Below are positions 1 to 64,000 of a stretch of DNA of 64,000 nt, piece by piece. The stretch comes from an uncultured Schlesneria sp. (GTDB lineage: Bacteria; Planctomycetota; Planctomycetia; Planctomycetales; Planctomycetaceae), in the NCBI GenBank assembly GCA_903858935.1, contig CAIOKO010000102.1, forward strand, positions 1 to 64,000, given 5' to 3'. The notes below the pieces were generated by a model. That model had not been told where the DNA came from and did not search any database. It worked only from the letters and a program-made list of their open reading frames with translations. Position 1 is the stretch's first letter, and every line of letters begins with the position of its first letter. The position numbers and the translations under genes were made by a program.

Positions 1-122
1 GGTTCGCTACGCTCACCTGCGCGGAGCCACTGCCCCAAATCGAAAGAGCGGGCGCCTGGCTGTCGCCAGTCTCTCTAATTAAATCCGTTTTCTGGTCTAG
101 ACAATGGGGTCCACCGTACCCA
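1..122. mobile_element. Possible insertion-sequence end inside the TIR-STAND gene
   Basis: Read on the minus strand, the TIR-STAND frame changes character at about position 122, where a stretch beginning TGGGTACGGTGGACCC and continuing through CATTGTCTAGACC starts with TG in the manner of an IS3-type terminus. The frame stays open by chance or read-through for 40 codons but the residues no longer look like the helical domain before it. Only one end would be in the window, so no transposase or target duplication can be seen. The call rests on the look of the terminus and the composition change alone. Confidence 0.25.
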
Positions 123-2941
123 TTCAGATTTTTAGGGAGCGAAACAAGACTTTCACTCAATTCACGAATCGATTCCGGTCGCTTCTCGTTTTCCATTATT
201 TGAAGCAACCGATCGGAAACTTGCTTTACGTCGGATGGAGAGACTTGTCCTGGCAACTCGCCGGCAGCATCGCACAGCTTCTGTAGAATTCGTGGATCAC
301 TGGTTTGTTGAATCGCATTAATGATCGGGTCGACGGCCCGCTGCGATTCCGAAATCGGGATTGAACGAATCGCCGTGTTCAAGTCAGCGGACAACTTATC
401 GAGCAATTCATTGTCGCGATACCGAATGATTTGATCTGACAATGTGCGAACAGCGAGCTCAGCGAACTCGATTCCTTCCATGTTCAGCGCCAGGCCCATC
501 CGGACCGCAGCCAGTCGCTCGTCCGGCGTCGCTGATGGGCTTTTCAGTATCGGCGCGATTGTATCGTCCAGGGCCAACTGGCGCCGTTTTTCATCGAAGC
601 CAATAAGCGCCCGAGCCACGTAGCGTCCCCGATTAATCAGTCGCGCCGCATGATCAGGTTTTGAGAACGCCAGGGACAGGACTTCCCGACGTAGCGGCTC
701 GTGGTCCGGAGTTAACCCGGCGATCTGCCAGAGAGCCTCAGATTCATTGTGCCCAAAGTCCCCTGGAAAATCGTGGATTCGTTCGATCAGGTTACCCGCA
801 AGTGTCTCTTCGATTTTTTGCCGAGCCTCTTCCGTCTGACGGGCGTTTGCTTCCGCCTTATTTGCATTTGCAACGGCGTCACGCTGAGCCTTGACAGCCC
901 AGACGAAAGCGACCATGGCCACTGCCGCCAGGGCCATCGCTGCCAGCGATTGCCATTTCGACCGCTGTGCGGCTCGAGCTTGTTCGCTGGCTCTTTCAGT
1001 TTCACTTTCGGCAAGCTTCTTCAGGGTTTCGACTTCGCGAGCCTGTCGTGCCGCTTCTTCTCGCTTGACCCGGTCGCGTTGCTCCAGGCTTGCATTGAGG
1101 AACAGACGTTCGTCATGGGTTAAATCGGCTTCGGGTGTGTTTGACCATTCCTCCGCTTCGGCCAGTCTGGCTCCTTGATAAAGATAACCGTTGTTGTGAC
1201 TGGCCCCGATCCATTCGGCAGCGGCTTCTGTCAGACGATGCTGAGTTCTCAGGGCTTCTCGATCTCCTTCAATCCAGCTTCGTAGTTTGGTCCAGGATCG
1301 AATCAGCGCTTCATGCGAGACTTCAACAAACGAATCCTTCTCGGTGGTAATCAACCTGACGTTTGTTAACCGGTTGATCACGGATGAGATCAACCTTGGA
1401 TCACCCAACTGGTTCATTGGCACGCGTCGTTTGGTGTCTTCGCTTCCTTCTCCCGGCTGCGTCAATCGAAGAAAAACTCGACGGCAAGTTTCTTGCTCGG
1501 TCTTATTCATTTGTTCGTAGATAGAATTCGCCTGCTGTTCGAGAGCCCCCTCCAGTCCCCCAATCGCCTTATAGGCCGAGATCGTCAATCGTCGCCCTTC
1601 ACGCCGTTGCCAAAGCTCCCACAGGGCATGTTGCAAGAGAGGCAACGCACCGGCTTGATCTTCCATCTCGTTCAACAGCATTTCGGTCAGACCACGCTCC
1701 AGTTCAAGCCCGACCAGTTGAGCCGGTCGCTCGATCACCTCGCGCAGTTCTTCGGTTGACATCGGACCAACCAGTTCCTGGTGGTCGGTGATCGCGGCGG
1801 CCAGATGGCGATGCAGCGCGCATTTCCCGTAAAAGTCTGCTCGCATCGTCAGCACAACGATGACTTTCCCCCCTGGTATCCCCGCCGCATAAATCAGATT
1901 ATCGACAAACGCCTTACGATGATCTTCCACTGCGTTCATCTGGGAAAAGTTAACGAAAGAGCGGCTTGATCGGGACTTGGAGGTGTCGTCGGAATGCAGA
2001 GTAAACACTTCTTCGAACTGATCAACGAGCAGGACAACTCGTTGAGATTCATCGGCACCCGCAAGGGCAACGCGAACGGCCAGATGCAATCGAGTCTCGT
2101 CCGACGCCATTTGCGAAATCAGCGTTCCGACATCACCAACCCGCGACCCGATCAAGGGATCACCCGCGAGAGCAACGGCCAGGCTTTCCAGAGGATCATG
2201 CCCTGGCCGGCAGATGAGGATTGGCCAATTGGCACTCCCTTCCAGCTTTCCATTGCGCAGCGCGGGAACCAATCCCGCCCGCGCGAGCGACGATTTTCCG
2301 CTCCCCGAGGCACCGACAATCGCCAGGAAGCGATTTTCTCGCGGAGCTCCCGATCTGTCGAAAGCCTGTGCAGGACGCAACGCGTTCAGCAGCCATTCGA
2401 TTCGCGCTTCACGGCCGAAAAAGAACGCCGAGTGCTCCGGCTGAAACGCCTGGAGTCCTCGATACGGACATTCCCCTTCAAAGATCGCCGCACCCGGTGG
2501 CAACCCGGGAGCGACGCCGAGAACACCGCTTTTCAAGCGATGATACGCCTCGTCTTCATCGAGTGTATTGCGGAATTCCACCCAGGTCGAAGCGAGTAGA
2601 AATTCGGGTAATCGGCTTCGTTCTTCCCGTGTCCCGCCGGGAAGTAAAATGGGAATCACCCGAAATTCGTTATCCCTTTGACGAACACGTTTCGCGATGG
2701 CCGCCCGCATTTCCTCGTCTTGCCACGGTCCGAAACCACTTGGACCGACGAAGACGGCGACCGACAACGAATCTGCCAATGCCTGTTCCAGCGCCGATTG
2801 CCAAGGTTTACCTGGCACCAGGTGCCACTTGTCGAACCAGGGTTCGATCCCGTCTGCCTTCAACCGCCTCGCCAGCTCCTCGACGGCAGGTTTATCAGCG
2901 CTATTGTGAGACAGGAAAACGTGAAAACTCGCGAACGACAT
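1..2941 (-). CDS. TIR domain - nSTAND ATPase - transmembrane protein, 3-prime end outside window
   Basis: The reading frame starts at ATG 2941 and stays open to the window edge (980 codons visible). Residues 1 to about 125 look like a TIR domain (FHVFLSHNSADKPAVEELA, then DGIEPWFDKWHL and AVFVGPSGFGPWQ). A CPYRGLQAF...FFGRE lead-in typical of nSTAND1 modules follows at about 165-185, then Walker A GASGSGKSS at 210-218 and a Walker B VLLVDQFEEVF near 300. A hydrophobic segment at about 662-681 is probably a membrane helix, flanked by Ala/Glu/Gln-rich coiled coil, then a helical C-terminal region. TIR-STAND proteins are known as NAD-consuming immune or signalling switches; a defence role here is inference, since no defence genes are adjacent in the window. 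The last 40 or so codons may be inserted DNA (see the entry at 1-122). No operon partner: the next gene upstream begins at 4485. Confidence 0.85.
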   Translation of the reverse strand, partial: MSFASFHVFLSHNSADKPAVEELARRLKADGIEPWFDKWHLVPGKPWQSALEQALADSLSVAVFVGPSGFGPWQDEEMRAAIAKRVRQRDNEFRVIPILLPGGTREERSRLPEFLLASTWVEFRNTLDEDEAYHRLKSGVLGVAPGLPPGAAIFEGECPYRGLQAFQPEHSAFFFGREARIEWLLNALRPAQAFDRSGAPRENRFLAIVGASGSGKSSLARAGLVPALRNGKLEGSANWPILICRPGHDPLESLAVALAGDPLIGSRVGDVGTLISQMASDETRLHLAVRVALAGADESQRVVLLVDQFEEVFTLHSDDTSKSRSSRSFVNFSQMNAVEDHRKAFVDNLIYAAGIPGGKVIVVLTMRADFYGKCALHRHLAAAITDHQELVGPMSTEELREVIERPAQLVGLELERGLTEMLLNEMEDQAGALPLLQHALWELWQRREGRRLTISAYKAIGGLEGALEQQANSIYEQMNKTEQETCRRVFLRLTQPGEGSEDTKRRVPMNQLGDPRLISSVINRLTNVRLITTEKDSFVEVSHEALIRSWTKLRSWIEGDREALRTQHRLTEAAAEWIGASHNNGYLYQGARLAEAEEWSNTPEADLTHDERLFLNASLEQRDRVKREEAARQAREVETLKKLAESETERASEQARAAQRSKWQSLAAMALAAVAMVAFVWAVKAQRDAVANANKAEANARQTEEARQKIEETLAGNLIERIHDFPGDFGHNESEALWQIAGLTPDHEPLRREVLSLAFSKPDHAARLINRGRYVARALIGFDEKRRQLALDDTIAPILKSPSATPDERLAAVRMGLALNMEGIEFAELAVRTLSDQIIRYRDNELLDKLSADLNTAIRSIPISESQRAVDPIINAIQQTSDPRILQKLCDAAGELPGQVSPSDVKQVSDRLLQIMENEKRPESIRELSESLVSLPKNLNGYGGPHCLDQKTDLIRETGDSQAPALSIWGSGSAQVSVAN

Positions 2942-3057
2942 CAGTCAGCTTCCTCGGCACGTCAAAACAAGTGACGTCACAAACGTGATCGTTTGATGAT
3001 ACTCGTTTGTACCTTAAAAACGATCGGAAGCCCAACGGTTCGGAGGAATGCCCAGAC

Positions 3058-4485
3058 TTAATAGGGAGGCGGTGGTGGCAGCTCTTCGTAGCCGCGACGG
3101 CGGCGATTTCCTGAGATTGGTTCGACAGACGCCGAAGGGATTGCGGACTTGTCTGGATCTTGTGGCAGGTTCAGCGTCGGCTGTTCCGAATCGATGGGCC
3201 GACCGATCACAGCCGCCAGGACTTGCGGTTGAAGTCGTGTCCACGTTTGCTGCCAATCACGTCCCGCATTCACTTTCAATGACAAAACACCGGCTTCGAG
3301 TGTTCCGTCGGCAAAGTCCTCGATTGATCCAGGATTCTGTTCGGGATCGAAAGGAAACAGCCCCAGCTTTGCCGAACGTTCAAGTTCCGTCGCAACGGGT
3401 TTTGATAAACGATTGTAAATGACTTCTGATCGTCCGGTCGTCGACGAAAGATGAATCACTCGTCGTGGACGAAACGTGTAAAGGGTATCGAGTATCACTC
3501 GCGTTTCGACTTCGCTTGCAGGAGTGGCAAATTGTGGCATGCCGACTGGCTGACGAAACCTTCGACTGGGAAAATTGCGATTCAACGGAACTCCACGAGC
3601 ATTACCCTTGTACTGGTGAACCAGTCCGTCCGGATTACCGGCCCGGAAGAAAAAGACTTCGATATTCTCGGTCAGGTTTGGCTGACTGGCCAATCCCTGG
3701 GCCAGTTGCTCAAGCCACCGGACAGCAACTCGATCCTCGCCGTTCAATCCGGCGATCACTAAAGTCCTGACGCCGGTGGTACCAAGATGCATCGAATGCA
3801 TCTTTCGTCCTTCCGTCGTTTTCCCAATCACCTTCCACTCACCAACCGATTTCGTTGATTCTGTGGTCGAAGGTGCGGAGGTTTGTTTGACGTTTGATGT
3901 CGGCTGAAGCGTTAAGACCTTTTTTCTGCCCGACTTGGCCGACTCGCGTTCGCTCGAACTCGACGCCGGGTCGAAGTTACTGGCAACATCTTGTACGTCA
4001 CGCCTGCGAGAGAGCGACGCTGAGTCGGCAATCGGATCGGACTTTGGCGTTTCCTTATCAGCAGGATCAAAGTCAATCGGCTGCAAGTCGCGAAGTTTTG
4101 CGTGTGGCAAACCACCTTCATTCAGACCGTGAATGTCACGTGGAGACTCTTCGGTGCGATTTGAAAAGGGATTGGATGTGGATTGAGTCGCCAGCTTCAA
4201 TCGCTGGAAGGCATTTTCAGTTGGTGCATCAGAATGTCCGCCATGCAAACTGGCAAAGTCGTCAAGAATCGATTTGGTGTTCTGGTGAACCCGACTGACA
4301 AGATTTTTGGCAGTCTTTCCGACGGTATCGCTCTGCAACGCGTCGACAGCTTCAGCAGTCGGTTGCTGTGAAATCAATTTGTCCCGGGACGGTTCGCTGA
4401 CCGTGGGCGTCCGCTGAAGATACACGTATCCGGCACCAGCAGAGGAAAGCGTCATTAAAATCATTGCTGTGCGCACGAAAGTCAT
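3058..4485 (-). CDS. M14 carboxypeptidase-fold protein lacking the catalytic residues
   Basis: 475 residues with an N-terminal hydrophobic segment (about 5-22) that should act as signal anchor, a low-complexity linker to about residue 215, and a C-terminal region that follows the M14 zinc carboxypeptidase pattern: IAGLNGEDRVAVRWLEQLA (about 243-262), NPDGLVHQYKGNARGVPLNRNFP (broken here: NPDG then ARGVPLNRNFP), and VIHLSS near 343. In active M14 enzymes the first motif is HGxE; here it reads NGED, so the zinc histidine is Asn and the glutamate Asp. The catalytic glutamate position near the C-terminus (LSLKV, about 403) appears to be Lys. It is therefore probably a pseudoenzyme, perhaps a peptidoglycan- or peptide-binding protein. 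The C-terminus ends in a proline run. The start ATG 4485 has TGGAG just upstream, and this start region is duplicated (see 4477-4599). Confidence 0.7.
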   Translation of the reverse strand: MTFVRTAMILMTLSSAGAGYVYLQRTPTVSEPSRDKLISQQPTAEAVDALQSDTVGKTAKNLVSRVHQNTKSILDDFASLHGGHSDAPTENAFQRLKLATQSTSNPFSNRTEESPRDIHGLNEGGLPHAKLRDLQPIDFDPADKETPKSDPIADSASLSRRRDVQDVASNFDPASSSSERESAKSGRKKVLTLQPTSNVKQTSAPSTTESTKSVGEWKVIGKTTEGRKMHSMHLGTTGVRTLVIAGLNGEDRVAVRWLEQLAQGLASQPNLTENIEVFFFRAGNPDGLVHQYKGNARGVPLNRNFPSRRFRQPVGMPQFATPASEVETRVILDTLYTFRPRRVIHLSSTTGRSEVIYNRLSKPVATELERSAKLGLFPFDPEQNPGSIEDFADGTLEAGVLSLKVNAGRDWQQTWTRLQPQVLAAVIGRPIDSEQPTLNLPQDPDKSAIPSASVEPISGNRRRRGYEELPPPPPY

Positions 4486-4599
4486 CTCCAGACCGAGCGA
4501 TTTTCAGTGTTTGTCGTGTGGGCTTCAGCCCGTACCAGATATTTTGTCGCACGGACACATGTCCCATGCTACGGCTTCTGAAAGTCATCTCCAGGCCGA
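4477..4599. repeat. Short insertion flanked by a 20-bp direct duplication at a gene start
   Basis: GAAAGTCATCTCCAG(A/G)CCGA occurs at 4477-4496 and again at 4580-4599, bracketing about 83 bp that carries a GGGCTTCAGCCC-type motif and ATTTTGTCGCAC...CCCATGCTACGGCTT (4541-4577). A related ATTTTGTCGCAC...CCCATGCTACGGCTT string lies at 24411-24446. On the minus strand the duplicated segment contains CTGGAGATGACTTTC, that is the ribosome binding site, start codon and second and third codons of the M14-like gene. The arrangement looks like a short mobile repeat that inserted and duplicated its target. Confidence 0.55.
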
Positions 4600-4620
4600 A
4601 TTGCCTGTTGTTCATCAAGT

Positions 4621-5304
4621 TCATTCATCATCAATACCGAGGCGAAATTTCATTTCTTCAAATTGACGGGCAAACTCGTCAGTGGAGGAATGAATGTGTT
4701 CTGCTTCGGTAATGAATCTCATTTTTTCCATTCGCGGCAGACCATAGTCGTCGAGGATGTCCTCGAAATCGGCCAACTCCTGACCGTAGATAATCAGAAG
4801 TTTATGTTCGTCCAGCTGAATTTCCTGAGGAATATCGGGGTTCAGAACTGCGATTCCCGTGCATCCATCACCGAGCAACATCTCTTCGAATTCAAAAATG
4901 CTGCTTTTCAGAATTGGTAAGTCGATATCTTCGCGGTACAAGTCCTGATGGCTTCCCCGCCGATCATGACTCGTCTCAAGTACGACATCGACCTCGTGTC
5001 CGAGCGGTTCCAGAAGATCAAGAAAAATATCCAGCAGAACATCGCGACTGGCCGACGCCATGATGACGGGAATCTTGATTCCCGATTCTTTGTCCTGATA
5101 AAAATCGTGCCGATACCCAGCCTGTGGGACGATTTGCAAGTCGTAAGACGGACGAACCGCATCGGTCAGCATGAAGTCGCCATAGCGAGCAATTTTCAGG
5201 TGGGCTTCGAGTTGATCTTCGCTAAGATTCTCGAAACTGCTGCGCCCCTGTTTCGACTCGCCGTCGCGATACGTGTTCTTGAAAAAGGGTTTCAAGAACC
5301 CCAT
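4621..5304 (-). CDS. Conserved-looking protein of unknown function
   Basis: 227 residues, acidic and rich in Leu, Asp and Glu, with no signal peptide or membrane segment, so probably cytoplasmic. I do not recognise the family. Notable stretches are IPVIMASASRDVLLDIFLDLLEPLG (shortened here to IPVIMASASRDVLLD), an EEMLLGDGCTGIAVLN segment and a C-terminal QLDEHKLLIIYGQ strand, which together suggest an alternating alpha/beta fold with two related halves. The start ATG at 5304 gives MGFLKPFFKN and lies 256 nt after the metK terminator, so the gene probably has its own promoter. It is separated from the M14-like gene by the short insertion at 4477-4599. Confidence 0.7.
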   Translation of the reverse strand: MGFLKPFFKNTYRDGESKQGRSSFENLSEDQLEAHLKIARYGDFMLTDAVRPSYDLQIVPQAGYRHDFYQDKESGIKIPVIMASASRDVLLDIFLDLLEPLGHEVDVVLETSHDRRGSHQDLYREDIDLPILKSSIFEFEEMLLGDGCTGIAVLNPDIPQEIQLDEHKLLIIYGQELADFEDILDDYGLPRMEKMRFITEAEHIHSSTDEFARQFEEMKFRLGIDDE

Positions 5305-5559
5305 GGCAGTCCCCTCTCGGCTTAGGGTTTGGATCCACGACTTCGATTTGCCGCAAATCCAGACGGTGTTTTCACGCTGTCCAGGATCGACGACCGATCC
5401 TGTGCATGCGTGAAATCTAGCACTCGTTTTTCAACGTGTGCCGAACGACTTCTTGCGGTTCGCCGGAATTCATTGCGCAAGTCGACGCTCTGAACCGGGG
5501 ATACCGGTCGGGAAGCTTCTAACACCGGAATGACGACGATTCCAAATTCAATTTCGACG

Positions 5560-5596
5560 AAAAAACCCGTCGAGAACTGGCCTCGACGGGTTTTTT
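5560..5596 (-). terminator. Rho-independent terminator of metK
   Basis: CCCGTCGAG (5566-5574) pairs perfectly with CTCGACGGG (5582-5590) around a 7-nt loop, flanked by A6 on one side and T6 on the other. It lies 35 nt past the metK stop codon on the minus strand. The A/T flanks make it usable in both directions. Confidence 0.9.
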
Positions 5597-5630
5597 GGAT
5601 TTTCGACGGTATTACAGCCAAGATCGACTG

Positions 5631-6776
5631 TTAGAGACCAGCGGCCTTTTTCAGGTCGGCGGCCTTGTTGGTGGCTTCCCATGTGAATTCGGGTTCATTT
5701 CGACCGAAGTGACCACCGCTGGCGGTTTTACGATAAATTGGCCGTCGCAGTTTCAGGTACTCGATGATTGCCAAAGGGGTCATCTTGAAATGTTCACGAA
5801 CCAGCGCGACGATCTTCTCGTCGGGAATCGCATTGGTGCCGTTCGTATTGACTCGAATACTGACCGGTTCGGCGACGCCGATTGCGTAGGCCAGTTGAAC
5901 TTCACATTCACGAGCCAACCCTGCGGCAACGATATTCTTGGCCACGTGACGGGCCATATAGGCAGCCGAACGGTCGACTTTTGTCGGATCTTTACCACTG
6001 AACGCACCACCACCGTGACGGCCCCAGCCACCGTAGGTATCAACGATGATTTTTCGGCCCGTCAGGCCTGTATCACCGTGAGGACCACCGACAACGAAGC
6101 GGCCTGTCGGATTGATATGGTATTTCGTCTCTTTCGAGAGAAGTTCAGGAGAAACCGATTTTTTCACGACTTCTGAAATCACGAAGTTGGTGATGTCATC
6201 CTGACTGACTTTTTGGTGGTGTTGTGTCGAAACGACGACGGCCGAGATTCCCACTGGCTTGTTGTGTGAATCATATTCGACGGTGACCTGACTTTTGGCG
6301 TCTGGTCGCAGCCAGTCGACTTCGTTCTTCTGCCGGGCTTCGGTCAACCGGTTGATAATTCGATGCGACAATGCAATTGGCAATGGCATCAGCTCGGGAG
6401 TCTGGTCGCAGGCGTAACCGAACATCAGTCCCTGGTCGCCAGCCCCTTCACGGTCGACACCCATGGCAATATCGGGGCTCTGGCTGTGGAGTGCAACGAA
6501 TACTTTGCAAGACTCGTAAGAAAATCCGATATCGTCGCTGATATAGCCAATGTCTTTGACGACATCTCGTGCAACCTGGACGTAATCGAGTTTTGCTTGA
6601 GTAGTGATTTCACCAGACAAGACAACTAGATCTGTCGTGCAAAGGGTTTCGCAGGCAACTCGGGAACGAGGATCTTGAGCCAGGATCGCATCGAGCACAC
6701 CATCGGACACCTGATCCGCGACTTTGTCAGGATGGCCCATGCTGACAGATTCACTGGTAAACAAATAATTCGTCAT
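5631..6776 (-). CDS. metK: S-adenosylmethionine synthase
   Basis: 381 residues, the usual MetK length. It makes S-adenosylmethionine from methionine and ATP in the cytoplasm. Family motifs are in order: N-terminal [20 protein letters not shown] with the ATP-contacting His, [15 protein letters not shown] near 118-130, and the phosphate-binding [19 protein letters not shown] near 245-263. The start ATG 6776 gives [11 protein letters not shown], which aligns with the normal N-terminus. The gene is single, with a strong terminator 35 nt downstream. I saw no SAM riboswitch in the 200 nt upstream. The product would supply the methyltransferases at 58-59.5 kb among many others. Confidence 0.97.
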
Positions 6777-6975
6777 CTCGCTTCGTAACTCCGATCAAAG
6801 ACACCTTTGGGTTTATCATCCACGTTCAAAACACCCACGACAGTTTCCATTGAACCGTCGGACAAATCATCAATTCGACGTGATTCTACGAGGGTCCAGT
6901 CAAACTCTCAACCCGATCGGGGTTAAACGAATTGAACGACTCGTCGTTAGGAATTCATTTTGAATCAAATTGACG

Positions 6976-7824
6976 TCACACCAGCGTTTTCTTTTTACGT
7001 TCGATAAAGTCAACATGGTGCGGAATATGCCCCGCAATTCGTTCGAGCAGACGCATCAGCGACAACGGTCCATCCGCAGAATGCTGTCCGGTTCGCTCAA
7101 AGTCCGCGGGAGCTAACGTCTTGAGAAACCGTGATACTTCACGCCGAACGGACGTAATCACGTCCAGTTCTTCTTCCAGATTTCGCTGTGCGTAGGCGAG
7201 TTTCGCGGCGAAGACATCGGGATCGCCACCAAACAGGGTCGGACGGTCCTCGGCCACGACGCGTTTCATCCGATCGGCATATACCAGCTCAAAGTCGGCA
7301 ATATGACAGACGATCTGCAGAACACTCCAAGCCCCCGGAGGTGCCGGGATTCGCAGCCGTATCGACGAAAGTCCCGAAACCGCTTCGCGAAGCTGGGTGG
7401 GTCCGTGATCGTATTTGGCAATCAGTTCCTGCAGACTCGCCGGCCAGGCGGCAACATTTGAGGCGGAACTTAACAGTGCAATCGCCTTTTCTCGCGTGTC
7501 CGTCATCGGCCACAGACGATCAAACTTCGAAACCATGAGAACTTCACGTCCGACCGGTGACGGATTGCATAAAACAAGCCGACCTCCGCAAGAAGAAACG
7601 TCATTCCACAGAACGCGGATTAACTCGAGCATGCTGGAACCAAAAAACGGTGCCTCAGAGAGGTCAATGACCAGCTTTTGGCAACCGATTTCTCGCCGCA
7701 AATTCCGGATTGCTTCTAATTCATTCAATACGTCGTGATCAGCAAGACTGCTGACCCCTGGACGCAATTCCAGCAGCATGATGTCATCGACGGCTTCTGT
7801 ATGAATCATTTGACAGAAACTCAT
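6976..7824 (-). CDS. STAS domain fused to a DinB-like metal-binding helical domain
   Basis: 282 residues from ATG 7824. Residues 1 to about 110 are a STAS (anti-anti-sigma) domain: KLVIDLSEAPFFGSSMLELI holds the usual phospho-acceptor serine region as GSS rather than DSS. Residues about 135-280 resemble the DinB/DUF664 four-helix bundle: PPGAWSVLQIVCHIADFE, with candidate metal ligands His in HIAD and two in the C-terminal HIPHHVDFI. The start was set at ATG 7824 rather than the upstream TTG because GAGGAA lies 8 nt before it and the stop of the preceding gene (TGA 7828-7826) is one base away, so the two are translationally coupled. STAS proteins bind RsbW-type kinases; the upstream protein has such a domain, so they likely interact. 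What the DinB part does is unknown. Confidence 0.8.
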   Translation of the reverse strand: MSFCQMIHTEAVDDIMLLELRPGVSSLADHDVLNELEAIRNLRREIGCQKLVIDLSEAPFFGSSMLELIRVLWNDVSSCGGRLVLCNPSPVGREVLMVSKFDRLWPMTDTREKAIALLSSASNVAAWPASLQELIAKYDHGPTQLREAVSGLSSIRLRIPAPPGAWSVLQIVCHIADFELVYADRMKRVVAEDRPTLFGGDPDVFAAKLAYAQRNLEEELDVITSVRREVSRFLKTLAPADFERTGQHSADGPLSLMRLLERIAGHIPHHVDFIERKKKTLV

Positions 7825-7825
7825 C

Positions 7826-8791
7826 TCATTTTTCCTCAATTCCTGTGAATTCCGGCTCGGTAACAGTAACTCTTGAATCGGACAATTCAGGCGTTTCCCG
7901 GTTCGAAGTTTTACGTCGTTTTATCAGCTTGACCTCATTTCCCACCGCGTTGTACTGCACTTCATCCATGAACGTATGCATCAACAGCAGGCCTCGTCCA
8001 CACGGTCGTTCGAGATTTGCCGGGTCTGTCGGGTCAAACAGACCGTCCCGATCAAAGCCGAAACCGTCATCCCTGATCGTAAACTCCGCTTCGTCTGCGG
8101 TGAACCGCCCGATGATCTGAATTCTGCGACTGGACCAGGGTAACGAGTTAATCCGTTGGATTGCCAGATCGTAATAGGCACGATGGTCGCTCTCGCGCAT
8201 TGACGAACAAAGCTCAAGATTCCCATGAAAACAGGCATTTCTCAGCGCTTCCTGCAAAGCGACACCAATCCGGACGCGTTCGGATTCATTGCAGGTCCCC
8301 ATTTCCGTCGTCATCTCTTGCAGTACATGGACCATGGACGAAATCAGTTCCTGATCGTTTTCGATGCGGAATTCAACCTCGTGGCGCGTCATTCGACGTT
8401 TCAGTCGCAAATGAGTCCTGTCGCGATGTGCTGCCTGCAAAACCTGGTTAACGGTTTCTGCCAATTGAAACGTCAGTTGTCGTTTTGGAACGTAGCTCGC
8501 AGCTCCCGCTTTTAACGCTTTCACCGCAAATTCTTCACTTCCACGTGCGGTCATCAGAATGACGGGAACAATGGGATACGCCTGGCGAATGACTTCAACC
8601 AATTGCAATCCATTAATCGAAGGCATATCGAGATCGGTGACCACAATATCAGGAACATGCAGTTCCATCTTTGTTAATGCATCGCCGCCATCGACAGCGT
8701 ACTCGATGTTCAATCCCTCGGTTTTACCGAGTAACCCACCAGCGAATCGACGGTCCGTCGACGAATCGTCCACGATCAGTACTGTTGGCAT
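7826..8791 (-). CDS. Response regulator with RsbW-like serine/anti-sigma kinase domain
   Basis: 321 residues. The receiver domain (1 to about 120) has the acidic pair VDDSS, phospho-acceptor Asp in DIVVTDLDMP, Thr in ILMTA and Lys in SYVPKRQ. The C-terminal part (about 150-300) is a GHKL ATPase of the anti-sigma kinase type: IGVALQEALRNACFHGN is the N-box and IRDDGFGFD the G1 box, followed by CGRGLLLMHTFMDEV as G2. Architecture resembles partner-switching regulators in which a receiver controls an anti-sigma factor kinase. It is directly coupled to the STAS-DinB gene, its probable substrate or antagonist. The hybrid kinase 190 nt upstream on the same strand is a plausible phosphodonor. Confidence 0.87.
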   Translation of the reverse strand: MPTVLIVDDSSTDRRFAGGLLGKTEGLNIEYAVDGGDALTKMELHVPDIVVTDLDMPSINGLQLVEVIRQAYPIVPVILMTARGSEEFAVKALKAGAASYVPKRQLTFQLAETVNQVLQAAHRDRTHLRLKRRMTRHEVEFRIENDQELISSMVHVLQEMTTEMGTCNESERVRIGVALQEALRNACFHGNLELCSSMRESDHRAYYDLAIQRINSLPWSSRRIQIIGRFTADEAEFTIRDDGFGFDRDGLFDPTDPANLERPCGRGLLLMHTFMDEVQYNAVGNEVKLIKRRKTSNRETPELSDSRVTVTEPEFTGIEEK

Positions 8792-8980
8792 GATGGAAAA
8801 AATCCAAACAGAATCAAAATCAATGTCTCAACATGATGCTGCCATCACGCGACGCTGATCGCAAGTGTATTGTCATTTTGAGTTCGATATGAATTTGCCT
8901 GAAACTGCCATCCGCGGTCTTCCGAACGGCTGAAGTGAATCATCCGAATCAGAATAAATGTACGCGTCTGAAGAATCGCA

Positions 8981-11900
8981 TCATTTCTGATTCGAAGCAA
9001 GAAACGAGGTCATTGCAGTAAAAATTCCTTGAGAACGATTGACCACGGTCCGCATCATTTCCGCAGCGTCGCCCACGATTGGCCCTGCTTTGGCTGCCAG
9101 TTCCATCCGTTCGACATCCTCGGCAAGTGCTGTAATCCCAAACATCCGCAAGCCACTCTTCAAAGTATGTGCCGCCCGTTGAAATTGTTTCCATTCCGCA
9201 GCCGCAATCGAAGTGCGCATTGTTTCGATCAATTGCGGACCTTCCTCCAGAAACGCTTCGACCACCTGAAGAAGTAGCTCGACGTCATGATTAACCGCTC
9301 GATGTGCCAGATCCCAATCGACGTGATCACTTGCGGTCGGCTCGCCGGCATTCATTTGATTTTCATTCGTTGAGAAACTGATCTTCTCCAGTGCTTGAAA
9401 CAGCTGCTCGGCACGGATCGGCTTCATTAAGTAGTCATCCATTCCCGCTTCGAGACAAAGTTCGCGGTCGCCCTTCATCGCATGTGCGGTCATTGCCACG
9501 ATTGGCAGATGTTCCCCTGTCGTCTCTTCTCGACGACGAATCAATCGGGTCGCATCCAGGCCATCCAGCTCCGGCATCTGTACATCCATGAGAATCAAGT
9601 CGAACCTTGTCTGTGCCGAAAGATTCACCGCCTCACGGCCATCGTTTGCAACAGTGACACGGTGTCCCCATTTTTCAAGTAATCCAATCGCCAGCTTTTG
9701 ATTGATCAGGCTGTCCTCTGCCAGCAAGATCGACTTGGGTGCATTGGTTTTCCGCGTCGAAACGGATGAAACATCCTGCCCGCCGGTTAATGCCGATTGC
9801 CCGCCAATGGCGACCAGAATAGCGTCCAGAAGTTCGGATTGCTTGACTGGCTTGACCAGATACGCAGCGATACCCAGTTCTTTACATTTTCGAATGTCAC
9901 CGGGGCGGTCACCAGACGTGAGCATCATGATCATCGAACGACACAGAACCCGGTTCTCTTGTACTTTTCTGGCCAACGTGAACCCATCGACATCAGGCAT
10001 GCTCGCATCGGTCAGAATCATGGCATAGGGTTGTCCCGCGCCGGCCATTTGCTCCAATTGCCTGACCGCTTCAGCAACACTGGCAACCGCTGTCGGCTCC
10101 ATCATCCAGTTCGTGAGAATCTCGACGAGAATTCGACGGTTGGTCGCGTTGTCATCGACAACAAGGACACGCAGCCCTTGTAGCATCGGTGGGTAAATCT
10201 TCGAGACGTTTGCTTCATAGTCGGGTGACGAGACCCAGAACCTGGCGACAAAGTGAAACGTGCTACCCCGGTCGACTTCACTGTCGACCCAGACGCTTCC
10301 CCCCATCAAGTCAACGAGTCGCGACGAGATCGCCAGGCCTAATCCCGTACCACCATAACGGCGAGTCGTAGAATTATCGGCCTGTTCGAACGCTTCAAAA
10401 ATCGTGTGCAATTGATCCGGCGAAATTCCAATTCCCGTGTCAGTGACTCGAAAGTGCAGTGTCAGTTCATCATCTTTGACGTGTTCGACATCCACATCGA
10501 GGACCACTTCGCCCCGTTCAGTAAACTTGATCGCATTTCCCACAAGATTAACGACCACCTGTCGTAATCGATGCGGATCACCTTCAATCAACGCCGGGAC
10601 AACAGGCGTCACATGGCAGGCCAGCTCAAGCCGCTTGCGATGAGCCCTTAAAGCAAGTGACTTCATGGTGTCACCCAATAACTCACGAAGGTCAAAATTG
10701 ACCCGTTCAAGGCTGAGCTTACCCGCTTCGATCTTCGAAAAATCGAGAATGTCATTAATGACCGACAGTAAGGATTCACCCGACTCCTGCACCATCGAGA
10801 GATATTCGCGCTGAGTCACATCGAGTTCCGTGTCGCGAACAAGTTCGGTCATGCCGATAATGGCATTGAGCGGGGTTCGGATTTCGTGGCTCATGTTTGC
10901 GAGAAAATCGCTCTTGGCGCGATTGGCCGCTTCGGCAGCCTCTTTTGCCTTCAGCAACTCGGTCTCTGCCTGATGACGCGTCGTGATATCCACGGCAATT
11001 CCGAGAAAACCGTTGACGTTCCCTTCGTGATCCTGCTTGGATGTCACGGACAATGCGACGCGAAGAAGTTGACCATCCTTTCGGACATAGGTCCATTCCC
11101 GTTCGTCATGATCACCCCGCCGAGCGTAGGCTACGAAGACTTCAAACCCTTGAATCGGGCTGCCGAATTCACGCGACAGTTCAATACCACGGGCCTCGAC
11201 TTCAGAGATGAGATGAAACATTGCCGGCGACTTCCCAAGCATCTCGTCCTTTGTGTAGCCGAGCATCCGCTCGGCCCCGGTGTTAACGAGATTGATCACC
11301 CCATCAACGTCGGTTGAGATGATCGAAACCTGAGTTGCCGCATCAAGCACTGCCTGCAACCGCGCTTTGGTCTGGACCAGTTCCCGCTCGGCTCGTTCTT
11401 TTTCCGTCACGTCCGAGAAGATCCCCTGGATTCCGACAAGATTTCCGGCGGAATCATAGACCGGGCTTTTGACGACGTGCGTATACCGCAGGTCACCGGC
11501 GGGCGTCTGAAATTCTTCGGTGGTTTCAAACGTGCTTCGTTGTTCGAGCACGTGTCGATCGTCAGCCCTGTATTTCTCGGCCAGTTCGCGCGGGAAAAAA
11601 TCGTGATCGCTATGTCCGATGATGGATTCCAGCGGGCGATTGAACGCTTCACACAATAACCGATTGGCAAAAGTAAACCGGCCGGTGAGATCCTTTCGAA
11701 GCATCGCCAGCGGCAGTGTTTCAACCAGAGATTGATAAAAAGCCTCGGACTCCATTAACGCCTGTTCGACTTTTCGTCGATGAGTCAGTTCGTTTTCATA
11801 GCGGTCCTGAAGTCGCCCAATATCTTCGCACGCCGCCTGAAGTGCTTCGATCAAATCCGATTGACGGTAGGCATGCTCTGGCAACGAGGTCTCCCTCGAA

Positions 11901-12271
11901 TGTGAAATCGAATCCTCTCTCACAGGACTCGCCGTATCGAGCAGTGAGTGGATTTTCGCCAGAACTTCGTCGCTGGTTCGCTGGCGTGAAAAAACGCACG
12001 CGACCCCGGCTCGCAGGCAACGCAGGATCCCCGCACAATTCCCCGGATTGATCAGCGCCATAACGGGGATAGCCAGACCCGTCTCAGATCGTGGCAATTC
12101 GTCGATCACATCAAGATCGGCATCGCCGATGATCAACAGGTCCGCAGATGCCAATTCCGATACTGCATCATGATTTCCGAAAATCGAGACGTCGTAACCC
12201 GCTTGAATCAGAATAATCTGCAGCGAATCACGGCGAGCGGCATCTCGTTCCACCACCATCAGTCGAGGCAT
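8981..12271 (-). CDS. Hybrid sensor histidine kinase with PAS domains, two receivers and Hpt
   Basis: 1096 residues from ATG 12271, chosen over the upstream GTG because AAGGA sits 7 nt before it. Domains in order: a receiver-like N-terminus (about 1-110) with weak conservation; coiled coil; PAS/PAC at about 160-285 ([19 protein letters not shown]) and about 300-430; HisKA with phospho-His in [15 protein letters not shown] (about 465); HATPase with [22 protein letters not shown] and [10 protein letters not shown] (to about 690); receiver with LVVDDN and [13 protein letters not shown]; receiver with LLAEDS and [14 protein letters not shown]-terminal Hpt with phospho-His in [13 protein letters not shown]. 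No membrane helices are evident, so it probably senses a cytoplasmic signal through PAS. All phosphorelay residues are present, so it should be active. Confidence 0.93.
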
Positions 12272-12602
12272 TCCGGCATCCTTAAGTCCCCTCACCCCGG
12301 CTCTCTTACGCGGGATTTTGTGGACGTTATCCTGACAATTCCAAACCGATCAACGTGCACTGAACGTGAGAGTCTACGTGAGGTTAATTATCAGTCTCGT
12401 GATCAAAATTCTCATTGTCGCCAAGCCCAAATCAATTTCTAAAACAGACGTCTGACACCGTCCGATCCGGGAGCTTGAAGTTTGAAGGGTAATTAAGCGA
12501 TGAATTAAGGATAAACTGAGTATCACGAGCAAGCCAGCCAGTCGCACAACTCGGCGTACATTCGGTGCCAAGTCTGTTTGCAAAAAACCGGCAAATGTGG
12601 GC
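12272..12602. other. Intergenic region without a recognisable gene
   Basis: 331 nt between the hybrid kinase start and the small membrane gene. AT-rich, with short frames that lack ribosome binding sites. It should hold the kinase promoter on the minus strand, but no specific promoter can be assigned. Confidence 0.5.
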
Positions 12603-12869
12603 CTATTGAAGTGGAGACTGATTCGCGCACATGATCCAAATCGCTGTCATCCCCATCAGCGCACCAACAACGAATTGAAGACCTGCCATCATTCGCATGC
12701 TTTTGCAAAAGTCTGGATCACGGACGAATGAACGGATGGCGTCACGGTATTCTTCTCGTGGAACGAATACTTTGATGAACAGTCGTGGACGCAATGAGAA
12801 AAACCATGTCGCGCTCGCGATCGTTGAAAAACCAACGAAGGCGAACGCGAGTGGTTCCACATGACTCAT
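12603..12869 (-). CDS. Small two-helix membrane protein
   Basis: 88 residues starting MSHVEPLAFAFVGF. Two hydrophobic helices (about 7-26 and 62-82) flank a polar, positively charged middle (FVPREEYRDAIRSFVRDPDF). No family recognised. The codon pattern and helix layout favour a real gene over a chance frame. It sits between acnA and the hybrid kinase on the same strand, with 84 nt to the acnA start side, so it is possibly transcribed after acnA. Confidence 0.55.
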   Translation of the reverse strand: MSHVEPLAFAFVGFSTIASATWFFSLRPRLFIKVFVPREEYRDAIRSFVRDPDFCKSMRMMAGLQFVVGALMGMTAIWIMCANQSPLQ

Positions 12870-12952
12870 CGTACCGCGATCCGTCCGCTACGATTCGTTG
12901 ACAAGCCCTGTCATCGGTTTTTGGATCGATCAGTCCTTTGGCATCGCAGGGA

Positions 12953-15619
12953 TTAACCCTTCACCAGGTCCCTGAGGACTTTGTGAAGGATTCCCCCGTT
13001 GCGGTAGTACTCGACTTCGACCGGCGTGTCGATTCGGCAGGTCGCGACAAAATGAATCGCGGTCCCGTCTGGCTTGGTGGCCATGACCTCGACAGCCTGC
13101 AGCGGCTTGAGGTTGTCGTTGAGCTGAACGTCAAAGGTCTCGGTCCCGTCAAGACCCAGGAATTCGCGGCTTTCGCCAGCACGGAACTGAAGCGGCAGCA
13201 CGCCCATGCCGACGAGGTTCGAACGGTGGATTCGTTCGAAACTGGTGGCGATGACAACTTTAATGCCCAAGAGGAAAGTTCCCTTGGCGGCCCAGTCACG
13301 GGATGAACCTGTTCCGTATTCAGCACCCGCCAGAACAACAAGCGGCGTCCCGTCGGCTTTATACTTTACAGCGGCATCGTAGACAGACATTTGTTCGCCG
13401 GTAGGGAAGTATTTCGAAACCCCGCCTTCTGTACCTGGACAGAGCAGATTTCGCAGCCGGATATTTGCGAAGGTTCCTCGTGTCATGACACGATCGTTAC
13501 CTCGACGAGCCCCATAGCTGTTGAAATCGAGCGGTGCGACGCCATTTGCCTGCAGGAAGACACCGGCCGGCGAACTGGCCTTGATCGACCCGGCAGGGCT
13601 GATGTGGTCGGTCGTAACCGAGTCACCCACTGACAGCAGACAGACGGCTCCGCTGATCCCTTGGATTGGTTTCGGAGTGACTGGCATATCGATAAAGAAT
13701 GGAGGCTCTTGCACGTAGGTGCTTTTCTCGTCCCATTTGTACAGAGGTCCGGTTGCTCCGGTAATCTTCTGCCATTCGACGGGACCCAGAGCCGCATGTC
13801 CATATTCCGTCGTGAACATCTCGGGTGTGATCGAAGACGAAACGGTTTCTTCAATCTCTTTGGAACTTGGCCAGATATCCTTGAGATAGACATCTTTTCC
13901 GGCCTTGTCCTTGCCAAGCGGCTCGGTTGTCAGATCAATGTCCGTCGTACCGGCGAGTGCGTACGCAACGACCAGCGGAGGACTGGCCAGATAATTTGCC
14001 TTCACCTGAGGATTAATCCGTCCTTCGAAATTGCGATTCCCTGAAAGAACGGCGGAAACGACGAGATCACCTTCTGAAACGGCTTGCGAAACGTTGTCAG
14101 GCAACGGGCCACTGTTTCCGATGCAGGTCGTGCAACCATATCCAACGGTGTTGAAACCCAACTGATTCAACGATTTGTCGAGGCCTGATTTGGCAAGATA
14201 TTCGGTCACGACGCGACTGCCTGGCGCGAGACTGGTCTTGACCCAAGGTTTGCTGGTCAGGCCTTTCGCGACGGCGTTACGAGCGAGCAAACCAGCCCCT
14301 AGCATCACCGAAGGATTGCTCGTGTTAGTGCAGCTAGTGATGGCCGCAATGACAACGGCTCCGTCACCGATCTTTGCATCGGTCCCCTTGACGGTTACCG
14401 GCGCAGCAGGGGTTGGATGAGCGAAGCTGGTGCTGCGTTCTTTTTCCCACGCTGATTTCATATCTTTGAGCAGAACCCGGTCCTGTGGTCGTTTCGGTCC
14501 TGCCATCGATGGAACAACGCTGGAAAGATCGAGTTCGAGCTTTGACGTGAAGCGTGGTTCCGGGGAACTGGAGGTGCGGAACATTCCCTGAGCCTTGTAG
14601 TACGACTCGACAAGTTCGACCTCGGTATCGGTTCGACCTGTCCTGCGAAGGAAACGCAGAGTTTCGTCGTCGACCGGGAAGAAACCCATTGTGGCACCAT
14701 ATTCAGGAGCCATATTTGCCAACGTCGCTCGGTCAGGAAGCGTCATCGCATCAAGACCCGGTCCGTAGAATTCGACGAACTTGTTAACGACACCGTGCTT
14801 TCGCAGCATTTGCGTGACGATCAGCACGAGGTCTGTCGCCGTGGTCCCTTCGGGGAGCGAACCGCTCAGTTTGAATCCGACCACTTCGGGCATCAGCATG
14901 TAGATAGGCTGACCCAGCATCACAGCCTCGGCTTCGATGCCGCCGACGCCCCAGCCGACCACACCCAGGCCGTTGATCATCGTTGTATGGCTGTCGGTTC
15001 CGACCAGACTGTCGGGATAAGCGACCCCATTTTTCGTCAGCACAACTTTGGCCAGGTACTCGAGATTCACCTGATGTACGATCCCGGTGGCCGGTGGCAC
15101 GACGCGGAAGTTGCTCAGACCCTGCTGAGCCCATCGTAGTAATTGGTATCGTTCGAGGTTGCGTTCGAATTCGAGGTCGACGTTCTTCTGCAATGATTCG
15201 CCTGTTCCGAAAAAGTCGACCTGGACCGAGTGATCGATCACGAGATCGCATTGAACAAGCGGGTTAATCTTTTTGGGATCGCCCCCCATGCGGATCATGG
15301 CATCGCGCAAAGCGGCCATGTCTACGACAGCAGGAACCCCCGTGAAGTCCTGCAGGACGACGCGGCCCACCATGAAAGGGACTTCGACCTGCTGTGGCTT
15401 GCTCGCGTCCCAATTTGCCACTTGAGCGACATGTTCTTCGTTAACAATAAAGCCATCGACGTTCCGCAGGCAGGATTCGAGCAGCACTCGCATCGAAAAC
15501 GGCAGAGTATCGATTTGGCCAAAACCCTTGGCAGCCAGCTTCGGCAGTGAAAAGTATTTGAATTCTCCGCCGCTGGTTTTCAGAACTGATTCAGTACCAA
15601 AGGGATTCGTCGCCGCCAT
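12953..15619 (-). CDS. acnA: Aconitate hydratase (AcnA/IRP type)
   Basis: 888 residues, normal for AcnA. It isomerises citrate to isocitrate in the TCA cycle through a 4Fe-4S cluster; the cluster cysteines are visible in [16 protein letters not shown] (about 433) and [16 protein letters not shown] (about 500). Other signature stretches are [21 protein letters not shown] and the swivel domain region [18 protein letters not shown]. The ATG at 15619 gives [15 protein letters not shown], in line with the family N-terminus. Single gene; the small membrane protein follows 84 nt downstream. Confidence 0.97.
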
Positions 15620-15967
15620 GTCGAAATTTCCTTGCCCGTGTAAATGGACCTCTTGTACGTCCGCGATACCCGCGTCCGGTGAGTTTTTGTTGTCAATCGC
15701 CCTGCTGCGAAGTTGCCGGAAACCCTTGAGAATTCACGGAATGCCCGACCGTGAAATCGTATCAATCCATGAAATCATTGAGAAGCAACGGATTGCTTAC
15801 GGGATACCGAAGCTGGGGAATTCTTGAGAAACCGTCAGGAATTCCAGCATGAATTCCTCCTCAATTTATCTGCGACCATAATTCCCTTGTTTAAGAACGG
15901 ACAGTTGCTGATACTGATTGTTGATGTTTTTCAGCGAATCGACAGGAAGCTTGAGCGCGAGGCTGCC
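15620..15967. other. Divergent intergenic region between acnA and the thioredoxin-fold gene
   Basis: 348 nt that must contain both divergent promoters. The frame of the plus-strand gene is open from 15824, but the residues before the chosen start at 15968 do not look like a protein N-terminus. No repeats or operators stand out. Confidence 0.5.
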
Positions 15968-17020
15968 ATGTACAATCGGTGTTTTCTATCGGGATTCCGT
16001 TTCATTTCCCTGTTTGCCTCAATCCTGACGATAGGGTCAAGCTTCGCCGCTGAGGCACCTCCGCTTCCAAGCGATCCCGGGGTCTGGATTAATTCGCCCC
16101 CACTATCGGTGCAGCAACTGAAGGGGAAAGCTGTTTTCTTATATTTTTTCGAAGAGACATGTCCGCGTTGTCGTGAGAAGTGGCCTGCATTAATGGAGAA
16201 ATCGGCTGCATTCAAAGACCAGCCGATTATTTTCATTGCGGTGAATTCGGGAAACGCTCCCTCAGACCTTCGGGAGTATGCTCGCGACGTCTCGTGTACC
16301 TGGCCGATGATCGCTGATGTTGATCACAGTTTGGAAAAGGCCTATGACGTTAATGAAATCAGCCTGAACAACATCTTGCAGACGCGATTTATTTCCAGTG
16401 ACGGATCGATGCATCTGGGAGACTGGAACAAGTTTGACGAAACAATCCAGGACGCCCTGAAAGGGGCCTCGTGGAAACTTGATCCTGCAAATGTCCCTGA
16501 TTCCCTCAGAGAGGCTTGGGCAGCGATCGAGTTTGGTAACTACAAGGCGAGTGGTGCACTGCTGCGAAAGTCGCTCAACTCGCCTAAGAAAGAACTTCAG
16601 GAGGCCGCCAAGAGGTTGCAAGAGGTTGTCAAGACTGCCGCCACGGACGACTTTGAGGCTGCCAAGAAGGCCAGCGAGGACGAGCAACATTGGCGAGCTT
16701 ACGAAATTTGCCAACGGCTGTCCGATCACTTTACCCCCGCAGATCTCCCTTCAGACTTTGCTGAGTTCAAGAAAACTCTGATCAAGGAACCCAAAGTAAA
16801 AACGGGAACAGCCGCCCGACGGACACTTGATGGAATCGTGAAAGGTCTTAACGCGGGCAAGCCGTTGAACAAGAAATTCAAGGCTCAATTGGAAAAGATG
16901 GTTTCGGACTTCGAAGACAGCGACCTGGCACGCGACGCCCAAGCGGCTCTGGATCGTCCCGATGAGGGAAGTTCAACGAAATCAGGGCGTGGTTTCAAAA
17001 CAGAAGTCGAGTCCGAATAG
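15968..17020 (+). CDS. Secreted thioredoxin-fold (TlpA/ResA-like) protein with helical C-terminus
   Basis: 350 residues from ATG 15968, which has GAGG 7 nt upstream and gives a proper signal peptide (MYNRCFLSGF then a hydrophobic core ending SSFAAEAPP). The thioredoxin-fold part (about 30-175) has LKGKAVFLYFFEETCPRCREKWPAL with a CPRC redox pair, followed by PIIFIAVNSGN and a strand-helix pattern of the TlpA type. The remaining 175 residues are charged and helical (KKELQEAAKRLQEVVK; EDEQHWRAYEICQRL) and resemble TPR-like repeats. Likely a periplasmic thiol-disulfide reductase or sensor. Its last 26 nt overlap the 3-prime end of the opposing HlyD-type gene. Confidence 0.8.
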   Translation: MYNRCFLSGFRFISLFASILTIGSSFAAEAPPLPSDPGVWINSPPLSVQQLKGKAVFLYFFEETCPRCREKWPALMEKSAAFKDQPIIFIAVNSGNAPSDLREYARDVSCTWPMIADVDHSLEKAYDVNEISLNNILQTRFISSDGSMHLGDWNKFDETIQDALKGASWKLDPANVPDSLREAWAAIEFGNYKASGALLRKSLNSPKKELQEAAKRLQEVVKTAATDDFEAAKKASEDEQHWRAYEICQRLSDHFTPADLPSDFAEFKKTLIKEPKVKTGTAARRTLDGIVKGLNAGKPLNKKFKAQLEKMVSDFEDSDLARDAQAALDRPDEGSSTKSGRGFKTEVESE

Positions 17021-18974
17021 CATCGATCAGATCGTGTAACCAGACATAACCGATCGGCTGGCGACCGCAATGAATGCGCGTAATCGCTGTCGTTCCTGCA
17101 TGCGGATTCGATAACTGGCTTGAATCGACCTCAACAGTGACCATAACGCTGATACCGATCTGATCGTCCACGTTTGTGGTTTCAGCAACGTTGCGAATCG
17201 TACCTCGATACGAACGGGAAGGATCTGAGGCGAGTAGAAAATCGACGTCGAGATTCGGCTTCAATCGCTTTTGAGCATCGCGGACGTGTCCAAAGTCTTT
17301 GTCCGCAATCCGCATTTCAATCACCCACGGACCCTGCGTGTCACCGACTGTCAGCAGCGATTGACCCCGCTCTACTGGTCGGGCGGAAAGTAACGTTGAG
17401 ACATCCCATGTCAGCACCTTGCCAGGGATCGGGCTACGTAAGGTTAACGCCGCCTGCTGTCGTTCAATCAAAGTTCGCTGCCGATTCAACGATTGTTGGC
17501 GTTCTTTTAATTCTTCTTCTTCTGAAGCCAGCAACCTGGCCCGGTTCGCCGCATCAGGGGTCGATCCGCCGGTCAGCCTGGCTGACAGTACCCCTTTCAA
17601 TCGTTCGCGAACGACGTCGAGCTCACCGACAATTCTGGGGAGTTCCAAGGCCAGTTGTGGATCATGTAAGACCACTAACGGCTGACCTTCGGTAACGTCA
17701 TCACCATGCTGAACGAGTAATTCTTGAATAATCCCGGAACTGCTCGCGAAAATCTCGCGGCGATGGTCTGGGACAAGTTCTGCTGGACCGGACACCGTGA
17801 ATTCCGCTGGCACGAATGTCAGAATTCCCGCGGCCGCAGATGCCGCTAAAAGCGCAAGCCGAAAACCCGGACGACGCAGCCAGGCAGGCAAACGACGCAA
17901 CCGTCGCATCGTGCTCAAGAACGGAATTCCGTCTCGTTCGATCGCCGCGAGAAGCAGCGGTTCACTACGCCGCGCCAAAACTTCTACTCGATGCTTCCAT
18001 GCGGAGAAATCGGCAACGTTCTGGAATTGCTCCACCGCGATCACAGCTCGATTTGTAAACGGTACCGCAGTTGTCGGAGTCGACGGAAGTGGAATAAGCC
18101 CTATGGCTTTGGCTCCGGTCAACCCGGCGTGCTCAGATAGTTCGACCCTGAGCGGAGTTTCGTCTGCATCTGCTGGCTCCAGCGCGTTGAACCACAAGGA
18201 CTGGTTTCCAACGGCGACGAGTTTCGCAAGTGTTTCCATCGAACGAACCGTATTTGATCGAGATTCAATCTGATCAACACCGGTCACCGCAAGCGTTTCA
18301 TAAGACGCGTTGTTTTGACGTAACAAAGTGATTCGATCGCATTCGGCGATCAGTCGTCCGTCATTGACAATCGTCGCTGTCAAACCCGACAACTCGGGCG
18401 ATTGCACCAGGCTTTGCGAAAACTGATCCCACCGCTGCCATTGAGATTGTGCTTGCCGCAACTGTCGTAATTCCGACTGTGACAGGTAATCGGCCGTGAT
18501 TTCGCAAATCGCTCGAAGAAAAGGAATAACGTCAGAGGTCTGAGCACCATTCGGGCCGGCGGGATGAACGGCGTCGAGGAAGCCGACTACTTGACCTGCA
18601 TGTATGATCGGACCGAGCGTGCGGGCCGTAAGACGGCTGTTTCCATTGTCACTGCGGGTGATCGTATGCGTTGAAATCTGTTGGGTCTTCGCAACTTCAG
18701 TCAGCCACGAAACCTGCTCGGAGTCAATCATCTCCGGTAAGTCGGCTGGCAATTGACGAACGACTTCCCATGATCCCTCGGTGGTTGGTCGCCAAAGTCG
18801 AGCCTGCTCGACGCCACCAGACTGTCGCAGGCCACTCAAGACCTCTGCGAAGAATCGCCCGGCCTCTACGTCGGTCCTCGCCAGTTCCGCTAATTGATCG
18901 ACGCAGTGCTCCATCTGCTGCCGAGAGGCAGGCATGGCCGAGCTAGACGAGGTAATAGGAGCGTTCTGTGACAT
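16995..18974 (-). CDS. GAF-like domain fused to HlyD-family membrane fusion protein
   Basis: 659 residues from ATG 18974 (an in-frame GTG at 19007 is possible; neither has a strong ribosome binding site). The N-terminal 340 residues contain two GAF-like stretches (QARLWRPTTEGSWEVV...GPIIHAGQVVGFLDAV; then LIAECDRITLLRQNNASYETL...AVIAVEQF). A membrane helix follows at about 380-400 (FRLALLAASAAAGILTFVP), then a HlyD/biotinyl-lipoyl adaptor: FASSSGIIQELLVQHGDDV, a coiled-coil hairpin (EEEELKERQQSLNRQRTL), and LRSPIPGKVLTWDVS. Adaptors of this type bridge an inner-membrane exporter to the outer membrane. No transporter or outer-membrane partner is adjacent, which is unusual. The GAF part would lie in the cytoplasm. 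Confidence 0.82.
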   Translation of the reverse strand: MSQNAPITSSSSAMPASRQQMEHCVDQLAELARTDVEAGRFFAEVLSGLRQSGGVEQARLWRPTTEGSWEVVRQLPADLPEMIDSEQVSWLTEVAKTQQISTHTITRSDNGNSRLTARTLGPIIHAGQVVGFLDAVHPAGPNGAQTSDVIPFLRAICEITADYLSQSELRQLRQAQSQWQRWDQFSQSLVQSPELSGLTATIVNDGRLIAECDRITLLRQNNASYETLAVTGVDQIESRSNTVRSMETLAKLVAVGNQSLWFNALEPADADETPLRVELSEHAGLTGAKAIGLIPLPSTPTTAVPFTNRAVIAVEQFQNVADFSAWKHRVEVLARRSEPLLLAAIERDGIPFLSTMRRLRRLPAWLRRPGFRLALLAASAAAGILTFVPAEFTVSGPAELVPDHRREIFASSSGIIQELLVQHGDDVTEGQPLVVLHDPQLALELPRIVGELDVVRERLKGVLSARLTGGSTPDAANRARLLASEEEELKERQQSLNRQRTLIERQQAALTLRSPIPGKVLTWDVSTLLSARPVERGQSLLTVGDTQGPWVIEMRIADKDFGHVRDAQKRLKPNLDVDFLLASDPSRSYRGTIRNVAETTNVDDQIGISVMVTVEVDSSQLSNPHAGTTAITRIHCGRQPIGYVWLHDLIDAIRTRLLF

Positions 18975-19051
18975 GCTGTTTATATAACTGTTTTGCGATG
19001 ATTTCACATCGGAAATCAGTGTATGGCAAGTTATCAGCGATGCGAATTTCG

Positions 19052-19074
19052 CATCAGGGCGTCATTCTTTACCC
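19052..19074 (+). repeat. 23-bp direct repeat, copy 1
   Basis: CATCAGGGCGTCATTCTTTA followed by CCC, identical to the copy at 20281-20303. Both copies are preceded by a GCGAATT string. It lies immediately before the tRNA-like fragment. Confidence 0.6.
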
Positions 19075-19096
19075 CAACAAACAGGTTGAGCGTCTT

Positions 19097-19140
19097 TTGG
19101 TAGCAATACCGTGCAGGTTCGATTCCTGTCATGGGTATCC
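19097..19140 (+). pseudogene. 3-prime fragment of a class II tRNA gene
   Basis: GGTA-GCAA-TACC (19099-19110) forms a short stem like the long variable arm of a class II tRNA. It is followed, with the correct 2-nt spacing, by a T arm (GCAGG-TTCGATT-CCTGT, 19113-19129) and a possible 3-prime acceptor strand CATGGGT plus A. No matching 5-prime acceptor strand, D arm or anticodon arm lies at the right distance upstream; ACCC at 19071 can pair with only four bases. It is therefore a truncated tRNA, or a tRNA-like stem-loop, rather than a working gene. Confidence 0.4.
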
Positions 19141-19151
19141 GATTACGAAAC

Positions 19152-19182
19152 GTCCTGAATCAACCCGCTTCAGGACTTTTTT
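19152..19182 (+). terminator. Rho-independent terminator after the tRNA fragment
   Basis: GTCCTGAA (19152-19159) pairs with TTCAGGAC (19169-19176) around a 9-nt loop and is followed by six T residues. It lies 12 nt past the tRNA-like fragment on the plus strand, as expected for the terminator of a once complete tRNA gene. Confidence 0.8.
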
Positions 19183-19279
19183 CGAAAGGAGTGTAAAAAT
19201 CGGTTAAACACATTAAGTCATTTTGACTTATTGGTTCCTGCCACCTTTTCTTCACGGGGTTGGAGTGGAGGCCACTTCC

Positions 19280-19363
19280 TCATTCGGGGTTCTCTGCCAG
19301 AAATCGCTCGATTTCACTTACTTCAACGGGAGACAACTGCCATGAGGCGGTATCGATCAATGG
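19280..19363 (-). pseudogene. C-terminal coding remnant, copy 1
   Basis: On the minus strand this reads PLIDTASWQLSPVEVSEIER then FLAENPE and a stop. It matches the fragment at 19934-20029 at most positions, including the stop, while sequence upstream does not match a protein. It looks like the tail end of a gene whose body has been lost. Parent family not recognised. Confidence 0.4.
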
Positions 19364-19561
19364 CTGAGTTGTCCTGGTTTTCTGGCTCCCACAATCGCAG
19401 CAGACGGCAGCCGAAACGTCTATGCGATGGCCACTTCTCCCGCCGACTTGCCGTGCTGACCGCCGATGCCGCGCAGCACTTCGGCCAGGCGCAAGTTCCG
19501 CGAGAACTACGGTTCTTGAAATTGGTCGTTTTTTCTCGACGCCAATCTCCGGCGGGGAGCC

Positions 19562-19846
19562 GGTTTTAAGCCGCAGCGCGGCGACCGAATAGAGCCTGGG
19601 GCAGCTTCTGCCCCAGGTTTCGTCAGATAAGAACAAACAAAAAGCCCCCTCGGGGCGGCCGAGATTGGATGTTCGCGCCAATCGTTGTGATTGATCCCGT
19701 TCCATCCTCGATTGGGAGGCGGCGAAATTGAGATGGAGATTCGACTCGGCCGCCCCGCTGGGGCTTTTTATTGGTTTTAGTTGTGTTTCATCCTGGGGCT
19801 GAAGCTCCCCAGGCTTTACTCGTCCGCCGCTCTGCGGCTTAAGACC
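19562..19846. repeat. Palindromic MITE-like element of about 285 bp
   Basis: Two nested inverted repeats. The outer arms (19562-19617 and 19792-19846) share CCTGGGG...CCCAGGCT and GCTGCGGCTTAA-type blocks in opposite orientation. The inner arms (about 19638-19663 and 19745-19770) pair AAAAAGCCCC(C)TCGGGGCGG with its complement. The left outer arm itself contains a perfect 10-bp hairpin (CCTGGGGCAG-CTT-CTGCCCCAGG, 19595-19617). The 80-nt centre encodes nothing recognisable. Confidence 0.6.
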
Positions 19847-19933
19847 GCACGCGACCACTCACCAACCACGGGAACAGAACGATGACGACAGAAACACACG
19901 AAGACCGCATTATCGGGGTTGGAAGCTAATTCC

Positions 19934-20029
19934 TCAGGCCGGGTTCTCCGCCAGAAATCGCTGGATTTCACTCGCTTCAGCGGGAGATAACTGCCATGAG
20001 GCGGCACCGATCGATTGGCTGAGTTGTGA
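19934..20029 (-). pseudogene. C-terminal coding remnant, copy 2
   Basis: Minus-strand reading gives SQLSQSIGAASWQLSPAEAS then EIQRFLAENPA and a stop, a close relative of the remnant at 19280-19363. The nucleotide match spans about 90 bp. Upstream of it the similarity stops. Confidence 0.4.
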
Positions 20030-20192
20030 ATTGGTTTTGGGATCTCCAGCCTCCAGGGACACCGCTTTTTTGTGGGTTCAGCGACGTGCTTTTGCTGGTT
20101 CCTTCCGACGCTAGCAGCGTCGGCCACGTGGCCGATGCTGCTAGCATTGGAGTCTTCCTGGTCGCAACGGCATCTCGTGGTCAACGGGCACT

Positions 20193-20222
20193 CACTGCGT
20201 GACCGAAGACGGTCATGCAGTG
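20193..20222. repeat. Dispersed hairpin repeat, copy A
   Basis: 13-bp stem (CACTGCGTGACCG / CGGTCATGCAGTG, one G-T pair) with loop AAGA. Same family as copies at 21938, 34903 and 57873. Confidence 0.7.
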
Positions 20223-20280
20223 GCACGCTTATCCAAGGGAATGACGATGCGATTGCAAAGTGTGAATCAAGCGAATTGCT

Positions 20281-20303
20281 CATCAGGGCGTCATTCTTTA
20301 CCC
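20281..20303 (+). repeat. 23-bp direct repeat, copy 2
   Basis: Identical to 19052-19074. The two copies bracket 1.2 kb that carries the tRNA fragment, the terminator, the palindromic element and both coding remnants. Confidence 0.6.
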
Positions 20304-20389
20304 TACCTGTTAAGTTAAAACCTCAGCCGCAGTTTGCCTACGTGCATTAAAAGCGGCATTCTGAACTCCGGACAAAAAGATCGAACGAC

Positions 20390-20950
20390 ATGGATATTCT
20401 GACAAAGTGGGACACTGGTCTGAATTATGACGAGTTTCTGAAGAAATTCGCCTCTGCCGATCAGCATCGCAGGTGGGAAGCTGTTTACAACGAGATCACG
20501 CTGACGCCCGCACAGCTAACCCTGCTCAAAAGCTTCCAGCGGGATATGCTTGTCGCTGTCGTGGCTGGAGCATGGTGCGGTGATTGCATTCAGCAATGCC
20601 CTATTTTCGAGGTCTTTGCAAAACAGACATCTCGGCTGCAGATTCGATACTTCGATCGAGATGAACATGGTGATATCGCCGACGAACTGTCGATCTGCGG
20701 TGGTCGTCGGGTTCCATCTGTCTTATTCATGGCTGAAGACGGTGCCCCTTGCGGACGGTATGGAGATCGGACTCTTGCCAAGTATCGAGATTCTGCGGCA
20801 TCGCTGGGCGGCGCGGCTTGTCCGACGGGAATTGTTCTGCCAGGCGCCAGCTTGCAGGCTGCTGTGATCCAGGAATGGCTGGAACAGTTCGAACGGGTCC
20901 AGTTGATGTTGAGGCTGTCGCCGCGTCTGCGTCAAAAACATGGCGACTGA
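20390..20950 (+). CDS. Thioredoxin-family protein with WCGDC active site
   Basis: 186 residues, cytoplasmic (no signal peptide). The redox motif GAWCGDCIQQCP lies at about 62-73 after a VAVVAG strand, and the cis-Pro loop is in RRVPSVLFMAEDG. The layout fits the thioredoxin family often annotated as thiol reductase in planctomycetes and Bacteroidetes; the N-terminal 55 residues are a helical extension. Substrate unknown. The ATG at 20390 is preceded by GAACGAC with no strong ribosome binding site. The gene stands alone downstream of the repeat-rich 19-20.3 kb spacer. Confidence 0.85.
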   Translation: MDILTKWDTGLNYDEFLKKFASADQHRRWEAVYNEITLTPAQLTLLKSFQRDMLVAVVAGAWCGDCIQQCPIFEVFAKQTSRLQIRYFDRDEHGDIADELSICGGRRVPSVLFMAEDGAPCGRYGDRTLAKYRDSAASLGGAACPTGIVLPGASLQAAVIQEWLEQFERVQLMLRLSPRLRQKHGD

Positions 20951-21055
20951 GTCGTAAAGCGCGGGTATCGCCCGCAACCCAAAGGGAGGCCTCGCCTTCC
21001 CGTGGAAAAACTTTGCTGCGCGCGAAGAAACAAAACATTTACTCTACGAAGTGAA

Positions 21056-21103
21056 TCAGGGATGAACGATCGATTTTATCCCTGATCGTTCAATTCGTTT
21101 TTT
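21056..21103 (+). other. Overlapping inverted repeats followed by a T run
   Basis: TCAGGGAT (21056-21063) can pair with ATCCCTGA (21078-21085), and GAACGATC (21064-21071) with GATCGTTC (21084-21091). The two stems interleave, so they are either alternatives or an H-type pseudoknot. T6 follows at 21098-21103, and the next gene starts 60 nt downstream. It could be a terminator for the thioredoxin-like gene or a leader switch for the following one. Confidence 0.4.
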
Positions 21104-21162
21104 GACGGATATACGAAACGACAAACGAACAAATTGCGTGTCGCGAACGAGATGGCCGTACG

Positions 21163-21891
21163 GTGCTGATCCTTGGACAAACGGATCGTGCTGAAATGCG
21201 TTCGTTGGTTGTTTGGATGCACGAATACGTCGGATCGGCAAAAAGGTGGGTGACGTCGCCTGACGCTACAGACATTGCCAGCCTGTTTGCCGAAGACGAG
21301 TTCCCCGATCTGATCGTTGTTTTTCAAAGCTGGCCAAGTGAATTTTCGGTCAACGATGTGAATCGCCTGCTCTCGTTTGCTCCGCTGGCCAGGGTTGTTG
21401 TCTGTTACGGCGCCTGGTGTGAATCCGATGGTCGCAATCTCAGCATCTGGCCCCCTTCAATCCGAATTCCCGTCTGGGCAGCCCAGCCTCGAATTGAACG
21501 AGAATGGCAACTGATCCATGAATCCATCGCACAGCACGCCTTCCCCTGGTCCGCATCGCGAGAAGAAATCTTTGCGGGGGAACAGCCCACGATCATTCCC
21601 TTACTTTCGCCTCAAAAGGTCTTGATCGACACCCCAGATCAAGCGATCAGGCAGTACGTCGCCGAACGGCTTAACGAAGCGGGTCACTCAGTCTGCGATG
21701 GCGACCCATCGGTAATCATGTTCGACGCGGACCCGTGGGGATCGTCGCGCATCGCTGCCCTCAAATCACTTCGCCTGCGACATCCGAATGCGATCGTGTT
21801 TGCGTTGGCGAATCTTGTGCAACCCTCTCTGGTCGAGCAACTGCTTGATTTTGGAGTTGAAAAAGTCTTGCCCAAGATCGCAATACCGTGA
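21163..21891 (+). CDS. Receiver-like protein of unknown function
   Basis: 242 residues from GTG 21163; no ATG exists in frame between the preceding stop at about 21101 and this codon. The pattern of short hydrophobic strands (VLILGQ read with GTG as Met, DLIVVFQSWP, ARVVVCYGAWCESDG, KVLIDTP, SVIMFDADPWGSS, NAIVFALANLV, GVEKVLPK) suggests two tandem alpha/beta, receiver-like halves. The usual phospho-acceptor pocket is not obvious, so phosphorylation is doubtful. No family recognised. It may be a planctomycete-specific pseudo-receiver. Confidence 0.6.
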   Translation: MLILGQTDRAEMRSLVVWMHEYVGSAKRWVTSPDATDIASLFAEDEFPDLIVVFQSWPSEFSVNDVNRLLSFAPLARVVVCYGAWCESDGRNLSIWPPSIRIPVWAAQPRIEREWQLIHESIAQHAFPWSASREEIFAGEQPTIIPLLSPQKVLIDTPDQAIRQYVAERLNEAGHSVCDGDPSVIMFDADPWGSSRIAALKSLRLRHPNAIVFALANLVQPSLVEQLLDFGVEKVLPKIAIP

Positions 21892-21937
21892 TGGAAAGGT
21901 TGGATCGAGTGCCTTGTCAATCTTCCGAATTAGAGTT

Positions 21938-21967
21938 CACTGCATGACCGTCTTCGGTCATGCAGTG
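21938..21967. repeat. Dispersed hairpin repeat, copy B
   Basis: Perfect 13-bp stem CACTGCATGACCG / CGGTCATGCAGTG with loop TCTT, the reverse complement of the AAGA loop in the other copies, so this copy is inverted. It forms one end of the larger repeat 21938-22267. Confidence 0.75.
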
Positions 21968-22267
21968 CCCTTTCACTGGCAGAACGAGAAGCCACTGCTT
22001 CTCCTAAGACTCCAGCGAGGCTTTGCCTCAGACCAAGGTAGCCATCATCGCTCCGCGTGATGAGCATTGTTCGAAAACCTATCAAATTCCAATCCGCATG
22101 GTCTCAAATCAGAAATTCAAATGGGAATATCCATCACGAGGCTGAGGCAACGTTTGAACCGTTTCCGACGCAGGCTCATCACTCGGAGCGATGATGGCTA
22201 CTTTGGAAGAAATTCTGAAACTTGACTCAATGAGTCAAGTTTCAGACCCGAAGAAGTCCGAAGCAGT
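21938..22267 (+). repeat. 330-bp structured intergenic repeat, copy 1
   Basis: This stretch matches the reverse complement of 57569-57902 along its whole length, with blocks such as GTAGCCATCATCGCT, GCGTGATGAGCATTG and CCTATCAAATTCCAA in the same order. Modules: hairpin B at one end, then an inverted repeat pair (22035-22069 and 22173-22207) around 100 nt, then a perfect 14-bp hairpin CTGAAACTTGACTC-AAT-GAGTCAAGTTTCAG (22215-22245). A 34-codon frame from ATG 22191 to 22295 covers the last module; its first 24 codons resemble the matching frame in copy 2. Confidence 0.75.
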
Positions 22268-22302
22268 GCCACAGAATCCTCATTCGGAAGTTTGACAAAG
22301 GA

Positions 22303-23049
22303 TTAACCACGACCCAGGTATGCCTGATCGCGCGGAAGCACGATCGCTTCGAGAAAGTTCACATCGGCTGGTAACGTCACCATGGCGAGTGCGGCACGAG
22401 CAATCGATTCAGGCTGCATCATCGGTTCGTCGTCGGAACTCTTACCGGAATCGATACGACGTTCGACCAGAACATTTCCAGGATGCAGGCATGAACAGGT
22501 AATTCCATAGGGTCGACCATCAAGCGCGGTGGCCTGCGTCAGCCCCCAGACTCCAAACTTGGCGGCGGAATAGGGGGCGCTTCCTTCACGAGGCCGCTGG
22601 GCACTGATCGAACCGATATTGAGAATCCGCCCCGAGCGTTGCGGCTTCATCATTCGAAATGCGGCGCGACTGCACAGGAATGTTCCTGTCAGGCATGATC
22701 CGACAACGTTGTTCCACGCTTCGAGTGAAAGTTCATCGAGCGGCCCGCCATCAAATGCACCAGCGTTATTGACGAGAATGTCGACTCGCCCGAATTGGTT
22801 GCGGACAGCATCAAACAATCGTTCAACATCCGCTTCCACCGAGACATCGCATGTCTGTGACAGGACGTTCACCCCGCGCGCCCGCAATTCATCGGCGAAA
22901 TGTGTCAGCGACTCACCGTTTCGAGCACACAACGCGAGCGACGCCCCTTCTTCAGCGAAAGCAACAGCGATGGCTTTACCTATCCCTCGGTTGGCACCGG
23001 TGACGACAACAATCTGGTGAGCGAGCTGATTCATTCTCGTGAAATCCAT
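22303..23049 (-). CDS. Short-chain dehydrogenase/reductase (SDR) family oxidoreductase
   Basis: 248 residues from ATG 23049 (an ATG five codons later is also possible; the frame is open further upstream but those residues are not SDR-like). Classical SDR motifs: VVVTGANRGIGKAIA for NAD(P) binding, CDVSVEADV, LVNNAGAF, and the catalytic Ser in NIGSIS with Tyr-Lys in YSAAK. The family reduces or oxidises carbonyl and hydroxyl groups; the substrate cannot be told. It is divergent from the gluconolactonase-like gene with 110 nt between, so the two could share regulation and both act on sugars. Confidence 0.9.
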   Translation of the reverse strand: MDFTRMNQLAHQIVVVTGANRGIGKAIAVAFAEEGASLALCARNGESLTHFADELRARGVNVLSQTCDVSVEADVERLFDAVRNQFGRVDILVNNAGAFDGGPLDELSLEAWNNVVGSCLTGTFLCSRAAFRMMKPQRSGRILNIGSISAQRPREGSAPYSAAKFGVWGLTQATALDGRPYGITCSCLHPGNVLVERRIDSGKSSDDEPMMQPESIARAALAMVTLPADVNFLEAIVLPRDQAYLGRG

Positions 23050-23159
23050 GACGCTGATTTGGTTTCGCCAAAACGGCGCGTGTGTTACTGTGATTCGGCA
23101 TCCTGATCCTCTCCCAGAGGTCTCTGCCGTTGTTCTCAATCACATTCTGAGGAGCCACC

Positions 23160-24308
23160 ATGACTGAGTCAAACTCGATCCCTGAATCTATCGAATCATC
23201 CGCCGGACTTGCCCGCCGTTCGTTTCTTACAGCAACAGTCGGTGCTGTCGGACTTGCCGCGTCAAAAGCCTTTGCCAGAGACGCAAAAGACCCCGTGCGA
23301 CAATATGGCCCAAATGCTGAGCCGGTGCGCTACCCTGATCCCGATATCGTCACTCTCGACCCCCGATTTAAGAAATACGCGCTGGGAAATACTCCGATTC
23401 AACGGATTTATCACAGCCCGGAAATGTTGTGGGCCGAAGGTCCGGCCTGGAACGGCGTCGGAAAATATCTACTTTGGAGCGACATTCCCAATAACGTTCA
23501 GATGCGGTGGCTGGAAGAAGATGGACATGTCAGCACCTTCCGCAATCCGGCTGGTAACAGTAATGGAAACACGTTCGATTTTCAGGGACGTCAAATCTCG
23601 TTCGAACACGGCAACCGGCGAGTTGTCCGCTACGAGTATGACGGCACGATTACGGTCCTTGCAGACAAGTTCGATGGTAAGCCGCTCAACGCCCCTAACG
23701 ACGGAGCCGTCCATCCGAACGGCGACATCTGGTTCACCGATCCCGGGTACGGCAGCCTGATGAACTATGAAGGTGAAAAGGCACCGAACGACTCGAAGCA
23801 ACCCTATCAGAAAGAATCCATTTATCGCATCGACGGAAAGACCTTGAAGGTTGAAAAGGTGACCGACGAAATCTTTAAACCAAACGGGCTTTGTTTTTCG
23901 CCCGACTACAAGAAGCTCTATGTCGCCGACACCGGTGCTTCGCATTACGACGAAGCCCCGAAGAGCATTAAGGTCTGGGATATCGTCGACGAGAAGAAGC
24001 TGGCGAAAGGGAGAGAGTTCGCTTCGATGAAGCTGTCCGTCAATGGTGTCGAAAAAGCTGGAATGGCAGACGGTATCCGTTGTGACATCGACGGCAACAT
24101 CTGGGCAAGCGCCGGCTGGGTCGGAGACGGCTACGACGGCGTTCACGTCTTCGAACCGAAAGAAGGTGTTCGTATCGGTCAGATTCACCTGCCGGAAATC
24201 TGCAGTAACGTCTGCTTCGGCGGAACGAAGCGAAACCGATTGTTCATGACCGGCAGTACGTCGGTCTATGCAGTCTATGTCGAAACGAAAGGTGCTCACA
24301 TTACGTGA
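23160..24308 (+). CDS. SMP-30/gluconolactonase-family protein with Tat-type signal
   Basis: 382 residues; GAGGAG lies 6 nt before the ATG. The N-terminus has a twin-arginine signal (ARRSFLTATVGAVGLAASKAFA is split here as ARRSFLTAT and GLAASKAFA), so it is probably exported folded. The rest is a six-bladed propeller of the SMP-30/LRE type: ILWAEGPAWNGVGKYLLWSD-like start (MLWAEGPAWNG), LNAPNDGAVHPNGDIWFTDP with the metal-binding Asn and Asp, FKPNGLCFSPDYKKLYVADT and MADGIRCDIDGNIWAS. The family hydrolyses lactones of aldonic acids. Likely periplasmic sugar-lactone hydrolysis. A strong hairpin without T run lies just after the stop (24327-24354). Confidence 0.9.
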   Translation: MTESNSIPESIESSAGLARRSFLTATVGAVGLAASKAFARDAKDPVRQYGPNAEPVRYPDPDIVTLDPRFKKYALGNTPIQRIYHSPEMLWAEGPAWNGVGKYLLWSDIPNNVQMRWLEEDGHVSTFRNPAGNSNGNTFDFQGRQISFEHGNRRVVRYEYDGTITVLADKFDGKPLNAPNDGAVHPNGDIWFTDPGYGSLMNYEGEKAPNDSKQPYQKESIYRIDGKTLKVEKVTDEIFKPNGLCFSPDYKKLYVADTGASHYDEAPKSIKVWDIVDEKKLAKGREFASMKLSVNGVEKAGMADGIRCDIDGNIWASAGWVGDGYDGVHVFEPKEGVRIGQIHLPEICSNVCFGGTKRNRLFMTGSTSVYAVYVETKGAHIT

Positions 24309-24326
24309 GCAATTTGCGCGTTCGTT

Positions 24327-24354
24327 GGCGGATGGACAATTGTGTTCATCCGCC
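24327..24354 (+). terminator. Hairpin after the gluconolactonase-like gene
   Basis: GGCGGATG (24327-24334) pairs with CATCCGCC (24347-24354), and the loop contains the palindrome ACAATTGT. It lies 18 nt past the stop codon. There is no T run, so termination by this hairpin is only likely, not certain. Confidence 0.45.
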
Positions 24355-24410
24355 TCATCGCACGGCGAGGCTGCGTCCTGCGTAGTGAAGGCTTCCAGCC
24401 TCCACTCGAC

Positions 24411-24447
24411 ATTTTGTCGCACTGGCTGAAGCCCATGCTACGGCTTG
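24411..24447. repeat. Short dispersed repeat (GCTTCAGCC / GCTACGGCTT family), copy 2
   Basis: ATTTTGTCGCAC at 24411 and CCCATGCTACGGCTT at 24432 flank a TGGCTGAAG insert. The same two strings flank a different centre at 4541-4577. This copy lies in the spacer between the ends of two convergent genes. Confidence 0.5.
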
Positions 24448-24469
24448 GCTGCGTCGACGACCACTTCAT

Positions 24470-25633
24470 TCAAGCCGCCATCTTTTCCGCTGGCTTTTCC
24501 AGAAAACCGAGAATGACGTCAGCCGTCCGTCGAGTCGCTCCCGTACAGTGAATCTGTTCGCGGAGTGCATTGAGTTCTGCTGATGCTGCCGACAGCGATG
24601 CCGGATCACCAAGCCATTTGGACATTTCGTAGACCACCGAATCGATCGCTGGCCTTGGATTTCCGACGCTGAAAATCTCGGGCATGATCTTCCGGTCGGC
24701 GATCAGATTGGGCAACGACCAGTATTTGCAGACAATCACGATGCAGCCGATAAAATACGTCAGCCAACTGGATCGATAGATCGCGACAAACGGAGTTCGC
24801 CGAGCGAGCATCTCGAGGCTTACCGAACCTGAGACCATGACCGAGCAATCGGCGATCTCAATGATCTCGGGTGTCTTGCCGACGAAGAACGAAATCGGCA
24901 GCGGTTGTTGCAGCTTTTCGTATTCCGTGACACAAAACTGTCTTTGCACGTCCTTATAGTTGGCAACGAGAAAATTCACCTCCGGGAATTTCGCGTGCAA
25001 CTGCTGAACAATATTCAATAACAACGGCCAGCATCGTCGGACTTCCTGCTTGCGTGAGCCGGGAAGTATCGCGACCGTCCGCGTCTCACTCGATGACCAT
25101 TCTCGACAAAAGCTGTCGTCGAGGTGATGTTCCGCCACTTCGTCAAAAAAGGGATGTCCGACGTACATGACGGGAATTCCCCGTTCGGCATACCAGTCCG
25201 TTTCAAACGTCAATCCCGAAAGGACCAGATCGACATATTTCCGAACTCGACTGATCCTCCATGAACCCCATGCCCAAAGCTGGGGAGGCATATAATAGAT
25301 CACTGGAATTCCCGCTGCCTTGGCTTTGCGAGCAATCCACCAGTTGAATCCGGGAAAGTCGACCAGGACCACAACGTCAGGTTTGTGGCGTGCGAAATAT
25401 TCTTCCGCCTGTTTAACCAACTTGTAGAACTTCCAGATCAATGGCAGCACGGCCATGATCCCCATGACCGCCATTGACGTGAGCGGAAACAGCAGATGGC
25501 AACCTGCTTCTTCCATCGCCGAACCACCAAACCCCGAGACCCTCAGATCCGGTCGACGACGAGACAGTTCTTTAATCAGGTGAGCGGCATGATGGTCACC
25601 GCTCGGCTCGCCAACAGAAAAAAAGATATGCAT
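24470..25633 (-). CDS. lpxB: Lipid-A-disaccharide synthase
   Basis: 387 residues, typical of LpxB. It joins UDP-2,3-diacylglucosamine and lipid X to form the lipid A disaccharide at the inner membrane. Motifs: MHIFFSVGEPSGDHHAAHLI at the N-terminus, GFGGSAMEEAGC, VVLVDFPGFNWWIA, IYYMPPQLWAWG, and C-terminal SGSVSLEMLARRTPFVAIYR with the nucleotide-binding Glu. Its presence argues that this organism makes lipid A. It is not next to other lpx genes; the neighbour upstream on the same strand is a membrane EEP-fold protein 89 nt away. Confidence 0.95.
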   Translation of the reverse strand: MHIFFSVGEPSGDHHAAHLIKELSRRRPDLRVSGFGGSAMEEAGCHLLFPLTSMAVMGIMAVLPLIWKFYKLVKQAEEYFARHKPDVVVLVDFPGFNWWIARKAKAAGIPVIYYMPPQLWAWGSWRISRVRKYVDLVLSGLTFETDWYAERGIPVMYVGHPFFDEVAEHHLDDSFCREWSSSETRTVAILPGSRKQEVRRCWPLLLNIVQQLHAKFPEVNFLVANYKDVQRQFCVTEYEKLQQPLPISFFVGKTPEIIEIADCSVMVSGSVSLEMLARRTPFVAIYRSSWLTYFIGCIVIVCKYWSLPNLIADRKIMPEIFSVGNPRPAIDSVVYEMSKWLGDPASLSAASAELNALREQIHCTGATRRTADVILGFLEKPAEKMAA

Positions 25634-25722
25634 GGTCGGTTCAATAATATGGACGGACGGAATTTCTGATCAAAACGATCGCACCGTTCCCAGAAAATCC
25701 AAATTTGGTCAAGAGGGATTCG

Positions 25723-26799
25723 CTATTTCGGCGGGCTTAATGTCACCGTCGCAGAAATCAATCGATGGTCCGAGCCGTCTGTTGTACCAACCTGGCATTG
25801 CTCAATGACCCATTCCCGAGAACACAGAATATGGTCGATACGAGCCCAGGGAAAATTGCTTGGCCATAGACTCCGACCTTTACACGAAGACGTATATCCA
25901 TACCCGAATCCCGCGTTGTCGTAACAACTTTGCAGATCGCCCCAGTGCTTTCGGAAAAAACTGCTGGATGTCGGCGTGTTGAAATCACCACAGATAATCA
26001 GCGGCTCGTTATCGTAAGCTGAATTGATCGCGGCTCGAATTTCCGTCGAATCACGATCTCTCTTCTCCTGATATTCTGAAAGTTCTTTTGTCCCCTTGCC
26101 GTTGGTCAGGGTCTCATAACTGAGCTCCTCTAATCCGAAACGAGCGGTCATCTGATGGATATTGCCAAGAACGATCGGTCCATTCGGTATTTCGATATGA
26201 ACCAGCATTCCGGCCGATCGTCCACCGAATGGTGTCACGTCAAAGCCCGAGATGAGCGAAAGTCGATAGCGGGAACCGATCCAGTATTGTCCATATCGCA
26301 AGGTGTACCACTGCGCGTCTTTGCAGAAGGAATTCAAACGATCGTCTTCACCAAATGCTTCTTGTAGTGCGATCACGTCTGGCTTAATGGCCACAATCTC
26401 ATCGAGCACTTTGCTGAAATCCGGTTGAAACGACTGCACGTTACAACTGACGATCGTGAGTGAAGTCGCTCCTTCGATGTTCGGCGATCCATTCATCCAG
26501 AGACCGAGCGGAATCGATAAACCCATCAAAGGGACAAGCGCAATCCCGACGGAAACCAGATTCATCCCAATTGAAGGTCGGTGCCAGATCAGCGACGCGA
26601 AAAGCAGTATGATCGCAGGAATCGCGTAGGGCGTTCGCGGTGCGTACGTGACAACAGTTCCCGCCCACCACGTTTCTGAAACGACGTAAATCAGATAATT
26701 CACAACACTCAAAATTATGAGATTCAGGCACGACAATCCGATCACGAATTTGGCAGTACTGCTCGTTCGGGATGGCGTCTTGACGGGCAACGGTTTCAT
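25723..26799 (-). CDS. Membrane-anchored endonuclease/exonuclease/phosphatase-fold protein
   Basis: 358 residues. The first 120 contain three or four hydrophobic helices (IGLSCLNLIILSVVNYLIYV; AIPAIILLFASLIW; LVSVGIALVPLMGL). The C-terminal 230 residues are an EEP (DNase I-like) domain: VSCNVQSF, DVIALQEAF with the metal-binding Glu, GDFNTPTSS with Asp and Asn, and a C-terminal GSDHRLISATV with the catalytic His. All catalytic positions are present. Proteins of this layout are common and poorly characterised; they may be phosphodiesterases acting on lipid head groups or nucleic acid outside the cytoplasm. Same strand as lpxB, 89 nt upstream of it. Confidence 0.85.
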   Translation of the reverse strand: MKPLPVKTPSRTSSTAKFVIGLSCLNLIILSVVNYLIYVVSETWWAGTVVTYAPRTPYAIPAIILLFASLIWHRPSIGMNLVSVGIALVPLMGLSIPLGLWMNGSPNIEGATSLTIVSCNVQSFQPDFSKVLDEIVAIKPDVIALQEAFGEDDRLNSFCKDAQWYTLRYGQYWIGSRYRLSLISGFDVTPFGGRSAGMLVHIEIPNGPIVLGNIHQMTARFGLEELSYETLTNGKGTKELSEYQEKRDRDSTEIRAAINSAYDNEPLIICGDFNTPTSSSFFRKHWGDLQSCYDNAGFGYGYTSSCKGRSLWPSNFPWARIDHILCSREWVIEQCQVGTTDGSDHRLISATVTLSPPK

Positions 26800-27364
26800 A
26801 GAGAACTCATAGAAGAATTGTCAGAGACAATCGTAGAATACTTATCCAGCCAGAAAATTGGGATACAGATCTTGATTGACGAGTGATACATTACTGCCAC
26901 TTCGCCTGTAGGTTTTTTGCAGCATCAACATTGCCCATGAACCTCAGAAATAAGGGCCGTTCAGGAACATTCGAAGTCTGGTTCGATTTGCAAAACATGC
27001 AAATCGATCGACACGTCGAACAGACCTATTAATTTGGATTAGCGCTCGGCAAGTATGAAGAAACGGAGTTGCCGAGTCCGACGCTGTGCTTGCCCTGTGC
27101 CCTCTTAACCCAAAATTGCACGCAAGTTGCATCTGATACAGGGTTAACACCGAATACACCCCATCCGACCGTATATTTCCCGAGAACTCGGAATCACAAA
27201 CCTTGCGGTCACGATGTTTTGATTTCGCGATAATCTCAACGATAGAAAAAGAGTCCGTCCGGTTTCGTGGCATAAATTCCGATGAATTATAAGAGACGTT
27301 GAACTCGTTCCCGTTTTCGACGTAAATCCGATCGATTCTCACCAGCGTGCACGAGCCGAACACG
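26800..27364. other. Divergent spacer without a recognisable gene
   Basis: 565 nt between the EEP-fold gene and the outer-membrane-like gene. A minus-strand frame (26944-27675) runs through it but mostly opposes the next gene and has no family resemblance or ribosome binding site. The spacer should hold two divergent promoters. Confidence 0.5.
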
Positions 27365-28720
27365 ATGAGCGATAAAAACGTGATGTCGTTCCCGTGTTTC
27401 GCACGCATCGTTGTAGCCGCGATTCTTCTTTTGTTGACCGCATCCACTTCTGAAGCGCAGGATCCCCCGCTACCACCACCACCGGATGCACCGTTCAAAT
27501 TGCCGCCGTCGGGGCCCCAAAATCTGCAAAACGGTGTTGGCGGAGTTGGGGGTGGAAATCGTGCACAGCAACAGTTCCCTCGTCCAAATTCGGCAAGTAC
27601 TGCCGCAGTAAGCCAAAGGGCCTTTGCCCCGAGCATGATCGGGGACGGGTTTGCTGGAAACTCAACCGTCTTCACGAACTACGAGGGCCAGGAGGGACAT
27701 GATGACCCCAGCCATTTCGCACTGATCTCGCCGGGCTTGGGCGGTGGCGTTGGCCAGATCAAGCTGATGGAAGCCGGTAGCCCGATTCCGCGCGACCGAG
27801 TGATGCTGAACTATAGCTATTTCAGCGGTGTCCCGATTGGAACAGGCAACCTGAACGTCAATCGATTCACGCCTGGTTTCGAGAAAACCTTTTTCGAAGG
27901 GAATTCCTCGATTGAAGTTCGAGTGCCGATGGCCATCACCGCAGCGTCGACATTCGTACACGACGAAATATCATCGATCGACAGTACGGACTACCAGTTC
28001 GGGAACGTGACGACGTTCTTGAAAACCTTGTTATATCGAGATGACACGTTTGCGATGTCGGCTGGGGGAGGGTTGGTACTTCCCACTGCTGCCAACACCG
28101 TGATGCTCTCGGAATTTAATGGCCGGGACCATACCGACCTGATCATACGAAACGAATCGATTCACCTGATGCCGTTCCTCGGCGGAACATACACCCCCAA
28201 CGATCGTTTTTTCTCACAGTCGATGGTTCAGGTCGACTTTTCGGCAAACGGTAATCCGGTTTCGGTTGAGAGCATTTCCCCTCAATTTCCCTTTGGCGAA
28301 GGGGGGCCATTGAAAAGGATCGGCTCGTTAAACGACGCGACGTTCTTATATGCAAGTGTGGGTACGGGGTACTGGTTACATCGAGCCGCTGTCGGTACTT
28401 CGAGGCTTACGGGGATCGCACCGATTGCCGAACTGCACTATAACCGCTCGTTGCAGCCAACCGATTCGGTCACCATTCCAAACAGTGGTTTTACCTATTA
28501 TTTGCGGGGACAAACGATCGGCAGCAAAGATTCCAACATCGAAGTCATCAATGTCGTTTTCGGGCTGACGATCCTTGCAGACGACAATAAGTCACTGACC
28601 GCTGCCTACACCGTTCCAATCGGTGGCGGACGTGATATGCAGTTTACCGGTGAAGTTCGGGTACTGTTCAACTGGTATTTCGGTGGACCGACAAACCGCC
28701 AGACGCGTGTCCAGTTCTGA
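27365..28720 (+). CDS. Secreted, probably outer-membrane beta-barrel-like protein
   Basis: 451 residues from ATG 27365 (an in-frame GTG lies six codons earlier). Signal peptide: a hydrophobic core VVAAILLLLTAST then SEAQD as the cleavage region. A Pro/Gly/Asn-rich linker (PPLPPPPDAPFK; GVGGVGGGN) follows. The remaining 350 residues are rich in alternating polar/hydrophobic strands ending in FNWYFGGPTNRQTRVQF, a C-terminal aromatic typical of outer-membrane barrels. No named family recognised, but the layout matches planctomycete proteins of the transporter/porin type. It precedes exbD by 162 nt, which suggests an energised outer-membrane function. Confidence 0.7.
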   Translation: MSDKNVMSFPCFARIVVAAILLLLTASTSEAQDPPLPPPPDAPFKLPPSGPQNLQNGVGGVGGGNRAQQQFPRPNSASTAAVSQRAFAPSMIGDGFAGNSTVFTNYEGQEGHDDPSHFALISPGLGGGVGQIKLMEAGSPIPRDRVMLNYSYFSGVPIGTGNLNVNRFTPGFEKTFFEGNSSIEVRVPMAITAASTFVHDEISSIDSTDYQFGNVTTFLKTLLYRDDTFAMSAGGGLVLPTAANTVMLSEFNGRDHTDLIIRNESIHLMPFLGGTYTPNDRFFSQSMVQVDFSANGNPVSVESISPQFPFGEGGPLKRIGSLNDATFLYASVGTGYWLHRAAVGTSRLTGIAPIAELHYNRSLQPTDSVTIPNSGFTYYLRGQTIGSKDSNIEVINVVFGLTILADDNKSLTAAYTVPIGGGRDMQFTGEVRVLFNWYFGGPTNRQTRVQF

Positions 28721-28882
28721 ATTTGCTTACGTCATCAAAGTGACTACACGATTGGCTTGCCTGATCGGAGATTTTTGGCTGACACTCACTTTCTCTTGCC
28801 AGATTTGCCGATCTGCTATTATGGATAGAGAATTTTTTGAGGTAACGCCTCATTCGATCTTTCATCTGAACTGGCAATCGGG

Positions 28883-29302
28883 ATGCCTCTTAAAACTGCT
28901 CCACTTGAAGAACCTTCAATCAACCTGACGTCGATGCTCGATGTCGTCATGTTGCTGATCATCTTTTTCATGGTCGGAACGAAGTTTGCCGAGGAGGAAC
29001 GGCAGACCGGTATTCAGTTGCCAAATGTCTCGGAAAACTTTGCACTCTCAGGCCAACCTGACGAGATCGTCGTCAACGTCGACGCAAACGGTAAAGTCAA
29101 AGTGCAAGGCGAAGATTTGACCCCCGACTCGCTTCGAATCCTGCTCGACGCCGCTCGGTTTGCGTTCCCTAATCAGGCGGTCCTCATTCGGGGTGACGGG
29201 CGGTGCGAATATCAGCAGGTGATGGATGTGTTTTCGACATGTAAAGAAGTCGGAATCAAGAACGTCTCGGTGGCTCATGCCCCTAAATCGAAAGGGAACT
29301 GA
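28883..29302 (+). CDS. exbD: ExbD/TolR-family biopolymer transport protein
   Basis: 139 residues with the family layout: short cytoplasmic N-terminus, one membrane helix (about 17-33, LDVVMLLIIFFMVGTKF) carrying the essential Asp in SMLDVVMLL, and a periplasmic domain (EIVVNVDANGKVKVQGEDL; AVLIRGDGRCEYQQVMDVF). ExbD normally forms a proton channel with ExbB and powers TonB-type systems. No ExbB is found in this window next to it. It overlaps the start of the following gene by one base (TGATG), so the two are translationally coupled. Confidence 0.92.
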   Translation: MPLKTAPLEEPSINLTSMLDVVMLLIIFFMVGTKFAEEERQTGIQLPNVSENFALSGQPDEIVVNVDANGKVKVQGEDLTPDSLRILLDAARFAFPNQAVLIRGDGRCEYQQVMDVFSTCKEVGIKNVSVAHAPKSKGN

Positions 29303-31530
29303 TGCCGACACGTTTGATAGAGATCGTCATGGCCAGTACGGGTGGCATGACGCTTGGTGGCCTGTTTCTTCGGCTGGCGCTGGTGGCCTTATCCGTATTT
29401 GCGACAATCCATTTGTTTTCACTGTGGGGAACCCGTTACGGCGATAACAATACCTCGGCAAAGTCGTTCTTTCTTTCCCTGGTACTACACTGCTGTTTCG
29501 GACTGGGTTGGGTGACAGTTGCCGAGACTTATCCGCGTCGAGCGATCGGAACCGATCCTTCTGAAGCCCAGACTCCGATCACCTTCGTCGATAAAGAAGA
29601 TGTCTCACCACGCGAAGGGACCAGCAAGCTACCCGTATTTAACGTGGGACAACCGACGACCGACGGATCATGGACGCGGGACCCTCACGGAATGTCGCGT
29701 GTTGATCGCGACGACGAAACGTCTGATGCGGAAGCGACTCGGGTCGATCTGACCTCGATCCCCGAAAACATTGTGGCTCCTGATGTTCCTGCTTTCACCG
29801 CTGAATTGGATGAACAGGCGCCAGGCTTGGAACAATCGACGGCCAGCATGGCTCAATCAGCAGCATCCAACCTGGTCGCTCTGGACGACCCTTCGCCGGA
29901 AGCACGGCCAGAAGCAGTTGCCCCGACGAAGTCCGTACGCACATCGATCAGTCGCTCGGTCAGCAACGAATCGAACTCCCGTCCAGATTTTCAGAGACGG
30001 ACACCATCGAGATCGACGCCGTTTGTTGACGATAGTGCGTCGATGACGTTGCCGTCCGAAATCAGCATGGATTCCCTGCCGATACCGGAAGCAAGTCCGA
30101 TCACGGAATCAACTCGTCGGGTGGTTAGCCCAAGTCCGACATCGTTGGTCGACTCGCAGGCAGGTTCCGGTCCAGACGGAACGGGAAACACTCCGGTTGT
30201 TGCGAGTCAGAAAAAATCCGCCCGCATCGCAAAAACATCCACTAGACCGGGCGATGGCCGCGATGATGCTGCTCCGTCGAGGCCCGCGATTGCCAGTGCT
30301 TCTTCGACCGCAGGCCGAGGTCAGGATGATCGACTACTGATGAATCGCGGACCTTCAGAAACGCTTGAAGAGGTGACGCAACCGGCAGTCATTAAGCCGA
30401 CCGCCCCATCGATGTCGCGTGCCCCGGCTCGAGCATTGGAAACTTATCAGGCTCGAACCTCGGGCCAGCGAATGGCCACCGTCCTCAAACATGGTGGCTC
30501 CGAAGAATCGGAGAAAGCCGTTGAGAACAGCTTGAAGTGGATGGCCAGTATCCAGGAATCAGAGGGACATTGGTCATCAGCTCGACACGGCGGGGGAGCG
30601 GACAAGATTGATCCCCAGGGCCAGGACCGTGCCGGGGGTGGCAAGTTCGCAGATTCGGGTGTCACTGGTCTGGTGGTATTATCGTTTCTCGGGGCGGGTT
30701 ATACCCACGAGCGGGGTCCCTACACGGCTGAGGTTCGCAGGGCCTTGAACTGGCTGATCGCTCGTCAAAGCGCCAATGGGTATCTGGGTGGAAACGCAAC
30801 CAGATTTGATCAGAACTATTGCCATGCCATCGCCACGTTTGCCCTCGCTGAAGCCTATGCCATGCAAAAGAATCCGGCGGATTTTCCGGAGTTAAAGAAC
30901 GCCGTAAAGAAAGGCGTGCAGATGATCTCGGTCCTGCAGAACGCCGACGGGGGCTGGCGTTACGGAAAAGGTGGCGAGAGCTCAGAGAGTGACATGAGTA
31001 TGTTCGGCTGGCAATTGATGGCGTTAAAAAGTGCCGTGAATGCAGGGATACCTGTTCCGGAAGAAACTCGTCTCGGAATGACCAGGTTTCTTGAATCCAG
31101 GCGTCGCGGCAAAAATGGTGGGCTGGCGGGTTATCGGATCGCGGACAAACCGACACCGGCGATGACTGCGGAAGCGTTGTTCTGCCGGCAGATGTTCGCC
31201 ATTGGAACCAATACTGCCGCCAGTAAGGAAGCGGTCGCGTACTTGCGTGAAAACTTGCCGAAAGTCACGAAATACGACGAGTACTACTGGTACTACGGAA
31301 CATTGGCTATGCACCACCTGCAGGACGAATCGTGGAAAGAATGGAACGGAGCCCTGCGAGATATGCTCATTTCGCAGCAGCATCAGGAAGGTCCTTTCGC
31401 CGGTAGCTGGGACCCCAATGGCAAGTGGGCCGGGATTGGCGGTCGCCTTTACTCCACAGCTCTGAGCACAATGTGCCTTGAGGTTTATTACCGATATTCT
31501 TCGATCGCCAAAGTGGACGAAACCAAATAG
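29302..31530 (+). CDS. Membrane protein with prenyltransferase/squalene-cyclase-type toroid repeats
   Basis: 742 residues. N-terminus has two hydrophobic helices (about 14-38 and 54-74), then about 300 residues of Ser/Pro/Thr-rich disordered linker, then from about 395 an alpha/alpha toroid of the prenyltransferase/squalene oxidase repeat type: AVENSLKWMASIQESEGHWS, GVTGLVVLSFLGAGYT, RRALNWLIARQSANGYLGG, VLQNADGGWRYGKGG, and YSTALSTMCLEVYYRY. The DCTAE-type or DXDD catalytic motifs of terpene cyclases are not evident, so it is probably a structural or binding toroid rather than a cyclase. The coupling to exbD suggests it works with an ExbD-energised machine in the envelope. Confidence 0.8.
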   Translation: MPTRLIEIVMASTGGMTLGGLFLRLALVALSVFATIHLFSLWGTRYGDNNTSAKSFFLSLVLHCCFGLGWVTVAETYPRRAIGTDPSEAQTPITFVDKEDVSPREGTSKLPVFNVGQPTTDGSWTRDPHGMSRVDRDDETSDAEATRVDLTSIPENIVAPDVPAFTAELDEQAPGLEQSTASMAQSAASNLVALDDPSPEARPEAVAPTKSVRTSISRSVSNESNSRPDFQRRTPSRSTPFVDDSASMTLPSEISMDSLPIPEASPITESTRRVVSPSPTSLVDSQAGSGPDGTGNTPVVASQKKSARIAKTSTRPGDGRDDAAPSRPAIASASSTAGRGQDDRLLMNRGPSETLEEVTQPAVIKPTAPSMSRAPARALETYQARTSGQRMATVLKHGGSEESEKAVENSLKWMASIQESEGHWSSARHGGGADKIDPQGQDRAGGGKFADSGVTGLVVLSFLGAGYTHERGPYTAEVRRALNWLIARQSANGYLGGNATRFDQNYCHAIATFALAEAYAMQKNPADFPELKNAVKKGVQMISVLQNADGGWRYGKGGESSESDMSMFGWQLMALKSAVNAGIPVPEETRLGMTRFLESRRRGKNGGLAGYRIADKPTPAMTAEALFCRQMFAIGTNTAASKEAVAYLRENLPKVTKYDEYYWYYGTLAMHHLQDESWKEWNGALRDMLISQQHQEGPFAGSWDPNGKWAGIGGRLYSTALSTMCLEVYYRYSSIAKVDETK

Positions 31531-31540
31531 CTTCGGCTCG

Positions 31541-34500
31541 CTATTCAACTCGTTTGATCCACGCGATGAGATCAGCAAGCTGCTGCTTGTCCAGATCCTT
31601 TTCCAGGCCTTCGGGCATCAGTGACTGGCCGGTCGAGACGAGTTCGTCCAGTGTATCGCGCAGCACGACGTCTTCTTTGGCTTCGGCTCGCTTCAAGGTG
31701 AGGCTGGCGGCGGTTTCGGCTGAGATGATTCCCGTGTGAATTTTTCCTTGCTTCGTAACAGCGGTATAAGTCTGATAACTGGGCTGAGCTTCACGGTTGG
31801 GATCGAGAATCGCCACCAGCAGATCCTCGGGCGACTTATTCTTGACGCTGGCAAAGTCGGGTCCTACCAGATGACCGGCAGTACCATCGCGATGACATTG
31901 AATACACGTTTTGGCATAGACCATCCGACCTCGCTGAGGGTCACCTGTGAGCTCAAGAGCCGGCTGATAACTGGCGACCACTTGTTTTCGGTTACTGGGT
32001 GGATCAGATAAAACGAGTCTGGCTGCATTTCGGACCGCTGGCTGAGGATGATTGAGCATCAGTTGTCGCTTGTCTCGTTCGATTCCCCCGGGCTTAATCG
32101 TGCCGGCTTCGACAGCGTGCACCAATGCCAATGCACCCGCCGCTGACTGAACCAGACTGTCGACCACCTCACGACGGGTTGCTGGCCCGAACCCTTCCCA
32201 CGGAACCAGCATCGAATCGATAGCTGGTTTTGTCCCGTGTGCGGCAAGCGACTTGATGGCCGCCTGTTGCAACGCAGGAGACGTTTGCGGTGTGAAAAGC
32301 TGAGGCAATGTCTGTTCGGCCAAACCGGGATCGCCTAACGCTAACAGCGAAATCGCAGAAAGCCGATCTGCTTCGGACGCTGACGCGTCTTTAGCAACCG
32401 TGCTTGCCTGCTGAAAGATTTTGTCGAGTGCGTTGATTGTCGCCGCTGATGTTTTCGGATCGGCGATCGTCTTCGAGATCGTAGCCCCCCGTCGCCGCAA
32501 TCCGTCACCCAATGCGAGCAGGACAGGAATACGAGTGGCATTGGGAACTGCCTCACCCACGATCGATCCCAGCAAACGGATGCTGTCCGTAGAATCCGCT
32601 TCCGAGCCAATGAGCCTCGCCAATTGGACGAGTAACGGCACAACGGGTTCCGTCGGACCGGATAGTAATTCAACGGCAATGGTCCCCATCTGGGAATGTA
32701 TGGACGAAAGCCATGCTGTTCGCAGGTCGGCATCTTTTGCGGCATTGAGAGCGATTGCCTTGAGACCACCAACGGCCAGATCTGGTGGCAGTTCACCAAG
32801 TGAAAACGCCAGTTGCCAGCGAACTTTTGGGGAAGAATCGTCCGTCATCGCGATGATTTGTTTCGCAAGTTCAACATCCTTACCAACAAACGCTGGCACC
32901 AGTCGCAGCGCATGCTCTCTTACATGAGCATCAGTATCTCGAAGGGCATGCCGGACATCATCGGCTTTCAGGTCCTTTAATCCGCTTAAGGTCCAGAGGG
33001 CTTGCAGTCGCGTCTCAGGTAAAATTGTGGTCTGACCAGCATGAATCAAGTTTCGTAGAGCGCCGTCAGCAGTAAGATCCTTTCGTTCCACCAGCAGTCG
33101 TTGTGCCGTATCACGGACCCATCCGTGTGGCGACTTCAGGTGGTCGACCAGTTCTGCGGTGGTGGCGTGACTCAGCTTTGGTGGGGCAATCCGTCGATAA
33201 TCGGGAGGAGTCAGTCGCCAGATACGGCCCTTGTCATAACCACTTTCCAGATCGACCAGCGCCTTGATGTCATCGGGAATCGAAGCGGGATGTTCAATGG
33301 TTTCACGATACATATCGAGAACATACAGCGTTCCATCGGGGGCGTTCACAAAGTTGGCTGGCCGAAACCAGTTATCGGTGGAAGTCAGAAATTCGACATC
33401 CTGATCGGCCCGCTCTGCGACAAAACTGATGCCGTCGGTCGTCAACTTCTTTCGATGGATCAGGTTACCGCCGACGTCACCGATAAAGACGTCACCACGA
33501 AACTCAGGCGGATACGCTCCACCTCGATACACAGTGACACCGGTTGCAGAGGTAAAAAAACCAATTGGGACAAGTTCGGTCGGAGGGAGCTTCTTGCGCA
33601 TTTCGGGGTCTGCCGCACGACGCGCCGTTCGAACCAGCCGCCATGGCTCGGCCGAACTTGTCCGAAAGACAACAGCCGCCGCTCCTTCCTTCGCAATCGA
33701 CCGGGTCATATCGGGAATCACCAGTAATGGATTGCGTTCAAGATAATTCAGCGGCCAGGTGACATGGACAATATGATTGCTGTTCGAGCAGATGAACCGA
33801 TCGCCCCAGTTGTCGATTGTGTGTCCGTACTGCAGTCCGCCACCAATCATTGTCAGTTCGTTCGTCTGGGGGTCGAGTCGCAGATCACGTCGACCGGGAG
33901 TGAACTTGTATTCCGGTTTGTTGCCTCTGGCTGGGACCGTTAGCTCACCTCCCGCAAGCCCCGAGGAAAAGTAAATGGCGTTATCAATGCCCCATTCGAG
34001 CCCGTTTGATAACGCCTGTACGTTCGACGAATTGAAACCTGAACAGATAATCTCTTTCTGATCGGCAACATCATCGCCGTCTGTATCTTTCATGAAATAG
34101 AGATAGGGTGGCGAGATCACATAGATCCCCCCGCGAGCGCAACAGACGGACTGTGGCCAGCGAAGTTTGTCAGCAAATACGATGCTCTTATCCATCCGTC
34201 CGTCATTGTCGGTATCAGTCAACAGACGAATTCGCCCCCAGGTCTCGGGCCGTTGATCCTTGTACTTTTGAACTCGTTGTTCCGGCAGGAAAGGATAGTC
34301 GTTCATTTCGACGACAAACATCCGGCCATCTGCGTCGAAAGCCGCATCAATGGGATCGGTCACGTCCGGCTCGCTGGCAACCAGTTCCATCCCGAATCCA
34401 CGTTCGAGCTTGAATGATTTCAAAGCTTCGGCTGGCGACTTGAACGGAATCCGCGGCATCAGTTCCGTCAGGTTCTTTTCCTGGCCTTGAACGACACCTG

Positions 34501-34624
34501 TCACGAACACAAGCGAGCAAAAACAAAAGCACCGATTGAAAACGACGTCGTTTCTGAATCCTGATTGATGACAATTCAATCGGTTCATAAAACGGACGAA
34601 CAAACTGAGCACGAACCAGAACAT
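31541..34624 (-). CDS. PVC-type membrane-bound dehydrogenase with HEAT repeats and c-type cytochrome
   Basis: 1027 residues from ATG 34624 (ATG 12 codons later, MNRLNCHQ, is an alternative). A signal-like hydrophobic segment (about 30-46) is followed by a propeller domain (about 75-470; AAFDADGRMFVVEMNDYPF, PDGTLYVLDMYRE), HEAT-like repeats (about 490-860; WVRDTAQRLL, DAHVREHALRLVP), and a C-terminal cytochrome c domain with haem motif CIQCH in YAKTCIQCHRDGTAG and axial Met in SLMPEG. This layout is a hallmark of planctomycetes and verrucomicrobia and is thought to oxidise sugars or alcohols in the periplasm; the substrate is unknown. Ends 10 nt from the toroid gene, tail to tail. Confidence 0.9.
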   Translation of the reverse strand: MFWFVLSLFVRFMNRLNCHQSGFRNDVVFNRCFCFCSLVFVTGVVQGQEKNLTELMPRIPFKSPAEALKSFKLERGFGMELVASEPDVTDPIDAAFDADGRMFVVEMNDYPFLPEQRVQKYKDQRPETWGRIRLLTDTDNDGRMDKSIVFADKLRWPQSVCCARGGIYVISPPYLYFMKDTDGDDVADQKEIICSGFNSSNVQALSNGLEWGIDNAIYFSSGLAGGELTVPARGNKPEYKFTPGRRDLRLDPQTNELTMIGGGLQYGHTIDNWGDRFICSNSNHIVHVTWPLNYLERNPLLVIPDMTRSIAKEGAAAVVFRTSSAEPWRLVRTARRAADPEMRKKLPPTELVPIGFFTSATGVTVYRGGAYPPEFRGDVFIGDVGGNLIHRKKLTTDGISFVAERADQDVEFLTSTDNWFRPANFVNAPDGTLYVLDMYRETIEHPASIPDDIKALVDLESGYDKGRIWRLTPPDYRRIAPPKLSHATTAELVDHLKSPHGWVRDTAQRLLVERKDLTADGALRNLIHAGQTTILPETRLQALWTLSGLKDLKADDVRHALRDTDAHVREHALRLVPAFVGKDVELAKQIIAMTDDSSPKVRWQLAFSLGELPPDLAVGGLKAIALNAAKDADLRTAWLSSIHSQMGTIAVELLSGPTEPVVPLLVQLARLIGSEADSTDSIRLLGSIVGEAVPNATRIPVLLALGDGLRRRGATISKTIADPKTSAATINALDKIFQQASTVAKDASASEADRLSAISLLALGDPGLAEQTLPQLFTPQTSPALQQAAIKSLAAHGTKPAIDSMLVPWEGFGPATRREVVDSLVQSAAGALALVHAVEAGTIKPGGIERDKRQLMLNHPQPAVRNAARLVLSDPPSNRKQVVASYQPALELTGDPQRGRMVYAKTCIQCHRDGTAGHLVGPDFASVKNKSPEDLLVAILDPNREAQPSYQTYTAVTKQGKIHTGIISAETAASLTLKRAEAKEDVVLRDTLDELVSTGQSLMPEGLEKDLDKQQLADLIAWIKRVE

Positions 34625-35018
34625 GGATGTCGTTCCTTCGCAGTTGGCAGGGATGTAATCGTAACCACAGTCGTGGGATCACACCTGATTTGGCATACTC
34701 TACAGTAGCTGTGTTGCTGCCGAAGTTGAAGTCTCTGCCAAGTCAGCGTCTGCCTCATATCGGAACGCCGAAGGTTTCGGACATCCGTCTGGCTGAATGG
34801 CAACGCCATGAAGGCTTTTTTCACTTGCCTTCATCTTGATATGTCACGACTTCCGAGTTATCGGAAAGGGAGTGGCACATCGACGTTCGTTGTGTCGCTC
34901 GGCACTGCTTGACAGAAGACCGGCAAGCAGTGGCACGGTTTTCAATGTCACCCGTGTTTTCTCGAAGAAAAGCCCTTCACGGCGCTGGCTCAAGAGGCAG
35001 CGAACCGAATCAGGCGAC
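34625..35018. other. Intergenic region with hairpin repeat
   Basis: 394 nt between the cytochrome gene start and the gspE stop. It contains the hairpin repeat copy C (34903-34932) and a second small inverted repeat (ATGAAGGC 34808-34815 with GCCTTCAT 34827-34834). No convincing gene. Confidence 0.5.
34903..34932. repeat. Dispersed hairpin repeat, copy C
   Basis: CACTGCTTG pairs with CAAGCAGTG; the inner part (ACA-GAAGA-CCGG) has two mismatches against the consensus stem. Flanked by GGCAC and TGGCACGG as in the other copies. Confidence 0.65.
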
Positions 35019-36707
35019 TTAACCGGCGGAGATATCCCGTTTTGTTATTCGCATCACTTCTTCAAGTGTGGTTGTGCCGTCGATGACTCGCTGGAAACCA
35101 TTCAGTCGAAGCGAAACCATTCCCTTCTTCAAGGCATAGTCTCGGACGTCGGCCGTACTGGCGCGATTAATGCAAAGCCGGCCGATTTCCGGGTCAGTCC
35201 GAAGCAGTTCAAAGATCGCACGACGGCCAGCGTAGCCGCTTCCCTTGCACTCGCGACATCCAATTGGCTTCCAAAGGAACTCGGGAGCGGGAATTGGAAA
35301 GTCGTCGGGCAGCTCATCCTCGTCGGGCCGATACTTTTCTTTGCAGTGCTTGCAAAGGACGCGGACCAGTCGCTGGGCCAGCACCCCTTCAACAGTACTT
35401 GCAACCAGATAGGGCTCAACACCCATGTCGATCAGACGGGCAAATGCGCCTGGGGCATCATTCGTATGCAAGGTGCTGAATACCAGGTGACCGGTCAACG
35501 AAGCCTGAATTGCCGCTTCTGCCGTCTCACCGTCTCGAATTTCCCCGATCAGAATCACGTCGGGGTCGTGACGCAAGATACTTCGCAGACCTGCGGCGAA
35601 CGTCAGTCCGACCTTGGAATGGACCTGGATCTGACTGATCCCGGGATTCTGATATTCGACGGGGTCTTCGACGGTGATGATCTTGATCGTCGGCTCTTTA
35701 ATTTCGTTCAATGCACTATAAAGGGTCGAAGTTTTACCGCTACCGGTGGGACCGGTGACCAGAATGATTCCGTGAGGTAACGCGATAAGTTCGTGGAATG
35801 TCTTGGCGAGCTGATCGGGCATACCGACGTTCTTCAGATTGAAGACCATTCGACCCTTATCAAGAAGTCGCATGACGACGCCCTCGCCGTGCACCATCGG
35901 AATGATCGAAACACGGACATCGATCTCGCGTCCCGAAACTCGCAGCTTGATGCGACCGTCCTGAGGAATTCGCTTTTCGGCAATGTTCAGCTTCGACATG
36001 ATCTTCAGGCGTGTTACGATCGCCTGAAAGAAGTGCGAGATTGACTCGGGCACTGGTTGCACTCGCAACAGACCGTCCACGCGATAGCGAATCGTCAATC
36101 CATTCTCTTGCGGCTCGATGTGAACGTCACTCGACTGCTGCTCAAGGGCTTCAACAAGAAGTTCGTTCACGAGCTTGATGACCGAAGCGTTCTCGGCCTG
36201 TTGAGCGAGATCCGAATCATCGGCCGATAAATCGCTCAGCAGCTCGATCCCCTCGGCAGATCGCTGAGCCACGAGTTCATTCAGCGTGTCGCCGCCGACA
36301 CCTAGATGTTCTTTAATAAGTTCGACAACATCAAGTCGCCGCGCGAGAACCGGCTCCAGATGAAATCCACTGACAGCAGACAGTTCTTCCAATGCTTCCA
36401 GATTGAATGGATCGCTCGTCGCGACGATCACACTCCCGTTCCGTCGGGCCAGTGGTAAAAGTGAATGTCGAAAAACGGCGGTTGTCGGGAACTGCATCAG
36501 CAGCTCGTGATCGATCGTTTCCTGTTTGACTTCGACAAAATCCATCCCCAACTCTTCGGCGAACGCTCGCAAGACATCGTCTTCTTTGACGATCCCCATC
36601 TCAACGAGCACTCTGTCGACCCGTTTTCCTGCTGCTTGTGGCAGAGCGGCTTCGACCTGAGGCTTTGTGACGAGACCGTGTCGAATGAGAGTTTGAGCAA
36701 TATCCAT
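35019..36707 (-). CDS. gspE: Type II secretion/type IV pilus assembly ATPase (GspE/PilB family)
   Basis: 562 residues. N-terminal MshEN-type module (1 to about 150; [16 protein letters not shown]), then the secretion ATPase: [21 protein letters not shown], Walker [11 protein letters not shown] (about 320), Asp box [10 protein letters not shown], Walker [11 protein letters not shown], His box [13 protein letters not shown], and a tetracysteine zinc motif CKHC (about 452) with CREC (about 484). All catalytic residues are present. It drives pseudopilus or pilus extension at the inner membrane. No other gsp or pil gene lies next to it, so the rest of the machine must be encoded elsewhere. Confidence 0.94.
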
Positions 36708-36977
36708 AATTCAACGGTCAAGATTCTGGGGTGGAAGAAGCAGGTTCGGAAGGATTCTTCACGCAGCGTATTCAGGCGGCTGTTAACGCAATTCATGGCA
36801 GTGCTTTCCAATTGCCGTATTGGTTAAGCAAATCGGAAAAAACTGTTGGATTGCGAATTCACACACCATTCTCGACGAACGATCTGTGTCTGTCGATGTC
36901 CTTTAAACCGGTTTCAGCCCCATTTCAGGTTGGCGCAATCCTGGAGGTTCGAATGGGGCGACTGGGTGTAACTAACG

Positions 36978-37010
36978 AAAAAGCCCGGACACGTTGCCGC
37001 ATCCGGGCTT
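36978..37010 (-). terminator. Rho-independent terminator of fba
   Basis: On the minus strand AAGCCCGGA and TCCGGGCTT (37002-37010 and 36981-36989) form a 9-bp stem with a 12-nt loop, followed by TTTTTC. It starts 30 nt past the fba stop. Confidence 0.88.
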
Positions 37011-37040
37011 GCCGAAATAAGTTACAGTTTTGTCGAAACC

Positions 37041-38060
37041 TTACTTCGCTTTGCCAGACGCAATCAACTTGCTGGCATTACCTGCCTGACCAAACTGAAC
37101 CATCCGAGCGACGCAGACCTTCTTCATTGCTTCGCGGGCTGGCTTCAGATAGTCGCGCGGGTCGAATTTTTCAGGGCTTGTCGCCAGCAACTGGCGAATC
37201 GCACCGGTAATTGCCATGCGGCAGTCGGTATCGACGTTAATCTTGCGAACACCGCTCTTGATCCCTCGTTGAATCTCTTCCACAGGGACACCAAACGTTT
37301 GTTTCATCTTACCACCGTACTTGTTGATGATGTCTTGCAAGTCCTGTGGAACAGACGAACTGCCGTGCATCACGAGATGCGTGTTCGGCAGCTTTTTATG
37401 AATTTCTTCGATTCGCTTCATGGCGAGAACTTCGCCGTCCGGCTTCTTATCGAACTTGTAGGCGCCGTGGCTGGTACCGATAGCGACGGCCAAGGCGTCG
37501 ACGTTGGTTGCCTTCACAAATCGTTCCGCTTCATCGGGATCGGTTAGAAGCTGATCGTGCGAAAGCTGACCGCTGGCACCGTGGCCGTCTTCTGCTTCCC
37601 CTTCCCCCGTGTCGAGTCGACCCAGGCAACCAAGTTCGCCTTCGACCGAGACGCCGAACATATGAGCGACTTTGACGACTTCTGCCGTGACAGCGACGTT
37701 ATAGTCGTAATCGGCAGGTGTCTTTCCGTCTTCCTTAAGCGAACCGTCCATCATGACAGACGTAAAGCCGTACTTGATGGCGCTGCAGCAGGTTGCAGGG
37801 CTGTTGCCGTGGTCCTGGTGCATCACGATCGGAATTTCTGGATACAATTCTGATGCGGCCAGCATCAGATGTCGCAGGTAATTGTCCTGGGAATAGGACC
37901 GAGCCCCACGAGATGCTTGTACGATGCAGGGCGAATCGGTTTCCCGAGCCGCTTCCATGATCGATTGAATCTGCTCCATATTATTAACGTTGAATGCGGC
38001 GACGCCGTAGTTATTTTCAGCGGCGTGGTCGAGTACAACTCGAAGTGGAACCAAAGGCAT
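37041..38060 (-). CDS. fba: Class II fructose-bisphosphate aldolase
   Basis: 339 residues from ATG 38060, which has AGGAG 10 nt upstream; the frame is open for 59 codons further but those residues are not aldolase-like. It cleaves or makes fructose 1,6-bisphosphate. Zinc and substrate motifs: [65 protein letters not shown] and [11 protein letters not shown]. The length and the CALVIN-type pattern (VEGELG plus GAYKF) place it with the longer class II aldolases. Single gene with its own terminator. The start-proximal [16 protein letters not shown] matches the family N-terminus. Confidence 0.95.
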
Positions 38061-38757
38061 TGTCTTCAAACTCCTGAAACCAACCAAAACCGTATCGTGT
38101 CTCGCAGCGCGGTCGTTCCCCATTGGACAGACTCTAGGATACGATCGAGATCGATGCTTTCCGAAATAGGATATCGTTTTTGATGCAGTGACGGGAAGGG
38201 ACGCGGTTTCGGAAAACGAAGAGTCTTTTTTGATCACCCTTGCAAGTTCGGCTCAGTCGCCGCGCTTCGTTACGGGTAACTGCGGTGATTTATTCCCGCA
38301 AACTACTGTCAATTCTTTTTTCTTCTCATTTGTTGAAATTCCTGAAGCATCAGGATTGTAAAAGGCCACTCAGCATTTCCGCGATTGAAAACGCGAAAGA
38401 TCTTTCCCCACTTGACTTACCGTTCGTAGCATGCAAAGGTGAAAGGCTCAAAAAACGACTTTTCAACGATTAATTCAACTATCCCCTTCTCTCAGGATGA
38501 CGAATACTTCGAGCCATGGTTGGCTGGCAGATTGCTGGAACTTGTGGAAACCGATGTGAAGCTGTTCGTCGGTCGGCAGGCCACTCATCCTGGATCTTGC
38601 TAGCATCCACGCAGAAAACACGAAATACATGACTTGCGTTATTTGAGCTTCGATTCGCTGTCCATAAGCAACGCGATATCCGCGTGAAAATACCCGAACT
38701 CTTAAAGGGAAACCACACTTCGGTACCTCACCGGCATTTGTGGCCGAGGACGGTTTG
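38061..38757. other. Divergent spacer without a recognisable gene
   Basis: 697 nt between fba and the pyruvyltransferase-like gene. Several short frames exist on both strands, none with a ribosome binding site or family resemblance. Composition is more AT-rich than the neighbours, which fits an acquired or decayed stretch. Confidence 0.45.
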
Positions 38758-39717
38758 ATGCGGCTTTACCACTGGAAAGCGCCTGCCGGAAATTTTGGGG
38801 ATGACCTCAACCCCTGGTTATGGGAACAACTTATTCCCGAGCTATCAGAGCTAGGTGATGACACTGTTGTCTTTTCCGGCGTGGGCTCATCCCTCCATGA
38901 ACTTTTGCCTAAGGGCTCCGTGAATGTTTTGCTCGGGCCAGGTGCAGGGTACGACTCGATTCCGAGGCGGAATTATCAGATCTACGCGTTACGGGGTCAG
39001 CTCACTGCGAGAGCGATGAAAGCGCCTGCGGATATTCCGCTAGGTGATCCTGCTGTTCTGATCTCACGTCTCTACCAGCCTAAAATTGCGGCGTCGGATC
39101 GGCCGCCGGTGGTCTTTGTGCCACACTGGACCACAATGGAACTTGGCGGATGGGAAGAGCCTTGCCAACGCTCGGGGTGTGTACTCGTCGATCCCCGAAT
39201 GGAATACCTCTTCGTGTTTGACCAGATCGCAAGTGCCCGGCTCGTCATTGCTGAATCGATGCATGCCGCCATTATCGCAGATTCTTTTCGAGTTCCCTGG
39301 ATTCCCGTGGTTTGCACCCATCGCATGGATTTCAAATGGCGAGACTGGCTTTCTCCATTACGCCTCGATTATGAACCGCACATGCTAGGGGCTCCTGAGT
39401 TACAATGGCTGGCGTTGACGAGCCAAGATCAAAGTCGTGAGGTGGGTGGTGAACTCGTTCTAAAACACCCCGGAGTCATCGAGTCATGGAGACGCCGCGT
39501 CCGCTGGCAATATTCCGGCCTGATGTTGAAATATTTCCGATGCTTTCGTGAACGCGTTCTGGATGCGCGGACTCAGTCATTAAGCTCGCTGCTCGGGAAC
39601 CAAATTGGAGTGCTGAGCAATTCCGTATTGTTGAACGAATGTCAGGATTCGCTTCTGGTCGCATGTGATCGGCTGCGCGCCGACTGGAGCCGACCGTCGG
39701 GGCCAGCCAGTGTGTAA
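38758..39717 (+). CDS. ExoV-like polysaccharide pyruvyl transferase family protein
   Basis: 319 residues from ATG 38758, which has GAGGA 7 nt upstream (the frame also opens with GTG 38740). The N-terminus MRLYHWKAPAGNFGDDLNPW is the typical start of the family, with the GNFGDDL donor-site motif. Later stretches RGQLTARAMK, PLGDPAVL, FVPHWTTME, and ARLVIAESMHAAIIADSFRVPWIPV complete the GT-B-like pattern. Members add pyruvate ketals to surface polysaccharide or work as related transferases. It stands alone among unrelated genes, directly followed by a glycosyltransferase remnant, so it may be the survivor of a small glycan locus. Confidence 0.85.
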   Translation: MRLYHWKAPAGNFGDDLNPWLWEQLIPELSELGDDTVVFSGVGSSLHELLPKGSVNVLLGPGAGYDSIPRRNYQIYALRGQLTARAMKAPADIPLGDPAVLISRLYQPKIAASDRPPVVFVPHWTTMELGGWEEPCQRSGCVLVDPRMEYLFVFDQIASARLVIAESMHAAIIADSFRVPWIPVVCTHRMDFKWRDWLSPLRLDYEPHMLGAPELQWLALTSQDQSREVGGELVLKHPGVIESWRRRVRWQYSGLMLKYFRCFRERVLDARTQSLSSLLGNQIGVLSNSVLLNECQDSLLVACDRLRADWSRPSGPASV

Positions 39718-39728
39718 GGAAATCGTCC

Positions 39729-39950
39729 ATGCTCACATTTGTCGTTCCCGTCAGGCATCCTGAGAAGGCAATGGATGGTACTGGTCCCCCCGGGTTGCAT
39801 ACGTACTCAGATGTCTGCGACGAATCATGTCGATTCGGTATCTTTCCGATGCTCTCCGTCAAGAGTTCTTCGGCCGGTCAAAGCAAAACTACTAAGCGGG
39901 TTCGCCTGAATAAGTGCGATATCGACCATTTTGTCGACGTTCAAATATGA
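39729..39950 (+). pseudogene. Truncated glycosyltransferase start
   Basis: The frame begins MLTFVVPVRHPEKAMDGT, close to the N-terminus of a GT-A glycosyltransferase family (usual form MLTF-(I/V)-(I/V)-PVRHP), with AAGGAA 8 nt before the ATG and only 11 nt after the pyruvyltransferase stop. After about 16 residues the resemblance ends and the frame closes at 73 codons. It looks like the remaining 5-prime end of a deleted second gene of the operon. The 3-prime neighbour on the opposite strand is the kinase pair. Confidence rests on the short N-terminal match. Confidence 0.4.
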
Positions 39951-39956
39951 ATTGAG

Positions 39957-42900
39957 CTACTCAGGCTTGCTGAACTCGCCAGCGTCGTATTTCTTCCAGA
40001 ACTCGGCGGCGGAGAATTCGCCCCATCCTCGAGTGCCAAATCGTTCGATCGATTTCATGTTTCGAACGATATCAATCCCCTTCGTGATATTCTTTGGCGT
40101 AAAGTGCAATTGAGTGAGCTTCATTCCTTCGAGTGGCGTCACGTCGGACACAGGCGTTTCGCTGAAACCCACTATCGACAAAGACATCCGACTTTCAATT
40201 AGCGGCGAGAGGTCGGCCACTTTCGTTTGTTGGAAATAAATGAAATTCAACGGCATTCCCCTGAGTGGCGAAATGTCAGAGACACTTGTGGCCGCGAACG
40301 AGAAGAATGTTAAATTCATCCCTTTCAGTGGGGAAAGATCAGAGATCTTTGTTTGTGTGATGCCGAGGTTGGTCAAGCCCATCCCTTGAATTTGCGAAAG
40401 ATTCGTGATTTGTGTTCCGTCGCACATGAGTAACCAAAGCGGCAGATCTCGCACGGGAGACAGGTCGGAAACTTTTGTGTTCGAGACATACAGATTTCCG
40501 AGAGTCATCCCTTTGAGCGGCGACAAGTCCGACAATTGCCCTTTTTCCGGGCCGCTGCCATTGCAGTTCAAAGCAAACAAACCTGTGAGCGTCCTCACCG
40601 GCGAAATGTCTGTCACATTGTCGGTGACAAAACCGAGCCGTTTAACGACTCCGTTTTCGATGAACGGCGGCTTGTTTTCCCCGTCGGTCACCTTCCCATC
40701 GAACCCCGGATTGAGTTCCACCAACTTCTTGCTGACGGCCTCCACCTGCTTCTCGGCAGGCATGGCCTGCACGTCTTTCATCCATTGATCGAAGCCGGGC
40801 ATCTGGAAGGCGAGTGGTTTCGATGGCGTTGGCTTGCCAAATTCGCCAGCATCGTACTTCTTCCAAAACTCTTCTGGAGTGAATGGTTTTTCTGGGTTGA
40901 AGCCCCAACCAATCGTCTCCGTGGAAATCGTCTTAAGGGTTGCCATCTGCCGGATGCGGTCCATGCCCTTCATGATGTTTTTGGGAGTAAAAAAAATTCG
41001 TTCCAATTTCATTCCGTCGAGCGGGGTCAGGTCTGAAACCTTGTTTTCAGTACAGAGTAATTCCGTCAACGGCATCCCCTTGAGCGGGGACAGGTCGGCA
41101 ATGTTAGTGGCGCTGCAAGCAAGGGTGGCCAGGTTCATTCCCCGAAGCGGAGAAATGTCCGATACCGCTGTTGCAGTGAAATCCAGTAAACCTAACGGCA
41201 TTCCTTTGAGCGGCGACAGGTCGAATACCGGCGTGTTGACACAATTCAAACTAACGAGTTTCATGTCTTTCAGCGGTGACAAGTCGGACACTTTTGAACC
41301 CCAGCAATTGATAACCTCCAGTGGCATTCCTTTGAGTGGGGAAATGTTGGAGACTTGCGTAGCATTGAAGGTCAACGACTTTAAATTCATCCCTTTCAGT
41401 GGCGAAAGATCGGACAAATCTGCGTTATATCCGCAAGCGAACCCCGTCAGTCCCATCCCGTTTACTGGCGACAGGTCGCGCAAAGTTCCTTTGCCCTGCG
41501 AACTGCCTTGAACAAGCAACGCTGTTAGTCCTTTCAATGCCAACACCGGCGAGATATCGCTTACGTGATCCGTAGAAAAACCAATCTCAACTACGACGCC
41601 GTTTTCGATTTCGGGTTTCGCCCCCCAAATGCCTCCGATCTTCCCATCAAACCCCGGATTGAGCTCCATCAACTTCTTGGACACCGCGTCGACTTGCTTA
41701 TCGGCAGGCATTGCTTGCACGTCTTTGATCCATTGCTGGAATGCTGGGGATTCCCACGGCTTGCTGCCCGCGACGTCCGCTTTCTTCAGTGGTTTCAACT
41801 CTGCCGTGATCGCCTCGGTCTTTCCCGACTTGATCTCAAAGCTGTCGGTGAAGATTTCAAATCCGTCCTTTTGAACTTTCAGCCGATGCTTACCCTCAAC
41901 AACCGTGATCTTAATCGGCCCTTTGTCCCCCTTCCGGGTAATTTCAACGGTGTCCTTTTCATTCAGCACTTGGACATCAGCATCAGGCTCAGTCACTGTG
42001 ACAACCAATGTGCCGTCCCCAGACCTGGTCTTCATGTTGATGACCACAGCCGCCAGCAGGAACATCGCACCCAAAACAGCAGCCCCGATCAGAAGCCGTT
42101 TTTTTCGATCGTTAAGCAGCGAGTTAGTCCCTTTATTAACGGGTTTCTTCGGCAGCGCCTTCGTGCGAACGGGTTTCGCCGGTGCTGAGGGTAGGTTGTC
42201 GAGAAAGTTTGTGAAGTTCGCCGCCGTTGACGGTTCGACCGACTTGTTTGTAGGCGAGGCGTTTGATTTGACGACCGTTTCCCGTGTTGGGGACGCCAAC
42301 GTCATCGCGTGAGACGACACCGATTTGTCGTGTGCAAGAATCGGCTGTTCGGTATCCGAAGACTGTAAGGCAACTGTATTCAGTTGATCCTGACGACAGC
42401 CTTCCAGAGCGACAATCACTTCTGTCATCGACTGGTAACGATCTTCGATTTTCTTGGCGACCATCTTCTTGAAGACCGCTTCAAGCGGTTCCGGGACTTC
42501 GGCACGAGCAGAACGCAGCGACGGAATCGGCTGTTCCCGATGAGCCAACAACTTTTTCATGAGCGTATCGCCTTCGTAGGTTGGTGTGCCGGTCAGCAAG
42601 TAAAACAGCGAACAACCCAACGCATAGATATCAGTACGAGCATCAGCCGTCTTCGTGTCCAGGGCCTGTTCGGGGGACATATAATCGACGGTTCCCATCA
42701 CCGCGCCAGTGTTTGTCAGATCGGCCTGCGTCGTAGCCTCGCTATCACTACTCAGGCGAGCCAGCCCCATATCCAGAATCTTGACCGTTCCCTCTGCGTC
42801 CAAAAGGAGATTGGCCGGTTTAATATCCCGATGCACAATCCCCTGCTTGTGGGCGGCTTCCAGTCCTTTTGCAGCCTGCAGGATGTAGTTGACCGCCGTA

Positions 42901-43402
42901 TTAACCGGGAACCGACCATCCTTTTTGACCAGGGCTGACAGATCACTCCCGTCCACCAGTTCCATCACAAGGAAGTGAACGCCGTGGGCGCAGTCGGCAT
43001 CGTGAGCCGCAACAATATTGGGATGACTGATCTTCGCAGCCGCTTTCACTCCGGTTCAAACCGGGCGATCGCGTCTTTGTCTTTCGTCAAAGCGGCCGGC
43101 AGCACCTTGACCGCGACCAGGCGATCCATTCGCAGATGCCGAGCTTTATACACCTGCCCCATGCCACCCGCCCCGATCTTTTCCATCAGAACGTAGTTCC
43201 CCAGAACAAGCGATTTGCCCTTCCCTTTAGATATTTCTTCCGCCTGAAATTTCGTCAGTTTTTTCTTGCGGACAAGCTCCAAAGCCAACTCTTCGGCACT
43301 CTTGGGAGAAGCCCTCGGTGGTAAAAAGTCCTTCAGCGTTTCGCCAGCGACAATGCCGCTGTCCTCCAGCTGCTGAACAAACTTTTCAAGAGGAACGGCC
43401 AT
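39957..43402 (-). pseudogene. Ser/Thr kinase - TM - PEGA - LRR protein, split by a one-base deletion
   Basis: Two frames, 43402-43046 (118 codons, MAVPLEKFVQQLEDSG) and 43049-39957 (1030 codons), together reconstruct a protein parallel to the kinase at 43504-47328. The first frame has the helical extension, GAGGMGQVYKA loop and VAVKVL lysine, and ends ARFEPE. The intact paralogue reads GAACGGGAAGTG at this point and this copy reads GAACCGGAGTG, one A short. The second frame continues [45 protein letters not shown], then TM helix [19 protein letters not shown], a PEGA-like segment and two LRR-type blocks. The frames overlap by GTGA, so a coupled two-piece product cannot be excluded. Everything else is intact, so the lesion is recent or a sequencing error. 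Confidence 0.8.
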
Positions 43403-43484
43403 CGTCGGCAGCCTCGTTCAAAGGCAAGGACATGGAACAAAGCGGTTCTCACCGAAAGTCGTGGCATTTGCCAGAGAAATGGGT
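43403..43484 (-). repeat. Duplicated 82-bp leader, copy 1
   Basis: Upstream of the split kinase gene; matches 47329-47410 in front of the intact paralogue at most positions and the same length (CGTTCAAAGGCAAGGACATG is shared, as is GGCATTTGCCAGAGAAATGG). The gene duplication therefore included the 5-prime regulatory region. Confidence 0.75.
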
Positions 43485-43503
43485 CAGTCAACACCCGCCA
43501 ATC

Positions 43504-46500
43504 CTACTTCTTCTTTTCGACTTGTTTCCAGAACTCCGCTGATGATTTGTTGTTGATCGTCTCCAGAGTCTTGATGGAGCGGAGGATTTCTGTGTCCCGT
43601 TCGGGCTTGAAGTCGAACAAAAGTGTCTTAAGCGGTAGTTCCTTGAGTATCGAGAAGTCAGAAACTTTCGTGCCGTGACATAACAATCCTTGCAGCGGCA
43701 TCCCTCTCAGCACTGAAATATCAGAAACTTTTGTCTCACCAAAAGACAAGTATTCGAGCTTCATGTTCTTCAGAGGCGTCAAATCACTTACTTGTGAATG
43801 TCCGAAGCTAATTCGAGTGATCTTCATTCCATCCAATGGAGAAAGGTCATAGACTTTTTTCGCATCGTCAAGGTAAAGCTCTTTTAAGGGCATCCCTTTC
43901 AGCGGCATCAAATGCGATACATTGGAACCCACACAAGAAAGTATAGTGAGCGGCATTTCGTGAAGCGGTGACAAATTAGAAACTTGAGTGAAATCACAAC
44001 GAAGCGAAGCCAGTTTCAGATCGTTTATCGGTGAGAGATCGGAAACCTTTCCCTTGCCGATTCCGCTTCCAGAACAGCTGAGATCTGTCAACCCGGTTAA
44101 AGCCCGCACCGGAGAAATATCTTTCACCTCGTTTGAAAGAAAGCCGATGCTTTTAACGACATCTTTTTCGATGACGGGAGTCCCAACCCCTCCAGCATCC
44201 GTCAACTTCCCATCGAATCCCGGATTGAGTTCCTTCAACTTCTTGCTGACCGCTTCCACCTGCTTCTCGGCAGGCATCGCTTGCACGTGTTTAATCCAAC
44301 TTTCGAAACCGGGAATCTGGAAGGCCAGTTTCGATGGCTTTTTGAACTCCCCAGCGTCGTATTTCTTCCAGAACTGATCGGGAGTGAACTTATTTTTATC
44401 ATCCCAACCAATTCCGATGCTCTTGAGGCTTTTCATCCGGCGGATGGCGTCTAACCCACTGAGGATCGTCGCGGGGGTGAAAATCAAGTTGTCTAACTCA
44501 ATTCCCCGCAGTGGCTCAACGTTCGTGACTTTGGTCCCAAGAATATTCAAGTCCTTCAGCGGCATCCCTTTGATCGGCGACAAATCGAACAGTGGAGTTT
44601 GCCCGAAGTCTGCGACTCTCAGCGTCATTCCGATCAACGGTGTTAAATTTGATACGTTGGTACCTGGGCATACAATCTCTCGTAAAGGCATTCCAGCTAA
44701 AGGAGCGATGTCTGAAAGTGAGAGATTCTGAGAGCATTCGAGACGAACGAGGTGCATCCCATTCAGCGGTGACAGGTCGAACAATCCGCCGTTTGCACGT
44801 GTGCCAATGTTGCTGCTGCCCCTGCAAACCAGAACCTGTAATCCCGTTAACGCCCTCAAAGGGGATAGATCGCTTAACCGATCCGTATAGACTTTCAGTT
44901 GCGTGACCACCCCATCGACAATCGACGGCGGACCTTGTGCGTAGGAATTTGCGAGCTTCCCATCAAATCCCGGATTCAACTCCATCAACTTTGTCGAGAC
45001 CGCCTTTAACTGCTTTTCGGCGGGCATCGCCTGCACGTCTTTCACCCATTGCTGGAAGGCGGGACTGTTCCATTTTTCGGAAGAACTGTTCTGGGGGGCT
45101 ATTTCTGCGATCCTGATATTTCGGAATCGCACCGCATTCTTCTGAGATTGCAGGCCGATCCGGCCTTTTGTTCGTTTCCATGCGGGATAGGCGTTGGGGC
45201 GGCTTGCCAATTCGCTTACGTCCAGCTTGAGTACTTCTGTCCCATTGACTGCGATCTTTAATTTGCGGGAGTGAAGGTTCATTTCCAGCGAATTCCACGC
45301 ATCCCCCGACTTTTCTTTGGCCTGTTGTTTCACGGGAATAAATCCCGCATCCACGGTGTTTGCCAGGTCCGACCAGACCCCTCCCGTGGCCCAGCCGGCA
45401 ATCTGACCGATCTGAACTTCCAGATGTTCTTTGTCTGCAGGTGAAGCGAGAATGGCAACGCCGCTGTTTGATCCTTCTTCTGTCTGATACTCCAATCTCA
45501 ACACAAATTCGGCGTATTCGTTATTTGAGAGCAGCCAACCGCCACCTTTTCCGGTTGCCGTTAAGACATGTTTAGAAGCGTCTACTTTCCAGTTACTTTG
45601 GTCGCCTTCTCGTATCCATCCTGTAAGATCTCGACCATTAAAAATGTCCACGAATTTGAGGTCGTCGAGTGGATTTGAACTGTCGACCGGCCCGGCCACC
45701 GCTGCGTTGACTTGCGGTATCAACTCTGCCCGGATCGACTTGGTCTTGCCAGATTTGATCTCAAAACTGTCCGTGAAAATTTCAAAGCCGTCCTTCTGAA
45801 TCCTCAGCCGATGCTTCCCCGGTACGACCGTAATCTTGATCGGCCCATCCTCTCCCTTGCGGGTCATCTCAACCGTGTTCTTTTCATTCAGCACTTCGAC
45901 GTCAGCATCGGGCTCAGTCACTGTCACAACCAAAGTGCCGTCCCCAGACCTGGTCTTCATATTGATGACCACACCCGCCAGCAGGAACAAAGCCCCCAGA
46001 ACCGCAGCACCGATCAGAAGCAGTTTTTTCTGGTCTTTGAGAAGCGAATTCGCCCCTTTTGTGACAGGCTTTTTCGGCTGCGTCTTCGTGCGGATGGGTT
46101 TTGTCGGTGTCGAGGGGAGATTGTCGAGAAAGTTTGCGAAGCTCGCCACCGGGGACGATTCGACCGACTTGCTTGTTGACGAGATGTTTGAGTTGACCAT
46201 CGTTTCCCGTGTCTGGGATGGTAGCGTCATCACTGGTGACGAACCCGATTTGTCTTGTACAAGAATCGGCTGGCCGGTCTCTGAAGACTGGATGGCAACC
46301 GTGTTCGCTTGACCACAACGACAGCCTTCCAGGGCGGCAATGACTTCCGTCATCGTCTGGTAACGATCTTCGACTTTCTTTGCGACCATCTTCTTGAAGA
46401 CTGCGTCAACGGGCTCCGCGACTTCGGCACGTGAAGAACGCAACGACGGTATCGGTTGTTCCCGATGGGCCAACAACTTCATCATAAGCGTGTTGCCTTG

Positions 46501-47328
46501 ATAGGTTGTCGTGCCGGTCAGCAGGTAAAAGAGCGAACAACCTAACGCACAGATATCTGTACGGGCATCAGCCGTCTTCGTGTCCATCGCCTGTTCGGGG
46601 GACATGTAATCGACAGTCCCCATCACGATACCGGTGCTTGTCAGGCCGGCTTGTGCTGCCGCGTCATTATCACTACTCAGGCGAGCCAGCCCCATATCCA
46701 GAATCTTCACTGTTCCCTTTTTGTCGAGAAGCAGGTTGGCTGGTTTAATGTCCCGGTGAACAAGCCCTTCGGCGTGAGCGGCTTCCAGTCCTTTGGCGGC
46801 TTGAAGGATGTAGTTCACCGCCGCCTCAACGGCTAAACATCCATCCTTGTCAACAAGGGCCGAAAGGTCACTCCCATCCACGAGTTCCATCACGAGAAAG
46901 TGGACACCATTGGCACAATCAGCATCATGAGCCGCGACAATATTGGGATGACTGATCTTCGCGGCCGCTTTCACTTCCCGTTCAAATCGGGCGATCGCGG
47001 CATTGTCTCTCGTCATGGCAGCTGGCAGCACCTTGACCGCGACGAGGCGATCCATTCGCAGATGCCGAGCTTTATACACCTGCCCCATGCCACCTGCCCC
47101 GATTTTTTCCATCAGGACGTAGTTGCCCAGAACTAGCGTTTTTCCCTTCCCTTTAGAAACAACCTCCGCCTGAAATCTCGTCAGTTTTTTCTTGCGGACC
47201 AGTTCCAGAGCCAGCTCTTCGGCACTCTGGGGAGATGCCCTGGGGGGCAAAAAGTCCTTCAACGTTTCGCCAGCGACGATGCCGCTTTCTTCAAGCTGCT
47301 GAATAAACTTTTCGAGAGGGAGGGCCAT
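43504..47328 (-). CDS. Ser/Thr protein kinase - TM - PEGA - DUF1080 - LRR protein
   Basis: 1274 residues. Order: helical N-terminal extension (1-66); kinase (about 70-340) with GAGGMGQVYKA, VAVKVL lysine, [13 protein letters not shown] catalytic loop, DMG in place of DFG, and MSPEQAMD; Ser/Thr-rich linker; membrane helix (about 436-456); PEGA-like domain ([19 protein letters not shown]); a DUF1080/concanavalin-like domain (about 550-740, FVDIFNGRDLTGWI; VLRLEYQTEEGSNSGVAI); then two modules each starting with [13 protein letters not shown] and followed by LRR-like repeats of about 22 residues (DLSPLNGMHL, DLSPIKGMPL). The kinase is cytoplasmic; the rest should lie outside the membrane and may sense a sugar-containing ligand. 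The paralogue at 39957-43402 lacks the DUF1080 domain. Confidence 0.92.
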   Translation of the reverse strand: MALPLEKFIQQLEESGIVAGETLKDFLPPRASPQSAEELALELVRKKKLTRFQAEVVSKGKGKTLVLGNYVLMEKIGAGGMGQVYKARHLRMDRLVAVKVLPAAMTRDNAAIARFEREVKAAAKISHPNIVAAHDADCANGVHFLVMELVDGSDLSALVDKDGCLAVEAAVNYILQAAKGLEAAHAEGLVHRDIKPANLLLDKKGTVKILDMGLARLSSDNDAAAQAGLTSTGIVMGTVDYMSPEQAMDTKTADARTDICALGCSLFYLLTGTTTYQGNTLMMKLLAHREQPIPSLRSSRAEVAEPVDAVFKKMVAKKVEDRYQTMTEVIAALEGCRCGQANTVAIQSSETGQPILVQDKSGSSPVMTLPSQTRETMVNSNISSTSKSVESSPVASFANFLDNLPSTPTKPIRTKTQPKKPVTKGANSLLKDQKKLLLIGAAVLGALFLLAGVVINMKTRSGDGTLVVTVTEPDADVEVLNEKNTVEMTRKGEDGPIKITVVPGKHRLRIQKDGFEIFTDSFEIKSGKTKSIRAELIPQVNAAVAGPVDSSNPLDDLKFVDIFNGRDLTGWIREGDQSNWKVDASKHVLTATGKGGGWLLSNNEYAEFVLRLEYQTEEGSNSGVAILASPADKEHLEVQIGQIAGWATGGVWSDLANTVDAGFIPVKQQAKEKSGDAWNSLEMNLHSRKLKIAVNGTEVLKLDVSELASRPNAYPAWKRTKGRIGLQSQKNAVRFRNIRIAEIAPQNSSSEKWNSPAFQQWVKDVQAMPAEKQLKAVSTKLMELNPGFDGKLANSYAQGPPSIVDGVVTQLKVYTDRLSDLSPLRALTGLQVLVCRGSSNIGTRANGGLFDLSPLNGMHLVRLECSQNLSLSDIAPLAGMPLREIVCPGTNVSNLTPLIGMTLRVADFGQTPLFDLSPIKGMPLKDLNILGTKVTNVEPLRGIELDNLIFTPATILSGLDAIRRMKSLKSIGIGWDDKNKFTPDQFWKKYDAGEFKKPSKLAFQIPGFESWIKHVQAMPAEKQVEAVSKKLKELNPGFDGKLTDAGGVGTPVIEKDVVKSIGFLSNEVKDISPVRALTGLTDLSCSGSGIGKGKVSDLSPINDLKLASLRCDFTQVSNLSPLHEMPLTILSCVGSNVSHLMPLKGMPLKELYLDDAKKVYDLSPLDGMKITRISFGHSQVSDLTPLKNMKLEYLSFGETKVSDISVLRGMPLQGLLCHGTKVSDFSILKELPLKTLLFDFKPERDTEILRSIKTLETINNKSSAEFWKQVEKKK

Positions 47329-47410
47329 CGTCGGCAGCTTCGTTCAAAGGCAAGGACATGGGATAAAACGATTCTCATCGAAAATCGGGGCATTTGCCAG
47401 AGAAATGGGT
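47329..47410 (-). repeat. Duplicated 82-bp leader, copy 2
   Basis: Upstream of the intact kinase gene; partner of 43403-43484. The shared block probably holds the promoter and leader of both kinase genes. Confidence 0.75.
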
Positions 47411-47745
47411 TCTTTAATGTTCGAAGGTCGCTTACTTTCCCGTCGTTACCAAGTCAGCCGTGGTCACCATGGCTGACGACCACGGCCATCGAGTCAGTTC
47501 GCAAGTTCGTTGAGCTGAGATGTCGGGATTTCCCCAGTCGTATTTTCGATTTCGGGAATGTCGCTTGTACTCTTGAAGTCAAACGATGCGACTCGCGTGC
47601 CTCTCGAACGCAAATTTACTAGACTACTTGTCACGTGATTCGATCGCATTCAACCGCTCGTCCATTGTCTGGCCGTTTTGCGGAGATGCCATCGGCACAC
47701 TTGTTTCTTTCACACCCGAAATAGACCTTGAGATTGAAATAACAA
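47411..47745. other. Divergent spacer upstream of lpd
   Basis: 335 nt between the kinase leader and lpd. It contains one clear inverted repeat, GCCGTGGTC (47457-47465) with GACCACGGC (47478-47486), without a T run, and no gene. It should contain the lpd promoter. Confidence 0.45.
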
Positions 47746-49164
47746 ATGGCGGAATTGCAGACACAATTGCTCGTGCTCGGTGGTGGTCCTGGCGGATATC
47801 CTGCGGCGTTTGAAGCGGCGGATCACGGAATGCAGGTCATGCTCGTTGACGAAGGAGCACGACCCGGTGGAGTCTGTCTGAATCGGGGCTGTATCCCGTC
47901 CAAGGCTCTGCTGCATGTCGCCAAAATGATTAACGAAACGCATGAATCTGCGGCAATTGGTGTGACATTCGCCCCGCCAAAGATTGATCTGGCAAAATTA
48001 CGGGAATGGAAAAACAACGGAGTTGTTGGCAAGCTTTCCGGTGGCGTTGCCGAGCTATGCCGGGTTCGCGGGGTAAAACTGATCAGTGCTCGTGGGACGT
48101 TTCTCGGCCCGAACACGATCGAATTGAAATACGCAGACGGCAAAACCGACAAAGTGACGTTCGAAAAAGCGATCATCGCCACCGGTTCATCCCCTGCCAT
48201 GCCGCCCGTCTTTCAGATTGGTGATCCGCGCGTCATGGACTCAACCGGAGCACTCGAACTCGCGGACATTCCCGGTTCGTTGCTCGTCGTCGGCGGCGGG
48301 TATATCGGTCTGGAAATGGGTTCTTTTTATGCAGCCCTGGGTTCCAAAGTCACTGTCGTCGAATGGACAAAAGAACTCCTTCCAGGTGCCGACCGCGACC
48401 TCGTCCGACCGCTCCAGAAACGACTGGAAACGCATTTTGCCGCAATTCATCTCAACACCAAGGTGGAAGGTCTCAAGGCCGCAAAGAATGGAATTACCGC
48501 AAAACTGACGGGTGAAGGGGTCGCTCCAGAGCAGACATTTGACCGAGTTTTGATCGCGATCGGTCGGCGTCCGAATAGCAAGGGTTTCGGCATGGAAACG
48601 ACCGGTGTCGACGTGGATGAAAAAGGATTCATCAAGGTCGATCGTCAGCGGAAGACGAATGTCGCCAACATTTATGCCATTGGCGATGTCGCCGGTGAAC
48701 CAATGCTGGCACATAAAGCGACTCGTGAAGCCAAGGTCGCAGTCGAGGCGATGAACGGCGGTCCGGCAGAATTCGATAATATTGCCATCCCCGCCGTCGT
48801 CTTCACCGATCCGGAAGTTGCCTGGTGCGGCCTGACCGAACCGGAAGCGATCGCCAAGAACCGCGAAGTCAAAGTTGTCAAATTCAACTGGGCCGCCTCG
48901 GGACGAGCGATCACATTGGCTCGAAGCGAAGGGCTGACAAAGATGATCGTTGACCCCAAAACCGAACGGATTCTCGGGGTCGGGATCGTTGGAGTAGGTG
49001 CCGGCGAAATGATTGCCGAAGCGACATTGGCGGTCGAAATGGCTGCCGTAGCACGTGACCTGGCCGAAACCATTCACGCTCATCCAACACTCAGCGAAAC
49101 TGTGATGGAAGCGGCAGAAAGCGTCTACGGCCAGGCAACGCATTCGTACAAACCAAAACGCTGA
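47746..49164 (+). CDS. lpdA: Dihydrolipoyl dehydrogenase
   Basis: 472 residues, standard length for E3. It reoxidises dihydrolipoamide of 2-oxoacid dehydrogenase or glycine cleavage complexes with NAD. FAD-binding [19 protein letters not shown]; redox disulfide in [17 protein letters not shown] site [19 protein letters not shown]; second FAD contact [22 protein letters not shown]; and the catalytic His-Glu in [14 protein letters not shown]. All residues needed are present. No E1 or E2 gene is adjacent. The ATG at 47746 lacks a strong ribosome binding site but gives the normal N-terminus ([13 protein letters not shown]). Confidence 0.96.
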
Positions 49165-49301
49165 CCTCGACCGCAGGCGTCGAATTCCTTCAACGTAATT
49201 CGATCAGGATCTGTTATCATGGAATCGCGTACGTCGCTGGACGGACTGATACGAGACAGGAAATAAACTTTTTGACTCACACCACTATTGCGGAGGCCAC
49301 T

Positions 49302-49556
49302 ATGCAAGCTGTGACGTTGAAAGACGCGAAACGCAATCTTTCGCGCCTTGTCGATCAGGTGCTCGCCGACGCTGAACCGCGAATTGTGGTAAGTGATTCG
49401 GGCCAGCAGGTGGTTGTCATGCCTCTCGACGAATTCAATTCGTGGAAAGAAACGTTGTATTTGCTTGGCAATCCGGCCAATGCAGCGCATTTGCGGCGAT
49501 CGGTCGCAGAAGCTGAGTCAGGCCTGGAAGCAAAGCATGAGTTAACTGAGGAATGA
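49302..49556 (+). CDS. YefM/Phd-family antitoxin
   Basis: 84 residues from ATG 49302, with GGAGG 6 nt upstream (a TTG ten codons earlier is less likely). The N-terminal half matches the Phd/YefM DNA-binding fold: MQAVTLKDAKRNLSRLVDQV, PRIVVSDSGQQVVVMPLDEF. The C-terminal tail (HLRRSVAEAESGLE) is the toxin-wrapping segment. It should repress its own promoter and neutralise the next gene product. The stop overlaps the start of that gene by 4 nt (ATGA). Confidence 0.88.
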   Translation: MQAVTLKDAKRNLSRLVDQVLADAEPRIVVSDSGQQVVVMPLDEFNSWKETLYLLGNPANAAHLRRSVAEAESGLEAKHELTEE

Positions 49557-49813
49557 ATCTCACTTTCACGCCGTCTGCCTGGGGTGATTACCAGTGGTTT
49601 CAGCAATGCGATCGCAAATTGCTGAAGCGAATCAACCAAGTCATCCAAGACGTTCTTCGAACGCCCTTTGAGGGGATTGGCAAGCCCGAACCGCTCAAGG
49701 GTGATCTCTCTGGATATTGGTCTCGGCGTATCAATGACGAGCATCGTCTGGTGTACACCGTTAAGGCCGATGTCGTAATCATCGTCGCTTGCCGCTACCA
49801 CTACGGCAATTAA
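49553..49813 (+). CDS. yoeB: YoeB-family toxin (ribosome-dependent mRNA interferase)
   Basis: 86 residues, the usual YoeB length. MNLTFTPSAWGDYQWFQQCD, the RINQVIQDVLRTPFEGIGKP helix and loop, PLKGDLSGYWSRRINDEHRL with the catalytic Glu and Arg region, and the C-terminal CRYHYGN carrying the catalytic His and Tyr are all present, so it is predicted to be active. YoeB cleaves mRNA at the ribosomal A site. It is coupled to the antitoxin gene by a 4-nt overlap. Codon use is like the neighbours, so there is no sign of very recent transfer. Confidence 0.93.
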   Translation: MNLTFTPSAWGDYQWFQQCDRKLLKRINQVIQDVLRTPFEGIGKPEPLKGDLSGYWSRRINDEHRLVYTVKADVVIIVACRYHYGN

Positions 49814-49862
49814 AAGACTCTTGTTGTCACTTATCCAAAACCGTTAGGTATCCGTTCTCGGC

Positions 49863-50651
49863 TTACCAGCGGCGAGCAATTTCGCGAGATCGTTCATAAG
49901 GACTCGAGGCTGGCGCCTGCATCTGCGTGTTCAGCCAACCGAGTTTGTACAACGCGACTGTCATTCCCAGTCCGGCGACAAAACCGCCGACATGTGCCCA
50001 CCAGGCAACCCCGGCTCCACCAGCTTCGGTCCGGAACCCAGAAAAGATCTGAATCGCAAACCAGATCCCGAGAAATAACGGAGCGGGGACCGGCATCAAT
50101 CTGGAAAAAATGCCAAATGGAACAAGTGACATCACCGAAGCCTTAGGATAAAGCCAAAGGTATGCCCCCATGACACCTGCGATGGCTCCGCTGGCACCGA
50201 TCGTCGGGATAAACGAATTCGCATCCACGGCGATATGCATGATTCCCGCCGCCACTCCACTGACGAGATACATTAACGCAAACCCGAGATGGCCGAATCG
50301 ATCTTCGGTGTTGTCGCCGAAAATATAAAGAAACCACATGTTGCCAATAATGTGCATCCAGCCTCCATGCAAAAACATGCAGGTTGCCAGAGTGAACAGC
50401 GGTGGAACTGGTGACTTGAGATCGACAATTTCCCGTTCAAGGCGTCCTCGTTCGGTCCGTGTTTCCACAACAACCTGATTTTCTGTGGGATGAGTGACAC
50501 GAATGGGAATCATCCCAAACTCACGTACGATTCTCTCTCCCCCTTCAGGTGCTTGAAGTTGCAGGAAAAACGCCACGGAGCATGCCGCAATAATGGCGTA
50601 ACTGACAAAGGGGATTCGCGAAGCAGGAACATCGTCCCAGAGCGGAAACAT
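49863..50651 (-). CDS. Rhomboid-family intramembrane serine protease
   Basis: 262 residues with six or seven hydrophobic segments. The catalytic Ser is in TIGASGAIAGVMGAYL (about 151-166) and the catalytic His in WWAHVGGFVAG. The CMFLHGGWMHIIGNMWFLYI stretch with HxxxHxxxN is conserved, so the protease should be active. A soluble loop at about 40-75 (VVVETRTERGRLEREIVDL) is typical of the planctomycete type. It cleaves membrane-anchored substrates within the bilayer. It lies 13 nt after the macro-domain gene on the same strand, so the two are probably one transcript. Confidence 0.93.
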   Translation of the reverse strand: MFPLWDDVPASRIPFVSYAIIAACSVAFFLQLQAPEGGERIVREFGMIPIRVTHPTENQVVVETRTERGRLEREIVDLKSPVPPLFTLATCMFLHGGWMHIIGNMWFLYIFGDNTEDRFGHLGFALMYLVSGVAAGIMHIAVDANSFIPTIGASGAIAGVMGAYLWLYPKASVMSLVPFGIFSRLMPVPAPLFLGIWFAIQIFSGFRTEAGGAGVAWWAHVGGFVAGLGMTVALYKLGWLNTQMQAPASSPYERSREIARRW

Positions 50652-50664
50652 GCTGAAGATCCTT

Positions 50665-51207
50665 TCATCGGTCTACGAATGACTCGAGCACCCGGGCGAA
50701 GGCACCGTATGTTCCCGCATCAAATAACACGAATCTTACCAGCATGGGTGAGGCCTGTCCTCTCAAAAACAGCACGACTTCATCAATCGAGCTTTGCGCG
50801 GCGAGATCCACGGGAAAGCGATAGGCACCCGTGCTGATTGCGGGAAACGCGATCTCAGTGCAATTGTGTTTCAATGCCAGCTCTAAGCAGCGGCGAATAC
50901 ACGAACGCAACAGTTCGGTCTCTCGCTGTTGTCCACCGCGCCAGACGGGTCCGACCGCATGAAACAAATACTTCGCCGGTAACAACCCGGCACCAGACAC
51001 GACCGCATCCCCCGGCGGGCAGCCGAGCGGGTAACGGGCTTGCGTTTCTTCCATCACACTGGGGCCGGCCCCCCTGTGAATGGCACCATCAACTCCGCCA
51101 CCACCCGCGAGTTGAGGATTCGCCGCGTTCACAATGGCGTCTATTTTCTGGAGGGAAATGTCTCCCTGCACGAGTTCCACTCGACTGGAATCAAACTGAA
51201 CTTTCAT
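50665..51207 (-). CDS. Macro domain protein (O-acetyl-ADP-ribose deacetylase family)
   Basis: 180 residues forming one macro domain. ADP-ribose binding motifs: VELVQGDISLQKIDAIVNAA, NPQLAGGGGVDGAIHRGAG and the glycine loop AFPAISTGAYRFP. Members hydrolyse O-acetyl-ADP-ribose or remove ADP-ribose from proteins. The start ATG at 51207 gives MKVQFDSSRVELVQGD, right for the family. Operon partner: rhomboid protease, 13 nt downstream. A link to the TIR-type NAD enzyme at the left edge is possible in principle but far away and unproven. Confidence 0.93.
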   Translation of the reverse strand: MKVQFDSSRVELVQGDISLQKIDAIVNAANPQLAGGGGVDGAIHRGAGPSVMEETQARYPLGCPPGDAVVSGAGLLPAKYLFHAVGPVWRGGQQRETELLRSCIRRCLELALKHNCTEIAFPAISTGAYRFPVDLAAQSSIDEVVLFLRGQASPMLVRFVLFDAGTYGAFARVLESFVDR

Positions 51208-51642
51208 TGCGCGCGACCTCGGTAATACTCACCAAAACATTGACGCGAACCGGGAAGACTCCAACCACGGATTTTTTTAACTTTAATCGGGCAATTGCGT
51301 AATGTTCTGAACAATTTGGAAAAAATGCAAAAGAGTTTTAACCACGAATCTGACAAATCGCGCGAATCGAATTAAGAGAAATTAAATCAAAACCGGATGA
51401 GTACCTGTAATGAGTACGCTTAACGGGTGAAGGAAACCCGAACGTAAAAGTTGGGTGAACGAACCCCGAATTATTTTATTCGTCAGATTCGTACTACTGA
51501 CGTTCGAATTCTTTGCGTCCCGCGAAACTTGTGTAGAAAAAATGAATTCGGGGGTTTACGCCACCCGGCTCGCCTGGCCAAAGCGTGAGCGATAACCCAA
51601 CTCTGAAGCGGTCGACCGACGCGCGTCACCCGGCTGGGCCGG
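51208..51642. other. Intergenic spacer without a recognisable gene
   Basis: 435 nt, AT-rich in its first half, with a TTTAACCACGAATCTGACAA string of the kind common in planctomycete spacers. A minus-strand frame (51483-51668) overlaps the globin gene end and is not credible. Should contain the promoter of the macro-rhomboid pair. Confidence 0.45.
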
Positions 51643-52050
51643 TCAAGAAACCAGATTCGGTTTCGCACCCCGATTGATCAAGAACGTCGCAACCTCGTGA
51701 AGAAAGGGTTGAACAATCGCCGTGACTGCCGCCGGCAATTCGGCCTCAATCAACGCTTGATCCATCAGCAAAACCCAACGGTCGCGGACAGTCTGGTCAA
51801 TCGCAAACGGAGCGTGCCGCATCCGCAACTGCGGATGACCTCGTTCGTGCAGATAACGATCCGGGCCACCGAATCGAAAGATCAGGAAACTTCTCAGTCG
51901 GTGTTCCGCCCCGGCGAGATCCTCTGGCGGGTAAAGTGGCCCCAGCAGATCGTCGGTGGGGACCCGACGATAGAACGCCGCGACCAGTCGCTCAAAACCA
52001 GCATCGCCGATCAGGCTGTAGACACTTGAAATCGCAGCTTCATCCGGCAT
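51643..52050 (-). CDS. Truncated haemoglobin (group II-like)
   Basis: 135 residues, the usual size. It has the short 2-on-2 globin pattern: SVYSLIGDAGFERLVAAFYR, PLYPPEDLAGAEHRLRSFL, FGGPDRYLHERGHPQLRMRH with the proximal His region in HPQLRMRHAPFAI, and VRDRWVLLMDQALIE. Group II (HbO-type) members bind oxygen or act in nitric oxide or peroxide detoxification. It follows the lipase-like gene by 8 nt on the same strand and is likely cotranscribed, a pairing whose meaning is not obvious. Confidence 0.92.
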   Translation of the reverse strand: MPDEAAISSVYSLIGDAGFERLVAAFYRRVPTDDLLGPLYPPEDLAGAEHRLRSFLIFRFGGPDRYLHERGHPQLRMRHAPFAIDQTVRDRWVLLMDQALIEAELPAAVTAIVQPFLHEVATFLINRGAKPNLVS

Positions 52051-52058
52051 ATGTCGGC

Positions 52059-53081
52059 CTATTGTTTCGAAACGGTCGTGGATTCCACATCGTCTTCTCG
52101 AATCGGTTGTGGATCGCCATCAGCACGTAGTCGACCATTCTTCAGAAAATGAATTGTGTGCTGGTGTGCTTCTTCGCTCCATAACAAGCGTGAATGAAGT
52201 GCGTTCACGGTAGTAAAGTCGGCCGCTCCTGGCAATTTCGTGCTGGCCACCGTCACCGTTCCATCATCGTCACCGGGAATCAACGGATTCCAACCTGCGG
52301 GTGTACCCCGTGAACCCGCGATAACAGCGAACTCAAATTTGGGGATCGGCAGTTTCGGAATCAGCCCGTCTGTTCGCGTCCCCAATTGGCGGGCTCCAGG
52401 CCCCGCTGCGGTTCGAAGAATCCAGTATTGTTGTGTGAGATCGGCCAGTTCGGCACCTTGATTGGGAGTTCCCAGCATGACCATTCGTTTAATACGAGGA
52501 TCGTCATACTCCATCGTGTAAGCCCGAACAACCAGCCCCCCCATGCTGTGCGTCACAAAATTGATCTCGTCAATCCCGTCCAGAGACTGAATCAACTGGT
52601 CCAGATATCGTGCCGCCTCAGGAATACTCACCTGAGTACTCGGATAATCAAATTCCACTGCGGTATACCCCGCCTGTTCGAGATTCGCACCAAACTTGAC
52701 CATGCACCGCGACGATTGCAGCAACCCATGAATCAAGATCACCGCAGGGCCCTTCATTGGAGCGAGTTTTTTTTCCTCTGAAACACGGCTCAACCCGGCC
52801 TGACACTCATCGAACGAACCCAATGTATGGCAAAGATCGTCAGGATCGATCAATCGATAATTCTTCGAGAAGACGTTCTGCTGAATTCGCCAGCCGCGAA
52901 AGTGGTGAACGTCACCCCAGAATTGCCGTCCCCCAACCGTTTTTGAATACATGGCCTCGTCGGCGTGCTTCCTGATTGTTTCAACCCACGATGTTGCCAA
53001 CGATTCCTCTGCGCACAGGCGAGAGACCGTCAGCAGCATGAAACTGCACGTGCAAATCGTCAGTCGAGTGAAAAATCTCAT
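52059..53081 (-). CDS. Secreted alpha/beta hydrolase, lipase-like
   Basis: 340 residues from ATG 53081 (AGGGG 6 nt upstream), giving a signal peptide MRFFTRLTICTCSFMLLTVS then RLCAEES. The hydrolase part has the oxyanion strand AVILIHGLLQSS, the nucleophile elbow VTHSMGGLVVRAY (GxSxG), a catalytic Asp candidate in IPGDDDGTVTVAST and the His in VNALHSRLLW. Layout fits triacylglycerol lipase/esterase relatives of the LipA type. It probably acts in the periplasm or is released. The next gene (globin) starts 8 nt downstream. Confidence 0.87.
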   Translation of the reverse strand: MRFFTRLTICTCSFMLLTVSRLCAEESLATSWVETIRKHADEAMYSKTVGGRQFWGDVHHFRGWRIQQNVFSKNYRLIDPDDLCHTLGSFDECQAGLSRVSEEKKLAPMKGPAVILIHGLLQSSRCMVKFGANLEQAGYTAVEFDYPSTQVSIPEAARYLDQLIQSLDGIDEINFVTHSMGGLVVRAYTMEYDDPRIKRMVMLGTPNQGAELADLTQQYWILRTAAGPGARQLGTRTDGLIPKLPIPKFEFAVIAGSRGTPAGWNPLIPGDDDGTVTVASTKLPGAADFTTVNALHSRLLWSEEAHQHTIHFLKNGRLRADGDPQPIREDDVESTTVSKQ

Positions 53082-53437
53082 CAGAAACCCCTGCACCGCG
53101 TACCGTCTTGTCACTGTTTGTGAATTGTTGTCAAACCTGCAAATTAAGGAAAGATGTTTCTGTTTGTTTAAGACAGTGCGTCACAATCCCGCGTTTCTCA
53201 GTCGTCTCGTGCTTTTCGGAAAACCGAGAAATAATTTATTGATAAGCTCGGTTTTTCGTCGATTCGAAGACTCATTCCCACCGATCACGGGCTAATTGTA
53301 TACGAGTCGAGTTTCGAAGTCTCATTCGATTCGACGCGATTGGGGTTTCCCCTTGTTGCCTGATCGACGGATTAGCGAGTAAGCTTTCAATCCGCCAAGA
53401 TTGACCTACCGCTGGTTTGAATTCCAAAAGTTTTTCT
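53082..53437. other. Divergent spacer between lipase and cinA with a terminator-like hairpin
   Basis: 356 nt between two divergent gene starts. AAAACCGAG (53220-53228) pairs with CTCGGTTTT (53247-53255) around an 18-nt loop, with A/T flanks on both sides. A terminator between divergent starts has no annotated transcript to end, so it may close a small RNA or be chance. No protein gene seen. Confidence 0.4.
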
Positions 53438-54685
53438 ATGCACGCAGAAATTATATCCGTCGGAACAGAACTGACGACGGGAGCCAAACTCGATACCAAC
53501 AGTCAGTGGCTCAGTCTTGAGCTGGCTGAAATTGGTATTCAGGTTCTTGCACATTTGACGATCTCCGACGACCTTGATGCGATGGCTGAAGCCATTCGTA
53601 CGGCGGCCGATCGCTCGGAAATCGTCCTGATCACCGGCGGTCTTGGACCGACTCTTGACGATTTGACGCGAGAAGCGATGGCAAAGTTCGGAAATGTGGA
53701 ACTCGTTCGACACGAGCCCTCCCTCGAACACGTCAAAGAAATGTTCGCCCGGCGGAATCGACCGATGCCGGAACGGAACGTCATGCAGGCCATGTTTCCA
53801 AAGGGGAGCGAGCCTCTGCCGAATCCGCGCGGAACCGCACCAGGAATCTGGATGACGTATCAGCGAAAGGATGGCGGCATTTCGCACGTCGCGGCAATGC
53901 CGGGCGTTCCGAGCGAAATGAAACAAATGTTCCGGCAGCAGGTACTTCCTCGATTGGACGGAAGCGGACAAGTCATTCGTCGGGCGCGGATTAACCTGTT
54001 TGGCGTCGGCGAATCTCAAGCGGAAGAGATCCTGGGCGATCTGACGGCTCGAGGTCGCGACCCTGATGTCGGCATCACAGTTCACGAAGCAACGATTACC
54101 TTGCGAATCACCGCTGCCGCCGGCTCGGTGGATGAATGTACCGACAAGATCGAAAAGACCAGAGAAGCGATCCTCAATCGGATGGGAACTTTGGTTTTCG
54201 GTGTGGAAGACGAGGAAATCGAACACGCTCTGGTTCGTTTACTACGACTCCGCCGGGCTTCACTCTCGACAGCCGAATCAGGGACGGGAGGCCTGCTGGC
54301 ACACCGATTGACAGGTGTTGCGGGATTCGAGTCCTGTTATATGGGAGGAGTTGTCGTTCCAACCAACTCGGCCAAACGTGAGCTCGTCTCCGTTGACCCC
54401 ATGTTAATTCGCCAATTCGGACCGATCAGCGAGGAAGTCGCCCTGGCGATTGCCAAAGGATGCCGTCAGCGATTTGGGACAAATTTCGCTCTCGCGGTAT
54501 CAGAATGGCCAGAATTTGACCCGGATGACCCGCTTGCACCCGTCCCCGCTTCGTTCGTTGCTCTGGCGGGACCAAAAGTCGCAAAAGTGGAAAAGGTCCA
54601 ACACTTTGGTGATCCTGCCATCGCGAAAAGCCGGACGGCGAAAGTCGCCATGAACCTTCTCCGACTGTACTTAATTGAGGGCTGA
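53438..54685 (+). CDS. cinA: CinA-family protein (competence/damage-inducible; NMN deamidase-type)
   Basis: 415 residues from ATG 53438 (TTG 53417 is less likely). N-terminal molybdopterin-binding-like domain: MHAEIISVGTELTTGAKLDT, IVLITGGLGPTLDDLTREA, AMPGVPSEMKQMF. C-terminal CinA domain: LSTAESGTGGLLAHRLTGV, YMGGVVVPTNSAKRELV, and a variant ALAVSEWPEFDPDD where most family members read (G)(I/V)AGPGG, so the deamidase end is altered. Members hydrolyse ADP-ribose in the first domain and NMN in the second; with the second motif unusual, the pyrophosphatase activity is the safer prediction. Confidence 0.9.
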   Translation: MHAEIISVGTELTTGAKLDTNSQWLSLELAEIGIQVLAHLTISDDLDAMAEAIRTAADRSEIVLITGGLGPTLDDLTREAMAKFGNVELVRHEPSLEHVKEMFARRNRPMPERNVMQAMFPKGSEPLPNPRGTAPGIWMTYQRKDGGISHVAAMPGVPSEMKQMFRQQVLPRLDGSGQVIRRARINLFGVGESQAEEILGDLTARGRDPDVGITVHEATITLRITAAAGSVDECTDKIEKTREAILNRMGTLVFGVEDEEIEHALVRLLRLRRASLSTAESGTGGLLAHRLTGVAGFESCYMGGVVVPTNSAKRELVSVDPMLIRQFGPISEEVALAIAKGCRQRFGTNFALAVSEWPEFDPDDPLAPVPASFVALAGPKVAKVEKVQHFGDPAIAKSRTAKVAMNLLRLYLIEG

Positions 54686-54911
54686 CCTCGGAAGCATCAC
54701 ATTCAGAAAAGGATAACAGCCCTCGGAAAAACCGAGCGGCCACGCATCCAGCCAGAGATCATGGTCCAATTAATTGAAACGAAGGCCCCTTTCGAGGAAA
54801 ACGTTTGCGACTGGCGTCTCAATTAAGAAGTGAGCTATAGTGTTATCAGGTTAGTCGCCGATGATCAAAACGAGCGACTTGAGCTTTCATTTGAATCGAG
54901 GAAGCGGACGG

Positions 54912-55103
54912 ATGGCAACAAATCTTGCGAAGAATATGATCTTCGGTTCTTTCGGGGTGGCTGGATTCGTTGCCCTCCTGGCCTTGCTCGACATTATTCT
55001 GGGCGTGCCATTTGCGCATTCCACGACGATGGACATCCTGTTTCTGCTGAGTTCAGCAATCGTTGGATATCTCGGCTGGGACGCATTCAAAGACATGGGC
55101 TGA
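54912..55103 (+). CDS. Small two-helix membrane protein
   Basis: 63 residues from ATG 54912 (GAGGA about 9 nt upstream; the open frame extends to 54861 but not as a credible protein). Two membrane helices (about 12-30 and 40-55): FGVAGFVALLALLDIILGV and MDILFLLSSAIVGYLGWDAF. No domain known to me. Its stop codon abuts that of the opposing gene in a TGATCA palindrome at 55101-55106, so the two genes end back to back with no spacer. Confidence 0.6.
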   Translation: MATNLAKNMIFGSFGVAGFVALLALLDIILGVPFAHSTTMDILFLLSSAIVGYLGWDAFKDMG

Positions 55104-55436
55104 TCAGACAGTTTTTTCTTTGGCTTGCTTTTCGTAACCAAGCCCACGAACAACTTCCAGAACTTCGCTCCATGTGGGAAACATTCGACCACTTTTTCGT
55201 TTGTAGTCGTCCATCGCCTTCATGAATTCGACTTCATCCAGAGAATAGTCGCGTTCACACGTCGTCGGATCAATCAGCTTCCGACGCTCCACTTTACGAC
55301 GGTCTGTCGAACGACTTTCCGGGGTTTTTGTTTCGATATCAGATCCCGCACGGCTGCGAACGCCTCCGATTCGGCGATTTTGCATCTTACGTTCGATCGT
55401 GGCGATCGCGTCAGTTCCGAGGTGACTCTTAATCAC
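55104..55436 (-). CDS. Small conserved-looking planctomycete protein
   Basis: 110 residues from GTG 55436, with AGGAAG 8 nt upstream. The first half is basic and probably disordered ([13 protein letters not shown]); the second half has a compact block [20 protein letters not shown], then [17 protein letters not shown], that looks like a small helical domain. I do not recognise a named family, but the compact C-terminal block has the look of a conserved protein. Convergent with the small membrane protein gene with zero spacing. Confidence 0.65.
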
Positions 55437-55630
55437 GGTCTTCTTCCTCTCAATTCAAGTCATGGGGAGGCAATCCATTTGCCGCGAGTCGTTCCGTCGA
55501 CAAGAAGATTATGACCGCAACTTTTCTTATTAAGCTGAAAGTAAAGATTACGAAACAACGTTCAATAAAGGAAACATTGCTGGCGACACAGTCATATCGA
55601 TCGTAGTGATTACAACGCTCAAATCACTGT

Positions 55631-56170
55631 TTATCGTTTTTCCATGACGTTGATCTTGTCCCCTTTGATCGGATCGAGCCTTTGGACGTCCACGATTTTC
55701 CACGCGCCACCCTCCTTCTGGAAATCGAGGATACAGCGAAACGGATGATGGCCCGTAAAACCCATGGCTGAGATCGTGGCATTCGCCCGAAAGTGAACAC
55801 TGGCTTGCGAATTCTGGCCTGTAAACCTGGTGTGAAAATCAGTCAGCCGCAGATCATCGTGAATTTCAACCGTCTCCATCGCCGTCTTGCAGAGAAACCT
55901 CAAATCAGTTGCATTCAGGGAAAAATGGTCGAGAGTCGCAGGATCGCGTTTGCGAAACTGGTTACAAAGCTGCACAACCTCAGCCTGTAATTTTTCGCTA
56001 TCGGTAACGATCGCTCGCTCAACGACGTAAACCGCACCGACAATTCCCAGAAAAACGAATCCCGACATCAGGTACAAATTGCGCCGATTCGAATTCCACA
56101 ACCCGAAACAGACTAACGAGCCCAAAACGGCCAGTAACATCGGTGGCCATGGATTTTCAGTGAACCACAT
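55631..56170 (-). CDS. Membrane-anchored protein with NTF2-like extracytoplasmic part, function unknown
   Basis: 179 residues. Two N-terminal hydrophobic helices (about 9-24 and 33-52: PPMLLAVLGSLVCFGLW; YLMSGFVFLGIVGAVYVV), then a soluble part with helix-strand alternation (AEVVQLCNQFRKRDPATLDH; SVHFRANATISAMG; RCILDFQKEGGAWKIVDVQR). The last stretch resembles SnoaL/NTF2-type folds, often written as GGxWKIxDV. The function is not known. The start ATG at 56170 gives MWFTENPWPPM. Divergent from the thiE-type gene, 215 nt away. Confidence 0.65.
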   Translation of the reverse strand: MWFTENPWPPMLLAVLGSLVCFGLWNSNRRNLYLMSGFVFLGIVGAVYVVERAIVTDSEKLQAEVVQLCNQFRKRDPATLDHFSLNATDLRFLCKTAMETVEIHDDLRLTDFHTRFTGQNSQASVHFRANATISAMGFTGHHPFRCILDFQKEGGAWKIVDVQRLDPIKGDKINVMEKR

Positions 56171-56385
56171 GATGTGTCCTCGTAATGTCAGGATGAAGGG
56201 AATTAGAGACGTGATGACTTAATTCTACGCGAATCTCAGATTCCGGCAAGGTCTTCATCTGGCAGCCTCGCAAAATTAGGCGACAACAAAGCATCGGTCA
56301 GACTTTTTGAACTCTGTTCGTTCAAATCAATTGATCCGAGTACAATCTGATGTACGCGTTTGGAATCATAAACCTGGAAGACCCG

Positions 56386-57432
56386 ATGACCGATGTTCCA
56401 ACTGAAATATTTCGCATTCTTGATGCCGCTGGGAATCGGACACGTGAAGGACTGCGCGTCATCGAAGACTTTGTGAGATTTGAGCTGAACGATGGCCACT
56501 TCTCGCAAATCCTCAAAGAACATCGACACAAACTCACTTTAATCATCTCGGAACTTCCTGCCTGCAGTTTGCTGGCAGCTCGCGATACGTTGTGTGATGT
56601 CGGAACCACGATCTCAACTCCAGCAGAATACGTCAGGACGTCATCAGCCGATGTCGTCGCAGCGGCGTTCAAACGGGTGCAGGAAGCGCTGCGCACGCTG
56701 GAAGAATACAGCAAGGTGGTCAACCAGCGGCTCTCACCGCAATTCGAGCAACTACGGTATCAACTCTACACGACCGAGAAGGCCGTGTTACGAACTAACT
56801 CCGCCAGAAAACAATTTGAAGAAATTCGATTGTATCTGCTGGTCACCGCTTCAGAATGCAAAAATGGATTCGAAACTGTTGTCAAAGAGGCTCTCGATGC
56901 GGGTGTGCGGATCATCCAGTCGCGCGAAAAATCATTGACTGATCGGGAATGGGTTTCTCGCGCCAGAACATTGCGAAAATGGACGTCGGCCGCCGGAGCA
57001 CTTCTCATCATTAACGACCGGCCCGACATCGCGACGGTCGTTCAGGCGGACGGAGTGCATCTCGGACAGGACGAGTTCTCTGTTCAAGATGCGCGAAGCG
57101 TCATCGGTCCGGATCGGTTGGTCGGTGTCTCGACCCACTCGATCGAGCAGGCCAGACAGGCTGTCCTTCACGGCGCCGATTATCTTGGCGTCGGTCCGAC
57201 ATTTCCGAGCAATACAAAATCGTTTACAGAGTTTCCCGGCCTTCATTTTGTCCGGGAGGTCGCCGCAGAAATCCAACTGCCGTGGTTCGCAATTGGTGGC
57301 ATCAACGGGAATAACATTTCCGAAGTGACGAATGCGGGCGCTGAGCGGATCGCCGTCAGCTCCGCAATCTGTCACAGTCCGACTCCGGGCGAATCAACTC
57401 GCCAGATGCTGACGTTAAGCGGTATCCGCTGA
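56386..57432 (+). CDS. thiE: Thiamine phosphate synthase with N-terminal ThiD2-type domain
   Basis: 348 residues from ATG 56386 (GGAAG 5 nt upstream; ATG 56350 is in frame but weaker). Residues 1 to about 125 match the ThiD2-type module (EIFRILDAAGNRTREGLRVI, SSADVVAAAFKRVQEALRTL). Residues about 150-345 are ThiE: IIQSREKSLTDREW for diphosphate binding, LLIINDRPDIATVVQADGVH, HLGQDE, DYLGVGPTFPSNTK and PWFAIGGINGNN. The protein couples HMP phosphate with thiazole phosphate to make thiamine phosphate, and the first domain may supply HMP diphosphate. I saw no TPP riboswitch core upstream. The 3-prime end overlaps a doubtful small frame on the other strand. Confidence 0.93.
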   Translation: MTDVPTEIFRILDAAGNRTREGLRVIEDFVRFELNDGHFSQILKEHRHKLTLIISELPACSLLAARDTLCDVGTTISTPAEYVRTSSADVVAAAFKRVQEALRTLEEYSKVVNQRLSPQFEQLRYQLYTTEKAVLRTNSARKQFEEIRLYLLVTASECKNGFETVVKEALDAGVRIIQSREKSLTDREWVSRARTLRKWTSAAGALLIINDRPDIATVVQADGVHLGQDEFSVQDARSVIGPDRLVGVSTHSIEQARQAVLHGADYLGVGPTFPSNTKSFTEFPGLHFVREVAAEIQLPWFAIGGINGNNISEVTNAGAERIAVSSAICHSPTPGESTRQMLTLSGIR

Positions 57433-57632
57433 AGAACAGCCTCAAGAGCGTCACGTGCAGCCAAGGTGAGCCGATCAACAGGCCAAATTGTGGTCAGGTA
57501 AGCCTGTTGCGTCATGTGTGCGGCGTGCAACGCCAGGATTTTTCTTCGGGCTTCATTTTCATGTGACTCTGCTTCGGACTTCTTCGGGCCTGAAACTTGA
57601 CCCATTGAGCCAGTTTTCAGGATATCTTCCAA
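57372..57632 (-). CDS. Doubtful small protein starting inside the 330-bp repeat
   Basis: 86 codons from TTG 57632: MEDILKTGSMGQVSGPKKSE at the start, then HAAHMTQQAYLTTIWPVDRL. The first 24 residues resemble the frame 22191-22295 in the other repeat copy (LEEILKLDSMSQVSDPKKSE). That copy has ATG ATG where this one has ACG ATC, so this start is degraded, and the similarity may reflect a conserved DNA hairpin rather than a peptide. The last 61 nt overlap thiE. Could be a decayed gene. Confidence 0.25.
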   Translation of the reverse strand: MEDILKTGSMGQVSGPKKSEAESHENEARRKILALHAAHMTQQAYLTTIWPVDRLTLAARDALEAVLQRIPLNVSIWRVDSPGVGL

Positions 57633-57902
57633 GGTAGCGATCGTCGTTCCGCGTGATGAGCATGCGTCGGAAACGATTCAATCGTTGCCGACGCATCGGG
57701 ACAGATATTCCGTTTGAATTCCTGATTTGAGACCATGCGGCTTGGAATTTGATAGGTTCTAAAGCAATGCTCATCACGCTAAGCGATGATGGCTACTCTG
57801 GTCTCTGGCATAGCCTCACTGGAGTCCTCTTCGAAGCAGTGGCTCGACATCAGCGCTCGATTTGCAGTTCGGCACTGCTTGACGGAAGACCGTCAAGCAG
57901 TG
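57569..57902 (-). repeat. 330-bp structured intergenic repeat, copy 2
   Basis: Reverse-complement match to 21938-22267. Modules: an imperfect CTGAAA...TTTCAG hairpin (about 57590-57620), an inverted repeat pair (57631-57664 and 57767-57800), a strong hairpin inside the pair (57662-57696; ATGCGTCGG and CCGACGCAT plus AACGAT/ATCGTT around TCA), and the terminal hairpin copy D. Length and order of the parts are kept between the two copies. Confidence 0.75.
57873..57902. repeat. Dispersed hairpin repeat, copy D
   Basis: Perfect 13-bp stem CACTGCTTGACGG / CCGTCAAGCAGTG with loop AAGA. Best copy of the family and one end of the larger repeat 57569-57902. Confidence 0.8.
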
Positions 57903-57947
57903 GCATGATTTCCAGTGGAACCCATGATTGTGGGTTTCCCTCACAAT

Positions 57948-58661
57948 TCAGTTGTTGGAAGGGTTCACGAGGCTGCTTCGTTTTTGAATTGCAATCACGA
58001 GACGATTCGACGTAATGTCGCTCGAAGAAGAATTGACCCAGGGTGACGTGACGTACGGCACGATCCGCTGATCTTGCTGAAAGTCCATCCCTCGAAACGC
58101 CCAGCAATCCACGTCGGGTAATTCCGACACTAATTCGGTCAGTTCCGCTGGATTGGGAGCGACATATTTGCCGGCAAATCGTGCGATCGTTTTCTGGACG
58201 ATCGGATTATTCTTATTGGGGACAATCACGACGATTCGACCACCCGAACTGACGCGATCCCATAGTGATCGAAGAGTCTTCTGCCAGCCAACAAGCTGCA
58301 ACAATTCAATGCAGAACATCAAATCGAATTGCCCGAGTGATTTGCAGAACTCTTCGTTTTCCGGAGTTCCAATTTCCCAACGAACCTGGGGGTGGCGTTC
58401 CCGGCAGGCATTGATCGAATCGGCAATGATATCGACGCCGACGACTTCTTTTGCCTGAAGAGCAGCCAATGCCAGAGAAAGCTGCCCCCGTCCGCATCCA
58501 ACGTCGAGACAACGCTTTCCGCTGATGGGCCCAGCCGCTTCGAGAGCAATACCAAAGGTCTGGCCTTGAACGTGAGCGTTCGAATAATCAAGCCACGTGT
58601 TATCGGTCGCGTAAACTTTTTGATAGTAGTCTACCCATGACGCGTCCAGCGAATCGGCCAT
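57948..58661 (-). CDS. Class I SAM-dependent methyltransferase, paralogue 1
   Basis: 237 residues from ATG 58661 (GGAG 9 nt upstream). SAM-binding motif I is CLDVGCGRGQLSLALAAL, motif II acidic strand EVVGVDIIADS, and motif IV QFDLMFCIELLQLVGW. A C-terminal RGMDFQQDQRIVPYVTSPW block is shared with the next gene. The substrate is unknown. The gene lies 161 nt after its paralogue on the same strand (58823-59512), with roughly two thirds of residues shared by eye, so it arose by tandem duplication. Placed at the edge of the glycan block, so it may modify a sugar or lipid. Confidence 0.88.
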   Translation of the reverse strand: MADSLDASWVDYYQKVYATDNTWLDYSNAHVQGQTFGIALEAAGPISGKRCLDVGCGRGQLSLALAALQAKEVVGVDIIADSINACRERHPQVRWEIGTPENEEFCKSLGQFDLMFCIELLQLVGWQKTLRSLWDRVSSGGRIVVIVPNKNNPIVQKTIARFAGKYVAPNPAELTELVSELPDVDCWAFRGMDFQQDQRIVPYVTSPWVNSSSSDITSNRLVIAIQKRSSLVNPSNN

Positions 58662-58822
58662 CGATCGGACTCCATTGAAATGGTCTTGAGTCAATTTCGC
58701 GAACTGAAACAATTGACAGCAACTTTCGATTTAAAATCGTGAAAGCGTGTCAATACGTCTTACAATCGCTACAACCCTCAAATTCGACCAAATCGATGGC
58801 GATACTTTCGTGTTTTCGAGAT

Positions 58823-59512
58823 TTAAACCTTCTTCTGCAGGACGAATACCAGGCGATTGGACGCAAACCCGGAAATCATCTCGTTTGTCCAGGGTGAGGT
58901 CACGTACGGCAGAATTCGCTGGTCTTGCTGGAAGTCCATTCCACGATAGGCCCAGCACTCGAGGTCTGGAAGCGTTGCGGCAAATTCCAGAATTTCCGCA
59001 GGATTCAGCGGAATATACCTTCCTTCAAACCGGGCAATCGTCTTTTGAACAATCGCGTTATCCTTGTTCGGTACAATAGCGACAATCCGGCCCCCCGGAT
59101 TCAATTGACTCCACAAGATCTGAAGTGTCTTGCGCCAGTCGACATAATGCAGCATTTCGATGAGGAAAACGACGTCGAACTGACCGAGTGTCTGACAAAA
59201 TCCTTCGTTTTCGGGAGTACCGACTTCCCATCGAACTGAGGGATATCGTTCGCGGCAGGCATTAATCGATTCAGCCACGATATCGACGCCGACGACCTCA
59301 CTGGCCTGCAATCCGGCCAAGGCAAGTGACAGGTGACCGCGACCACAACCGAGGTCCAGACACCGCTTTCCATTGATCGGCCCGGCGGCCTCAATCGCTA
59401 CGCCAAAAGTCTGCCCCTGAACATGAGCGTTTGAATAATCCAGCCAGGGATTTCCCGACGCGAAGACTCGCTGATAGTACTCGGTCCAGGACTCTTGTTT
59501 CGGTTCTGACAT
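58823..59512 (-). CDS. Class I SAM-dependent methyltransferase, paralogue 2
   Basis: 229 residues starting MSEPKQESWTEYYQRVFASG. SAM-binding CLDLGCGRGHLSLALAGL, EVVGVDIVAES, QFDVVFLIEMLHYVDW and the shared C-terminal RGMDFQQDQRILPYVTSPW. Same fold and layout as paralogue 1. The shared WLDYSNAHVQGQTFG region before motif I may bind the acceptor. The gene lies 79 nt downstream of the nucleotide-sugar dehydrogenase stop and reads the same way, so cotranscription is possible. Confidence 0.88.
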   Translation of the reverse strand: MSEPKQESWTEYYQRVFASGNPWLDYSNAHVQGQTFGVAIEAAGPINGKRCLDLGCGRGHLSLALAGLQASEVVGVDIVAESINACRERYPSVRWEVGTPENEGFCQTLGQFDVVFLIEMLHYVDWRKTLQILWSQLNPGGRIVAIVPNKDNAIVQKTIARFEGRYIPLNPAEILEFAATLPDLECWAYRGMDFQQDQRILPYVTSPWTNEMISGFASNRLVFVLQKKV

Positions 59513-59591
59513 CGCTTGCGGACTCCGTTCATCGCAGTTGACGATCGCAATTGACGATCACCGTGAGATACGACTCGATTATCGCCGACGC

Positions 59592-60917
59592 TCACGCTTT
59601 AAAAATCTTTTCCCGTCCAACTTTAACATTTTTTGTGGCATTTCGCGTGTCCAACACCATGCGGCTGTGCTTCACGATGAAATCGTGATCGTAAGCAGAA
59701 TGGTCTGTGGAGATCAGCACGCAGTCTTGTGCGGCCAGATACTCGGGTGTCAGTGCCTGACTCGTCATCGCCGGCAGATCAGGGTAATGGCGCATCTTGG
59801 GAAGCATGGGAATGTGCGGATCGTTGTAACTCAGGACGGCACCGCGTTTGGAAAGCAATTTCATCAGTTCGAAGGAGGGACTTTCCCGGGGATCGTCGAC
59901 GTCTTTTTTATACGCCGCACCAAGAATCGCAACCTTGCTCCCCTTGATTGGCTTGCCGACATCATTCAGGAACTCGGCAAGTTGAGTGACGACGTAGGTC
60001 GGCATGTACGTATTGATCTCGCCAGCCAGCTCGATGAACCTGGTCTGCTCACCCCACTTTCGGGCAAGCCATGTCAGATAGAACGGGTCGATGGGAATGC
60101 AGTGACCGCCAAGGCCTGGTCCTGGATAAAACGCTTGAAAACCAAACGGCTTTGTCTTGGCGGCATCAATCACTTCCCAGACATCAATACCCATCTTGTC
60201 ATACAGCATCTTCAGTTCGTTAACCATCGCGATATTGACCGCGCGGTAGGTGTTTTCCAGGATCTTGGCCGCTTCGGCAATCTCCATGCTGGAAACCCGG
60301 ATGACCTTCACCACCGCGTAACCATACATCGTACTCGCCAAGTCCCCGCTGATGGGGTCGTAGCCACCGACAACCTTGGGTATGGACGATGCCTCAAAAT
60401 TCGGATTTCCTGGATCTTCACGTTCGGGGCTGAATGCAAGAAAGTAGTCCTTTCCTGCGGTCAGTCCTGTCGCATTCAGAACCGGAAGAACGTTTTCGCG
60501 AGTTGTTGTCGGGTGTGTCGTACTTTCCAGAACGACAAGTTGCCCTTTTCGCAACGTCTTGGCGATGGAATGAGCCGTCCCTTCAATGTAGCTGAGATCA
60601 GGATCACGGCTTTCGTTCAACGGCGTCGGAACACAGATGATAATGCAGTCTGCTTCGCCCAGACGACCCATGTCGGACGTCGGTTCAAACTGTTTTTCCT
60701 GAATCAGTTTTGCGATCGCAGCACTGTCAATGTGCTTGATATAGCTCTGACCTGCTTTGAGCTTATCGACCTTCGACTGGTCGACGTCAAAGCCCATCGT
60801 TTTGAACCCGGCCTTCACGAATGCTCGAATCAATGGCAGGCCAACGTAACCCAGGCCGATCACACCAATCACGGCGGTCTTGCCCGCAATTTTTTCACCA
60901 AGTCCGTATGTCGTCAT
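59592..60917 (-). CDS. Nucleotide-sugar dehydrogenase (UDP-glucose/UDP-N-acetylglucosamine 6-dehydrogenase family)
   Basis: 441 residues from ATG 60917. Rossmann motif GVIGLGYVGLPLIRAFVKAG, CVPTPLNESRDPDLSYIEG with the Thr/Pro site, VVLESTTHPTTTREN, AFSPEREDPGN, and catalytic Cys in GPGLGGHCIPIDPFYLTW. The C-terminal domain ILGAAYKKDVDDPRESPSF binds the UDP moiety. It oxidises a UDP-sugar C6 to a uronic acid; the SPEREDPGN form is closer to WbpA-type UDP-HexNAc dehydrogenases than to UDP-glucose enzymes. It starts the glycan block shared with the acyltransferase, KAS III and NeuD-like genes on the same strand. Confidence 0.92.
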   Translation of the reverse strand: MTTYGLGEKIAGKTAVIGVIGLGYVGLPLIRAFVKAGFKTMGFDVDQSKVDKLKAGQSYIKHIDSAAIAKLIQEKQFEPTSDMGRLGEADCIIICVPTPLNESRDPDLSYIEGTAHSIAKTLRKGQLVVLESTTHPTTTRENVLPVLNATGLTAGKDYFLAFSPEREDPGNPNFEASSIPKVVGGYDPISGDLASTMYGYAVVKVIRVSSMEIAEAAKILENTYRAVNIAMVNELKMLYDKMGIDVWEVIDAAKTKPFGFQAFYPGPGLGGHCIPIDPFYLTWLARKWGEQTRFIELAGEINTYMPTYVVTQLAEFLNDVGKPIKGSKVAILGAAYKKDVDDPRESPSFELMKLLSKRGAVLSYNDPHIPMLPKMRHYPDLPAMTSQALTPEYLAAQDCVLISTDHSAYDHDFIVKHSRMVLDTRNATKNVKVGREKIFKA

Positions 60918-61094
60918 GGCCCGTCCATTTCTGAGCTGATTGTACAAAAAGGGTCAACGAAGTTCGTTTCATGAATGTCGCTGTTCGACCACGAAAAACG
61001 AAGTCCGATCCCCATCGTGTAAAGTCTAGAAAAACCGTAGCGATGCGCGAAGCGACTGCCACTCGTTTACAACCCCGCAGGACCGGGATCAACG

Positions 61095-62468
61095 CTATGC
61101 CGCTTCTTTGCCAGAGAAATTTGAAGGGGTGGCGCGATGAAGCTGTTTAAATTCCAGTGTTTCGCGCGGCGCATCCGGGGTCTTGATTGCATTCGGGACC
61201 GGCTGTTGACGTGCAAACTCGCAACGTCCCGCGTGAAATCGACGCTCGACCAGCACATAGAATACGTATCCCAGCGCGACGGACATCGTCAGAGTCATGG
61301 GGATGCATACGAACAGAATCGACGAATCGTCGTGATACCCTAAGTATGACAACTGTTGGCTCAGTATTTTTGCGGGGAATAAATGTGTCAGAAAAATGCT
61401 GTAACAAATCACGACGCATGACTTGAACCCGTTCAGAAAAGTCAGGCTGGCGATTCGTTCGTCATGCCTCTTCAAAAACCATAATACGCCCGCGAATACC
61501 AGGGCTTCCGCAACTCGCCATGCAGAAAACTGAGATCCCTGGCCAAAGATCGTCGTTGTCGTCGCAACAATCGCCAGTCCGACCAATACCGAACACGCAA
61601 TCATTCGAAATGTATTCGCCTGTCTCGAAGTGGCGCAGTGCAGATCCCAGTACAGGCCCACTCCGGCGGCAAACATGAACCAATGCTCGTCGAAGATGAA
61701 CCCTCGAATCGGAATCGGATAGCAAATGACAACGAAATCGATGGCAGCGACAGCGGCAGTGAGAAATGCCATCGCCTGGAAGAAGCGACGCCCACTCAGC
61801 GTCATGAGTATGCCGATCACAATATAGAACTGCACCTCATAGCAAAGCGTCCATTCCTGAATCGGAAAAAGCAACTTACGCTCGCCGGTAAGAAACCCGA
61901 TCCAGGTTCCCGTTAACGTGACGCTGCCAACCCACTGAAAGAACGACAGGTCCCACGGCATCGGAAGTGGCCACGGGGCTCGTTTCAACGAGTTGGGATT
62001 AATGACGTCAATGGCAAAACACAGCAATACCGAACCTCCCAATGCACACCAGAATGGAGGAAAGATTCGCATGAATTGATGTAAGAAATACTCCCGAACG
62101 GTTCGGCCCGATCGGCGGATCGACTCGGCAGAAGCCGCAATACAATAGCCACTGATCACAAAAAACATTTCGACGCCGACATGCAGTTGATCACAGATGA
62201 CCTTCCGCAGTCTTGGTCGCAATGCCTGAGGTTGACTCTTCGCAACGATCGCGGTCTTCTCGAAGGCGGAAGACGCGACAGCGCTGATTGTCGACCTCTT
62301 TCGCACCGGCAGATCTTGATCGCACATGGGCAGCAAGGCGTGGTGAATCACGACGATCATGCAGGCGATCCCTCGCCAATGATCGAGTGTCTTGTAACGT
62401 GGCGAAGTTGAACCAGATTCGCCGATCGTCCGATTTGCCGAAACTCCGGAAACAGGTGCTGCTTTCAT
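61095..62468 (-). CDS. Acyltransferase 3 (OafA/YrhL-type) membrane protein
   Basis: 457 residues from ATG 62468; 40 more open codons lie upstream but read as chance sequence. About ten hydrophobic helices. Signature start of the family: KTLDHWRGIACMIVVIHHAL with the conserved Arg and His, HVGVEMFFVISGYCIAASAE, then REYFLHQFMRIFPPFW and QEWTLCYEVQFYIVIGIL. Family members transfer acetyl or other acyl groups from the cytoplasm to surface glycans. The C-terminal tail is cytoplasmic and not catalytic. Neighbours (sugar dehydrogenase, KAS III, acetyltransferase) support a role in glycan acylation. Confidence 0.9.
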   Translation of the reverse strand: MKAAPVSGVSANRTIGESGSTSPRYKTLDHWRGIACMIVVIHHALLPMCDQDLPVRKRSTISAVASSAFEKTAIVAKSQPQALRPRLRKVICDQLHVGVEMFFVISGYCIAASAESIRRSGRTVREYFLHQFMRIFPPFWCALGGSVLLCFAIDVINPNSLKRAPWPLPMPWDLSFFQWVGSVTLTGTWIGFLTGERKLLFPIQEWTLCYEVQFYIVIGILMTLSGRRFFQAMAFLTAAVAAIDFVVICYPIPIRGFIFDEHWFMFAAGVGLYWDLHCATSRQANTFRMIACSVLVGLAIVATTTTIFGQGSQFSAWRVAEALVFAGVLWFLKRHDERIASLTFLNGFKSCVVICYSIFLTHLFPAKILSQQLSYLGYHDDSSILFVCIPMTLTMSVALGYVFYVLVERRFHAGRCEFARQQPVPNAIKTPDAPRETLEFKQLHRATPSNFSGKEAA

Positions 62469-62536
62469 CTCGCAATCCTTTGCCGGTACGATCACGGCAG
62501 GCACAATGGCCTGGAGGCCGCCGTGACAGGTTTCGG

Positions 62537-63571
62537 TCAAACAGTTGCGTGAGTCGCAGGTGCATAATGAACCAGGGTTGCACCCCACGAGTAACCAACT
62601 CCAAATCCGACAAGCATGATCCTCATTCCAGGTTTCAGCCGTCCTTCTGCTAATACGACGTTCAATGCAATCGGAATCGTCGACGAAACCGTGTTGCCAT
62701 AGCCTCTCATGGCAACCACGAATCGGTCAGCGGGAATCTGCAGCTTGATCTGCAAGCGATTCAGCATGAATTCATTCGCCTGATGAAAGACGAAAAGATC
62801 AATGTCCGCCAGTTGAAGCTGTGAACGATTCAAAAGCTCGTTTACCGCTTTGGGAACAGCGTCGATTGCGAAACTGAAGATCTCGGGACCGTTCATAAAC
62901 AAATACTGATCGGTGCCGCCAGAGATCTCCGCCCCCTCCGGAAGCGGTTCGCTTGAAAGATTGGTATGCCTGAGAGCATGACGCTTTAACATCAGGTTTG
63001 CAGCCCCCTGACCGTCGGTCCCGTAACAGTACGGACCAATCAGGGGTCGATCACTTTCGACACCGCGTATCAGTGTGGCTGTACCCGCATCGCCAAACAA
63101 TGAACGAACGCCAATGTCGTCGTGGCGAAGAAATTTTGTGTACGTATCGCCCGTCAGAAACAACACATTTTTCGCTTGCCCCGTCTCAATCAAACCCTGA
63201 GCCAGTCCCAAACCGTAAACGTATCCGGAACAACCAAGATTGAAGTCGAGCGCCCCGATTCCCGTTCTGAGATTCAGGCGATCTTGCAACAGACAGGCGG
63301 TGGTCGGCAAAAGGTAATCAGGTGACTGCGTACAGAAAAGTACGAAATCGATTTCCTCACGGGTACACGCCCCGTTGGCGAACAGCTTTTCCGCCGCATG
63401 GAATGCCAGATCGGACGACAATTCGTTAACGCCGGCCACGTGCCGTTCTGCGATCCCCGTTTTGTCAAGAATCTTTTGCGGATTCCAGTTCGGCGACAGA
63501 AGTGCGATTTCTTCGTTACCGACAACGGCTTTTGGCAGATGGAACTCAACAGCGGCCAGTGACGCATACAT
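62537..63571 (-). CDS. 3-oxoacyl-ACP synthase III-like protein
   Basis: 344 residues from ATG 63571. KAS III catalytic triad: Cys in GALDFNLGCSGYVYGLGLA, His in LFVFHQANEFMLNRLQIKL (written here in two parts as LFVFHQANEF and MLNRLQ), and Asn in MRGYGNTVSSTIPIALN. Other family regions are TGIAERHVA near the N-terminus and SLFGDAGTATLIRG. KAS III enzymes start fatty acid chains from acyl-CoA or act in special acyl pathways. Position inside a glycan block, with an acyltransferase 68 nt downstream, suggests that it makes a particular acyl group for glycan modification rather than serving general fatty acid synthesis. Confidence 0.9.
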   Translation of the reverse strand: MYASLAAVEFHLPKAVVGNEEIALLSPNWNPQKILDKTGIAERHVAGVNELSSDLAFHAAEKLFANGACTREEIDFVLFCTQSPDYLLPTTACLLQDRLNLRTGIGALDFNLGCSGYVYGLGLAQGLIETGQAKNVLFLTGDTYTKFLRHDDIGVRSLFGDAGTATLIRGVESDRPLIGPYCYGTDGQGAANLMLKRHALRHTNLSSEPLPEGAEISGGTDQYLFMNGPEIFSFAIDAVPKAVNELLNRSQLQLADIDLFVFHQANEFMLNRLQIKLQIPADRFVVAMRGYGNTVSSTIPIALNVVLAEGRLKPGMRIMLVGFGVGYSWGATLVHYAPATHATV

Positions 63572-63600
63572 GAAAGGAATCCACCTTTTCAAAACAGGAG

Positions 63601-64000
63601 TTAACCTGCCATGGATTCTGGTTGATCAACGTCTGAATCGTGCTGCAACCAGCTGATTCGTTTTGCCGGGACCCCCATCATGCTGACGCCGGGGCTGACA
63701 TTGTTGATCACGACGCTACCGGCGCCGATCCGCGCGAACTCGCCGACCTGCGTATTTGGCAAAATGGCTGTGTGACATCCCATAAAAACGCCACGATTCA
63801 GAGTGACCTTGCCAGCAACGTCAGAATGGGGAGACAAAGTACAACCGTCCCCGATGATTGAATCGTGCCCGGCCACCGAGCCAATGTTCATCGAAACAAA
63901 ATTCCCCAGACGAACATTGCAACAGACAACGGCAAATGGACAAATAATGCAGCCAAAGCCGATACGAACATCATGTGCGATGACCGCTGTCGGATGAACA
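63601..64000 (-). CDS. NeuD/PglD-like sugar acetyltransferase, 5-prime end outside window
   Basis: The frame is open from the right edge; the visible 133 codons end at 63601. Hexapeptide-repeat left-handed helix: HPTAVIAHDVRIGFGCIICP, then NIGSVAGHDSIIGDGCTLSP with the catalytic His in GHD, GKVTLNRGVFMGCHTAILP, and the terminal GAGSVVINNVSPGVSMMGVP-type loop followed by AKR. This is the PglD/NeuD/QdtC pattern, which N- or O-acetylates sugar nucleotides using acetyl-CoA. The short frame starting at 63891 is just an internal ATG. The KAS III gene follows by 29 nt, so they are likely one transcript. Confidence 0.88.
   Translation of the reverse strand, partial: VHPTAVIAHDVRIGFGCIICPFAVVCCNVRLGNFVSMNIGSVAGHDSIIGDGCTLSPHSDVAGKVTLNRGVFMGCHTAILPNTQVGEFARIGAGSVVINNVSPGVSMMGVPAKRISWLQHDSDVDQPESMAG

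Follow-up and report, generated by a model that had tools for sequence, protein, structure and literature searches.

The Repeat in the Window

The window analyzed here, the whole stretch of 64,000 nucleotides from contig CAIOKO010000102.1 of an uncultured Schlesneria sp. (GenBank assembly GCA_903858935.1), carries two copies of a 330-bp unit, both located between convergent ORFs. Two inverted copies had been described in an earlier reading of the sequence alone, and BLASTN within the window bore this out: positions 21938-22267 on the plus strand and 57902-57569 on the minus strand are reverse complements with 80.5% identity over 339 columns (E 1e-86). The three parts that this sequence-only reading had assigned to the unit were also found, namely a short hairpin (21938-21967), an inverted-repeat unit (within 22033-22206), and an adjacent hairpin (22214-22246). 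Folded as single-stranded DNA, positions 21938-22290 reached -88.8 kcal/mol (z -11.1), and 0 of 100 dinucleotide shuffles folded as well. The boundaries of an inner module fall inside the 330-bp unit, at about 22013 and 22258. Judged from its sequence, the unit is a composite nest of three layers, not one element. The outside layer is a doublet of short palindromes of type A or type B. The second is a module of about 245 bp, termed M, that lies in the loop of the doublet's second palindrome, 3' of a GAAGACTC-like sequence. The third, inside M, consists of two inverted GTAG-tagged REP sequences that form a REPIN. The 34-nt arms previously noted in the inverted-repeat unit are real, but are now read as the REP sequences of this REPIN. 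The features listed below are supported in part by comparison of the window's own genome (G000, a draft of 7.93 Mb in 280 contigs) with relatives, of which G001, G005, and probably G004 belong to the same genus (Schlesneria, a member of the Planctomycetota).

20193..20226, minus strand: solo hp1 (outer palindrome) that matches the type-A pattern with 0 mismatches
21938..21967, plus strand: outer palindrome 1 (hp1, type A), copy 1; from its sequence and the genome-wide type-A hp1 sites
21992..22012, plus strand: outer palindrome 2 (hp2), left arm, with the target TAAGACTC at its end; from the uninterrupted hp2 at the orthologous G001 locus and the target table of 78 copies
22013..22258, plus strand: module M copy 1 (246 bp; a shared C leaves the ends uncertain by 1 base); absent from the G001 locus
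22038..22065, plus strand: left REPIN arm of M copy 1, a REP (GTAG and bulged hairpin); from stem covariation
22174..22201, minus strand: right REPIN arm of M copy 1, an inverted REP
22215..22245, plus strand: right-hand hairpin HP of M copy 1
22249..22258, plus strand: right end of M copy 1 (..GAAGAAGTC); the 10-nt right-end type of 63 of 78 copies
22260..22272, plus strand: right arm of hp2, copy 1; from its sequence and the uninterrupted hp2 in G001
34829..34971, minus strand: degenerate outer doublet without M (hp1 at 34903-34936)
57577..57821, minus strand: module M copy 2; type-B doublet without M there in G004 and G005
57590..57620, minus strand: hairpin HP, copy 2
57634..57661, plus strand: REP arm, copy 2
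57769..57796, minus strand: REP arm, copy 2
57873..57906, minus strand: hp1, type A, copy 2

Other repeats were also observed in the window. A repeat cluster at 18961-20303 includes inverted repeats (19561-19601/19807-19847 and 19632-19663/19745-19776) and direct repeats (19266/19920 and 19023/20252), and some of this cluster is similar to repeats adjoining a Y1_Tnp gene (contig C180 of the draft, L067). Positions 41791-43484 and 45716-47410 form a direct duplication of about 1.7 kb that is 84% identical. Adjoining copy 2 are tandem related ORFs (58038-58676 and 58889-59529; 71% DNA identity), which from reading them may encode methyltransferases.

Composition and Distribution of Module M

A filter for both REP arms, HP, and the left flank among fetched loci yielded 78 copies of M (58 in G000 and 20 in relatives). 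From left to right, M comprises its left end, which includes a small hairpin, then the REPIN, the right-hand hairpin HP, and the right end GAAGAAGTC. It carries no gene, and its length is 245 bp in 48 of the 74 measurable copies. The two inverted, GTAG-tagged REPs of the REPIN are separated by a spacer of about 107 nt, and the starts of the two arms are 135 bp apart in most fetched copies (exceptions, 120 to 137). In each REP, GTAG precedes a hairpin that contains a single bulged base. In the REP stem, 809 of 904 stem cells were standard pairs across 113 distinct variants, which were gathered at up to 8 mismatches to the consensus, a selection that favors pairing. Pair 7/24 was changed on both sides in 18 of these variants, and with the pairing partners slid by -1, +1, and +2 as a control, 145, 61, and 526 cells, respectively, were paired. 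In HP, pairs 2 to 14 were standard in 78-97% of the 78 copies, with few changes on both sides. The marks of a REPIN are therefore present in M: an inverted REP pair, GTAG on the 5' side at the base of an imperfect hairpin, many mainly extragenic copies, and, elsewhere in the genome, the gene of a REP-associated tyrosine transposase (RAYT) with a matching REP (see below). With a simple ORF picker applied to the 45 G000 copies that have at least 1.5 kb on both sides, 6 copies fell inside an ORF and 39 were extragenic, the flanking ORFs being convergent at 20, tandem at 12, and divergent at 7.

The genome-wide search that had been proposed for the unit was run and revealed a large dispersed family, with 133 match pieces in G000 at E <= 0.001 (40 of 250 first-look candidates scored). 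The 28-mer of the REP was found at 223 sites in G000 at up to 3 mismatches, the left end of M at 68 sites, and the right end at 31 sites, with 0 control sites in each case. Matches were present in 14 of the 40 genomes searched, the own genome included, and in 2 of 24 genera. Relative G008 harbors standalone REPINs of 58-bp spacing and, separately, M copies with a variant REPIN that lie in a different palindrome, again 3' of a GAAGACTCC-like sequence. In a contig scan, the exact REP 28-mer was found at at least 79 loci (L140-L218), and the 29 examined that carry non-Schlesneria labels belong to Planctomycetes and Verrucomicrobia. At 19 of these 29 loci, an inverted REP partner lies within 400 bp, with 58 to 157 bp separating the two starts and none of the pairs at the 135-bp spacing of G000. 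In at least one case, L141, an M-like left end (GAAGATTCCAGCGAGGC...) precedes the REP, 5' of 2397 (Planctomycetaceae MAG AM_0621), indicating that M is not confined to the Schlesneria genomes compared.

In the outer doublet, hp1 is followed by a spacer that varies and then by hp2, the loop of which contains GAAGACTCC; CACTGC marks type A and CACGGT type B. Type-A hp1 has 75 sites in G000 at up to 3 mismatches (control, 0). Of the 48 such sites in fetched loci, a sample biased towards filled copies, 12 are empty, 26 are filled with M, and the rest are neither by the patterns used. A third outer inverted-repeat layer accompanies a minority of these 48 sites (6 on the left, 7 on the right, and both in 4). 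Outer doublets are also present in the one-contig genome G002, where four loci were read and the REP 28-mer is absent. As a further observation, outer-type palindromes lie directly upstream of IS200-like TnpA genes at L070 (C258) and L071 (C35). Over 40 nt, the gapless identity of the interior of M is 0.763 among 27 copies in type-A doublets and 0.778 among 22 in type-B doublets, with 29 of the 78 copies left out because they fit neither outer type. The gapless identity of the outer spacers beside M in these copies is 0.294 for type A (shuffled, 0.252) and 0.387 for type B (shuffled, 0.255). Alike interiors next to unlike spacers suggest that copies of M sit in different doublets.

Insertion Sites With and Without M

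M is often found in the loops of palindromic repeats, and also at sites without outer arms (L035, L065, and L030). The nine bases before M read exactly GAAGACTCC in 27 of the 78 copies, and position -4 of this left target is C in 54. In 63 copies the right end is the 10-nt sequence proper to M (GAAGAAGTCC, with 2 mismatches at most), in 11 it is a target-like 9-nt sequence, and in 4 it is neither. Since a true duplication would make both sides alike, the predominance of copies with differing sides counts against duplication; the 11 copies with a target-like right end are what duplication would give, and count against a duplication-free reading. Five head-to-tail junctions of M were read (L014, L028, L045, L110, and L111). 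Four of these join GAAGAAGTCC to AG, with one change at L111, and the exception, L014, joins GAAGACTCC to AG.

Comparison of orthologous loci offers a more direct view of the ends of the inserted unit. At site 1 (window position 21938), the flanks are joined in G005 with neither doublet nor M, G001 carries a doublet without M in which hp1 is degenerate and hp2 is uninterrupted (...CTTCTCCGAAGACATCCGAAGCAGTGGCAC...), and the doublet of G000 is interrupted by M; the G004 contig ends there. At site 2 (window position 57569), G004 and G005 encode a type-B doublet without M while G000 has type A with M, and the G001 contigs break inside tandem type-A doublets (on C147, L251, two doublets are visible at the contig end, both without M). 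As compared, site 2 is an example of a locus from which M is absent, rather than an empty copy of the same doublet. Locus L035, which lacks outer arms, reads ...CCTTAGAGTC[M]TGTTCCACCGGC... in G000 and ...CCGTGAAGACTGTTCCATCGGC... without M in G001, and outside M the two genomes are equal in length. The ten bases to the left of M differ at 4 places between them, such that the exact cut at L035 is a choice. In G005, 80 bp lie between the matching flanks of L035, too few for M. At L039, the G001 region is strongly diverged from G000.

At the two readable sites, site 1 and L035, M thus appears to have inserted without duplicated bases; target duplications, which had been named as a check on mobility, were looked for and none was seen at the readable sites. 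The earlier proposal of a non-autonomous mobile element holds for the inner module of about 245 bp, for which there are copies, conserved boundaries, and sites without it, but not for the 330-bp unit, the boundaries of which were wrong. Further copies and conserved boundaries, on which that proposal had been staked, are both present. M is best read, from sites with and without it in related genomes, as a REPIN-centered, non-autonomous mobile element.

A RAYT Gene Among the Repeats

The possibility that G000 has an extended M enclosing a gene between two intact ends was examined and rejected, since the distances between left end, REP, inverted REP, and HP are nearly constant; this check covered 63 of the 68 left-end sites and 31 of the 31 right-end sites. 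Exceptions to the constant spacing led to a 219-aa reading frame, P0001, between element copies on contig C272, where the left end of M is cut short. P0001 matched the NCBIfam model REP_Tyr_transpos (NF047646) with an E of 6.6e-14 and 52 bits, below the cut-off of 80, and the Pfam model Y1_Tnp (PF01797) with 20.3 bits, below the cut-off of 23. It also matched the structure of Escherichia coli TnpAREP (4er8) with an E of 0.0049 (phmmer). The HUH motif of P0001 is NHVH and its Y---NP signature is YIADNP. Aligned to 4er8, P0001 has W, Q, and R at the positions that contact GTAG (residue numbers counted by hand). Both the Y---NP signature and the GTAG-contacting residues W94, Q95, and R104 of E. 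coli TnpAREP are described in PMC6006769. With its scores under the curated cut-offs, P0001 is a divergent relative.

The P0001 locus (L110/L122) is flanked by the REP of M, with the nearer upstream REP being degenerate (6 mismatches). At the orthologous locus on contig C27 of G001 (L123, L178, and L197), the REPs on both sides are whole (0-2 mismatches) and the orthologue of P0001 has HVQ instead of HVH. The RAYT segment between the REPINs is in opposite orientation on C272 and C27. At each of 8 P0001-type loci with flanks read (L122 to L127, L130, and L168), a GTAG-type palindrome lies beside the gene, and different RAYTs are adjoined by palindromes with different stems; the remaining P0001-type loci were scanned for a few fixed patterns only. 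One of the 8, L168, is from a MAG labelled Prosthecobacter debontii (Verrucomicrobiota) and encodes a 54%-identical RAYT flanked by the exact REP. Another, L130 on contig C153 of G001, encodes a further RAYT; the gene lies between two REPINs that have a different type of stem, and is preceded by hp1 and a left end and followed by a diverged HP. The same locus in G000 (L092, C14) carries M with one REPIN and no gene, as opposed to two REPINs and a RAYT. Further Y1_Tnp genes in G000 lie in or beside arrays of other repeats (L067, L072, L077, and L078) and are possibly REPtrons.

Across the relatives, the best P0001 homologs are 59% identical in G005 (179 REP sites), 57% identical in G008 (29 REP sites), and 42% identical in G004 (57 REP sites), each with a different REP beside it and, in G004, with a stop inside. 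No P0001 relative was found in G014 (10 REP sites) or G003 (3 REP sites), and G002 encodes relatives of P0001 but has no REP sites. In these genomes, the presence of a RAYT is a poor guide to REP counts, a mismatch for which loss in the past, incomplete draft assemblies, or the action of another RAYT on the REP of M are possible explanations.

Candidate Mechanism and Alternatives

Hairpin ends, a fixed target, and the lack of a seen duplication are the anatomy of single-strand transposition of the IS200/IS605 type. Elements of the IS608 type have hairpin ends, a fixed tetranucleotide target, and no target duplication. We consider it probable, though well short of assured, that the M of about 245 bp was inserted in the loop of hp2 by such a transposition, and that the enzyme most likely to be responsible is a RAYT. 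Under this mechanism, the insertion point of M would lie immediately 3' of a GAAGACTC-like sequence, frequently within the loops of palindromes, with no detectable target duplication. The most likely enzyme would be a RAYT (an HUH, one-tyrosine transposase), the first candidate being the one flanked by the REP of M. The linkage of RAYT and REP, the target motif, the anatomy and copy number of M, and the loci in relatives that lack it are direct observations, while cutting of M by a RAYT and a single-stranded DNA substrate are inferences. Points that speak against the proposed mechanism are the scores of P0001 under the curated cut-offs, the HVQ of the G001 orthologue, the poor agreement of RAYT presence with REP counts, the 11 copies with a target-like right end, the other doublet type at site 2, and the choice of cut at L035.

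It is unlikely, but conceivable, that M is a real, site-specific, and duplication-free element that is moved by another recombinase (IS110/IS1111-type, IS91-type, or a single-domain IS200 TnpA), with the REPIN as a passenger. Head-to-tail copies and a missing target duplication, as seen in M, fit several recombinase types. The IS200-like TnpA genes that have outer-type palindromes immediately upstream (C35 and C258) would also suit such an account, as would the constancy of M at the C14/C153 locus while the REPIN differs between species, and the abundance of REPs in G005 without an orthologue of P0001. However, the gene found between REPINs in M-like contexts is a RAYT (L110/L123 and L130), and the pairing of a GTAG REP with a RAYT recurs in the Verrucomicrobia-labelled MAG.

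Spread of the whole 330-bp composite, outer palindromes included, as one MITE-like unit is highly improbable. The end-to-end match of the window copies, the many copies that align over the full 330 bp, and the type-B outer spacers that are more alike than shuffled ones would be expected of such a unit, but the site 1 doublet without M in G001, the 12 empty sites among 48 of type-A hp1, the outer doublets without REP in G002, the two outer types around one M, and the different palindrome around M in G008 would not. The unit as one element was rejected on the basis of site 1 in G001, the palindromes of G008, and the unlike spacers. We attach equally little weight to spread of M by homologous recombination or gene conversion between palindromic repeats. 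While mixed contexts (e.g., L022, with a type-B left flank and another right flank), the differing REPIN at the orthologous C14/C153 locus, and the RAYT segment inverted between species are all compatible with recombination, conversion needs homologous flanks, yet M also occurs at sites without outer arms (L035, L065, and L030), and L035 is empty in G001. Least credible of all is that M is a structured RNA gene family (a regulatory RNA or 3'-end element) copied passively: the strong fold and the 20 of 45 copies between convergent ORFs fit this idea, but the structured RNA family that had been suggested gained no support from Rfam, with 0 matches at gathering thresholds across the whole 64,000-nt window, and the fixed target of M, its head-to-tail copies, and the loci that lack it are features of mobile elements.

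It had also been suggested that the inverted copies could mediate inversion of the DNA between them. The neighbors of site 1 are adjacent in G001 and G005 and those of site 2 are adjacent in G004 and G005, indicating that no inversion broke at the window copies in those comparisons, which cover the neighbors of the two sites (in G005, the two sites are on different contigs). The opposite orientation of the RAYT segment in two species indicates that the idea does hold for closely spaced copies, although no breakpoint was found at the two window sites.

Relation to Known Systems

M resembles REPINs, BIMEs, and GTAG-tagged REP dimers in that it has a pair of bulged, GTAG-tagged hairpins in inverted orientation, is present in many and mostly extragenic copies, and is accompanied in the genome by a RAYT gene with a matching REP on its flanks (PMC3116915; PMC3733652). 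It differs in that its spacer is about 107 nt, whereas most known REP partners are 20-100 bp apart (PMC3733652), and in that its REPIN is part of a longer module that has ends, a right hairpin, and a target of its own. Planctomycetes and Verrucomicrobia are reported to be among the groups with GTAG REP families, and three species have been described in which REP elements lie within palindromes (PMC3733652). The elements concerned are the GTAG-15 of A. variabilis, GTAG-23 of T. roseum, and CGTC-1 of H. neapolitanus, in which REPs are consistently embedded in other palindromes, as they are here; REP-free target palindromes numbered none in A. variabilis and H. neapolitanus and hundreds in T. roseum (PMC3733652). 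Palindromes without an insertion are likewise present here, including one at an orthologous locus; what is inserted here is a larger unit, M. As in a REPtron, a RAYT lies between REPs at the same locus on C272 of G000 and C27 of G001, but this locus adjoins an outer palindrome like that of gene-less copies, and the orientation of the gene differs between species (PMC6006769; PMC3733652). M shares with IS200/IS605 elements of the IS608 type the hairpins near both ends, the fixed target, and the lack of a seen duplication, but it is gene-less, has no tnpA of its own, and has a target longer than a tetranucleotide (PMC6006769). Unlike a classical MITE of a DDE transposon, M has no target-site duplication at site 1 and L035. 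REPINs were defined, and three excision reads were reported, in an earlier study (PMC3116915), and RAYTs are described as vertically inherited and as replicating REPINs at very low rates (PMC8049555). No description of M was found among the papers listed from the literature searched, which excludes preprints and many subscription papers.

Implications

REP dissemination has been called poorly understood (PMC8266576). We tentatively suggest, at somewhat less than even confidence, that RAYTs may be able to move REPINs within larger modules that have their own left end, right hairpin, and strict target in the loops of unrelated palindromes. If true, the palindromes of a genome would be landing pads for one another, and orthologous sites with and without M would record the insertion of a REPIN directly, with exact ends, in the style of IS200/IS605. 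Since many copies of M lie at contig ends of the draft genome, such nesting also matters for the assembly of planctomycete genomes. With its unit, target, and ends readable from these sites, M provides a concrete substrate for testing against a particular RAYT.

Follow-up and report, generated by a model that had tools for sequence, protein, structure and literature searches.

Results

A tandem pair of receptor-like kinase genes

The gene k2, a receptor-like Ser/Thr kinase gene, lies on the minus strand at positions 43402-39957 of the window (the whole 64,000-nucleotide stretch analysed here, from contig C102 of an uncultured Schlesneria sp. genome of 7.93 Mb in 280 contigs), where it is read as two ORFs. 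The upstream ORF, piece A (43046-43402, minus strand, 118 aa), comprises an N-terminal extension, strands beta1 to beta3 of the kinase domain with the Gly-rich loop and the catalytic Lys, and the start of helix alpha-C as far as its Glu, and it ends in ...ARFEPE*. The downstream ORF, piece B (39957-43049, minus strand, 1030 aa), begins at a mechanically assigned GTG and holds the remaining kinase domain, a transmembrane segment, a PEGA domain and two LRR modules. The frame break and the two ORFs sharing the bases GTGA, as described in the original prediction, were confirmed in the assembled sequence, and the frame of piece B is open throughout.

Of the Pkinase profile (PF00069), Pfam annotation of the two ORFs assigns the first 41 positions to piece A and positions 50-253 to piece B, where a PEGA domain and then LRR repeats come after it; in the genome-wide search the two frames cover positions 1-61 and 43-253. 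A complete Pkinase domain in a single frame is found in k1, the tandem paralogue, and in both k2 orthologues, and not in k2 itself. The catalytic motifs of k2 are nonetheless all there, with VAVK and the terminal alpha-C Glu encoded in piece A and HRDIKPAN and LDMG in piece B; DMG in place of DFG also occurs in the k2 orthologues.

The intact k1 (43504-47328, minus strand, 1274 aa) encodes a kinase domain, a PEGA domain, a 3-keto-disaccharide hydrolase domain (DUF1080) and two LRR modules, the DUF1080 domain being placed between PEGA and the LRR modules and absent from k2. About 80 bases 5' of the start codon are conserved in k1, k2 and their orthologues (window 43403-43490 and 47329-47410), indicating that the duplication took in the leader region. 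The kinase domain of k1 aligns over its whole length with that of Mycobacterium tuberculosis PknB (E 6.6e-52), and k1 and k2 share with PknB-type, Hanks-type receptor-like kinases a transmembrane segment and a presumed external sensor part. They differ from them in that the sensor here consists of PEGA and LRR modules, with DUF1080 in addition in k1, and in that the frame of k2 is broken in alpha-C. A literature search on planctomycete LRR kinases found nothing on point.

The lesion comprises two changes within helix alpha-C

In the lesion (43046-43054, minus strand) one base is missing between 43051 and 43050 by comparison with the paralogue and the orthologues, a private G-to-C substitution at 43053 turns Arg into Pro, and GTGA occupies 43049-43046. 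k2 has GAACCGGAGTG at the site, where k1 has GAACGGGAAGTG and the k2 orthologues have GAGCGGGAAGTC. The single missing base that the original prediction drew from the paralogue comparison was therefore correct but incomplete, as the substitution also belongs to the lesion. The break had further been placed between the catalytic Lys and alpha-C; alignment with PknB instead puts it inside alpha-C, directly past its Glu, with the last E of piece A aligned with PknB Glu59, 19 residues past Lys40. A pair of changes only a few bases apart is not what a random sequencing error usually produces, nor what one simple mutation does.

Two origins for the clustered changes were considered. The substitution at 43053 gives an inverted repeat perfect 6-bp arms around a 2-nt spacer (CCGGTT-TG-AACCGG, 43051-43064, minus strand), which hints that a quasipalindrome template switch might lie behind both changes; about 10% of random substitution and deletion pairs near the site also create a 6-bp inverted repeat, and on this count a template switch was not adopted. 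As in known quasipalindrome template-switch mutations (PMC7202029), a clustered change perfects an imperfect inverted repeat; unlike in those, the opposite arm does not supply a complete template for the k2 deletion. Gene conversion from k1 was the second candidate. Four consecutive k1-type alleles span the lesion and are flanked by k2-type alleles at -24 and +70, a pattern that conversion by k1 or a chimera with it could produce. The run is not significant, since runs of four or more k1-type alleles are expected somewhere with a chance probability of 0.10 and two more of them lie elsewhere with no lesion, and conversion across the lesion was set aside.

The frame is intact in relatives and the gene is under selection

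Syntenic orthologues of k2 were found in two other Schlesneria MAGs, G012 (L016, 8922-12353, 1143 aa) and G011 (L017, 9681-12179, 832 aa), each as a single ORF, with the order and neighbours of k1 and k2 the same in both genomes and a DNA identity of about 91%. The difference in length between the two orthologues sits in the LRR modules and not at the lesion site. Comparison with close relatives was one of the tests on which the original prediction was to stand or fall as more than an ordinary intact gene, and it found an intact frame in both, so that the two-ORF layout is not conserved. Beyond the orthologues, 124 distinct other kinase stretches, taken from the loci compared here, cross the site in one frame, and all but one of them (123/124) have Glu at the alpha-C position; neither they nor the two syntenic orthologues carry the lesion.

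The k2 LRR modules (window 41741-39960) turn over between these congeners (L016, 8922-12353; L017, 9681-12179). Only the second k2 module of the window has orthologous counterparts, namely the first module in G012 and the one in G011, at 74-82%, and the other k2 modules reach 45-55% to everything, while the LRR modules of k1 keep 91-95% identity in all three species.

Strong purifying selection was evident from pairwise omega, which is about 0.05 for piece A and, in piece B, 0.09-0.11 over the kinase portion. Across the 336 kinase-bearing codons, the private changes of the window branch are 13 nonsynonymous and 40 synonymous, and neither a comparison with the orthologue branches (Fisher p 0.24) nor one with k1 (p 0.31) detected any relaxation on this branch. 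A simple Poisson bound on a rough site count allows k2 to have been a neutral pseudogene for no more than about 0.12 of the branch. Together with the lack of detectable relaxation, this bound indicates that the lesion is either very young or not real.

The GTGA overlap is a common outcome of deletion

At the junction, k1-type sequence reads GTG-AAA, in which GTG is a Val codon in frame; the loss of any one base just upstream therefore puts TGA in frame, and GTG could still serve as a start. When each base in turn was deleted from the window's other long ORFs, and the first out-of-frame stop was scored for overlap with an ATG, GTG or TTG of the original frame, 52% of the simulated deletions gave an NTGA overlap in the original frame and 18% gave GTGA specifically; the ORFs were picked by length, and a few may be no real genes. 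An overlap that arises this often says little for coupling. GGAG abuts GTG without any spacing and is thus not usable as a Shine-Dalgarno sequence.

The assembly is not rich in frameshifts

A PF00069 search of the window's genome recovered about 49 kinases, of which k2 alone is divided between two frames. ORFs from the syntenic contigs of G011 and G012, compared with the window, showed about 23 further genes in the interval from 24.4 to 64 kb to be full length. The assembly is not generally frameshift-ridden, and a single isolated error is possible.

Discussion

The data are very probably explained by k2 being an ordinary conserved planctomycete receptor-like kinase gene that carries one private, frame-breaking lesion, either very recent or artefactual. 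Its product would be built from an N-terminal extension, a PknB-like kinase domain, a transmembrane segment, a PEGA domain and LRR sensor modules. Of the possibilities listed in the original prediction, a very recent pseudogene and an assembly error survive, whereas phase variation and a kinase made as coupled pieces are not supported. The lesion resembles the recent or spurious frameshift pseudogenes described by Cooley and Wright (PMC11017572), being a single lesion in an otherwise intact and selected gene and absent from relatives; it departs from them in having one extra adjacent substitution. The intact frame of the syntenic orthologues is as expected of a frameshift pseudogene, and the relaxed selection or further decay that also marks such genes is not seen in k2, which fits a lesion that is too young for either to show, or an artefact.

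The chances are about even that the lesion is a real loss-of-function mutation that arose very recently in the sampled population. Translation would then end right past the alpha-C Glu and leave an inactive fragment of 118 aa, so that k2 would presumably have lost its kinase activity, and the downstream 1030 codons would be a fossil too young for decay.

The other form of the same explanation, in which k2 is intact in the organism and reads were mis-joined or mis-called in a stretch nearly identical to k1 during assembly or consensus calling, could well be true, at somewhat short of even chances. k1 and k2 are near-identical over tens of bases around the site, the k1-type alleles run straight across the lesion, and selection shows no sign of having been relaxed, all of which speaks for such an error. 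Spurious frameshift pseudogenes from assembly are moreover common, with one or more in every Mb when coverage is 10-fold or lower (PMC11017572). A relative's MAG offers a possible parallel, as a kinase of the planctomycete MAG A_MB81_1 (L047, 2604-3254), one of the 124 stretches that cross the site in frame, shows several apparent frame jumps and an internal stop elsewhere in the kinase, possibly from indel errors of assembly. Against an artefact, runs of four or more k1-type alleles are not improbable by chance and occur twice elsewhere in lesion-free sequence, and since no other kinase and none of the nearby genes checked is broken, the assembly is not rich in errors. The young mutation may be preferred to the artefact only tentatively.

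A reversible or programmed change of frame, in which the full kinase is regained through phase variation or -1 ribosomal frameshifting, is very unlikely. An intact downstream frame under selection speaks for it, but the site has no homopolymer of four or more bases and no short repeat, so that phase variation, as raised in the original prediction, has no repeat tract to act on; neither a simple-sequence repeat nor an invertible element, as found at the switch sites of phase-variable genes, was detected at the lesion. The sequence at 43060-43041 has no slippery heptamer of the form X XXY YYZ at the frame junction, CCG-GAG-TGA not being one for the required -1 shift, and the orthologues need no programmed shift. 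A structured RNA at the junction was likewise rejected, as the fold around it is unremarkable (z -1.8) and 39500-47800 gave no Rfam match.

It is also very unlikely that, in this one species, the two pieces are translationally coupled by termination-reinitiation at GTGA and assemble into an active kinase with a split N-lobe: four-base overlaps are described and used for coupling in bacteria, where reinitiation at overlaps is a real process generally (PMC6728339), and the downstream frame is entirely open, but each orthologue is a single ORF, an overlap of this kind is expected in about half of random deletions, the GTG is an ordinary Val codon in k1-type sequence, no suitably spaced Shine-Dalgarno sequence is seen 5' of it, and the cut falls inside alpha-C, with a new Pro, where it would divide the N-lobe. 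Reinitiation at GTGA is conceivable but not needed to explain the layout, and the coupled kinase of the original prediction was abandoned on these grounds. A literature search on natural split kinases found nothing on point.

The k2 lesion, whether mutation or artefact, does not define a new two-piece kinase type. A false lead is removed, in that the stop-start overlap is a common outcome of one-base deletion in these genes and no sign of coupling. A gene in a MAG may look split yet bear every mark of recent selection, and two-ORF kinases from single draft genomes should therefore be checked against relatives first.
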